Source: Bacteroidales bacterium (GTDB lineage Bacteria > Bacteroidota > Bacteroidia > Bacteroidales > Prolixibacteraceae). Taken from it: a stretch of DNA of 37,267 bases. This document shows positions 1 to 37,267 of the stretch, piece by piece. Each line of letters opens with the position of its first letter. Position 1 is the stretch's first letter. The DNA lies in the NCBI GenBank assembly GCA_031285325.1, contig JAITWJ010000011.1:1-37267 (forward strand). The letters run 5' to 3'. Made by a program: the position numbers and the translations under genes. A model generated the notes under the pieces. It saw nothing but the letters and a program-made list of their open reading frames with translations, had not been told where the DNA came from and searched no databases.

Positions 1-786
1 CTGAGGGCTGACATAGCAGAATTGGAGGAAACAAGAGAGACCCGACAGCAGGAGATGGCGGTACTCAACCAACAAGAGCGTCAAGCCCGTACCCGTACCG
101 AACAGGCCGCCGCCGAGAAGCAACAGGCCGAAACCGAACTCGCAGGCAAGCAGTCTGAACTTCAAAAGGTCAGGGGCGAGTTGAAAACCGAGAAATTCAA
201 AAGCTCCGCTGCCGAAACGGGAACGAAGTTTGCTAACACTGTCGGCTCGCTGTTAGGTTCGTCCAAAATAGAGCGGCAACAACAGGAGATCGACATCCTC
301 AAGGCCGAGAACTACACGCTGACTATGCAACTGAACAACAAGGACACACAGATCCGCAATCTGCACCGAGACCACAGCTCCGAGATCGAGCGGCTCACGC
401 AGCCCCACGACAAGGATATGGTGGCCAAGCAGAAAGAGATTGACCGCATAACCTCGTGGTTCCCCGACATCCCGCAGATGGCCGAAACCGCCGACTACTG
501 CCGCGAGGTTGGTTTCAGCGAGGCGCAGACCGTGGAGATGTTGATGCGCAACCCCGTTCAGTACACGGGCAAGCTCCGTTCGCCCAAGAGCGGACGAAGC
601 TACGATGCCGACGGTGTTACCGCCCGCATCGAAAGACGGCAGAACTCCATCGGTTTCACCCTGACGATCAACGGTACACCCATCCTGCAATGGTTCAAAC
701 AGCAGTTCGACAAACTCAAACAGGCGGTGCGGCCACATGTCAGGCAGCCCATACAGCCGACAGGAAAGAAAGGACAGGGATTATAG
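1..786 (+). CDS. MobV-like relaxase / plasmid recombination protein, C-terminal part (5' end outside window)
   Basis: The frame is open from base 1 and ends at TAG 784-786, so only the C-terminal ~261 residues are visible. The first ~150 residues are a Glu/Gln/Lys/Arg-rich coiled coil. They are followed by a compact tail with a conserved-looking block around ITSWFPDIPQMAE and a basic, Pro-rich end. This layout matches the C-terminus of the Pre/Mob (MobV) relaxases of Bacteroides mobilizable elements, whose nicking domain is N-terminal and would lie outside the window. The assignment rests on family resemblance of the tail only, because no catalytic motif is visible. GC content and codon choice are clearly higher than in the genes downstream. 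It probably marks this end of the window as an integrated mobilizable element, with the restriction-modification genes behind it as cargo. Confidence 0.6.
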   Translation: MRADIAELEETRETRQQEMAVLNQQERQARTRTEQAAAEKQQAETELAGKQSELQKVRGELKTEKFKSSAAETGTKFANTVGSLLGSSKIERQQQEIDILKAENYTLTMQLNNKDTQIRNLHRDHSSEIERLTQPHDKDMVAKQKEIDRITSWFPDIPQMAETADYCREVGFSEAQTVEMLMRNPVQYTGKLRSPKSGRSYDADGVTARIERRQNSIGFTLTINGTPILQWFKQQFDKLKQAVRPHVRQPIQPTGKKGQGL

Positions 787-787
787 A

Positions 788-820
788 TTGTATGTCGAAG
801 GAATTTTATAACTTTGCAGA
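788..820 (+). promoter_or_regulatory. Bacteroidota-type promoter of the restriction-modification genes
   Basis: TAACTTTG at 813-820 matches the Bacteroidota -7 consensus TAnnTTTG. A TTG at 788-790 lies 22 bp upstream, near the expected -33 spacing. Transcription would start around 826-830, downstream of the ATG at 792 and about 25 nt before the ATG at 852, which favours 852 as the real start of the methylase gene. Prediction from consensus only. Confidence 0.45.
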
Positions 821-851
821 TAAACAGAGAATCTGCAAGAACGGTAACGCT

Positions 852-2780
852 ATGGCAAAGAAGGAAATACTCACTGATCTTTGGGTTTACGAACTACTCA
901 AGGAGGCGAATATAGAACTGCACCCACAAGGTAGCAGTATCAAGGATATTAGCAATGCATTGCAGTCTGCCTCAAAAGCAGGCACAGGCAATGTGGGTTT
1001 CCCCGAATATTGTGGAGTAGTCAAGGACTATGTTCTCATTATAGAAAACAAAGCTGATGTTGCTCAGCACATAAAAAGAAGTGGTGAGGGCGTAATTTGC
1101 TCTGATGTAGCAAGCGTAAAAAACTTCGCCGTAAATGGGGCTCTGTTTTATGGCAAACATTTGGCAAAACTGACTTCTTACAAAAAGATTATCGCATTCG
1201 GCGTTTCGGGCAATGCAAAACGGTACAAAATTTCTCCTGTTTTTATTGACGAGCGAGGAAATTATAAAGAGTTGGAGGATGTAGAAACTTTCACGCTCTT
1301 CAACGACAAAAACATTGACGAGTATTACACAAAAAGCATACTCAAGGAGCAGACACCAGAGGAAAAAACCACCGAGGAGGTGTTGAAAGATGCCAAAAGT
1401 CTTCACGAAGATTTGCGTAATTACGGCAGTATTCAGGACAAGGATAAGCCGCTTATCGTTTCAGGTATTCTGTTGGCGTTGCGTGAAATGGAAGATAAGA
1501 ATTTCAGCATAGAAAGTTTGACCGGAGATGAGACCATAACCGATGGCGAAAAGATTTATGAGGCCATCGAAAAAAACTTAAAAAAAGCACAAGTCTCGCC
1601 TCAAGTAAAGTTGGATAAGTTGAAAAGTCAGTTTTTAGTTATCAAAGATACCAAAGCGATAAATGAGGTTAATGAGTATTTAAAGAAGACTCCGTTAAGG
1701 CACTACACCGAGTTTTTGTACAATAACATCTATAAAAACATCAAGTATATTCAATCTCCCGAAGATTATATAGGCCGTTTTTATGGGGAATTTATGTCCT
1801 ATTCGGGTGGCGACGGTCAATCATTGGGCATAGTACTTACCCCTAAACACATTACTGATCTTTTTTGCGAACTTGCCGGACTCAAACCGACCGACAGTGT
1901 TTTCGACCCTTGTTGCGGAACTGCGGGTTTTCTAATCTCGGCAATGCACAATATGTTACAAAAGGCGAACAAGCTCGAACTGCAACGTAAAATCCGAAAA
2001 GACCAGTTGCACGGCTTGGAGTTGCAACCATATATGTTTACAATCGCCACAACCAATATGATTTTGCGAGGCGATGGTAAGAGTAATCTCGAACAGGAGG
2101 ATTTTTTGAAACAAAACGCGGCAAAGTTATGTGAAAAAGGTTGCACTGTGGGTATGATGAACCCACCATATTCGATGGGTAGTAAAAGCAATCCAAGTCT
2201 GTACGAAATCAACTTTACCGAACATCTACTCAATTCCATAACGAGGGACGGAAAGGTAATTGTTATCGTTCCGCAATCGTCAATGACGGGAAAAACCAAA
2301 GAAGAGCAGGCCACGAAGGCAAACATTCTTAAACGCCATACATTGGAGGGCGTGATCACACTCAATAAAAATACGTTCTACGGAGTGGGAACAAATCCCT
2401 GTATTGCTATTTTTACCGCAGGTGTTCCGCACGACAAAGATAAAGAGGTTAAGTTTATCAACTTCGAGAAGGACGGCTTTGAAGTACAAAAGCACAGGGG
2501 ACTTGTTGAGACTGTCGAAGCAAAGGACAAGAGGCAACACTTGTTAGATGTTTGGTTCGATCGCATTGATAGCGAAACAAAATTTTGCGTCAAAACCACA
2601 ATCGAAACCGACGATGAGTGGCTACATTCATTCTATTACTTCAATGATGAGATACCTACGGAAGCCGACTTTGAAAAAACGATGGCCGACTATCTTACCT
2701 TTGAATTCAGTATGATCATGCAGGGTCGCGGCTATTTATTTGACAATGAAAAGGATGTGAAAAATGGAATTGGCAAATAA
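852..2780 (+). CDS. BcgI-like restriction-modification subunit: nuclease domain fused to N6-adenine DNA methylase
   Basis: The product is 642 aa from ATG 852. The frame is open much further upstream, but that part overlaps the relaxase gene. An ATG at 792 is possible, though it would precede the predicted transcription start. Residues ~1-120 carry a PE...ENK arrangement (P51, E52, then E65-N66-K67) that fits a PD-(D/E)XK nuclease site. The methylase domain has the SAM-binding motif DPCCGTAGF (352-360) and the catalytic NPPY (437-440), as in HsdM-type gamma N6-adenine methylases. A nuclease and methylase in one chain of this length, followed at once by a ~350-aa specificity subunit, matches BcgI (A subunit about 637 aa, B about 341 aa, from memory). 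Such enzymes cut on both sides of a bipartite site. The alternative is an HsdM with a regulatory HSDR_N-like domain. No separate HsdR helicase is in view. Confidence 0.8.
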   Translation: MAKKEILTDLWVYELLKEANIELHPQGSSIKDISNALQSASKAGTGNVGFPEYCGVVKDYVLIIENKADVAQHIKRSGEGVICSDVASVKNFAVNGALFYGKHLAKLTSYKKIIAFGVSGNAKRYKISPVFIDERGNYKELEDVETFTLFNDKNIDEYYTKSILKEQTPEEKTTEEVLKDAKSLHEDLRNYGSIQDKDKPLIVSGILLALREMEDKNFSIESLTGDETITDGEKIYEAIEKNLKKAQVSPQVKLDKLKSQFLVIKDTKAINEVNEYLKKTPLRHYTEFLYNNIYKNIKYIQSPEDYIGRFYGEFMSYSGGDGQSLGIVLTPKHITDLFCELAGLKPTDSVFDPCCGTAGFLISAMHNMLQKANKLELQRKIRKDQLHGLELQPYMFTIATTNMILRGDGKSNLEQEDFLKQNAAKLCEKGCTVGMMNPPYSMGSKSNPSLYEINFTEHLLNSITRDGKVIVIVPQSSMTGKTKEEQATKANILKRHTLEGVITLNKNTFYGVGTNPCIAIFTAGVPHDKDKEVKFINFEKDGFEVQKHRGLVETVEAKDKRQHLLDVWFDRIDSETKFCVKTTIETDDEWLHSFYYFNDEIPTEADFEKTMADYLTFEFSMIMQGRGYLFDNEKDVKNGIGK

Positions 2781-3828
2781 GGAGTGGAAAGCTTTTAAAT
2801 TGAGTTCTATTTTTGACGTGGAACATTGCAAATGCTCTAATGTTTCTAATCTTAGAGACGGTGATGTTCCATATGTTGGTGCAACAAATAGAAATAATGG
2901 TGTATTACATTTTGTTGAATATGACGAGGATTTGATTACTAAAGGTAATTGTATTGCCTTTATTTGCGATGGCGAAGGCTCTGTTGGTACTTCAATATAT
3001 AAAAAGGAAAATTTTATCGGTTCAACCACGGTTAAAGTAGGTAGGAACGAGTTAATCAACAGCTATTCGGCATTTTTTATTACAACCATTGCTAACAAAG
3101 TTCGTTCTAAATATAATTTTGGTTTTAAGAGGAATGAGAAACATTTAAGAAATGAATTACTCATACTCCCTGTAAATGCCAAAGGCGAACCTGACTACGC
3201 CTTTATGGAAAATTATATGAAGCAAAAGGAGACAGAGCTTTTGAAGCAATACGAAAAACAGGCATCAGAAGTTGAAAGTGTTGCTCCGTTGTCAGAAAAG
3301 GAGTGGAAGGGGTTTGAAGTGGGTAAACTGTTTAATATCAGTGCAGGGCGGTCAAAAGGACTAAACCATTTGCAAAATGTGACCATGGGTGGTGTAAATT
3401 ATTTAGGGGCAACCAATTCAAATAATGGAGTTTTGGCGTATGTTGAGAAGGTAAAACAAATGATACACAAAGGAAATTCAGTCTGTTTTATCCGGAATGG
3501 CGAAGGCTCAATGGGATTTTCTATCTATAAGGCGGAAGATTTTATTGCCACATCAGATATAAGCGTGGGGTATGCCAATTTTTTGAACAAATACACAGGG
3601 CTTTTCATTACAACTGTTGCAGACAAAGTAAGGGGCAAATATAATTTTGGCTACAAGCGAAATGAAACAAGGCTTAAAAAAGAAAAAATCCTGCTCCCGA
3701 CAGCCTCGAATAATGAACCTGATTACGCCTATATGGAAAGCTATATGAAAGTTTTAGAAAGTCGAAAGATACGGCAATATTTGGAATATAAAAAACGTAA
3801 TACAAACGATTCTAAACGCGTACCTTAG
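2764..3828 (+). CDS. Specificity subunit of the BcgI-like system (two target-recognition domains)
   Basis: The product is 354 aa. Its ATG lies inside the end of the methylase gene (17-bp overlap), so the two are probably translationally coupled. The protein is an internal duplication: residues ~5-155 and ~177-331 align along their length. Paired motifs are YVGATNRNNG (37-46) with YLGATNSNNG (213-222), and KYNFGFKRNE (116-125) with KYNFGYKRNE (292-301). Each half ends in a helical Glu/Lys-rich stretch that would act as the spacer. This is the design of type I and type IIB S subunits, where each half reads one part of a split DNA site. The stretches between the paired motifs diverge, as expected if the half-sites differ. 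The recognition sequence cannot be predicted from this. Confidence 0.82.
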   Translation: MELANKEWKAFKLSSIFDVEHCKCSNVSNLRDGDVPYVGATNRNNGVLHFVEYDEDLITKGNCIAFICDGEGSVGTSIYKKENFIGSTTVKVGRNELINSYSAFFITTIANKVRSKYNFGFKRNEKHLRNELLILPVNAKGEPDYAFMENYMKQKETELLKQYEKQASEVESVAPLSEKEWKGFEVGKLFNISAGRSKGLNHLQNVTMGGVNYLGATNSNNGVLAYVEKVKQMIHKGNSVCFIRNGEGSMGFSIYKAEDFIATSDISVGYANFLNKYTGLFITTVADKVRGKYNFGYKRNETRLKKEKILLPTASNNEPDYAYMESYMKVLESRKIRQYLEYKKRNTNDSKRVP

Positions 3829-3829
3829 C

Positions 3830-5113
3830 ATGGCAAAGCAAAGAACATTAGAGGCTCGACAGGAAGATGCCGAGAAAATTCTCGTAAAAATGAACGAGCA
3901 GTCTGTTTCATTAGCCGATGTGCTCAAAAATGCGAATGCTATACTTGGTAAAATTGATAAGAAAGATAAAGAATATGAGAGACTTAATAACATCCTCAAA
4001 TCTATCAATACGACAACGAAAGCTGCGATTAAGAGTTTTGAGGCTCATAAGAAAAATATAGCGGTCAAACTTTCAGAGGCAAATAAATTCTATGACGAAA
4101 AATATGTCCCTCTTGCGAAGAAAATCAACGATCCTGCAAAGGGATTGTCTGCGACGCTAAAGACAACGGAGAAAGACTACGATACATACAAAATCAACAA
4201 GGAGAAGTGTCTCGAAAAGTTTCAAGAGATAACGAACATCGCGAAGGACAGTAGGTTTAAGTCGAAGGAGTTAGCAAATATTGAACGGGCTATTGTCAAA
4301 TTTCATAGCAAAGCAGAGGTCAGCACCACTAAAATTGGTGATTTACTGAGTGGGGCCGAAGCGACTAATAATAAAATCAATCAGATACATGCAGACATAG
4401 TAGCATTTCGAAAAACAGGTAGTGCATCAGCAAATAATATTAAAATATTCGAGAATGACTCCCAAATTCTTAAGTCTCAAATATCCGAATATCACGGAAC
4501 TGCCAGTGAAAAGCTTAGGGACATTGAACGAATATACGGGATAGCACACGAAACGGGATTGAGTGGAGAATTTGAGAAACGACGCAACGATCTTAATAAA
4601 GAAATTAAAAAATGGAAACGATGGATAATTTGGACATCAAGCATCCTTTGGGGAGGGGTTGTTGGATTTTACATTATGCAACTATGCTTGTATGATTGGG
4701 ATGTAGAAACAGCGTTTGATTTGAATTTTTACGTTAGATTTTTGATTTTCTCACCTTTGGTCTACTATCTTTATTTTGTTTCCACACAGTACAATAAGAC
4801 TCAAAAGCTACATGACAAGTATGCGTTCAAAACTACACTTGCAATGGTTATAAAGTCGCATATTGAATTGCTAACTAAACAGGGATATTTTGAAAAAGAA
4901 GAACAGTGTGATAAAATTCTTGACTTTGTTTTGGCCGGTTTTGGTAAAATATACAATGAACCATACATCGATGATAGTTACAAAATGAAAATAAAGCTTG
5001 CCAATTTTGAGGTTGATATGCAAAAGAGAATCATTGATAAATTGAGTGAGATTACGGGATATGAACATAGCAATGGTGCTGTCCAAGCTGTATTTGAAAA
5101 TAAAAATGAATAA
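3830..5113 (+). CDS. Coiled-coil protein with a central membrane hairpin, third gene of the restriction-modification run
   Basis: I do not recognise this 427-aa protein. It starts 1 nt after the stop of the specificity gene, so co-transcription is very likely. Residues 1-260 are charged, Lys/Glu-rich and almost wholly helical, predicted as a long coiled coil without a signal peptide. Two hydrophobic segments follow (about 264-286 and 300-318), separated by an acidic loop, so a membrane hairpin is likely. A cytosolic helical tail of ~110 residues ends the protein. No nuclease, NTPase or methylase motif is visible. Its place directly behind a restriction system suggests an accessory role, for example a membrane-anchored sensor or effector, but nothing in the sequence shows the function. 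GC content matches the methylase and specificity genes. Confidence 0.75.
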   Translation: MAKQRTLEARQEDAEKILVKMNEQSVSLADVLKNANAILGKIDKKDKEYERLNNILKSINTTTKAAIKSFEAHKKNIAVKLSEANKFYDEKYVPLAKKINDPAKGLSATLKTTEKDYDTYKINKEKCLEKFQEITNIAKDSRFKSKELANIERAIVKFHSKAEVSTTKIGDLLSGAEATNNKINQIHADIVAFRKTGSASANNIKIFENDSQILKSQISEYHGTASEKLRDIERIYGIAHETGLSGEFEKRRNDLNKEIKKWKRWIIWTSSILWGGVVGFYIMQLCLYDWDVETAFDLNFYVRFLIFSPLVYYLYFVSTQYNKTQKLHDKYAFKTTLAMVIKSHIELLTKQGYFEKEEQCDKILDFVLAGFGKIYNEPYIDDSYKMKIKLANFEVDMQKRIIDKLSEITGYEHSNGAVQAVFENKNE

Positions 5114-5222
5114 TTTCAACTGATTTCCATCGCCCGTTGTTCGCACAAGTGCTGAACGCTACCAACGAGCAATGGGATAGTGCGGCAATAGCGCGGTCGG
5201 CAAAGAAATATCCTCTGTTCTG

Positions 5223-5252
5223 TTGGTTTTTCGCAAACAATTCCTATCTTTG
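5223..5252 (+). promoter_or_regulatory. Outward-facing Bacteroidota-type promoter near the element end
   Basis: TTG at 5223-5225, a 19-bp spacer and TATCTTTG at 5245-5252 fit the -33/-7 consensus closely. No convincing reading frame follows. Transcription would run through the putative attachment site (5371-5384) to the hairpin at 5419-5454. In the excised circular form it would point into the other end of the element, possibly its integrase. A short non-coding transcript of about 190 nt is an alternative. Confidence 0.5.
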
Positions 5253-5364
5253 CCACTGTAAGAAGTATAGCGCAAAACGCCGCACTGCGGAATATGCAAA
5301 ATCGCTAACGCTTCCGGGTTCAGAGTTTTAAGATATTGACTATCATAGCGGTATTAGCAGGGTA

Positions 5365-5384
5365 CAAAATCCCCTCTCTCCGCT
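5365..5384 (+). other. Candidate attachment site: tRNA 3'-end-like sequence
   Basis: CCCCTCTCTCCGCT (5371-5384), preceded by AAAAT, looks like the T-arm/acceptor 3' end of a Bacteroides Ser or Leu tRNA. It is close to the NBU1 attachment core CCTGTCTCTCCGC (quoted from memory). No 5' tRNA half precedes it, so this is not a tRNA gene. The simplest reading is the right junction of an element that inserted into a tRNA gene, with the intact tRNA at the other junction outside the window. Confidence 0.45.
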
Positions 5385-5418
5385 GAAAGGCTAAGCTAAG
5401 AGCTGCCAAAAGTAAGCC

Positions 5419-5454
5419 AAGTCCTACAATATCAGACTATTGTAGGACTTTTTT
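5419..5454 (+). terminator. Rho-independent terminator
   Basis: A perfect 13-bp inverted repeat, AAGTCCTACAATA (5419-5431) with TATTGTAGGACTT (5438-5450) and a 6-nt loop, runs directly into a T-tract. It lies 35 bp after the tRNA-like end, so it may originally have ended the tRNA transcript. It would now stop outward transcription from the element. Confidence 0.85.
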
Positions 5455-5520
5455 ATTTGTAGCTGTATGCCGGAAAAGCCATCGAAAAGCCAAGGAAAGA
5501 CAGTGTTTTGGGACTAAATC

Positions 5521-5553
5521 GTGACCTATTCCACAACCGCCAAATTAGGTCAC
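5521..5553. repeat. Inverted repeat in the gap before ettA
   Basis: GTGACCTA (5521-5528) and TAGGTCAC (5546-5553) form 8-bp arms around a 17-bp loop. Just upstream, GAAAAGCC occurs at 5473 and 5484 with an 11-bp period. The stretch 5455-5629 holds no gene that I can see. It is less AT-rich than the other gaps and may be leftover mobile-element DNA. Confidence 0.4.
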
Positions 5554-5629
5554 AGAGTGTCCGAAATTGGCAGTGTGATGTCGTGATTTGGCTGTGCTGT
5601 ACATTTTTATTATTTCTGTTATTTAATTC

Positions 5630-7312
5630 TTATTCTTTCAGTTTTTTATACTTAACACGATGCGGCAAAGTATCGCCGAGACGTTTTTTGCGATTCTCTT
5701 CGTATTCAGTAAATGAACCTTCGAAAAAACATACATCTGATTCACCTTCGAAAGCGAGTATGTGAGTGGCAATGCGGTCTAAAAACCACCGGTCGTGAGA
5801 GATTATCACAGCACAGCCGGCAAAATTATCGAGGCCTTCTTCCAAGGCACGAAGCGTATTAACATCAATATCGTTGGTTGGTTCGTCCAATAACAACAAA
5901 TTCCCTTCGTCTTTTAATGCCAATGCCAAATGAAGCCTATTACGTTCACCACCCGAAAGTATTCCGCATTTTTTCTCCTGGTCGGCACCAGTGAAATTGA
6001 AACGGGCCACATATGCTCTTGAATTCACCTGCCTGTTACCAAGCATCATTATTTCCGTACCACCCGAAATTACCTCAAATACCGATTTTTCAGGATCAAT
6101 AGCTCTATGTGTTTGATCTACATAACTTATTTTTACTGTTTCGCCAATTTCTATTTTTCCAGAATCGGCTTCCAATTGTTTTATAATCAGTTTAAATAGA
6201 GTGGTTTTACCGGCACCGTTTGGTCCGATAACACCAATGATACCGGCTGGCGGAAGTTTAAAACTTAAGTCATTAAACAATGTACGGTTGTTATAACTTT
6301 TCGAAATACCTTCTACTTCTATTACTTTATCGCCAAGGCGCGGCCCGTTCGGTATAAATATTTCCAGCCGTTCTTCTTTTTGTTTAACATCTTCGTTCAG
6401 CATTTTATCGTAGGCACTCAACCGAGCTTTTGATTTTGCATGACGTGCCTTTGGAGACATGCGCACCCATTCCAACTCACGTTCAAGAGTTTTTCGCCGT
6501 TTAGAGATACCTTTTTCTTCTTGGTCGAGCCGATTTGATTTCTGTTCCAGCCACGAGGTATAATTTCCTTTCCATGGAATTCCCTGGCCACGATCAAGTT
6601 CGAGAATCCAGCCGGCTACATTGTCAAGAAAATAACGGTCGTGAGTAATACAAATTACTGTTCCTTTGTATTGCGCCAAGTGCATTTCGAGCCACTGTAT
6701 GCTTTCGGCATCAAGATGATTGGTAGGTTCGTCAAGTAAAAGCACATCAGGTTCTTGCAGCAACAAACGGCAAAGAGCAACTCTACGGCGTTCTCCTCCT
6801 GAGAGTTCGTTCACAGGTTGATCGTCGGGAGGACACTGGAGTGCATCCATGGCACGTTCAAGTTTGTTATCGAGGTTCCACGCATCCAACCTGTCTATTT
6901 TTTCCTGAAGTTCGGCCTGCTCAATCATAAGTTTGTCCATTTCGTCAGGATTTTCGTAAACTTCGGGTAAACCGAAAAGTTGGTTTATTTTCTCGAAACG
7001 ATCTAACACATCAACCGTTTCCTGCATACCTTCCTTTACAATTTCAATAACTGTTTTCGATTCGTCTAACTGTGGTTCCTGTTCGAGTAAACCAACCGAA
7101 TAGCCGGGCGAAAACACCAGTTCTCCGCTAAATACCTTATCTTGCCCTGCAATAATGCGTAACAGTGTTGATTTGCCTGAGCCGTTCAATCCTATAATTC
7201 CTATTTTGGCGCCCAGAAAAAATGAAAGTGAAATGTCTTTTATTACTGTTTTATTTGGTGGATAAGTTTTACTCACCTTGTACATGGAAAATATAATCTT
7301 CTCGTCGCTCAT
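5630..7312 (-). CDS. ettA: ABC-F translation factor EttA (energy-dependent translational throttle)
   Basis: The product is 560 aa from ATG at 7312 (MSDEK). The open frame extends 43 codons further, but that part contains the end of a repeat element, so the longer start is rejected. There are two ABC ATPase domains and no membrane segments. The first has Walker A GLNGSGKST (41-49), signature LSGGERRR (170-177) and Walker B LLLDEPTNHLD (191-201). The second repeats this with GPNGAGKTT, LSGGERNR and LLLDEPTNDID. A charged linker with ARHAKSKARLSAYDKM between the domains is the P-site-tRNA-interaction motif region typical of EttA. In E. coli this protein binds the ribosomal E site and gates the first elongation steps according to ATP/ADP. 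Length and motifs are normal, so the gene looks intact. Confidence 0.93.
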   Translation of the reverse strand: MSDEKIIFSMYKVSKTYPPNKTVIKDISLSFFLGAKIGIIGLNGSGKSTLLRIIAGQDKVFSGELVFSPGYSVGLLEQEPQLDESKTVIEIVKEGMQETVDVLDRFEKINQLFGLPEVYENPDEMDKLMIEQAELQEKIDRLDAWNLDNKLERAMDALQCPPDDQPVNELSGGERRRVALCRLLLQEPDVLLLDEPTNHLDAESIQWLEMHLAQYKGTVICITHDRYFLDNVAGWILELDRGQGIPWKGNYTSWLEQKSNRLDQEEKGISKRRKTLERELEWVRMSPKARHAKSKARLSAYDKMLNEDVKQKEERLEIFIPNGPRLGDKVIEVEGISKSYNNRTLFNDLSFKLPPAGIIGVIGPNGAGKTTLFKLIIKQLEADSGKIEIGETVKISYVDQTHRAIDPEKSVFEVISGGTEIMMLGNRQVNSRAYVARFNFTGADQEKKCGILSGGERNRLHLALALKDEGNLLLLDEPTNDIDVNTLRALEEGLDNFAGCAVIISHDRWFLDRIATHILAFEGESDVCFFEGSFTEYEENRKKRLGDTLPHRVKYKKLKE

Positions 7313-7403
7313 TTTTAAATATTTTATTTTTGGTAAAGGTAAAAAAAGTTTGGCATCGAAAATATAATAATACTGTTTACTGGTTACATTCATTTTTCTA
7401 TTT

Positions 7404-7580
7404 AGAAACTTCTTTGAATTTCGGGAAACAGGTAAAAACAATTAATAATGGACAATGGATAATTAATAACTGTTATTAATTGCTTAGGCGGGGGTAGCAT
7501 CAATTGATGAAATTATGCCCGAGGGTTCGGCGAAGGTAGCATCAACTGATGAAAGCATGCCCGACAGGCTCGGAATAACA
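7404..7580 (+). repeat. 42-bp-module element, copy A (two modules)
   Basis: The left end AGAAACTTCTTTGAATTT (7404-7421) resembles the family's 18-bp end. Next comes an AT-rich leader with a perfect inverted repeat AATTAATAA/TTATTAATT (7461-7469 / 7473-7481). Two GC-richer modules start at 7493 and 7535, exactly 42 bp apart. Module palindromes are CATCAATTGATG and CCGAGGGTTCGG, centred 21 bp apart. No right-hand inverted end is evident, so the copy may be truncated. With the ettA upstream region it fills the gap 7313-7613. Confidence 0.75.
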
Positions 7581-7613
7581 GTATGTTACACTCATAAATG
7601 CAAAATGGGTGGA

Positions 7614-8084
7614 TTATATGTTTTTCAACGTTTCTTCATAATCCATCTGCAGGTCTTCATGTAATGTTGCAAGTGTTTTTTTTATACGTTTAATAAGATT
7701 ACCGTATAAAGTATCCAGCGCTCGATTATAGTTTAATTGGCGGCTATATTTTTTAATTTGCCGGCACAAATACACCAGTAACTCAACTTCTATTTCTTTC
7801 GATCCTATAAACCGGATGTATTTATTGATATTTTTCAGAATTTTACGAATAACCTTTGTTGTAAGGTGCGGGTTATTTTTATGTGTATTTTTTAAATGCC
7901 CGTCTATTTCATCTTTTATGGCCTTAATGTATGCCGGTTTATTAAAGGCATCGAACAAACAATAACTCAAAAGTTCCTTGTTTTCTTTTTTAAACTTTGC
8001 CAACCTTAACACAATTTCGTGCAATTGCTGTGGAGGAATAGTTTTTAGTTCCTTTTTTATTTCTTTGAGTGAAGCTGTTTCCAT
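7614..8084 (-). CDS. Small helical protein of unknown function (possibly DUF6155-like)
   Basis: The product is 156 aa, Lys-rich and predicted almost entirely alpha-helical. It has no signal peptide, membrane segment or recognisable catalytic motif. The opening (SLKEIKKELKTIPPQQLHEI) resembles the start of DUF6155 proteins of Bacteroidota, but this is a weak impression. It is the last gene of a tightly spaced minus-strand run (gaps of 30, 29 and 26 bp going upstream) with an outer-membrane-like protein, a six-TM protein and a glycosyltransferase. It is therefore probably co-transcribed with envelope genes, although it looks cytoplasmic. The stop is followed by repeat copy A rather than by a clear terminator. 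Confidence 0.7.
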   Translation of the reverse strand: METASLKEIKKELKTIPPQQLHEIVLRLAKFKKENKELLSYCLFDAFNKPAYIKAIKDEIDGHLKNTHKNNPHLTTKVIRKILKNINKYIRFIGSKEIEVELLVYLCRQIKKYSRQLNYNRALDTLYGNLIKRIKKTLATLHEDLQMDYEETLKNI

Positions 8085-8114
8085 AAATGTTTATTTGGAG
8101 TAATTTATGAATTT

Positions 8115-9095
8115 TTACTTACCAAAAACATAAACAATTGACAGTTGTTGTTGCTGGTCAAGATATTTCCAGTCGATAAGGTGAAACGATAAATTAAAAA
8201 TGCCTTGTATCGGCCCGTGATTAATAAAATACCACATTGCGTCGGTGCGCAAATAATTGTTAACCCTGTAAAAATTGTCGCCGTACTTAAAATTATGGCC
8301 TTCGCCCGAACTTAGAACCGATTTTATGCCTAAACTTTTGAACCTGGCTTTAGCTTCGGCAAAAAAACTTATTGAATTTTCAAAGCCATTGGTTACTTCA
8401 CGTCCTCTGAACGATGATCCTAAAATTCCAGCTTTAATGTAGCCATTAATATTTGCATTGCCGGATGTTCTTATTCCGGCTTGAAGAGCATAACCAAGAT
8501 AATCTTTTACATGGTCGCCCGAAATATTGATACCGGGATTGGCATCATGAAACATCAGCAAATAATGTTGTAAAAACAGATTCTGATGAAAAACTTCACC
8601 TGAAAAACCAACTATGAAATTTTCGCGTTTAACATCTGTTTGGCGGCTAACCCAATCAACAAACCCGTTTTCACGCCCCCAATTCCAACGTATTTCGCCA
8701 AACATTCCTTCAATATTTGGGCGGTAATACAACAAAGTATCGGTTAACATTGCCAATGGGAAATCAATTCTTCCACGCCGTGGGAATGCTCCGAAAAGGA
8801 AATCTTTTTTTGCATCGGAAAACTGGTAATAAAGTGTAAGCTTAGGTTTATGATAGTCGATATCGCTGCCGAATTCCAACAGTTGACTCAATCCGCCCCG
8901 AATACGGTGACTGTCTTTTTCAAGGCCGATTTCGAAAGCTCCGCGGCTGCCTAATATAGATTGCGATTCAGCTTTATTACTGTGCGAAAATTCACGGTTG
9001 TCTCCAATACCTTCAAACAATACTGTGTATTCAAAGTTTTGTGCTTTACCGATAAAAGCTGCCAGAACTAAAATAATAACAAATAGTTTTTTCAT
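8115..9095 (-). CDS. Putative outer-membrane beta-barrel protein
   Basis: The product is 326 aa with a clear signal peptide, MKKLFVIILVLAAFIGKAQ, cleaved about residue 19. The mature part is rich in alternating hydrophobic/polar stretches with many Tyr, Phe and Gly (for example GYALQAGIRTSG and INGYIKAGILGS), as in membrane beta-strands. It ends in IVYVFGK. No T9SS tail or lipobox is seen. I do not recognise the family. It sits between a small cytoplasmic protein and a six-TM inner-membrane protein in the same run, 30 bp from each neighbour, which suggests a shared envelope function downstream of the glycosyltransferase. Confidence 0.7.
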   Translation of the reverse strand: MKKLFVIILVLAAFIGKAQNFEYTVLFEGIGDNREFSHSNKAESQSILGSRGAFEIGLEKDSHRIRGGLSQLLEFGSDIDYHKPKLTLYYQFSDAKKDFLFGAFPRRGRIDFPLAMLTDTLLYYRPNIEGMFGEIRWNWGRENGFVDWVSRQTDVKRENFIVGFSGEVFHQNLFLQHYLLMFHDANPGINISGDHVKDYLGYALQAGIRTSGNANINGYIKAGILGSSFRGREVTNGFENSISFFAEAKARFKSLGIKSVLSSGEGHNFKYGDNFYRVNNYLRTDAMWYFINHGPIQGIFNLSFHLIDWKYLDQQQQLSIVYVFGK

Positions 9096-9124
9096 TAAAT
9101 TAACAATTTATCTCTTTTACACTG

Positions 9125-9961
9125 TTATTCTCCCAATAAATTCTGCGCTTGAGGCTGAACCGGTTTTGTACGTTCTTCGATATTGAAATACTGAAAGGCA
9201 ATGAAAGTGTATATTATTACGCTCAGAACAATAGAACATACTATCGACACAGACATAATAAACCAGTACCATTGCGGGTATTCAACAATGCCATTCTGCC
9301 GGATGCCGGAAAATGTATCGAACATTATGGTCGGAATTGACAGAAACAAACTTATTCCAAATAAAATCGACAAACCCAACACGTTTACAAGCAAAGTATT
9401 AAGCCATTGTTTGTTTACAAGATAAAAAGAACGCGAAAACGCATTACCTGTTCCTTTCTTTTCAAAAATAGCGATGAAAATTGCAAACGACAGTGTGTTT
9501 GCAAAGTAAATACCGGGCAAAATGCACAGGGTGAGACCGAAAACAGTAATGGAAAACAATAAAAGTACTGCGCCAAATGCCTTTAAACTGTTTGAGAACA
9601 GAGCTCCCGTAATTTCGTGCATTTCAAAGTTTCCTTTACCTTTTTTAACGTATAAATCGATATATGTATAAAAAACGCCGATAAACAGTGAATTTACGAA
9701 CAGTTCAAACAAGCAGCAGATAAGGAAATGCATTGATACCGGCTTTATATTTGCTAAAATCATTTCAGGATTGTTAAGATCAATCCTGCTCATAATTTCT
9801 TTTTGCATGTAAATTTGAAAAACAGCGTAAACAAGTACAAATGGCAATACATAAAGAGCGAAAAGCTTTGAAAGCGGTTTTATTTCCTGTTTCAGGAATA
9901 AAAATGAATCGGTAATAATTTCGCCCGACTCGCGTTTTTTTCTAAATTGAACTTCTTGCAT
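9125..9961 (-). CDS. Integral membrane protein with about six TM segments
   Basis: The product is 278 aa. Hydrophobic segments lie at about 34-51, 76-100, 127-148, 150-166, 188-210 and 231-255, preceded by a ~30-residue basic cytosolic N-terminus. The block FSRSFYLVNKQWLNTL before the fifth segment resembles the FxxSxxLxxxxW pattern of DUF975/GPDPase-type membrane-domain proteins, but no enzymatic domain is attached. It lies 26 bp downstream of the glycosyltransferase stop and 29 bp upstream of the outer-membrane-like gene. Function unknown; an envelope role is inferred from context only. Confidence 0.75.
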   Translation of the reverse strand: MQEVQFRKKRESGEIITDSFLFLKQEIKPLSKLFALYVLPFVLVYAVFQIYMQKEIMSRIDLNNPEMILANIKPVSMHFLICCLFELFVNSLFIGVFYTYIDLYVKKGKGNFEMHEITGALFSNSLKAFGAVLLLFSITVFGLTLCILPGIYFANTLSFAIFIAIFEKKGTGNAFSRSFYLVNKQWLNTLLVNVLGLSILFGISLFLSIPTIMFDTFSGIRQNGIVEYPQWYWFIMSVSIVCSIVLSVIIYTFIAFQYFNIEERTKPVQPQAQNLLGE

Positions 9962-9987
9962 AACTTGTTAATTTCCTCAGGCCGTTA

Positions 9988-10941
9988 TTAGAAAGTTTTT
10001 TTGTCGATTTGATATTTATTCCTGTCAACAGCGTTACGCGAAATAAGTTCGCCTAAAAAGCCGGCGAGAAAAAACTGAACACCAATGATTACCGCTGCTA
10101 ACGCTGTATAAAAATAAGGATTATTAGTAATTAAGTTACCGGTAATGCCGTGTTTCAATTGATTTATTTTCTGAACAGCAATAACAGCAGTTGAAGCCAA
10201 ACCTAACAGCATCATAAGAATGCCCAAAACTCCAAAGAAGTGCATCGGACGTTTCACAAAACGCGATATAAACATCACTGAAATCAAATCGAGCGGGCCG
10301 CGTAAAAAGCGTTCGATCCCGAATTTTGTAACGCCGTATTTTCGTTCGCTGTGTATAACAACCTTTTCTCCAATTTTTTTGTACCCTGCCCATTTTGCCA
10401 AAACAGGTATGTACCGGTGCATTTCGCCATAAACTTCAATGCTTTTAATTACTTGTTTGCGGTATGCTTTTAATCCGCAGTTCATATCGTGCAGTTTAAT
10501 GCCGGTAATTCTGCGCACTGTCCAGTTATAAAACTTGCTGGGCAGGTTTTTTGTTAAAACAGGATCGTGTCGCTTTTTTTTCCACCCCGAAACCAAATCG
10601 AACCCATCTTCCTTTATCATGCGGTACAGTTCCGGAATTTCATCCGGGCTGTCTTGTAAGTCAGCATCCATAGTAATTACAACATTACCCTGAGCTACAT
10701 CGAAACCACAATAAAGAGCTGCCGATTTACCATAATTCCGCCTGAATTTAATACCTTTTATGTTACGGTTTTCCGACTGCAGTTTTTCAATAAAATCCCA
10801 CGAATTGTCGGTACTGCCATCGTCAATAAGTAAAATTTCGTACGAAAATAAATTTTCGTCCATCACTTTTTTTATCCAAACGGTTAACTCTGTAAGCGAT
10901 TCTTCTTCGTTATAAAGGGGTACAACTACGGAAATATCCAT
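9988..10941 (-). CDS. Family 2 glycosyltransferase, DPM1/GtrB-like, with two C-terminal TM segments
   Basis: The product is 317 aa. The GT-A fold opens with ISVVVPLYNEEESL, continues with LLIDDGSTDNS (37-47) and carries the metal-binding MDADLQD (91-97). The acceptor-side block HRYIPVLAKWAGY is typical of dolichol/undecaprenyl-phosphate sugar transferases. Two TM segments (~234-257, ~276-300) anchor it. Such enzymes move a hexose or aminosugar from a nucleotide donor to polyprenyl phosphate at the cytoplasmic face, for later use in glycan or lipid A modification. The donor sugar cannot be told. It is the first gene of a four-gene minus-strand run. On the minus strand a -7-like TATATTTG (plus coordinates 10958-10965) lies just upstream, without a clear -33 box. 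Confidence 0.87.
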   Translation of the reverse strand: MDISVVVPLYNEEESLTELTVWIKKVMDENLFSYEILLIDDGSTDNSWDFIEKLQSENRNIKGIKFRRNYGKSAALYCGFDVAQGNVVITMDADLQDSPDEIPELYRMIKEDGFDLVSGWKKKRHDPVLTKNLPSKFYNWTVRRITGIKLHDMNCGLKAYRKQVIKSIEVYGEMHRYIPVLAKWAGYKKIGEKVVIHSERKYGVTKFGIERFLRGPLDLISVMFISRFVKRPMHFFGVLGILMMLLGLASTAVIAVQKINQLKHGITGNLITNNPYFYTALAAVIIGVQFFLAGFLGELISRNAVDRNKYQIDKKTF

Positions 10942-11233
10942 GATTTGATACTTTTGCCAAATATAAGTTTATTATTTTTAGTTTTTCCCGACACAGTCAG
11001 ACAGTTTTTAGAAGTTGTTCAAAATTTTTAGAATTTAAGTAACTTTCAGAATAGTGCCAATGGAACACAATTTTACAAATAATATAACGATGTAAAACTA
11101 CCAAAAGAACAATATTTAAAACATTTCTTAATTTCTTTCGATTCATATTGTTTAAGTTATTTGAAAACATTTAATTTTGTCTTAAACCATCTGAAAATAC
11201 ATAAAATAAACCGATAACTAAGCCATTTAAAAT

Positions 11234-12268
11234 ATGGAAGAAATTAAAAATCTTATACGAAAAAATATTGCAGAACTGAAACCTTACTCTTCGGCGCGCG
11301 ACGAATATTCGGGCGAAGCTATGGTTTTTCTTGATGCCAACGAAAACCCGTTTAACCAGCCTTACAACCGGTACCCCGATCCGCTTCAGCGCCAGCTTAA
11401 AGAGAAGATTGCGAAAATAAAAAAGGTAAACCCTGAAAACATTTTTCTCGGAAACGGCAGCGACGAGCCTATCGATTTACTGAATCGTGCGTTTTGCGAA
11501 CCGGGTATCGACAATATTATTTCTATTAACCCAACATACGGCATGTATCAGGTGGCAGCCGACATAAACAATGTAGAGGTAAAGAAGATTTCGCTGAATG
11601 AAAACTTCGACATAGTTGCCGATAACATACTTAACGCTGCCGATAAAAACACCAAGCTTATTTTTTTGTGTTCGCCGAACAACCCGACAGGCAATAGCCT
11701 TAACCGCGAAGAGATTATCAAAACAGTTAAGAACTTCAACGGAATAGTTATTATAGACGAGGCTTACATCGACTTTGCCCAGAGCAAATCGCTGCTGTTT
11801 GAGATCGAAGAACACCCGAATATTGTAATATTACAAACCTTTTCGAAAGCCTGGGGCATGGCCGGAATACGGTTGGGAATAGCATTTGCATCGTCCGAAA
11901 TAATTAACGTTCTGAATAAAATAAAATACCCTTACAACCTGAGCATTCTCACACAAAAAAAGGCGCTCGAACTTATTGAAAAAGCCGGCGATGTTCAAGA
12001 ATGGGTTAAAATGCTTGTTGCCGAACGCGAAAAAATGGCCGAACTGTTAAACAATTTTCATTTTGTTGAAAAAACATTCCCGTCAGACGCCAATTTTCTG
12101 CTGGTTAAGATGAAAAATGCAAACGCGGTGTATAATTATCTGGTCGAACAGGGAATTATTGTTCGCAACCGCTCGAAAATACACCTGTGTAACGACAGTT
12201 TGCGCATCACAATAGGCGCTGCAAACGAAAATGAGATTCTGCTGAAAGCATTAATGAACTTTGTTTAA
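11234..12268 (+). CDS. hisC: Histidinol-phosphate aminotransferase
   Basis: The product is 344 aa, a fold-type I PLP aminotransferase. It carries NPFNQPYNRYPDP near the N-terminus, GNGSDEPIDLL, the cofactor-ring motif CSPNNPTGN and the Schiff-base lysine in FSKAWGMAGIRLG (K205). Length is normal for HisC. It converts imidazole-acetol phosphate and glutamate to histidinol phosphate, step 7 of histidine synthesis. hisB follows on the same strand but 630 bp away, with a 21-bp repeat array between. hisG and hisD are not upstream as they often are in this phylum. The 292-bp gap upstream (10942-11233) is AT-rich and holds no gene I can see. Confidence 0.93.
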   Translation: MEEIKNLIRKNIAELKPYSSARDEYSGEAMVFLDANENPFNQPYNRYPDPLQRQLKEKIAKIKKVNPENIFLGNGSDEPIDLLNRAFCEPGIDNIISINPTYGMYQVAADINNVEVKKISLNENFDIVADNILNAADKNTKLIFLCSPNNPTGNSLNREEIIKTVKNFNGIVIIDEAYIDFAQSKSLLFEIEEHPNIVILQTFSKAWGMAGIRLGIAFASSEIINVLNKIKYPYNLSILTQKKALELIEKAGDVQEWVKMLVAEREKMAELLNNFHFVEKTFPSDANFLLVKMKNANAVYNYLVEQGIIVRNRSKIHLCNDSLRITIGAANENEILLKALMNFV

Positions 12269-12349
12269 CAAATAATTACGCACAACGTTAACGCTTAATA
12301 CATTTTACAGTGCGCGCCGAACATCATTCATTACAGAATGGCAAATAAG

Positions 12350-12601
12350 AATCGAGCGAAGTCGATTGAGATTGGCGCGAAGTCAATTAAGAATTGCGCG
12401 AAGTCGATTAAGAACCACGCGGAGCCAATTAAGAATTGAGCGGAGTCAATTGAGATTGGCGCGAAGCTAATTAAGAATCGCGCGGAGTTAAATGAGAATT
12501 GAGCGAAGTCGATTGAGATTGGCGCGGAGCCAAATGAGAATCGAGCGAAGTCGATTGAGAACTGCGCGGAGTCGATTAAGAACTGCGCGGAGCCAATTGA
12601 G
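12350..12601. repeat. Array of twelve 21-bp tandem repeats in the hisC-hisB gap
   Basis: Twelve units of exactly 21 bp without an indel, close to AATTGCGCGAAGTCAATTAAG, followed by a decayed thirteenth. Many units carry inverted arms around an 8-bp centre. Arms change together: AATTG/CAATT in unit 5 against AATCG/CGATT in units 1 and 10. At some unit borders CAATT-AAG-AATTG forms a second palindrome. Because 21 is divisible by 3, frames stay open across the array on the minus strand; I do not take these as genes. The rest of the gap (12269-12349 and 12602-12862) holds GCGCCGAACA twice (12314, 12689) and nothing else I can name. Confidence 0.9.
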
Positions 12602-12862
12602 ATTAACCGGAAGTAAAACAAAAATCAATATATATACATAATTAATTAATTGTAGAACATAAAGGAATAAGAATAGCATAAAAATTATGCGCCGAACAGC
12701 AAACAGGTTCAGTAAAAATAGAACGGGCTCAGAGAATAGGCCTGTGCGCACTGCGAAATAACAAAACAACTTACGGATTTATAAACTGTTCAGAAAATTA
12801 TACAGGCGCTTTAACAGTTTAAAACACATGACGAAGCAAAAATAACCCTTGATAATTTTTAG

Positions 12863-12879
12863 TACCTTTGTGGCGCCAC
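12863..12879 (+). promoter_or_regulatory. hisB promoter -7 box with overlapping palindrome
   Basis: TACCTTTG (12863-12870) matches TAnnTTTG, 28 bp before the hisB ATG. A perfect 10-bp palindrome GTGGCGCCAC (12870-12879) starts at its last base, where transcription should begin, so it could be an operator. No clear -33 box is present. Confidence 0.4.
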
Positions 12880-12898
12880 GTAAATAAATTATATAGAA

Positions 12899-14020
12899 AT
12901 GAAAAAAGTACTTTTTATTGACCGAGACGGAACACTGAATTGCGAAACAAATGACGAACAGATAGATTCGTTTGAAAAACTCGAATTTCTGCCGGGTGTT
13001 TTCAGAAATCTCTGGCATATTCAAAAAAATCTCGGCTACGAACTCGTTATGGTAACCAACCAGGACGGCTTAGGAACCGAATCGTTTCCGGAAAATACAT
13101 TCTGGCCTGTTCATAATTTCATAATAAAAGCATTCCAAAACGAAGGTATTACTTTCGATGATGTTTGTATAGACCGAAGCTTTCAGCACGAAAACCTTCC
13201 TACCCGGAAACCGGGCACCGGAATGCTCACAAAGTACATTTGCGGCAATTACGACCTGGCTAACAGCTTTGTAATCGGCGACAGGCTTACCGATATTAAA
13301 CTCGCAAAAAATTTAGGCGCTAAAGGAATACTTATAAACAACGGAAATTTGTCGGCAAAACTCGAAGAAGAGAATCTGAACAACACATGTGTTCTTGTTT
13401 CGTCAAACTGGGACGATATTTACGCATGTGTAGCCGCTCCGCAGCGCACGGCAAAAGTACAGCGCATAACTAAAGAAACAAATATTATTGTTGAACTGAA
13501 TTTAGACGGTTCGGGCGTGTGCAGCATTTCAACAGGGTTAGGATTCCTCGACCACATGCTGAACCAATTAGGCAGGCACTCCGGAATCGACCTAACGGTA
13601 AACGTAAAGGGCGATTTGGAAGTTGACGAACATCACACAATAGAAGATACCGCGCTGGCTTTAGGCGAAGCATTCAAAAATGCCATCGGAAACAAAACAG
13701 GTGTGGAACGTTACGGGTTCTGCCTGCCAATGGACGATTGCCTGGCTACGGCTACAATCGACTTTGGCGGACGTCCGTATCTGGTTTGGGAAGCCGAATT
13801 CACACGCGAAAAAGTTGGCGACGTTCCAACCGAAATGTTCATGCACTTTTTCAAATCGTTTTCCGACACTTCGCTCTGTAACTTACATATAAAAGCTACC
13901 GGCAACAACGAACATCATAAAATAGAAGCCATATTTAAAGTTGTAGCCAAAGCTGTAAAAATGGCAATTAAACGCGATATATATAATTTTGAACTTCCCT
14001 CAACTAAAGGTAAATTATAA
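12899..14020 (+). CDS. hisB: Bifunctional histidinol-phosphatase / imidazoleglycerol-phosphate dehydratase
   Basis: The product is 373 aa, the length of fused HisB. The N-terminal HAD phosphatase (about 1-165) has the nucleophile motif DRDGT (8-12), [12 protein letters not shown] and IGDRLTDI. The C-terminal dehydratase (about 180-373) has [17 protein letters not shown], the metal motif DEHHTIED (243-250) and [10 protein letters not shown]. It carries out steps 6 and 8 of histidine synthesis, on either side of HisC. The Cys/His zinc loop of the E. coli phosphatase half is largely replaced here by [12 protein letters not shown]. purU follows 66 bp downstream on the same strand, so the two may be transcribed together. 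Confidence 0.95.
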
Positions 14021-14086
14021 CAACAGCCGTTAATGTTACCGGAATATAATGGAGTATTACCATTGCAGGCAATAAAGTATTAAAGA

Positions 14087-14971
14087 ATGAAAACCATAAA
14101 ATCGCTACACGAGAAAAAAAACACGGCAATTTTGCTGATTCACTGTCCCGACAAACAGGGAATTTTGGCAACCGTAACAGAATTTCTAAACAAAAACTAC
14201 GGAAATATTATATACCTGGATCAATATGTTAATCGTGAAGAAGAAATTTTTTACATGCGCGTTGAATGGGAACTGCATAAATTTGCCATACCTTCAGAAA
14301 AAATCGGCGAATATTTCGATACGCTTATTGGCCGCCCGCTGGAAATGAACTGGAAATTGTATTTTACAGATTATATTCCCCGAATGGCTCTATTTGTAAG
14401 TAAAATGCCGCATTGCCTGTTCGACATTCTTGCCCGCTATACCGCCGGCGAATGGGATGTTGAAATTCCTGTAATAATAAGTAATCACGAAAAACTAAGG
14501 CCTGTTGCCGAACGTTTCGGTATCGATTTTTTTCATTTCAACATAACCACAGAAAACAAAAACGAAATAGAAAAACAGGAATTGGAACTGTTGAAAAACA
14601 ATAAAATCGATTTTGTTGTACTTGCCCGCTATATGCAAATTCTGTCAGATGGTTTTATCGAACAATATCCCAACAAAATTATTAACATACACCATTCGTT
14701 TTTGCCTGCTTTTGCCGGAGCAAAGCCTTATCATGCAGCACACGAACGTGGAGTAAAAATTATTGGCGCCACCAGCCACTACGTTACATCAACCCTCGAT
14801 GCAGGCCCCATTATAGAACAGGATGTAACACGGTGCAGCCATCACGATACGGTACAAAAACTTACCCGAAAAGGCCGCGATCTCGAAAAAATTGTATTAT
14901 CGCAGGCAGTTTACAAACACCTTCAGCGAAAAGTTTTAGTTTATAAAAACCGTACTGTTGTTTTTAATTAA
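14087..14971 (+). CDS. purU: Formyltetrahydrofolate deformylase
   Basis: The product is 294 aa. An N-terminal ACT domain (about 12-90, starting ILLIHCPDKQGILATVTEFL) is followed by a formyl-transferase-like domain (about 97-280). Its signature is IHHSFLPAFAGAKPYHAAHERG and then STLDAGPIIEQD. The second contains the catalytic Asp of the family. The enzyme releases formate from 10-formyl-THF, balancing the one-carbon pool and supplying formate to formate-dependent purine synthesis. It is convergent with purL, which lies 85 bp away, and it follows hisB on the same strand. Confidence 0.94.
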   Translation: MKTIKSLHEKKNTAILLIHCPDKQGILATVTEFLNKNYGNIIYLDQYVNREEEIFYMRVEWELHKFAIPSEKIGEYFDTLIGRPLEMNWKLYFTDYIPRMALFVSKMPHCLFDILARYTAGEWDVEIPVIISNHEKLRPVAERFGIDFFHFNITTENKNEIEKQELELLKNNKIDFVVLARYMQILSDGFIEQYPNKIINIHHSFLPAFAGAKPYHAAHERGVKIIGATSHYVTSTLDAGPIIEQDVTRCSHHDTVQKLTRKGRDLEKIVLSQAVYKHLQRKVLVYKNRTVVFN

Positions 14972-14998
14972 CCCGTTACGCATTAAAAAACGCAAACC

Positions 14999-15045
14999 AC
15001 TTGTTTATTTAATATTTTTTGCAAATTATTTGCAATACAACAAGT
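14999..15045. terminator. Candidate bidirectional terminator between purU and purL
   Basis: Outer arms ACTTGTT (14999-15005) and AACAAGT (15039-15045) enclose a 17-bp palindrome TTGCAAAT-T-ATTTGCAA (15019-15035). It sits between two convergent genes, where a shared terminator is expected. The inner palindrome has too short a loop to fold fully as RNA, so it may instead be a protein-binding site. Confidence 0.4.
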
Positions 15046-15056
15046 ATGTATTTAAC

Positions 15057-18000
15057 TTATCTGATTCTTTCGGCAATCCACTTGTAGGCGTTTACAAAAG
15101 CCATCATCCAGGGAGTAATTTCATCGTTTTTTCTTTCGGGTGGATAGTAGCCGCATTGCCATGGGAAATATGCCCGCTCAAGGTGTGGCATCATGGCAAG
15201 GTGCCGTCCGTTGTCGGAGCAAAGGCCTGCAATATCAAAATCGGAGCCGTTAGGGTTTGCAGGATACGTGTGGCGGCTGTATTTCATGGTAATTGAGTAT
15301 TGCTTTTCCGGATAAGGAACACTGAAACGGCCTTCGCCATGTGCAACCCATACGCCAAGTTCCATGCCAGACAAGGAGCCTAACATAACTGAGTTGTTAT
15401 CGGTAATGCGTACACCTAAGAATCCGGATTCGAATTTATTGGAATTATTATGGCAAAGTTTAGGTTTATCGTTATGATTGGAATGTAACAGGCCAAGTTC
15501 TATCATTAACTGGCATCCGTTGCACACGCCAAGCGAAAGCGTATCTTCTCTGTCATAAAAGTTGTTGAGGGCAGCAGTGGCTTTTGAATTATACTTAAAA
15601 GCTCCCGCCCATCCTTTAGCCGAACCCAATACGTCGGAATTTGAAAAACCACCTACAAAAACAATCATGTTTATATCTGAAAGAGTTTCGCGCCCCGATA
15701 TAAGATCTGTCATGTGAACATCTTTTACATCGAAACCGGCAAGATACAGGGCATAGGCCATTTCGCGATCGCCATTTACTCCTTTTTCTCTAATTATAGC
15801 AGCTTTTACTCCCGAACATTTTTCCCTGTCTGGAGTTATTCCCAGCGATTTAAAATCGCCTTTAAACGAAATAATATTATAGTTAATTTTATGATTAGTG
15901 AAGTTCGTGTATCTTTCAAGAGCCAATTTCTCTCCCGACTGCCGCCTGTCGAGCATATACGAAGTTTGAAACCATTTCTTTATCATCTCGTTTATATCTA
16001 CACAGAACGAGTGGTTATTGTTTTTTATATGCAAGAACCTGTCGTTAACAGGATGTCCGATTGAATAATATGATATTCCGTTTTCAAGAAATATTTCTGC
16101 AATTTCGCTTTCCTCTTTAACCTGAATAATTATTCCGGGGTTTTGGCTGAAAAGTAATTTTACGGTATCTATTTCATCAATGGCAGTCAGGTTTACGGTA
16201 ATACCTCCTTCATTGTTAGCAAAACACATTTCGAGGAGGGTTGTAATAAGCCCGCCTGCCGAAATGTCGTGCCCTGCAATAATTTTTCCCTGCTTAATAA
16301 GCAACTGTATAACGTTAAATACCTTTTTGAAATATGCCGCATCTTTTACGGTTGGAGCTTCGTTTCCGAGTTTGTTTAGTATTTGTCCGAAACAGCTGCC
16401 GCCCAGCTTGTATTCATCTTTACTGAGGTCTATTAGCAGAAGTCTTGAATCGGGATCGTTTACTATTACAGGCTCTACTATTTTTCTTATATCGCTTACT
16501 TCGGCAGCCGCCGAAATTATCACAGAACCGGGTGATATAACAACATCGCCGTTGTATTTTTGTGTCATCGACAGGCTGTCTTTCCCTGTCGGAATATTTA
16601 TACCAAGAGCTATGGCAAATTCGCTTGCAGCTTTAACAGCATCGTATAGTCTTGCATCTTCGCCGGTATTTTTGCATGGCCACATCCAGTTTGCCGAGAG
16701 TGAAATACTTCTCAATCCATCGGAAAGCGGAGCCCATATAATGTTTGTAAGAGCTTCTGCAATAGAAAGCGTAGCTCCTGCCGATGTATCAATAAGCCCT
16801 GCTGCAGGAGCATGGCCGATTGACGAGGCAAAACCATACTTGCCTCTGTAATCAAGCGTTATTACTCCAAGGTTATTCAGCGGCAGTTGAAGTGGGCCGG
16901 CGCATTGCTGTTTTGCAATCCTGCCGGTTACCGACCTGTCAACTTTATTGGTGAGCCAGTCCTTGCAGGCAACTTCTTCAAGCTGCAATACTTTCTCGAT
17001 ATAGTCTATAATCTTGTTACTGTCGTATTGAAGTTCGTCAAACTGTTCGGTAATTCTATTGTCTTTTATAATAACTTTTGGCGGATTTCCGAACAGGGAA
17101 TCTAAGGACAGGTCTATCGGTTTTTCTTTCGTTACCGGATCTTCAAAAGTAAACCTGTTATCGTCTGTAATTTCGCCAATTACATAAAACGGGGCTCTTT
17201 CGCGTTCTGCAATTGCCCTGAAATTATCAATGTTGTTCTCTTTAAGAACTAATCCCATTCTTTCCTGCGATTCGTTGCCTATAATTTCTTTAAATGAAAG
17301 CGTAGGGTCGCCTACCGGAAGTTTAGAAATATCTATTTTCCCGCCTGTTGCCTCAACAAGTTCAGACAAGCAGTTCAGATGCCCTCCTGCCCCATGGTCG
17401 TGTATTGACACAATTGGGTTGGTGTCCGATTCGGCTAAGGCTCTTATGGCGTTATATACTCTTTTTTGCATTTCAGGATTTGCTCTTTGCACGGCGTTAA
17501 GTTCAATGAAACTGTCGAATTTACCTGTATCTACCGACGAAACTGCACCTCCGCCCATACCAATACGGTAATTGTCGCCTCCAAGCAAAACTATTTTGTC
17601 GCCTTTTTGTGGTATATCTTTTTCGCAGTCCTTTTTCTTTCCGGTGCCAATACCTCCTGCAAGCATTATTACTTTGTCGAATCCGTATTTTTTATTGTTT
17701 TCGAAATGTTCAAATGTGAATACCGAACCACATATAAGGGGCTGGCCAAATTTGTTCCCAAAATCGCTGGCTCCGTTTGACGCTTTGATAAGTATATCTT
17801 CCGGCGACTGATACAGCCATTTTCGCGCTTCGGTTTTTTCTTCCCATTTGCGTGGCCCGTCCGGCCTGGGATACGATGTCATGTAAACTGCTGTTCCTGC
17901 AATTGGTATTGCTCCTTTTCCTCCTGCAATCCTGTCTCTTATTTCGCCGCCTGATCCGGTGGCTGCACCATTGAACGGTTCAACGGTAGTAGGAAAATTA

Positions 18001-18746
18001 TGCGTTTCGGCTTTTAACGAGAGCATAGACTCATAATGTGTTATCCTAAAAAAATCGGGTTTGTTGTGCGATACAGGAGCAAACTGTTCTACTGTTGGGC
18101 CAGCAATAAAAGCACAATTGTCTTTATATGCCGATATTACATAATTAGGGTTTGTTTTTGTTGTATTTTTTATCATTTGGAAAAGCGACGATTCCATTTC
18201 TTTTCCGTTAATTATGAATTTGCCGTTAAATATTTTATGCCGGCAATGTTCCGAATTTACTTGCGAAAAACCGAACACTTCGCTGTCGGTAAGCCTTCTG
18301 CCGAGTTTTTCGGCAAGTTTTTCCAGGTATTCAATCTCTTCACTGTTCAGAGCAAGGCCTTCGTTTTTATTATATTCTGCAATATTATCAATAGAGAGTA
18401 TTGGGTCGGGTTTTTTGTGAACCGTAAATATTTTATTGTTGAGATTTTTGTAAAGAGATTGAAGCATGGGGTCGTATTCAACATTTTCATTTTCTGCTTC
18501 ATAAAATTCCTCTATGCGAATAATGCCATCGATACCAATATTTTGAGTAATTTCAATAGCATTGGTACTCCATGGAGTTAGCATTTCTTTTCGTGGCCCG
18601 ACAAACCATCCGGAAATTTCAGAATCAATAAGAGATTCAGAATAGGAAAAAAGCCATTTTAGTTTTTGAATGTTGCCTGAACTTAGAGGGTTGCAAGAAT
18701 TAACAGCTATAATACTATTATTCTGTGTTTTGAAAAATTGAATCAT
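15057..18746 (-). CDS. purL: Phosphoribosylformylglycinamidine synthase, long single-chain form
   Basis: The product is 1229 aa, the length expected of the fused PurL found in Bacteroidota and Gammaproteobacteria. It holds an N-terminal PurS-like region, two AIRS-type synthetase halves (for example LTDSEVFGFSQVNSEHCRHK, SLKAETHNFPTTVEPFNGAA, IHDHGAGGHLNCLSELVEA) and a C-terminal glutaminase domain with the nucleophile in SLGVCNGCQLM (C1075). The end, HLERAYFPWQCG, carries the glutaminase His. It converts FGAR, ATP and glutamine to FGAM, step 4 of purine synthesis. No frameshift is seen. A -7-like box on the minus strand (18788-18795 in plus coordinates, TATTTTTG) lies ~45 bp upstream, without a -33 partner. 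Confidence 0.96.
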   Translation of the reverse strand: MIQFFKTQNNSIIAVNSCNPLSSGNIQKLKWLFSYSESLIDSEISGWFVGPRKEMLTPWSTNAIEITQNIGIDGIIRIEEFYEAENENVEYDPMLQSLYKNLNNKIFTVHKKPDPILSIDNIAEYNKNEGLALNSEEIEYLEKLAEKLGRRLTDSEVFGFSQVNSEHCRHKIFNGKFIINGKEMESSLFQMIKNTTKTNPNYVISAYKDNCAFIAGPTVEQFAPVSHNKPDFFRITHYESMLSLKAETHNFPTTVEPFNGAATGSGGEIRDRIAGGKGAIPIAGTAVYMTSYPRPDGPRKWEEKTEARKWLYQSPEDILIKASNGASDFGNKFGQPLICGSVFTFEHFENNKKYGFDKVIMLAGGIGTGKKKDCEKDIPQKGDKIVLLGGDNYRIGMGGGAVSSVDTGKFDSFIELNAVQRANPEMQKRVYNAIRALAESDTNPIVSIHDHGAGGHLNCLSELVEATGGKIDISKLPVGDPTLSFKEIIGNESQERMGLVLKENNIDNFRAIAERERAPFYVIGEITDDNRFTFEDPVTKEKPIDLSLDSLFGNPPKVIIKDNRITEQFDELQYDSNKIIDYIEKVLQLEEVACKDWLTNKVDRSVTGRIAKQQCAGPLQLPLNNLGVITLDYRGKYGFASSIGHAPAAGLIDTSAGATLSIAEALTNIIWAPLSDGLRSISLSANWMWPCKNTGEDARLYDAVKAASEFAIALGINIPTGKDSLSMTQKYNGDVVISPGSVIISAAAEVSDIRKIVEPVIVNDPDSRLLLIDLSKDEYKLGGSCFGQILNKLGNEAPTVKDAAYFKKVFNVIQLLIKQGKIIAGHDISAGGLITTLLEMCFANNEGGITVNLTAIDEIDTVKLLFSQNPGIIIQVKEESEIAEIFLENGISYYSIGHPVNDRFLHIKNNNHSFCVDINEMIKKWFQTSYMLDRRQSGEKLALERYTNFTNHKINYNIISFKGDFKSLGITPDREKCSGVKAAIIREKGVNGDREMAYALYLAGFDVKDVHMTDLISGRETLSDINMIVFVGGFSNSDVLGSAKGWAGAFKYNSKATAALNNFYDREDTLSLGVCNGCQLMIELGLLHSNHNDKPKLCHNNSNKFESGFLGVRITDNNSVMLGSLSGMELGVWVAHGEGRFSVPYPEKQYSITMKYSRHTYPANPNGSDFDIAGLCSDNGRHLAMMPHLERAYFPWQCGYYPPERKNDEITPWMMAFVNAYKWIAERIR

Positions 18747-18888
18747 TTTAAATCTGTTTTATTTGGAACATGTTATAAAACACATTTCAAAAATAACAAT
18801 TATTCATTAGGCAGAACTTAAATTTTGTACATGATGTGTAATGATTGAATAGTTTTAACACAAAACCGTTAATTGAGTTACCTGCTTG

Positions 18889-19032
18889 GAAACTGTTTTG
18901 AATTTACCTGACAATTTTTTACCCTCGAAACAGGTAGCGGAACTTCCCGAAAGGTTCCCTGAGGGGTCGGGCAAGGTAGCGGAACTTCCCGAAGGCAATT
19001 TGCCTTTCAAAATTCATATTCAAAACAATTTA
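18889..19032 (+). repeat. 42-bp-module element, copy B (one full and one partial module)
   Basis: The left end GAAACTGTTTTGAATTT starts at 18889. The right end holds the inverted ATTCAAAACA (19018-19027). The leader, ending ACCCTCGAAACAG, is nearly identical to that of copy D. Modules start at 18933 and 18975, exactly 42 bp apart, with a GGAA-C-TTCC palindrome and a GC-rich second palindrome; the second module is truncated. It fills most of the gap 18747-19055. The remainder (18747-18888) shows nothing beyond the purL upstream region. Confidence 0.8.
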
Positions 19033-19055
19033 TGATTATTGTCGGGTATTTTGAT

Positions 19056-20921
19056 TCAATTGCAATACCTTTTAATAATGTTGTAGGCACCTTCTATACC
19101 GAGTTCGCCTGCGTGGCTAAGGTCGATTGCGCCGCCTTCCACATCGTCAAGATAAATTTTGGTGAGGCCACGATTAAAATAGGCTTCTGCAAATTCGGGA
19201 TCAAGTTCAATGGCGCGGCCTAAATCTTCAATGGCTGCTTCATAGTCTTTCAGCCTGAGTTTTATATATGCCCGGTTGTAGTATCCGAAAACAAATTTTG
19301 GATTTAGATTCAATGCTGTATCATAATCTTCCAGTATATATTGGTAATCGAGTATTTGTTGTGGTTCTGTATTGGTGTTTTCATAGAAACGCTGTGTAAC
19401 CGGAATACTGAATTCAGAAATATTACCGGTGAGTGATTCCATTTCCTGTATCATTTTAAACCGGCAGTTGGCTCTCGAAAAATAGGCAATTGCTTCTTCG
19501 TTATTCATGTTAATGGCTTGGTTTAAATCGGCCATAGCCTCGTTGTACTTCCCTGTAAGACTGTAGAAGATGCCTCGGCTAAGGCGGTTATGCCCATTGT
19601 CTTGCATGTTTATGCGTTCATTAAAATACAGTATGAAGTTTTCAAAAACAGGGATATATTCGTTTGAAGGCTTATTTGAAATGGTAAACAGCGGGTTGTA
19701 GTTGTTTTTCAGGTTTATTTCGTCAATGTCTATGCTGTAGTATTGAAAACGGTCGTAGTTAACCGCATTTCTTTCGAAAGCCGAGATTACAAAAATGAGT
19801 TGTAAATCAATAACCACATTTCTGTTTTGTACACGTCCGGATGTTATTTCCTCATCGTTGGGAATATTTCGTGTATCTTCAGCCACTACATTCATACGCC
19901 GCCGCCGGTTTTGTTCTGAATTATTCTGGTTTCCCTGATTTTGGCTTTGCTGATTCTGATTGCTCTGATTGGTTTGATTGTTCTGACTGTTTTGTTGGGC
20001 TTGATACGTTTGCCCGGCATCGGCGCTAAACCTGTTAATATCGAATTTCGGATCGAGCTGCGCCGCAATTTCATAATCGCGTTCAAAGCCCGGACGGCCA
20101 AGTGCTTCGCGTGCTATGGCTCTGTTAAAGTACGAACTTGCTATTTCGGGATTTAACTGAATAGCCATGTCGTAATCCATAATTGCTCCGGAATAATCTT
20201 CGAGTTTGTGTTTAACTATACCACGGTTGTTAAATGCAAACGCATTTTTAGGGTCGAGGTTCAGGCATTGGTCATAATCGCGTAGCGCCGAGGCATAATC
20301 TTCCAGTTCGAAACGGGCCAGCCCACGGTTAAGGTATGCTTCGGCATAATACGGACGAATCATGATAACCTCGTTTAAATCGCGTATTGCACCCCTTATA
20401 TCGTTTTGCATAATTTTTGCGTTGCTGCGATTCATAAAGGCATTTATCGATCTTGGGTTTATTTCCAATGCCTTGTTGTAGTCTTCAATGGCTCCTTCCA
20501 AGTTTTTTTGAGATAGTTTGGCGATACCCCGATTGTTGTATATACTTTCATCGTCAGGATCGAATTCAAGAGCTCTGTTATAATCTTTTATTGCATTTTC
20601 AAAATCGTGCATGCTATGGTAGGCCATGCCGCGATTAGCGTATGCCCACGGATAAAAAGGTTTTATTTCAATGGCTTTGTTATAGTCAAGAATAGCGCCT
20701 CGGTGGTCTTCCAGTTGATGTTTGGCAATTCCACGATAAAAATAAGCTTCAGGCAAATAGGGCCTGAATTTTATAACAATGTTAAAATACTCAATGGCTC
20801 CGGTATAGTTGCCAATCTGAGTACGTGTTTGGCCTACTGTCATATAATGGTTAACGTTTACCTGAGCTTGAACAAGCAGCGCAAGAAAAACATTCAAAAC
20901 CAATACAAATAATCGCTTCAT
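19056..20921 (-). CDS. Exported TPR-repeat protein with an Asn/Gln-rich linker
   Basis: The product is 621 aa. The signal peptide MKRLFVLVLNVFLALLVQAQ is followed by about eight tetratricopeptide repeats in exact 34-residue register (about 24-292), many with NRGIAKxxLEDYxGAIxDYxxAI. A low-complexity linker (about 304-338) is almost pure Asn/Gln with a few Ser and ends in RRRR. A ~115-residue spacer and further TPRs (about 455-610) complete the protein. TPR arrays bind protein partners; the site here is probably periplasmic. No enzyme domain is present, so the partner and role are unknown. On the minus strand a TACCTTTG box (plus coordinates 20947-20954) lies ~25 bp upstream of the start. Confidence 0.85.
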   Translation of the reverse strand: MKRLFVLVLNVFLALLVQAQVNVNHYMTVGQTRTQIGNYTGAIEYFNIVIKFRPYLPEAYFYRGIAKHQLEDHRGAILDYNKAIEIKPFYPWAYANRGMAYHSMHDFENAIKDYNRALEFDPDDESIYNNRGIAKLSQKNLEGAIEDYNKALEINPRSINAFMNRSNAKIMQNDIRGAIRDLNEVIMIRPYYAEAYLNRGLARFELEDYASALRDYDQCLNLDPKNAFAFNNRGIVKHKLEDYSGAIMDYDMAIQLNPEIASSYFNRAIAREALGRPGFERDYEIAAQLDPKFDINRFSADAGQTYQAQQNSQNNQTNQSNQNQQSQNQGNQNNSEQNRRRRMNVVAEDTRNIPNDEEITSGRVQNRNVVIDLQLIFVISAFERNAVNYDRFQYYSIDIDEINLKNNYNPLFTISNKPSNEYIPVFENFILYFNERINMQDNGHNRLSRGIFYSLTGKYNEAMADLNQAINMNNEEAIAYFSRANCRFKMIQEMESLTGNISEFSIPVTQRFYENTNTEPQQILDYQYILEDYDTALNLNPKFVFGYYNRAYIKLRLKDYEAAIEDLGRAIELDPEFAEAYFNRGLTKIYLDDVEGGAIDLSHAGELGIEGAYNIIKRYCN

Positions 20922-20946
20922 ACAAGATATTAAGTATGGGTGAAAA

Positions 20947-20954
20947 CAAAGGTA
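20947..20954 (-). promoter_or_regulatory. -7 promoter box of the TPR gene
   Basis: The minus-strand sequence TACCTTTG matches TAnnTTTG and lies ~25 bp before the ATG at 20921. No clear -33 element is seen. The rest of 20955-21098 is AT-rich and shows no gene. Confidence 0.35.
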
Positions 20955-21098
20955 GCATTTTACAAATATTTCGTGTATTCTTAATTAATTCATTTAACTT
21001 TTTTTACGGAAATACAAATACCATATCTCGTAATTGAGCATGCATGCCTTTGTTGTTTTGGATGAATTTGCTTAAATTATTCATGCCATACTCTTTTT

Positions 21099-21542
21099 AT
21101 AAACTGTTTTGAATTTCGGGAAACATGGAAACACAATTGACAGTTGACTGGATAATTAATAACCGTAATTATTAATTGCTTGGGCAGGAGGTTGTTCAGA
21201 TGCAGGTTTTTTATTTTCGTAATGAACAATATAAATGTGAATAAACGGCAGGTTAAACGGGTGTCGCTCCGGAGCGAAAGCATGCCGGAGGGCTCGGCGA
21301 GGGTGTCGCTCCGGAGCGAAAGTATGTCCGAGGGGTCGGCGGGGGTATCGCTCCGGAGCGAAAGGTTCCCCGAGGGGTCGGCGAAGGTATCGCTCCAGAG
21401 CGACAGTGTTCCGTAAGGGTGTGCGGTTGCACGGCCGGTTCTCGACAGTACGGGCTGACGGCTTTTAGGGGGTAAAGGAATAAGTTGGGAGAAGGTAAGG
21501 TTTCAAAAAAAACGTGTCGGGTAAATTCAAAACAGTTTCTTA
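21099..21542 (+). repeat. 42-bp-module element, copy C (about four modules, full inverted ends)
   Basis: The left end AAACTGTTTTGAATTT (21101-21116) is matched by the inverted right end AAATTCAAAACAGTTTCT (21523-21540). TATA flanks the left end and TTATA the right, but no certain target duplication can be called. An AT-rich inverted repeat in the leader (21154-21162 / 21169-21177) matches that of copy A. Modules start at 21260, 21302, 21344 and 21386, each step exactly 42 bp; the last is degenerate. Module palindromes are TCGCTCCGGAGCGA and CCGAGGGGTCGG, centred 21 bp apart. About 110 bp of other sequence separates the last module from the right end. Small frames across the array are by-products of a period divisible by three. 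It fills most of the gap 20922-21649. Confidence 0.85.
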
Positions 21543-21649
21543 TAAATTTAAAAATGTTTGAAAAGTTTAACAGTTTCGCATTAAAATGTAGTTTATTCAT
21601 TTAAATTATTCTATGTTCGTGTTTTTCGATTAGAAAGCGATTACGCAAT

Positions 21650-22621
21650 ATGTCAGTATTAAAAAATATTCAGGCGCCTATTGAAAATGAGATCAAAGAA
21701 TTTGAGTCTTACTTCAAGAAGTCGTTACAGAGCGATATACCTTTTTTGGGCACCATACTTAATTTTTTATACCGTACAGGCGGCAAGCAGATTCGCACTA
21801 TGTTCGTGTTTCTTTCAGCAAAAATGATTGGCGAAACTAACGAGTTTTCGCAATTGGCAGCCTGTTCTATCGAACTGCTGCACACAGCAACTTTGGTACA
21901 CGATGATGTTGTTGACGAGTCGTACGAGCGTAGAGGCACATTTTCGGTAAAAGCGCTCTGGAAAAACAAGCTTGCCGTTTTGGTTGGCGATTATATTCTC
22001 GCAAAAGGGCTGTTACTTATGTTAGAAAACAGAAAATACAATTTTCTGCATATAATATCGGAAGCAGTAAAGGATATGAGCGAGGGAGAAGCCATACAGA
22101 TAAAAAGAAGTCGTAATCTTGATATTGACTATGATACTTATTTTGAAATAATAAAGAAAAAAACAGCTTCGCTTATTGCAACAAGTATGTCTATTGGTGC
22201 GGCATCGGCCACAACCGATGAGGCTATTCATAATAAAATGTACAAAATAGGCCAGGATGCGGGAATTGCCTTTCAGATTAGAGATGATATTTTAGATTAT
22301 CAGGTGAAAGGTTTTACCGGAAAACCTGCGGGTAACGATATCAAAGAAAAAAAAATTACACTGCCGCTTTTGTATGTGTTAAACAATTCGTCGTGTGCCG
22401 AAAGGAAAAGGATTCTGCGCTTAATTAAACACAACAACAACCCTGCTGTTGTTCGGGAAATAATTCAACTGGTAACCGAAAAAGGCGGCCTTGTGTATGC
22501 ATCGCAAAAAATGGAAGAATTTAAAGACAGGGCAATTAGCGGACTAATGGAATTTGAAGATTCGCAGGCACGAAACTCGTTGATAGAACTGATGAAATAT
22601 ATTACAACACGAAAGAAATAA
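21650..22621 (+). CDS. ispB: Polyprenyl (probably octaprenyl-type) diphosphate synthase
   Basis: The product is 323 aa, an all-helical trans-prenyltransferase. The substrate-binding Lys/Arg block GGKQIR (45-50), the first Asp-rich motif LVHDDVVDE (DDVVD 85-89) and the second IRDDILDY (DDILD 212-216) are intact. These bind the allylic diphosphate and isopentenyl diphosphate through Mg2+. The residues just before the first motif are small rather than bulky aromatic, which favours a long product, probably the side chain of menaquinone. The exact chain length cannot be read from sequence. It is convergent with hisG, with a strong hairpin between. Confidence 0.9.
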   Translation: MSVLKNIQAPIENEIKEFESYFKKSLQSDIPFLGTILNFLYRTGGKQIRTMFVFLSAKMIGETNEFSQLAACSIELLHTATLVHDDVVDESYERRGTFSVKALWKNKLAVLVGDYILAKGLLLMLENRKYNFLHIISEAVKDMSEGEAIQIKRSRNLDIDYDTYFEIIKKKTASLIATSMSIGAASATTDEAIHNKMYKIGQDAGIAFQIRDDILDYQVKGFTGKPAGNDIKEKKITLPLLYVLNNSSCAERKRILRLIKHNNNPAVVREIIQLVTEKGGLVYASQKMEEFKDRAISGLMEFEDSQARNSLIELMKYITTRKK

Positions 22622-22660
22622 TTTCGAGAACCTCTAATGAATTTTAGAGGTTCTCGAAAT
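22621..22660. terminator. Bidirectional terminator hairpin between ispB and hisG
   Basis: A perfect 17-bp inverted repeat, ATTTCGAGAACCTCTAA (22621-22637) with its complement at 22644-22660 and a 6-nt loop, starts at the last base of the ispB stop and ends 4 bp before the hisG stop. A/T-rich arms on both sides make it usable in both directions. Confidence 0.8.
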
Positions 22661-22664
22661 ATTG

Positions 22665-23711
22665 TCAGAATCCTAAAACATTAATACTTGGTATTGATGA
22701 ATTTATAGGAAGGGTATCTATGTTAACAGCATTTCGCAGTGCCAGTTCGAAACGTATTTGCGCCAGCGGCAATTTATGCTGTTTGGTATCAACCTGAATA
22801 CTGAATTGCGTATGTGTTTTCCCCTGGTTTATGGTTGGTTCGTCGGCATAAAGGTTATTTTCTTTCAGAAATGATTCTATCTCGGGAATGGAATTATTCG
22901 GGATATTAAAAAGAATCATTACCTTATTTTCGGCATTAACGCTTCCGTAAAGGTTCAGTAAAAACATTTTCAGAAGTTTGCTTTTTTTCTCATTGGTTTT
23001 TAGTTTGGGAGAAACAAAAATACCTGTATGGGAAACCATTATTTCATCAATTATTTTTAGCTTGTAATTTCTTATTGCACTTCCCGACTGGGTTATTTCG
23101 ATACCCAAATCAGTTCCTGCATTTTTTACCTTAGCCTCGGTTTTTCCCCAGGTTTCATAAATAACAATCCCTTTGTCAATTTTGGGCATAGTTTTATATT
23201 TTTGAACACTGAAGGCTGAAAATTCTTCAAATTTCCCAATATCTTTTAACCGGTTTTGAATCCAGCTTAATGCTATGTATGGCATTTCTGCGGCAACTGT
23301 TATAATGTTTTTTGTTTTGCACAGTCTTTCCAGAATTTCGACAACTGAGTTTTCACTTTCCTGCGAAGCAATTCCTACAATGCGCACACCGCCTCTGTTC
23401 AGTGAAAGTACTTCTTCAATTTCTATATCGGTATTGTATTCAAGTTTTAATTCCAGAATCCGTTCTTGAATCCAGTCGCAGCCGGCAATTGCAACATCCA
23501 ATTCATCTATTCCGAGTTGTGAACCAAATTCTTGCGGCCTGCCATCCCATCCAAAAAGAAAGTTCATTGACCCGAACTCGGTTGGGCCGCCTGTTTCGTA
23601 TCCTTTTGAAGTAAAGCCCGCATGTTTCAGCAATTGAATTAAGTTACCGCCTCTGCCGGGGTCGGCCAATGAGCCTGCAGGCATACCAATAATAAGTTTT
23701 TCGTCTTGCAT
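22665..23711 (-). CDS. hisG: ATP phosphoribosyltransferase, divergent variant
   Basis: The product is 348 aa. The N-terminus LIIGMPAGSLADP (6-18) matches the HisG opening, but an insertion rich in Gly (about 18-62) follows. LDVAIAGCDWIQE (71-83) is the conserved 'V.ITG.D.V.E' block. The PRPP loop is altered: EITQSGSAIRNYKL (205-218) stands where a DxVxTGxTL pattern is usual. The ~90-residue C-terminal part (about 260-348) is compatible with the regulatory domain of long-form HisG. The reaction, ATP plus PRPP to phosphoribosyl-ATP, is step 1 of histidine synthesis. It lies 38 bp downstream of hisI on the same strand, which supports the call. The changes are in-frame and regular, so this is a variant rather than a broken gene. 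Confidence 0.75.
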   Translation of the reverse strand: MQDEKLIIGMPAGSLADPGRGGNLIQLLKHAGFTSKGYETGGPTEFGSMNFLFGWDGRPQEFGSQLGIDELDVAIAGCDWIQERILELKLEYNTDIEIEEVLSLNRGGVRIVGIASQESENSVVEILERLCKTKNIITVAAEMPYIALSWIQNRLKDIGKFEEFSAFSVQKYKTMPKIDKGIVIYETWGKTEAKVKNAGTDLGIEITQSGSAIRNYKLKIIDEIMVSHTGIFVSPKLKTNEKKSKLLKMFLLNLYGSVNAENKVMILFNIPNNSIPEIESFLKENNLYADEPTINQGKTHTQFSIQVDTKQHKLPLAQIRFELALRNAVNIDTLPINSSIPSINVLGF

Positions 23712-23749
23712 CAGATTATAATTTTATAGTAATTTCATTCAGGTTTAAT

Positions 23750-24139
23750 TTACATACATATTACTTCAAGAGAATCGTTATCGTTTAATTTTCTGTAATA
23801 GCACGATTTATAAGGCAGGCCATCTTCTTTTTTTGCATGGCAGGCACCTTTGCCTTCAGGAGTTACCAGATACAGTAATGAGTTTTGTTCGCAATTAATT
23901 CTGATCTCTTCAATTTTAAGCATATCGCCCGATGTTAATCCTTTTTTCCATAGTTCGTTGCGGCTCCGGCTCCAGTACGTTGCATAACCACTTCTGCGAG
24001 TTTCTTCAAAAGCCTCTTTATTTACAAACGATAAAATAAGTACTTCTTTTGTTGCGAAATCCTGGGTAACAACAGGTAAAAGTTTTTGATTGTCTGTTCC
24101 AAAATCAATCAGTAATTCACTTGTATATTCTTTGCTCAT
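23750..24139 (-). CDS. hisI: Phosphoribosyl-AMP cyclohydrolase, variant metal site
   Basis: The product is 129 aa, HisI without a HisE domain. TQDFATKEVLILSFVNKEA, YWSRSRNELWKKGLTSGD and GACHAKK...SCYYR follow the family in order. The zinc cysteines C83, C100 and C113 are present. The usual DCDxD magnesium triad is replaced by NCEQN (82-86), and about five residues are added between the ACH and SC motifs. It catalyses step 3 of histidine synthesis, opening the purine ring of PR-AMP. It is the first gene of the hisI-hisG pair. Both members depart from the common form, so they may belong to one co-evolved clade. Confidence 0.85.
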   Translation of the reverse strand: MSKEYTSELLIDFGTDNQKLLPVVTQDFATKEVLILSFVNKEAFEETRRSGYATYWSRSRNELWKKGLTSGDMLKIEEIRINCEQNSLLYLVTPEGKGACHAKKEDGLPYKSCYYRKLNDNDSLEVICM

Positions 24140-24223
24140 ATATGTTTTTTTGAAAGTCTGCTAAAGTAGAAATTTCTTTTAAAAGTATGCTAAAAATTAA
24201 TTATATTAATTAACACAGGTATA

Positions 24224-24445
24224 AGAAACTGTTTCTAATTTGCCAAATAAGTTGTCGGAAGTTCCCGCTACCCTGCCCGACCCCTCGGGGAACCTTTCGG
24301 GAGTTTCCGCTACCCTGTTCGACACCTCGGGGAGCCTTTCGGGAGTTTCCGCTACCTTGCCCGAGCCCTCGGGGATACTTTCGGAAGTTTCCGCTACCCT
24401 GTTTCGAGGGTAAAAAATTTGCCAAATAAATTCAAAACAGTTTCT
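24224..24445 (-). repeat. 42-bp-module element, copy D (four modules, inverted orientation, both ends present)
   Basis: The element is 222 bp, with AGAAACTGTTTCTAATTT on the left (24224) and AAATTCAAAACAGTTTCT on the right (24428-24445) as inverted ends. Read on the minus strand it has the same leader as copy B, then modules beginning at 24398, 24356, 24314 and 24272, each 42 bp apart. The first module has CGGAA-AC-TTCCG and CCCGAG-GG-CTCGGG, centred exactly 21 bp apart. It fills the middle of the gap 24140-24550. Frames across it are repeat artefacts. Confidence 0.85.
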
Positions 24446-24487
24446 AAGTAATAATTTGTTTTCTATATAATTTATGATTAACTCTCC

Positions 24488-24532
24488 GGTTTTATAAACC
24501 GTTTAAACTTATTTATTTTTTAATATATTTGG
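24488..24532 (+). promoter_or_regulatory. ccsBA upstream region: palindrome and -7 box
   Basis: A 15-bp palindrome CGGTTT-TAT-AAACCG (24488-24502) is followed by TATATTTG (24525-24532), a TAnnTTTG match, 18 bp before the ATG at 24551. The palindrome lies about where the -33 contact would be, so it may be an operator. No other -33 box is evident. Confidence 0.35.
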
Positions 24533-24550
24533 ATTTTAACAAATTATGGT

Positions 24551-27500
24551 ATGAAAAAAATTGTTTCATTTTTTTCTTCAATACTGTTTACAGGAATTCT
24601 TGCCGCAATATTTGCAACTGCAATAGGGTATGCAACATTTATTGAAAATAACTATGATACCATTACTGCGAAAATTCTTATATACAATTCGAAATGGCTT
24701 GAAATATTGTTTTTATTGATATGCCTGAACCTGATTGGCAGTATTTTTAAATATGGATTGATCAATAAAAAAAAATGGACAATTCTTCTTTTTCATATTT
24801 CATTTATAATAATTATTGCAGGAGCTGCAATTACCCGTTATTTCGGATTTGAGGGCACAATGCATATACGCGAAGGAGAGGCATCTAATATAATTATTTC
24901 GGAACATACTGTTTTAAATATTAAAGCTATACATGGCGGGGAAATTGTTGAAAAGGAAAAGGAAATCAAATTGTCGCCGTACACAGCAAACAATTATTCG
25001 GAAAAACTTAGAATTAATGGACAAGTTATACAAATAAAAAATTTACAATATTTACCCTATGTTACCGAATCGTTAGTTATTGATCCAAACGGAGAACCAA
25101 TGTTGTCGCTCGTTACATTCAGCGATGGAATCCGGTTCAATGTAAATTTAAATCAAGGCGAAAGCCAAAATATAGACGGCATAAAAATTGGGTTTCAATC
25201 TAATGAACAGCAAAATGATATAAGTTTTTTTATTGACGACACGAAACTCTGTTTTTTGGCCAACGATACGATAAAAATGTCGGAAACGATACAAACCGAT
25301 GTTAAAATGCTAATTCCGGGGGAAGAAATTGAAGCAAATAACTCCAAAATTTACACTTTAAAAACACTCACATTTGCAGTTAACCAATTTCTGATGAAAG
25401 GTAAAACCCGGCCGGAGTACGTTGAACCACAACACGGAATGACAACCCAAAACGCTTTGCGCTTTTTAATATCATCGGGAAATAGATCGGAGGAGATGGT
25501 TGTTTATAATAAATATGGTGAAGCCGGACAACCAAATTCTGTTGAGTTAAACGAAATAAATATTACAGCATCATTTGGTTCAAAAATAATTGAACTGCCT
25601 TTTTCTATTCATCTAACCGAATTTAAACTTGAGCGTTATCCGGGTTCAAACAGCCCTTCATCATACACCAGCGAAGTAATTTTAAAAGACGGGGCAAATA
25701 AAATACCATACCGTATTTATATGAATAATATTTTGAAATACAACGGCTACCGCTTTTTTCAATCTTCTTACGATACTGACGAGAACGGAACAATACTATC
25801 AGTGAATTACGATATACTTGGAACAGGGATAACCTATTTTGGTTATTTTTTTATGATAATTGGTATGATTTTAACCATTCTTAATAGAAACAGCAGATTT
25901 AGATCACTGCTCCGAACTTCTGTAAAATTGAAGGAAGAACGGAAAAAGTTTTTTGCCGTTTTTGTTGGAATATTTGTTCTGGTATTCAGTTCTGAAGCTC
26001 AAAGTGAACAAAATAAGCAACTTCGTAAACAACATATTTCCGATTTTGCTGAGCTGGTTATACAAAATCGTCAGGGAAGACTTGAACCTGTTTCAACCAT
26101 AGCTTCCGAAATACTTAGAAAGGTGGCAAAAAAAACAAGTTTTAACGGAATGTCTCCCTCTGAAGTTTTTTTAGATATGCAGGCAAATCCGGAAAAATGG
26201 AAAAACATACCATGTATAAAAGTTGACAATGCCGAACTTGGAAAAATATTGGGAATTAAAGGGAAATATGCTTCTTTAAACGATTTTATTTCGGAAACCG
26301 AAACAAACGTGTATAAATTAAACACCTTGGTGGCCAACGCTTATGGAAAAGGAAACAATGCCAGAAATAAGTTCGACAAGGAAATTATAAATGTAGATGA
26401 ACGTATAAATATAATTTTAACGGTTTTTTCAGCAGATTTTCTTACCATTTTCCCAATTCCCAACCACGATAATTACAAATGGGTATCGTTAAATGGATTG
26501 GACAAAATAAATGACGAAAACGGCGTTGTTTTAGCAAATACCATTACTTCTTATTTCAGTGCGGTTAACAGCAACGACTGGACTGCCGCAAACCTCCTGC
26601 TCAATAACCTTAAAAAGAACCAGGAAAAGTACGGCGTTTCAGTAATGCCTTCGAAAACTAAAATTAAATTCGAAATTTTTTACAACAACATAAATATATT
26701 TGGCAAACTCTTCAAAATATTTCTGGTTACCGGCTTAATGCTTTTAATTTTGCAGTTAATTACGCTGTTTAATACAAAATTCAAATTCAACCGGTTTAAA
26801 AAAATTGCGTTTATTTTTATAATCATACTTTTTGTTGCCGAAACAGCAGGCCTTGCCATACGATGGTATATTTCGGGACATGCTCCATGGAGCAGCGGCT
26901 ACGAGTCAATGATTTTTATAAGCTGGGCTATATGTTTTGGAGGAATAATTTTCTCGCGCCATTCGGAAATTACACTGTCGCTAACCACAGTTTTAGCCGG
27001 ATTAACATTATTGGTTGCCGGTATGAGTTGGATGAGCCCCGAAATTACTAACCTGGTTCCTGTATTAAAGTCGTACTGGTTAATTGTTCATGTATCTGTT
27101 ATCACTATCAGTTACGGGTTTCTTGGTATTGGTGCAATGTTAGGATTTCTTAGCCTTATATTAATGATATTAAGAAATCAACATAACAGAAACCGTATTG
27201 ATTTTACTATCGTAGAATTGGTGAATGTAATACAGATAACATTAATAATTGGATTACTTATGCTCATTATAGGTTCTTTTCTGGGAGCAATTTGGGCAAA
27301 TGAATCGTGGGGGCGTTATTGGGGTTGGGATCCAAAGGAAACATGGGCGCTGATTACAATTGTGGCTTATGCTTTTGTTTGTCACATGCACAAAATACCG
27401 GGTTTAAAAGGGAATTTTCAAATTAGTGCGGCTGCATTACTGTGTTTCGGTTTTGTATTGATGACATATTTCGGTGTAAATTATTACCTGTCGGGGTTAC

Positions 27501-27655
27501 ACTCTTATGCACAGGGAGCGCCTGAACCCGTATCGACAGTAATTTATGCAGCTGCGGTTGTAGTTTTAGTTTTAATTATAACAGCCGGTTTTTTTGAAAA
27601 ATATTCATCCAAGAAACATTATAAAGATGAATTTAAATATGTCTCCAAAAATTAA
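24551..27655 (+). CDS. ccsBA: Fused cytochrome c biogenesis protein CcsB-CcsA (system II)
   Basis: The product is 1034 aa. The N-terminal part is ResB/CcsB-like: about four TM segments around a large exported domain (roughly 110-430). The C-terminal part (~720-1034) is CcsA/ResC with about eight TM segments. It carries the haem-handling WWD motif WGRYWGWDPKETW (920-932) and conserved His residues in SGHAPWSSGYE, LIVHVSVITISYG and GLHSYAQGAP. System II carries haem across the membrane and attaches it to CxxCH sites of apocytochrome c outside. A ~220-residue region between the parts, starting QSEQNKQLRKQHISDFAELV, looks extracytoplasmic and is common in the Bacteroidota fusion. It is a single gene with no partner nearby. 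Confidence 0.92.
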   Translation: MKKIVSFFSSILFTGILAAIFATAIGYATFIENNYDTITAKILIYNSKWLEILFLLICLNLIGSIFKYGLINKKKWTILLFHISFIIIIAGAAITRYFGFEGTMHIREGEASNIIISEHTVLNIKAIHGGEIVEKEKEIKLSPYTANNYSEKLRINGQVIQIKNLQYLPYVTESLVIDPNGEPMLSLVTFSDGIRFNVNLNQGESQNIDGIKIGFQSNEQQNDISFFIDDTKLCFLANDTIKMSETIQTDVKMLIPGEEIEANNSKIYTLKTLTFAVNQFLMKGKTRPEYVEPQHGMTTQNALRFLISSGNRSEEMVVYNKYGEAGQPNSVELNEINITASFGSKIIELPFSIHLTEFKLERYPGSNSPSSYTSEVILKDGANKIPYRIYMNNILKYNGYRFFQSSYDTDENGTILSVNYDILGTGITYFGYFFMIIGMILTILNRNSRFRSLLRTSVKLKEERKKFFAVFVGIFVLVFSSEAQSEQNKQLRKQHISDFAELVIQNRQGRLEPVSTIASEILRKVAKKTSFNGMSPSEVFLDMQANPEKWKNIPCIKVDNAELGKILGIKGKYASLNDFISETETNVYKLNTLVANAYGKGNNARNKFDKEIINVDERINIILTVFSADFLTIFPIPNHDNYKWVSLNGLDKINDENGVVLANTITSYFSAVNSNDWTAANLLLNNLKKNQEKYGVSVMPSKTKIKFEIFYNNINIFGKLFKIFLVTGLMLLILQLITLFNTKFKFNRFKKIAFIFIIILFVAETAGLAIRWYISGHAPWSSGYESMIFISWAICFGGIIFSRHSEITLSLTTVLAGLTLLVAGMSWMSPEITNLVPVLKSYWLIVHVSVITISYGFLGIGAMLGFLSLILMILRNQHNRNRIDFTIVELVNVIQITLIIGLLMLIIGSFLGAIWANESWGRYWGWDPKETWALITIVAYAFVCHMHKIPGLKGNFQISAAALLCFGFVLMTYFGVNYYLSGLHSYAQGAPEPVSTVIYAAAVVVLVLIITAGFFEKYSSKKHYKDEFKYVSKN

Positions 27656-27715
27656 TTTATTAATTAAACCCGCTGTGCATTTATAAATACAATTATAGTG
27701 TTGTTTTTTATTAAC

Positions 27716-27747
27716 AAAGTCCTGCATGTTAAAATATGCAGGACTTT
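27716..27747. terminator. Hairpin between convergent ccsBA and the S8 protease gene
   Basis: A perfect 12-bp inverted repeat, AAAGTCCTGCAT (27716-27727) and ATGCAGGACTTT (27736-27747), with an 8-nt loop. The only T-run is inside the arm, so termination strength is uncertain. Its position between convergent genes fits a shared terminator. Confidence 0.7.
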
Positions 27748-27784
27748 GCGTTGTAATTTATTCGGCAATCTGAAAATTAAACCG

Positions 27785-29956
27785 TTAATAAATATCGACA
27801 GTGAGCGAAAAACTGCCGACAGCAGTGTTGTCTGCCGTTACATAGCACGATATTACATCGGTAGTGCCGCCTGTGTAATAGGAAGGAACTTTAAATGAAC
27901 ATGTGGATGAACCGTTGTTTGATTGCATTACAAGACTCCCATTGCTCGACCAGCTGTAATACAGACCCGGAACATGCTCCAACTCATATGTAACAATGTT
28001 ATTCCCCGGATAAACTGAAGATAAACCTTCAATAGGGCCATTAACGGTAGTCGTAGATGCTGCTATAGGTTTTGTCGCAATTACTCTGCCGTTTGCTTTT
28101 GCTGTAAGCGTTCCCGAACCGGTACCTGTCATGCTAACAGTTGTTGAATTGCCTGTAGTGGGCGATATGTTGAACGGACTGCCGGCGCTTTTTTCCCATA
28201 TTACCGTTCCTGAAGGCGGGCTGGCTAAGGAATAAGTTTTTGTACCGCCTGAATACACATTTAAATAAGTCGGGCCGTTGATAGTAGTAGTCTCAGCGGA
28301 AATAACTGATGCATAGGCATCGACCAAACCATAGCCCATCTGCTCATGCCATCTTCCATTGGAAGTGCTTTGATTGTAGAAATAACCCCCAACCTTTTGC
28401 GCCTTACCCTCTATAACGTCGGCAACTTGCGTACCGGTCAGACTTGGTTTAACCGACAAAATCAATGCCGCAACTCCGGATACAAAGGGAGCGGCGGCGG
28501 AGGTACCGCCGAAATTCATTGTGTAATTTAGATCTGACAGATCAAACGTACTGGTATTATTATTGTATCCGGCATTGCCCTGTCTGTCTGTTGTGTAGAT
28601 GCTTGTACCAGGAGCAACAACATCCAGTTCTGGCCCATAATTACTTGCCTCTGAACTGTTCCATATCGATCTCGCCCCTGTTCGATCAACGGCTCCCACA
28701 ACGAGAATTCTTGGGTCTGAATTTGCAGGATAGCTAACGATCGTGAAAGGAGCAGTATTCCCCGAAGAGCATACAACCACACATCCTTTCCCTCCTCGAC
28801 CGTTAGTCAACGCATTTTTAATGGCATTTGTAAGATTCGATGTGGGCGGATTGTGGCTTCCGAATGAACAATTTATTACTTCTGATTTATTATTGTTTAC
28901 CACCCAATTAATTGCTGCCGAAGAGTGGGCTCGATCAAAGCTATTGTTAATACTTGCCTTTACCGGAACTATTTTGCAATTAGGCGCTACACCCGAAATA
29001 CCCTCATAATTATTATTCTGCAGGGCTCCAATGATGCCAGCAACTGGAGTGCCGTGGTTGTCTTCGCTGGAATACGGAGCTCCTGCCGTACCATAACCGG
29101 TGGCGTCATACCCGGGCAGTAAATTGGCTTGCAGATCGGGGTGCGTTAAATCGACACCGGCATCGATCACGGCAATCCGGATGCTGGAACTGCCTTTCGT
29201 TATTGCCCACGCCGGCTCTGCATTGATATCCACCTGACCTGAAATCGTATTTTTGAGCCCCCACTGATAAGGGAAAAACTGATCGGAGGAACTCTCCGCA
29301 TTAAAATCTATCAGGTTCGGCTCGGCAAACTCAAACAACCCTGTTTCATAGAACATATTGGCAGTCTGCATGGCATCCATTTCCGATGTTTTGGATGCAT
29401 ACAGGCTGTATTGATTTTTAACAAATTCATCTTCTTTTCCTATCGTGCAGCCGTATTTTTCTGCCAATTCCTGCACTTGTGCATAAGTGGTTCCATCTTT
29501 CAATTTGACGATAAACTCATCCGTATAGGCAGACAAACCAACTCCGTTATACTCCAATAAATAAGTCGCCGAAACGATTTCGTCCTTTACTTTGAAAGAA
29601 TTAATAATCTCCGAGGATATTGCTCCGCCCTCAAGGACAACCCCATTGGAAGGATAGCCCTCCACAAAATACTCCTCTGCATTCGCATACATCGGCCGAA
29701 GGGATGCGTTACCCGTTACAACAGACCGGAATTGTTCCTTCGTGGCAGTCGGTGCTAATTTTACATATACTTTGTCTGTTACCTGATTGAGGAAAATCTT
29801 TCTATCCTCGATACCGTAATAGTAAAACACCTGGCCTTCTTTCAGCCCTGCGCGGGTCAGTACCTCTGTTGTATCACCGCTTTCCAGCACATAATCTCTA
29901 TCACACCCAAAGAATGCGAAAGACAATAAACATAAAATATAAGTTTTTAGTTTCAT
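27785..29956 (-). CDS. S8 (subtilisin-family) serine protease, lipoprotein
   Basis: The product is 723 aa. The lipobox FFGC gives a lipidated Cys18, so the protein is membrane-anchored. Residues ~20-215 form a propeptide-like region. The catalytic domain (about 225-550) has Asp265 (IAVIDAGVDLTHPDL), His301 (DNHGTPVAGI) and Ser486 (GGTSAAAPFVSG), with Asn400 (SSGN) for the oxyanion hole, so it should be active. Two Ig/PKD-like beta domains (about 555-723) end the protein. No type IX secretion tail is present. It starts 6 bp after the stop of a small lipoprotein gene, and the two form an operon. Substrate unknown; probably a surface or periplasmic protease. Confidence 0.92.
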   Translation of the reverse strand: MKLKTYILCLLSFAFFGCDRDYVLESGDTTEVLTRAGLKEGQVFYYYGIEDRKIFLNQVTDKVYVKLAPTATKEQFRSVVTGNASLRPMYANAEEYFVEGYPSNGVVLEGGAISSEIINSFKVKDEIVSATYLLEYNGVGLSAYTDEFIVKLKDGTTYAQVQELAEKYGCTIGKEDEFVKNQYSLYASKTSEMDAMQTANMFYETGLFEFAEPNLIDFNAESSSDQFFPYQWGLKNTISGQVDINAEPAWAITKGSSSIRIAVIDAGVDLTHPDLQANLLPGYDATGYGTAGAPYSSEDNHGTPVAGIIGALQNNNYEGISGVAPNCKIVPVKASINNSFDRAHSSAAINWVVNNNKSEVINCSFGSHNPPTSNLTNAIKNALTNGRGGKGCVVVCSSGNTAPFTIVSYPANSDPRILVVGAVDRTGARSIWNSSEASNYGPELDVVAPGTSIYTTDRQGNAGYNNNTSTFDLSDLNYTMNFGGTSAAAPFVSGVAALILSVKPSLTGTQVADVIEGKAQKVGGYFYNQSTSNGRWHEQMGYGLVDAYASVISAETTTINGPTYLNVYSGGTKTYSLASPPSGTVIWEKSAGSPFNISPTTGNSTTVSMTGTGSGTLTAKANGRVIATKPIAASTTTVNGPIEGLSSVYPGNNIVTYELEHVPGLYYSWSSNGSLVMQSNNGSSTCSFKVPSYYTGGTTDVISCYVTADNTAVGSFSLTVDIY

Positions 29957-29962
29957 AATTGT

Positions 29963-30493
29963 TTAATTTTTATAAGTTACGTTAATATATAATGATTCTG
30001 CTTCAAATTTTGGGTAGAATCCCCAGAAACACATAGGAATAACAACTTCAGGATAATCCACATCTGTTTCTTTTTTGTATCCAATGATCAGGTTAATTGT
30101 TGCTTCTTTCTCATTCTCGGCAACAAGGCTCTGCGACATGAGATATTTACTATAACCTCCTACCCATTGCCCTATAACGAGCGTGTAGGCGTCAAAGTCA
30201 ATAGTTGGATACCGAACAGGAGTACCATCTATGAACGCCGGAAGTTCTTCCGCACTGTTTATTATCACACAGCTATCTTTAAATGTTTGCCAATCGTAGT
30301 TATATTCGGCTAAAATAATATTACTTATCGTACGCACATTTTCCTCGAAAAAGACCGAAACCTCATTGCTTGCCTTAACAGGAACTATGCCCACTATCTC
30401 TATCGATTCTTCGGGTTCTTTATTTTGCTTTTCACACCCCATAATAAGGATAAATAGCATAATTGTTGATAATATGATTTTTGTTTTTTTCAT
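29963..30493 (-). CDS. Small lipoprotein paired with the S8 protease (possibly PrcB-like)
   Basis: The product is 176 aa, with a signal peptide ending LFILIMGC (lipidated Cys20). The mature part is mostly beta. It includes FDAYTLVIGQWVGGYSKYLM, a pattern that reminds me of PrcB_C-type domains, which accompany a subtilisin-like protease in the Treponema dentilisin operon. That likeness is weak and from memory. It is the first gene of a two-gene run, 6 bp upstream of the protease start. An inhibitor or stabiliser role for the protease is inferred from this arrangement and not shown by any motif. Confidence 0.7.
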   Translation of the reverse strand: MKKTKIILSTIMLFILIMGCEKQNKEPEESIEIVGIVPVKASNEVSVFFEENVRTISNIILAEYNYDWQTFKDSCVIINSAEELPAFIDGTPVRYPTIDFDAYTLVIGQWVGGYSKYLMSQSLVAENEKEATINLIIGYKKETDVDYPEVVIPMCFWGFYPKFEAESLYINVTYKN

Positions 30494-31059
30494 AGTACTT
30501 AATATTTATTATAAACTGTACAAAAAACAATTTTAAATAAATCCAGTCTCTTGCTTTTTAAAAAATATTATACCTTATATGTGTTACTGAATAGTTATTT
30601 CCCAAAAAATAATGCGAAATGTTTTTGTATGAATAGGTAAATATCATAGCTTATATCCGTTAAGAATATGCAACGAATGTAAAAATATTATTTAATATTG
30701 CAATACTATTTCAAATATTTTTTATAAAATATCGTCTATTTTTTTAACAGACATGGTTTTTGCGTTTTTTTAATGCACAACAAGTAACATTAATAACCTG
30801 TTATTTCTCTGTATATAGAGCATAATATAATTTGCTCACGATGCCGAATGGCGACATAAAACAGGGAATAGTTGAGACATAATACAGAAATCAAAATTTA
30901 TATCTACTTTTACTAAACTAAAAAACAAGATTTAACTAATCTTGAATATTGTTTAACATGCAGTTTATATGCTATTAAAACTGAAAGTTGTGTTATTAGT
31001 TGAAAAAGATATTTATAAGCCTTTTTGCAGGAATTGTTTCCGTAAGATAACCAAAAACT
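30494..31059. other. AT-rich divergent gap without a gene
   Basis: 566 bp between divergent genes. No reading frame of note, tRNA or tandem array. It holds a short inverted repeat GAGCA/TGCTC (30818-30822 / 30833-30837) and TTTTTTAATGCACAACA (ends at 30783), a 17-bp string that recurs upstream of metK. Promoters for both flanking genes must lie here, but I see no convincing TAnnTTTG box. Confidence 0.5.
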
Positions 31060-33531
31060 ATGAAAACATTCAGCGCTGAACAAATTGCGGAGGTAGTAGA
31101 AGGGAAAATATTCCCTGAAGAAAAGTATTATGAACAGCCTGTTTCGCGAATTATTACCGACAGTCGTACGTTTTTTAATTACAGCGAAGCCGTTTTCTTT
31201 GCAATTGCAGGACAAAGAAACAACGGGCATAATTATATTCCGGAACTAATTGAGAAAGGGGTAAAATTATTTGTGGTTTCCGAACCCTGCATAATAAACA
31301 GCGGAGCTACATTTATTTTAACAACCAATACTACAGAAGCGCTGCAAAAACTGGCTGCCTCGGTTCGCTGCAGTTTTAATTCTACGGTCGTAGGTATAAC
31401 CGGCAGCAATGGAAAAACAATTGTTAAAGAATGGCTGTACGATTTACTTTCCGATAGTTTCAAAATTCTAAGAAATCCCAAGAGTTATAATTCGCAAATC
31501 GGTGTGCCGCTCTCGGTTTTGTTGTTGAACAACAATTATAACCTTGCTATTTTTGAAGCTGGAATTTCTCAAAATGGAGAAATGCAAAAGATAGCCGAAA
31601 TAATTCAACCTGAAATAGGTATTTTTACCAATATAGGCGATGCACACCAGGAAAATTTTACTTCAATCAGACAGAAAATTCAAGAAAAACTTAAATTATT
31701 CCAAAAATCAAAGAAACTTGTATTTCGGGTAGATAATGAGGAAATAAATGCCGAATGCAAAAAATTTTGCAGTAAAAATTCTGTTATTGAATACAGTTGG
31801 TCAATGAACGGGAAACCTGCAGCATTCATGTTTTTTGTGCAAACAGGTGAAAAAACAACTGAAATATCAGTTAATTTTAACACAGAAAGCCTTGTTTTTG
31901 AAATTCCGTTCACAGATAATTCGGCAATCGAAAATGCATGTCATTGTTTTGTTGCAATTTTGGCAACCGGAGAAAATATTATTCAAAAATTGCCCCGTTT
32001 TAAAAACCTCGAACCGGTGGCCATGCGCCTCGAAATAAAACAAGGCATTAACAACTGTCTGCTTATAAACGATTATTATAATTCCGATTTAAATTCGGTT
32101 ACAATTGCATTGTCGGTGTTGTGCCAACAGGCTGTAAAAGGACACTTGCATAAATTACTTATCCTTTCAGACATTTTACAAACCGGTATTTCAAAAAACG
32201 AACTGTACACACATGTAAATAAACTTTTACAGGAATGGGGAATTGATGAACTGATAGGTATCGGCCCCGAAATTTATGATAATTCTGCCTGTTTTTCAGT
32301 CAAAAAAACATTTTTCACACAGCTTTCTGATTTTGAAAAAACATTTAAAAAGGAAAATTTCAGAAATTCAGTTATCCTGATAAAGGGAGCCAGGAAATTT
32401 ACATTCGAGAAAATATCGGAAATGCTACAGTTAAAGGCACATCAAACTGTTTTTGAGATAAACATGAACGCTATAGTTCACAACCTGAATGTTTACAAGT
32501 CGTTGCTTAAACCACAAACCAAAATTATGGTTATGGTAAAAGCGTTTTCTTATGGAATGGGCGATATTGAGATAGCTAAACTTCTACAATACCAGAATGT
32601 TGATTATTTGGCTGTAGCAGTAACCGACGAAGGTGTTCAGTTACGTAATGCGGGTATTAAAACTCCTATTATTGTTATGAATCCCGAAGCACACAGTTTC
32701 CAAAACATGGTCGATTATTGCCTCGAACCGAATATTTACAGTATAGAAGTGCTCGAAGGTATAATCAAAACAGTTTCTAAAAATGCAATTGAAGATTTTT
32801 ATGTTCATCTGAAACTTGATACGGGTATGAATCGTCTTGGCTTTAAGAATCAAGAAGAAATAAGAAATGCCATTTTATTAATAAAAAAATCGGAACACAT
32901 AAAAGTGAAATCAGTTTTTTCGCACTTGGCCGGTAGCGACGAACCAGAACTTGATTATTTTACTATTCAGCAAATTCAACTTTTTGAACAACTTTCAATA
33001 ATAATTTCAAAATGTTTCCCTTATAAAATAGATAAACATATTCTTAATTCGGCCGGAATAGAGCGTTTTAGCGAAAAACAATTTGATATGGTAAGACTCG
33101 GAATTGGGTTATATGGTATTTCAAATACAGGTTTGCCTTTGGAAACCACATGTACGCTAAAAAGTACTGTTTCGCAGGTAAAAACTGTTGGCAAAAATGA
33201 AACTGTTGGTTATAACCGGAAAGGAGAAATTGAAAACGAAAGCCGTATTGCAATAGTTCCGCTTGGTTATGCCGATGGCATTGACAGAAAATTGGGAAAT
33301 AAAAATGGTTTGGCATTTATAAATGGTGAAACTGTTGCCATTATAGGTAATATTTGTATGGATATGCTAATTCTCGACGTTTCTGATGTGGATGTAAAAC
33401 CGGGCGACGAAGTCGAATTTTTCGGGGGAAACATACCTTTAGCCGAAGTTGCAAAAAAGGCAGGAACAATTCCATATGAAATTATTACAGGAGTTTCGCA
33501 ACGGGTAAAACGCATTTATATTCACGAATAG
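31060..33531 (+). CDS. murF-alr: MurF-alanine racemase fusion
   Basis: The product is 823 aa, two enzymes in one chain. MurF (about 1-440) has the ATP loop GITGSNGKT (112-120) and LRNPKSYNSQIGVPLS, and adds D-Ala-D-Ala to the UDP-MurNAc tripeptide. Alanine racemase (about 455-823) has the PLP lysine in MVKAFSYGMG (K494), LDTGMNRLGF, the tyrosine of ETVGYNRKGE and LGYADGIDR. It makes the D-alanine that feeds the same step. The fusion is common in Bacteroidota. Both halves look complete. metK follows 268 bp downstream on the same strand but has its own leader. Confidence 0.95.
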   Translation: MKTFSAEQIAEVVEGKIFPEEKYYEQPVSRIITDSRTFFNYSEAVFFAIAGQRNNGHNYIPELIEKGVKLFVVSEPCIINSGATFILTTNTTEALQKLAASVRCSFNSTVVGITGSNGKTIVKEWLYDLLSDSFKILRNPKSYNSQIGVPLSVLLLNNNYNLAIFEAGISQNGEMQKIAEIIQPEIGIFTNIGDAHQENFTSIRQKIQEKLKLFQKSKKLVFRVDNEEINAECKKFCSKNSVIEYSWSMNGKPAAFMFFVQTGEKTTEISVNFNTESLVFEIPFTDNSAIENACHCFVAILATGENIIQKLPRFKNLEPVAMRLEIKQGINNCLLINDYYNSDLNSVTIALSVLCQQAVKGHLHKLLILSDILQTGISKNELYTHVNKLLQEWGIDELIGIGPEIYDNSACFSVKKTFFTQLSDFEKTFKKENFRNSVILIKGARKFTFEKISEMLQLKAHQTVFEINMNAIVHNLNVYKSLLKPQTKIMVMVKAFSYGMGDIEIAKLLQYQNVDYLAVAVTDEGVQLRNAGIKTPIIVMNPEAHSFQNMVDYCLEPNIYSIEVLEGIIKTVSKNAIEDFYVHLKLDTGMNRLGFKNQEEIRNAILLIKKSEHIKVKSVFSHLAGSDEPELDYFTIQQIQLFEQLSIIISKCFPYKIDKHILNSAGIERFSEKQFDMVRLGIGLYGISNTGLPLETTCTLKSTVSQVKTVGKNETVGYNRKGEIENESRIAIVPLGYADGIDRKLGNKNGLAFINGETVAIIGNICMDMLILDVSDVDVKPGDEVEFFGGNIPLAEVAKKAGTIPYEIITGVSQRVKRIYIHE

Positions 33532-33638
33532 AAGTAAAAATTACACGTGAACTCATACAAGCAGGTATCAGAGTGTTTTTTAATGCACAACAGATTATAA
33601 TTTTCATATTATATGATTTTATATCCAAATTAATTGAT

Positions 33639-33646
33639 TACTTTCG
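33639..33646 (+). promoter_or_regulatory. Candidate metK promoter -7 box
   Basis: TACTTTCG differs from TAnnTTTG at one base. Transcription from it would start at about 33652, right at the 5' side of the SAM-II-like structure, which is the main reason to believe it. No good -33 box. Confidence 0.35.
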
Positions 33647-33650
33647 CCGC

Positions 33651-33710
33651 GCTGCGTGGAAGAATTTGAGATTGATTGCAACCACATGAAAAAAAGCTAA
33701 AACAATCATG
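33651..33710 (+). promoter_or_regulatory. SAM-II riboswitch upstream of metK
   Basis: The order of elements fits the SAM-II pseudoknot. P1 5' strand GTGG (33656-33659); P2 5' strand GATTG (33670-33674); conserved ATTGCAA (33675-33681); P1 3' strand CCAC (33682-33685); an A-rich loop with the invariant GCTAAAA (33696-33702); and P2 3' strand CAATC (33703-33707), fully complementary to GATTG. P1 can extend only through G-U pairs past one C-A mismatch. SAM-II is known from alphaproteobacteria and Bacteroidota ahead of methionine/SAM genes, and the gene here makes SAM. Binding should reduce metK expression. It lies ~90 nt before the ATG. Confidence 0.75.
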
Positions 33711-33799
33711 CTTTTTCAATTATTTCAATCGAAATACCTCACAGTTTAAAATACGAGTTAAGTTTTATTAAGTAGTATTGTTTAAATATCAGTTAAAAT

Positions 33800-35053
33800 A
33801 TGAATTATTTATTTACAAGCGAATCTGTTTCGGAGGGGCACCCCGATAAGGTTTCCGATCAGATTTCCGATGCATTGCTTGATCAGTTTTTAGCATTTGA
33901 TGCAAACTCGAAAGTTGCAATTGAAACATTAGTTACTACAGGACAATTGATAGTTGCAGGCGAAGTAAAATCGAAAACGTATGTTGATGTACCCGAAGTG
34001 GCACGTGAAGTAATAAACCGGATTGGTTATACAAAAACAGAATATCGTTTCGATGGCGATTCGTGCGGTGTTATGGTTGCCATACATGAACAAAGTCCTG
34101 ACATTAACCGTGGGGTTGATAAAACCGACAAAAATGAACAAGGTGCAGGAGACCAGGGAATGATGTTCGGCTATGCCTGTAAAGATACCGATAATTATAT
34201 GCCATTACCGCTGGAGTTGTCGCACATTATTTTGCAGGAACTGGCAAGTATCCGCCGTGAGGCAAAAGTTATGAGATACCTTCGTCCCGATTCAAAATCG
34301 CAGGTAACTGTTGAATATTCGGAAAACAATATTCCGCTAAAAGTACACACTATAATTGTTTCAACTCAACATGACGATTTTGATGCCGACGAACCAATGC
34401 TGGCAAAAATAAAGGAAGATGTTATAAATATACTTATACCACGAGTTATTGCAAAGTTGCCCGAACGTTTGCAAAAACTATTTGGCAACGATGTTATTTA
34501 CCATATAAACCCGACCGGTAAATTTGTAATTGGCGGGCCGCATGGAGATACAGGATTAACCGGACGAAAAATTATTGTTGACACTTACGGTGGCCGCGGC
34601 GCACATGGCGGCGGGGCTTTTTCAGGGAAAGACCCCTCTAAAGTTGATCGTTCGGCAGCTTATGCAGCACGCCATATTGCCAAAAATCTTGTTGCTGCCA
34701 GCGTTGCCGATGAAATTCTCGTACAAATTGCCTATGCTATTGGAGTTGCCGAACCTGTAGGCGTTTATGTAAACACATACGGGCGTAAAAATGTAGCCAT
34801 TTCAGACAGTGAAATAACCGAAAAGATAAAACTCATTTTCGATCTTCGTCCTGCAGCCATTGAACAAAGGCTTAAACTGCGGAATCCGATATTTTCGGAA
34901 ACTGCTGCATACGGGCACATGGGCAGAACACCGGTAACGGTTAAAAAGAAGTTTAATTCTCCTTATTTTGGAAGTATTGAAACCGAAGTTGAACTTTTTA
35001 CCTGGGAAAAACTCGACTATGTTGAAACAATAAAAGAAACCTTTGGGATTTAA
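33800..35053 (+). CDS. metK: S-adenosylmethionine synthase
   Basis: The product is 417 aa, the somewhat long form usual in Bacteroidota. N-terminal [20 protein letters not shown], then the signature [12 protein letters not shown] and [19 protein letters not shown], cover the ATP and methionine sites. It makes SAM from ATP and methionine. SAM in turn serves DNA methylation, including by the N6-methylase at 852-2780 if that is expressed. The leader carries a SAM-II-like riboswitch, so feedback by its own product is likely. The gene looks intact and is probably transcribed alone. Confidence 0.97.
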
Positions 35054-35207
35054 TTTCTAAATTATTTATGTTGTTTTAAGGCAGTAAGGATTTCACTCTT
35101 GGGTATATAAAATATTCGCTCGAATTAACTTAATTATTTAAATAAATAACAAAAGTTTAAACAATTTTATAAAATATAACAGCAGCGTTATTTTTTAAAA
35201 CAAAAAA

Positions 35208-35234
35208 CCCTGCAAGCTATTTTAACTTGCAGGG
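35208..35234 (-). terminator. Terminator of the C10 protease / lipoprotein operon
   Basis: CCCTGCAAG (35208-35216) and CTTGCAGGG (35226-35234) form a 9-bp stem with a 9-nt loop. On the minus strand the stem runs into TTTTTT (plus 35202-35207), so it is oriented to end minus-strand transcription, 27 bp after the lipoprotein stop. It may also stop metK readthrough. Confidence 0.75.
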
Positions 35235-35260
35235 CTTGTAAAAAAATTACAACAAACAAA

Positions 35261-35812
35261 TTATCTGTCTAAGATTATAACAACAGGAGAAAAAGCGAAT
35301 TGCTCGTTTTCTATAGGAAACTCTTTCCCTTTAAGTTCTATATGAGAACATTTATGATATATATCACCTTCAATTTCATTTTTTTTGCCTCCAGTTTCCC
35401 AATAAGTAATAATTTCACAAGGGACATAATCACCAAATATATGCATACTTGTAATTTCAAAGAAAACCTTTTCAGGCATTATTCCCCCCAATTCATTAAT
35501 ATCCGAATCATCAAGAGCTACCTTAACATCCAAATAATAGAAACCTGATACCTTGTTTATACGAGCTCCATACACAGTCTTGTAATGACGCCCCCAACGA
35601 ATTCTCTGTTTAATGACATCTTGATTAACTATTGAGCCGTAAGGCTTACCGTTATCACAATACTCAGGTTCAATACATTTTATTAAATCATTACCCAATG
35701 TATCTCTAAAACTCAAAGCCAAGCTATATACATGAAAGACCGGTTCCTTATCACATGAGGTTGTCATTAATGCTAAAAACAACACATGTAATGCTAATTT
35801 TAGCCGATTCAT
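35261..35812 (-). CDS. Lipoprotein coupled to the C10 protease gene, unknown function
   Basis: The product is 183 aa, with a signal peptide ending LFLALMTTSC (lipidated Cys20). I do not recognise the family. The mature part is predicted mainly beta, with several Trp/Tyr, and ends VVIILDR. Its ATG overlaps the stop codon of the protease gene by one base (TAATG), so translation is coupled and amounts are probably matched. In Bacteroides fragilis and Streptococcus, genes next to C10 proteases encode dedicated inhibitors. An inhibitor role is therefore reasonable but rests on context alone. Confidence 0.75.
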   Translation of the reverse strand: MNRLKLALHVLFLALMTTSCDKEPVFHVYSLALSFRDTLGNDLIKCIEPEYCDNGKPYGSIVNQDVIKQRIRWGRHYKTVYGARINKVSGFYYLDVKVALDDSDINELGGIMPEKVFFEITSMHIFGDYVPCEIITYWETGGKKNEIEGDIYHKCSHIELKGKEFPIENEQFAFSPVVIILDR

Positions 35813-37267
35813 TATTTACTGATATAAAAATTTTGCCTCGCATATTCGTAACCCTGTGGAAAATAAGGGTCCCAATACCAAGCATCGTCCTGTCCATTTC
35901 TCTGCCCCCAGTTCATATAAAACTCACTGTAAGTTGTAGTGGAAACTCCCGGATTAGAGGGTGTGTAGTAGCCATAATTGCCGTATGAACTGCCGTTCCA
36001 AAATTCAACAAAATACTCTAAGGTATTTGAAGAATAATCTATTCCCGAACAAACCCAATAATGGCCTGCATTCAGAAGATCCAATGGGCTGGGAAGAGGC
36101 CAGTTTTGTTCATTACCAACCATAATAACCGGATTTTCATTAAGCAGCTGAGATGTCAAGGTAGAAATGTTATGAGTTGTAAGGTTAACAGTATAACCCA
36201 TATTGATTAACCCGTTTTTCACAGCACGCGGCGTTGCCCATGAAAATCTACCAAATTGATTTATAATACCATATTTCATGTTTACTTTATCTGCCGCATA
36301 CTTAATCAGAGTTTTTACCGAATTGGTAGTCTCATAAGTATAGTTAATAATATCAGCAATAGGTTCGTCGGGCAGATCATACCAATCTACAGTATAACCA
36401 TTATTACTTACAATGTCAGGATGCCTATGATATTTCATTACACTGGCCACAGCTATGGCAGCGCAACCGGCATTGTATTTGTCTCCATTCAAATTATCAT
36501 CATCAAAAAAATCATTAAAAGGGGATTTCTGATGCCATTCTGTATCAACCAAATTGCCAATTGTAATATTGGTTGGAGCAATATTACTCCTGATAACAAC
36601 AATGGTATATTCAGGCGGAGAATTAAGAGAATTAGCCATACTGACTAAGCTTTGATAAGTAGAAAGGTCAAGATAATATTGCGCATCGGTTAAAGACATG
36701 GGATACTGCCACTGGCCGTTAACATACGAATATTGAACGGCCAATTCATCCATTCTTTCAATCATTTCGTAGTATCCTCTGGTTTGTGTCGCAGAATGGG
36801 TTCTCTTTGGGGCTTCTTCGTAAGCCAGCCACTGCGCGTTTATCTGTACTTTAACAGAATCGGCCAAGTCTTTACTAAGCCTAATAGCCTCTTTGGTTTC
36901 GGCCATCCATACCGAAACGCCTGATTCGGAAATGTTTTCCAAATTGAAAGAGCCTTTATCGGAATGTGCCAAAACAGGAAAATAATTACGTGTAGCGCTA
37001 ACAATTGCCCAACCGCCTTCGGGGTAGTTTACAACATACATGGCAGGATTACCGCCGTTTTCTTCATCTTTTACCGCTTCAACCGAAACGTTTTCAAGCG
37101 CTCTTGTTTCTAAGCCTGATTCACTACTCAAAAACTTGCCGGCTATTCCTAATGCCTGTTCCGAAGAAACAAAGGTTTCATCACCGGTATTTGCAGAAAT
37201 CTCTTCCTGCACAGGAGCAATATTCACATCTTCCGGAAGAAGATCTTTTTCACTGCACGAAAACAAA
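35812..37267 (-). CDS. C10-family (streptopain-like) cysteine protease, lipoprotein, N-terminus cut by the window
   Basis: 484 residues are visible. The first, read from TTG, is probably internal: the visible start LFSC is a lipobox, so most of the signal peptide and the true start lie past base 37267. Visible residues ~5-165 form the prodomain, including AMYVVNYPEGGWAIVSA, typical of C10 propeptides. The mature enzyme has the nucleophile in YNAGCAAIAVASVM (Cys268 of the visible part) and the catalytic His in AGHYWVCSGID (His402). The end MNWGQRNGQDDAWY is also characteristic. The protein is therefore predicted active, lipid-anchored at the cell envelope, and synthesised as a zymogen. The coupled lipoprotein gene follows directly. 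Confidence 0.92.
   Translation of the reverse strand, partial: LFSCSEKDLLPEDVNIAPVQEEISANTGDETFVSSEQALGIAGKFLSSESGLETRALENVSVEAVKDEENGGNPAMYVVNYPEGGWAIVSATRNYFPVLAHSDKGSFNLENISESGVSVWMAETKEAIRLSKDLADSVKVQINAQWLAYEEAPKRTHSATQTRGYYEMIERMDELAVQYSYVNGQWQYPMSLTDAQYYLDLSTYQSLVSMANSLNSPPEYTIVVIRSNIAPTNITIGNLVDTEWHQKSPFNDFFDDDNLNGDKYNAGCAAIAVASVMKYHRHPDIVSNNGYTVDWYDLPDEPIADIINYTYETTNSVKTLIKYAADKVNMKYGIINQFGRFSWATPRAVKNGLINMGYTVNLTTHNISTLTSQLLNENPVIMVGNEQNWPLPSPLDLLNAGHYWVCSGIDYSSNTLEYFVEFWNGSSYGNYGYYTPSNPGVSTTTYSEFYMNWGQRNGQDDAWYWDPYFPQGYEYARQNFYISK

Follow-up and report, generated by a model that had tools for sequence, protein, structure and literature searches.

Tandem 42-bp palindromic arrays in a Bacteroidales genome resemble gene-less forms of the arrays upstream of DUF6261 genes

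Iteron and operator arrays are tandem, helically phased sites in front of an initiator or regulator gene and are conserved in sequence. The arrays described here likewise place tandem, phased sites before a gene, but only their period and their dyads are conserved. Among dispersed elements, a close precedent is BrickBuilt of Porphyromonas gingivalis, a MITE with a 23-nt unit in 19 copies and IS5-like ends GAGACCTTCGCA (PMC4596501). The likeness covers the intergenic MITE, the IS5-type ends, the internal tandem minisatellite of variable copy number and the host, a Bacteroidetes species. With units of 41/42 bp instead of 23 nt and with ends GAAACTGTTTTGAATTT instead of the GAGACCTTCGCA type, the elements studied here are not members of BrickBuilt; furthermore, its main text does not use the word palindrome and names no linked gene in the account it gives of the element (PMC4596501). 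REPIN/RAYT systems, as far as described in the portion cited here, combine a gene that has its own palindromic repeat flavour alongside with dispersed gene-less copies, the flavours matching the genes. RAYT is, however, a tyrosine transposase and REPINs are inverted pairs, whereas we find a helical protein and period-keeping tandem arrays (PMC3116915). Finally, GTAG/CGTC repeats are palindromic, intergenic and show complementary stem changes, and their CGTC type is reported in Bacteroidetes; they differ by units of 20-40 bp that carry a constant terminal tag and occur single, paired or grouped, according to the part of that survey used here (PMC3733652).

The window, i.e., the whole stretch of 37,267 nucleotides that was analysed, is one entire contig of a 149-contig, 2.16-Mb genome (96.7% complete). 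A preliminary description, made from the letters of this stretch, had reported four intergenic elements (A-D) built of exact 42-bp modules that start with GGTA or GGTG. Register, module starts and the coordinates of all four elements were re-derived from the sequence. Element C (21099-21542, plus strand) has a Y-type left end at 21100-21116 and an X-type right end at 21523-21539 (1 and 0 mismatches) with TTA on both flanks. Its four 42-bp modules span 21260-21427 (starts 21260, 21302, 21344 and 21386, the last one diverged), and the three complete ones (21260-21385) carry the inner hairpin triplet GCT/AGC. Element A (7404-7580, plus strand) has a Y-type left end as its sole end (7405-7421, 2 mismatches) and modules at 7493 and 7535, the first with the palindrome CATCAATTGATG and the second diverged at its end. 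Element B (18889-19032, plus strand) is bounded by an X-type left end (18889-18905, 0 mismatches) and a right end at 19016-19032 (3 mismatches); one complete module (18933-18974) is followed by an incomplete second from 18975. Element D (24224-24445) has ends at 24225-24241 (left, 2 mismatches) and 24428-24444 (right, 0 mismatches), TAA on both flanks and three complete 42-bp modules at 24272-24397. End matching with up to 3 mismatches thus bears out both the inverted ends and the single left end of A, and the modules of D on the minus strand bear out its opposite orientation.

The claim that module GC content lies far above the background holds for the complete modules of B-D (0.60-0.71 vs. 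0.386 for the whole window) and is weaker for the modules of A (0.48-0.52). All four elements lie between genes when compared with the long ORFs, with two caveats: a 603-aa ORF of the mechanical ORF list starts at a TTG inside element A, with ATG codons further in, and a 115-aa ORF spans the modules of element C. The window's arrays gave no match to the covariance models of Rfam 15. A 21/63-bp tandem repeat of about 12 copies (AGAATTGCGCGAAGTCAATTG; 12342-12602) in the same window is unlike the 41/42-bp arrays.

The inverted ends can be written GAAACTGTTTTGAATTT / AAATTCAAAACAGTTTC with the putative target TWA; extended, they take two forms, X (GAAACTGTTTTGAATTTACCGGATAAG..) and Y (GAAACTGTTTTGAATTTCGGGAAACAGGG..), with mostly T-A/T-A flanks. 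Further copies in the genome had been expected, and they are numerous: the 17-bp end (at most 2 mismatches) matches 57+58 = 115 times in the source genome, where its reversed pattern gives 2+2. A search for two modules in 42-bp register gives 40+69 = 109 (overlapping matches, not arrays), and its reversed pattern 0+0. Copies in related Bacteroidales, which the preliminary description had proposed to look for, present a divided picture. A 20-bp version of the end (at most 1 mismatch) is found 67 times in the source genome and at most once per genome in 60 relatives (matched in 7), 36 of which were called same genus. In this comparison with 60 relatives, the ends are almost confined to the source genome, while the kind of array also occurs in other Bacteroidota. 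Two genomes called same-genus (G031, G005) hold an element of about 165 bp (L094, L096) whose ends, GAGACTGTTTTGA...TCAAAACAGTCTC, are similar; TRF gave no array inside it.

For 28 end pairs both ends lie on one piece. TWA is present on both sides in 15 of them and identical in 11/15, as a short target duplication would give (p = 0.06); 13/28 do not have TWA on both sides. A 41/42-bp array lies inside 17/28 pairs; the other pairs enclose different repeats (CGTC-type inserts among them) or a transposase piece. Conversely, of 37 42-bp arrays, 15 are bounded by two ends, 16 have an end at one side and 6 have none, counts that are biased since the DNA examined was chosen largely by ends. Examples of the different repeats are C28:20643-21407, C95:8759-9618 and C36:27781-28561, where CGTC-type palindromes of the form CGTCACTGCGAG...GCAGTCC together with TTGACAATTGTCAATT-like repeats are nested with or replace arrays. 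Several ends are less than 400 bp from a contig end (C32, C59, C101, C128 and C147 are among these contigs); the repeats thus probably break the assembly and the copy counts are minima.

A transposase gene carrying the same ends, RAYT-type or other, had also been suggested as a check. Two matches to DUF4096, which we take to be a domain of IS4/IS5-type transposases, exceed the cut-off. The first, on C101, contains two stops and lies inside the end pair C101:15128-15738 (3 and 1 mismatches); the second, on C25, is a 184-aa frame adjoining the single end C25:27367-27383. A third match on C63 is below the cut-off and unlinked to ends. No intact copy was seen in the assembly, none of the genome's five PF01609 genes lies between such ends, and a RAYT-type gene was not found in the source genome. 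Given the TWA-flanked ends and the DUF4096 pieces inside or beside such ends, the carrier looks best read as an IS5-type MITE family and is, as such, a further case of a known kind.

The arrays inside this carrier follow a rule of their own. Repeat finding in the first stretches examined gave periods of 41 or 42 with differing sequence in many elements. In the 42-bp type, a hairpin is closed by a clamp TC..GA, and its three inner base pairs vary between arrays in a compensated manner: over 37 arrays, 87/111 cells are Watson-Crick pairs compared to 35.3 when shuffled (maximum 56 in 10000 shuffles), and the inner triplets are perfectly complementary in 15/37. Stems of 7 bp with loops of 3-4 nt are common, and 16/59 array consensuses are without a 5-bp stem. 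At DUF6261 loci, 52/54 lags above threshold equal 41, 42 or 82-84; the values 40 and 43 do not occur. The unit sequence, in contrast, turns over quickly. Only 46 of 3550 pairs with less than 60% protein identity have units that are at least 60% identical, and DUF6261 proteins that are 84-87% identical can carry unrelated units.

We further scored dyad symmetry in 84 distinct units. Their best dyad reaches 0.835 vs. 0.677 for shuffled units, and a second dyad appears at exactly half the period, with mean scores of 0.56 (41 bp, 36 arrays) and 0.45 (42 bp, 48 arrays). Any other offset scores 0.18-0.33, and 50 shuffles of the full 84-unit set never exceeded 0.275. For 42 arrays without gene from named genomes the half-period dyad scores 0.605 vs. 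0.252; here, the second palindrome is free of bases imposed by the search pattern only if the best dyad is the first one. The half-period score is failed by 4/9 representatives of the source genome, including both of the window's class; by eye, the hairpins of element D can be drawn 21 bp apart. A dyad every 20.5-21 bp corresponds to two turns of B-DNA. The period is locked, each unit has on average two palindromes half a period apart, and the sequence is mostly unrelated between loci.

Arrays of this kind are linked to genes of the DUF6261 family (PF19775). In the source genome, all four full-length DUF6261 genes have a 41/42-bp array within the upstream 700 bp, and the end pair C6:10535-12068 encloses such a gene plus its array; a fifth match, on C93, comprises just 91 aa and has no TRF array. 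DUF6261 is present in 46/393 genomes of the order and in 12/395 of the phylum sample. We compiled 93 loci of the order without regard to arrays, i.e., the 4 own genes, the best locus of each of 29 other genomes (drawn from 45 other DUF6261-bearing genomes of the order) and 60 further loci among the matches listed, best E first. The set includes paralogues and the duplicate pair L287/L306, and 89 loci are long enough upstream. The best lag falls into {41,42,82,83,84}, for which chance gives 5 of 81 lags, in 78/89 upstream regions, in 10/83 regions 700-1400 bp upstream and in 5/93 downstream regions; the period is absent upstream in 11/89. Respective TRF arrays of 41/42 bp are found upstream in 24/33 and downstream in 1/33 of the best-of-genome loci and own genes. 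Outside the order the ratio is 15/16 vs. 1/16, where 3 of the 15 positives reach identities of only 0.50-0.53, L369 and L374 (one genome) share an array and the sub-cut-off L368 was dropped. Both finished named genomes, Prevotella nigrescens and Parabacteroides distasonis, show the period upstream of DUF6261 (2/2).

The linkage is also visible when starting from the arrays. Among the named-genome matches listed, a three-module pattern occurs at no fewer than 108 loci, i.e., at least 108 (103 named, 5 unnamed; one array counted twice). Hairpin-like modules are present in 69/108, and DUF6261 lies within 1 kb in upstream relation at 14/69 of these vs. 2/39 of the non-hairpin loci. The reversed control of the pattern matched 7 and 4 times in G203 and G341, respectively, perhaps in coding repeats. 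A general flanking repeat around arrays was not seen outside the source genome.

Many arrays stand without a gene. When hairpin arrays are defined by 6 or more of 9 paired cells, 30 of the 36 with at least 1 kb on both sides lack, among the matches listed, a DUF6261 gene that lies within 1 kb in upstream relation; counted in the 36 are one array twice and a few matches outside Bacteroidota that are probably due to chance. We searched 28 Bacteroidota genomes for PF19775, leaving aside L127, L158, L163, L164, L174, L175 and L203 (outside Bacteroidota), L119 and genomes already showing DUF6261 elsewhere. Among the matches listed, the family is present in 17/17 genomes reached through hairpin arrays without DUF6261 in the examined stretch, where only L116, L120, L130, L133 and L206 have 1 kb on both sides and the gene could be just beyond the stretch elsewhere. 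For comparison, the respective shares are 46/393 in the order and 12/395 in the phylum sample. Genomes with weak hairpins have DUF6261 in 6/11 cases, one of them below the cut-off. The 17 array-bearing genomes hold 1 to 33 DUF6261 matches each; G825, G821, G829 and G831, with 26 to 33 matches in genomes of 2.0-2.9 Mb, show an unusual expansion.

Within the source genome, single linkage yields six main unit classes of arrays, four of which contain one DUF6261 gene each. Elements C and D of the window belong to the same class as the DUF6261 gene on C69. At C107, a 26-codon stub with 92% identity to the start of the C6 DUF6261 gene lies beside a gene-less array of the C6 unit class; here, derivation by gene deletion is seen directly. 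Further stubs at C139 and C47 (E 0.011) and a very weak one at C1 (E 0.73) have the expected place and direction, unlike that at C144 (E 0.4). No stub came up in the reversed control. This search for gene remnants found no DUF6261 stub adjoining any of the window's four arrays. The array is not peculiar to the window element: it looks like the gene-less form of the array found upstream of DUF6261 in the sampled Bacteroidota. The window elements probably derive, by loss of the gene, from a cassette of array plus DUF6261 inside an IS5-type MITE.

Taken from the computations are the array-gene linkage, the locked period, the palindromes spaced on average by half a period, the stem compensation, the fast turnover, the arrays without gene and, in the source genome, the single gene-less array that still has a DUF6261 start. 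To account for them, we favour a two-layer reading, to which we give a probability of roughly 0.47: an IS5-type MITE carrier would hold the array half of a locus made up of a DUF6261 gene and an upstream 41-/42-bp array acting as a phased-DNA site. An IS5-type transposase, present in the assembly in pieces only, would move the MITE in trans. The array may serve as a double-stranded-DNA site whose palindromes face one side of the helix, two turns apart, and its binder may be an oligomer with two-fold symmetry, in the simplest case the DUF6261 product, which might control or organise its own locus in this way; a host protein as binder would fit equally well. Gene deletion would leave gene-less arrays behind, which in the source genome the MITE ends would then have copied round the genome.

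What can be said of the protein itself bears on the binder. DUF6261 proteins are acidic (median pI 5.7, n=120), and the predicted model is a helical bundle (mean pLDDT 89.8, pTM 0.58) with no significant Foldseek match, such that nucleic-acid binding is not obvious. Simple site recognition by DUF6261 is weakened by the acidic protein together with the turnover of unit sequence. We found no clear relative by sequence or fold and no conserved neighbour gene. Literature searched by the names DUF6261 and PF19775 gave no study of the family, the name DUF6261 appearing only in a row of an unrelated table in the part of that source seen (PMC10376253). An unverified 'Bacteriophage sp.' record (L379, MT837725.1), probably a bacterial contig, has a DUF6261-like frame beside frames that by eye are HU-like and restriction-modification-like.

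A bolder extension, which we hold to be rather doubtful, is that DUF6261 and array form a new two-part element without transposase, whose cis site would be recognised by geometry instead of sequence and whose gene-less arrays would be decoys or satellites. Each copy would then be free to rewrite its array sequence while the array keeps working, and gene-less arrays would relate to gene copies as REPINs to RAYTs. In the literature searched, no kind was found that fits an array tied to a gene, locked in period and bearing dyads at half the period. DUF6261 gains a first functional handle in a non-coding partner whose spacing and symmetry define it although its sequence turns over. The spacing/symmetry rule can serve to find and test the system. 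It may also account for a group of scattered repeats at which assemblies like that of the source genome break.

A simpler account would take the elements as plain IS5-type MITEs with a BrickBuilt-like minisatellite, the array being passive filler that grows by slippage and DUF6261 incidental cargo. The ends, the TWA flanks and the IS5-type pieces agree with it, as do the BrickBuilt precedent, in the part of the description relied on here (PMC4596501), and the orientation relative to adjacent genes, which is random (of 41 arrays that could be placed, 15 are tandem, 14 divergent and 12 convergent; the remaining 10 of 51 lie at edges). We nevertheless consider it unlikely: the array-gene link holds where these ends are not seen, the upstream frequencies of the period inside and outside the order strain the cargo view, and period plus half-period dyads are kept despite sequence turnover.

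Instead of a DNA site, the array could act at the RNA level, i.e., as hairpins in the 5' leader of the DUF6261 transcript through which expression is controlled. In 85 DUF6261 loci the distance from the end of the array to the start codon is 5-549 bp, and the common 7-bp stems with their short loops would suit this. Stem mismatches are mixed evidence concerning DNA versus RNA. In the source genome A-C outnumbers G-T (36 vs. 9), and A-C on the strand read equals G-U on the complementary strand, i.e., on the strand of the gene at loci where array and gene run in opposite directions; the named genomes, however, are without such an asymmetry (G-T 23, A-C 19). Given the A-C excess of the source genome, we lowered the probability of the two-layer reading from 0.5 to 0.47, raised that of the RNA leader somewhat and slightly reduced those of recognition by geometry and of the passive filler. 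We still judge an RNA leader rather improbable, as 20 DUF6261 loci gave no Rfam family at the gathering score and as it gives no reason for the locked 41/42-bp period or the half-period dyads.

Palindromes could also arise mechanistically, through hairpin-primed slippage and template switching without a selected function, the unit length reflecting the reach of an enzyme. This would account for arrays that are homogeneous within and different between each other, for the compensatory stem changes and for the fast turnover. It leaves unexplained the array position upstream of one gene family and why array-bearing genomes have DUF6261, and seems quite improbable to us.

The preliminary description had offered 'MITE or REP/BIME-like' as the layout, of which the MITE half is supported by the number of copies, the inverted ends with their TWA flanks, the location between genes and the IS5-type DUF4096 pieces. 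Spread by a RAYT-type (Y1) transposase as REP/BIME-like repeats is very improbable: some modules do begin with GGTAG plus a hairpin, and the gene-plus-flavour pattern recalls RAYT/REPIN as partly described (PMC3116915), but the source genome has no PF01797 match (5/14 control genomes are positive), the units are direct tandem repeats, not inverted pairs, and the start tag varies (GTTTC, AAATC and GTATC are seen) without a constant GTAG/CGTC tag, which refutes this origin as far as a 96.7% complete assembly allows.

Apart from these elements, the window contains a SAM-II riboswitch above the Rfam gathering score (33650-33710), located upstream of ORF 33800-35053, which is presumably S-adenosylmethionine synthetase-like.
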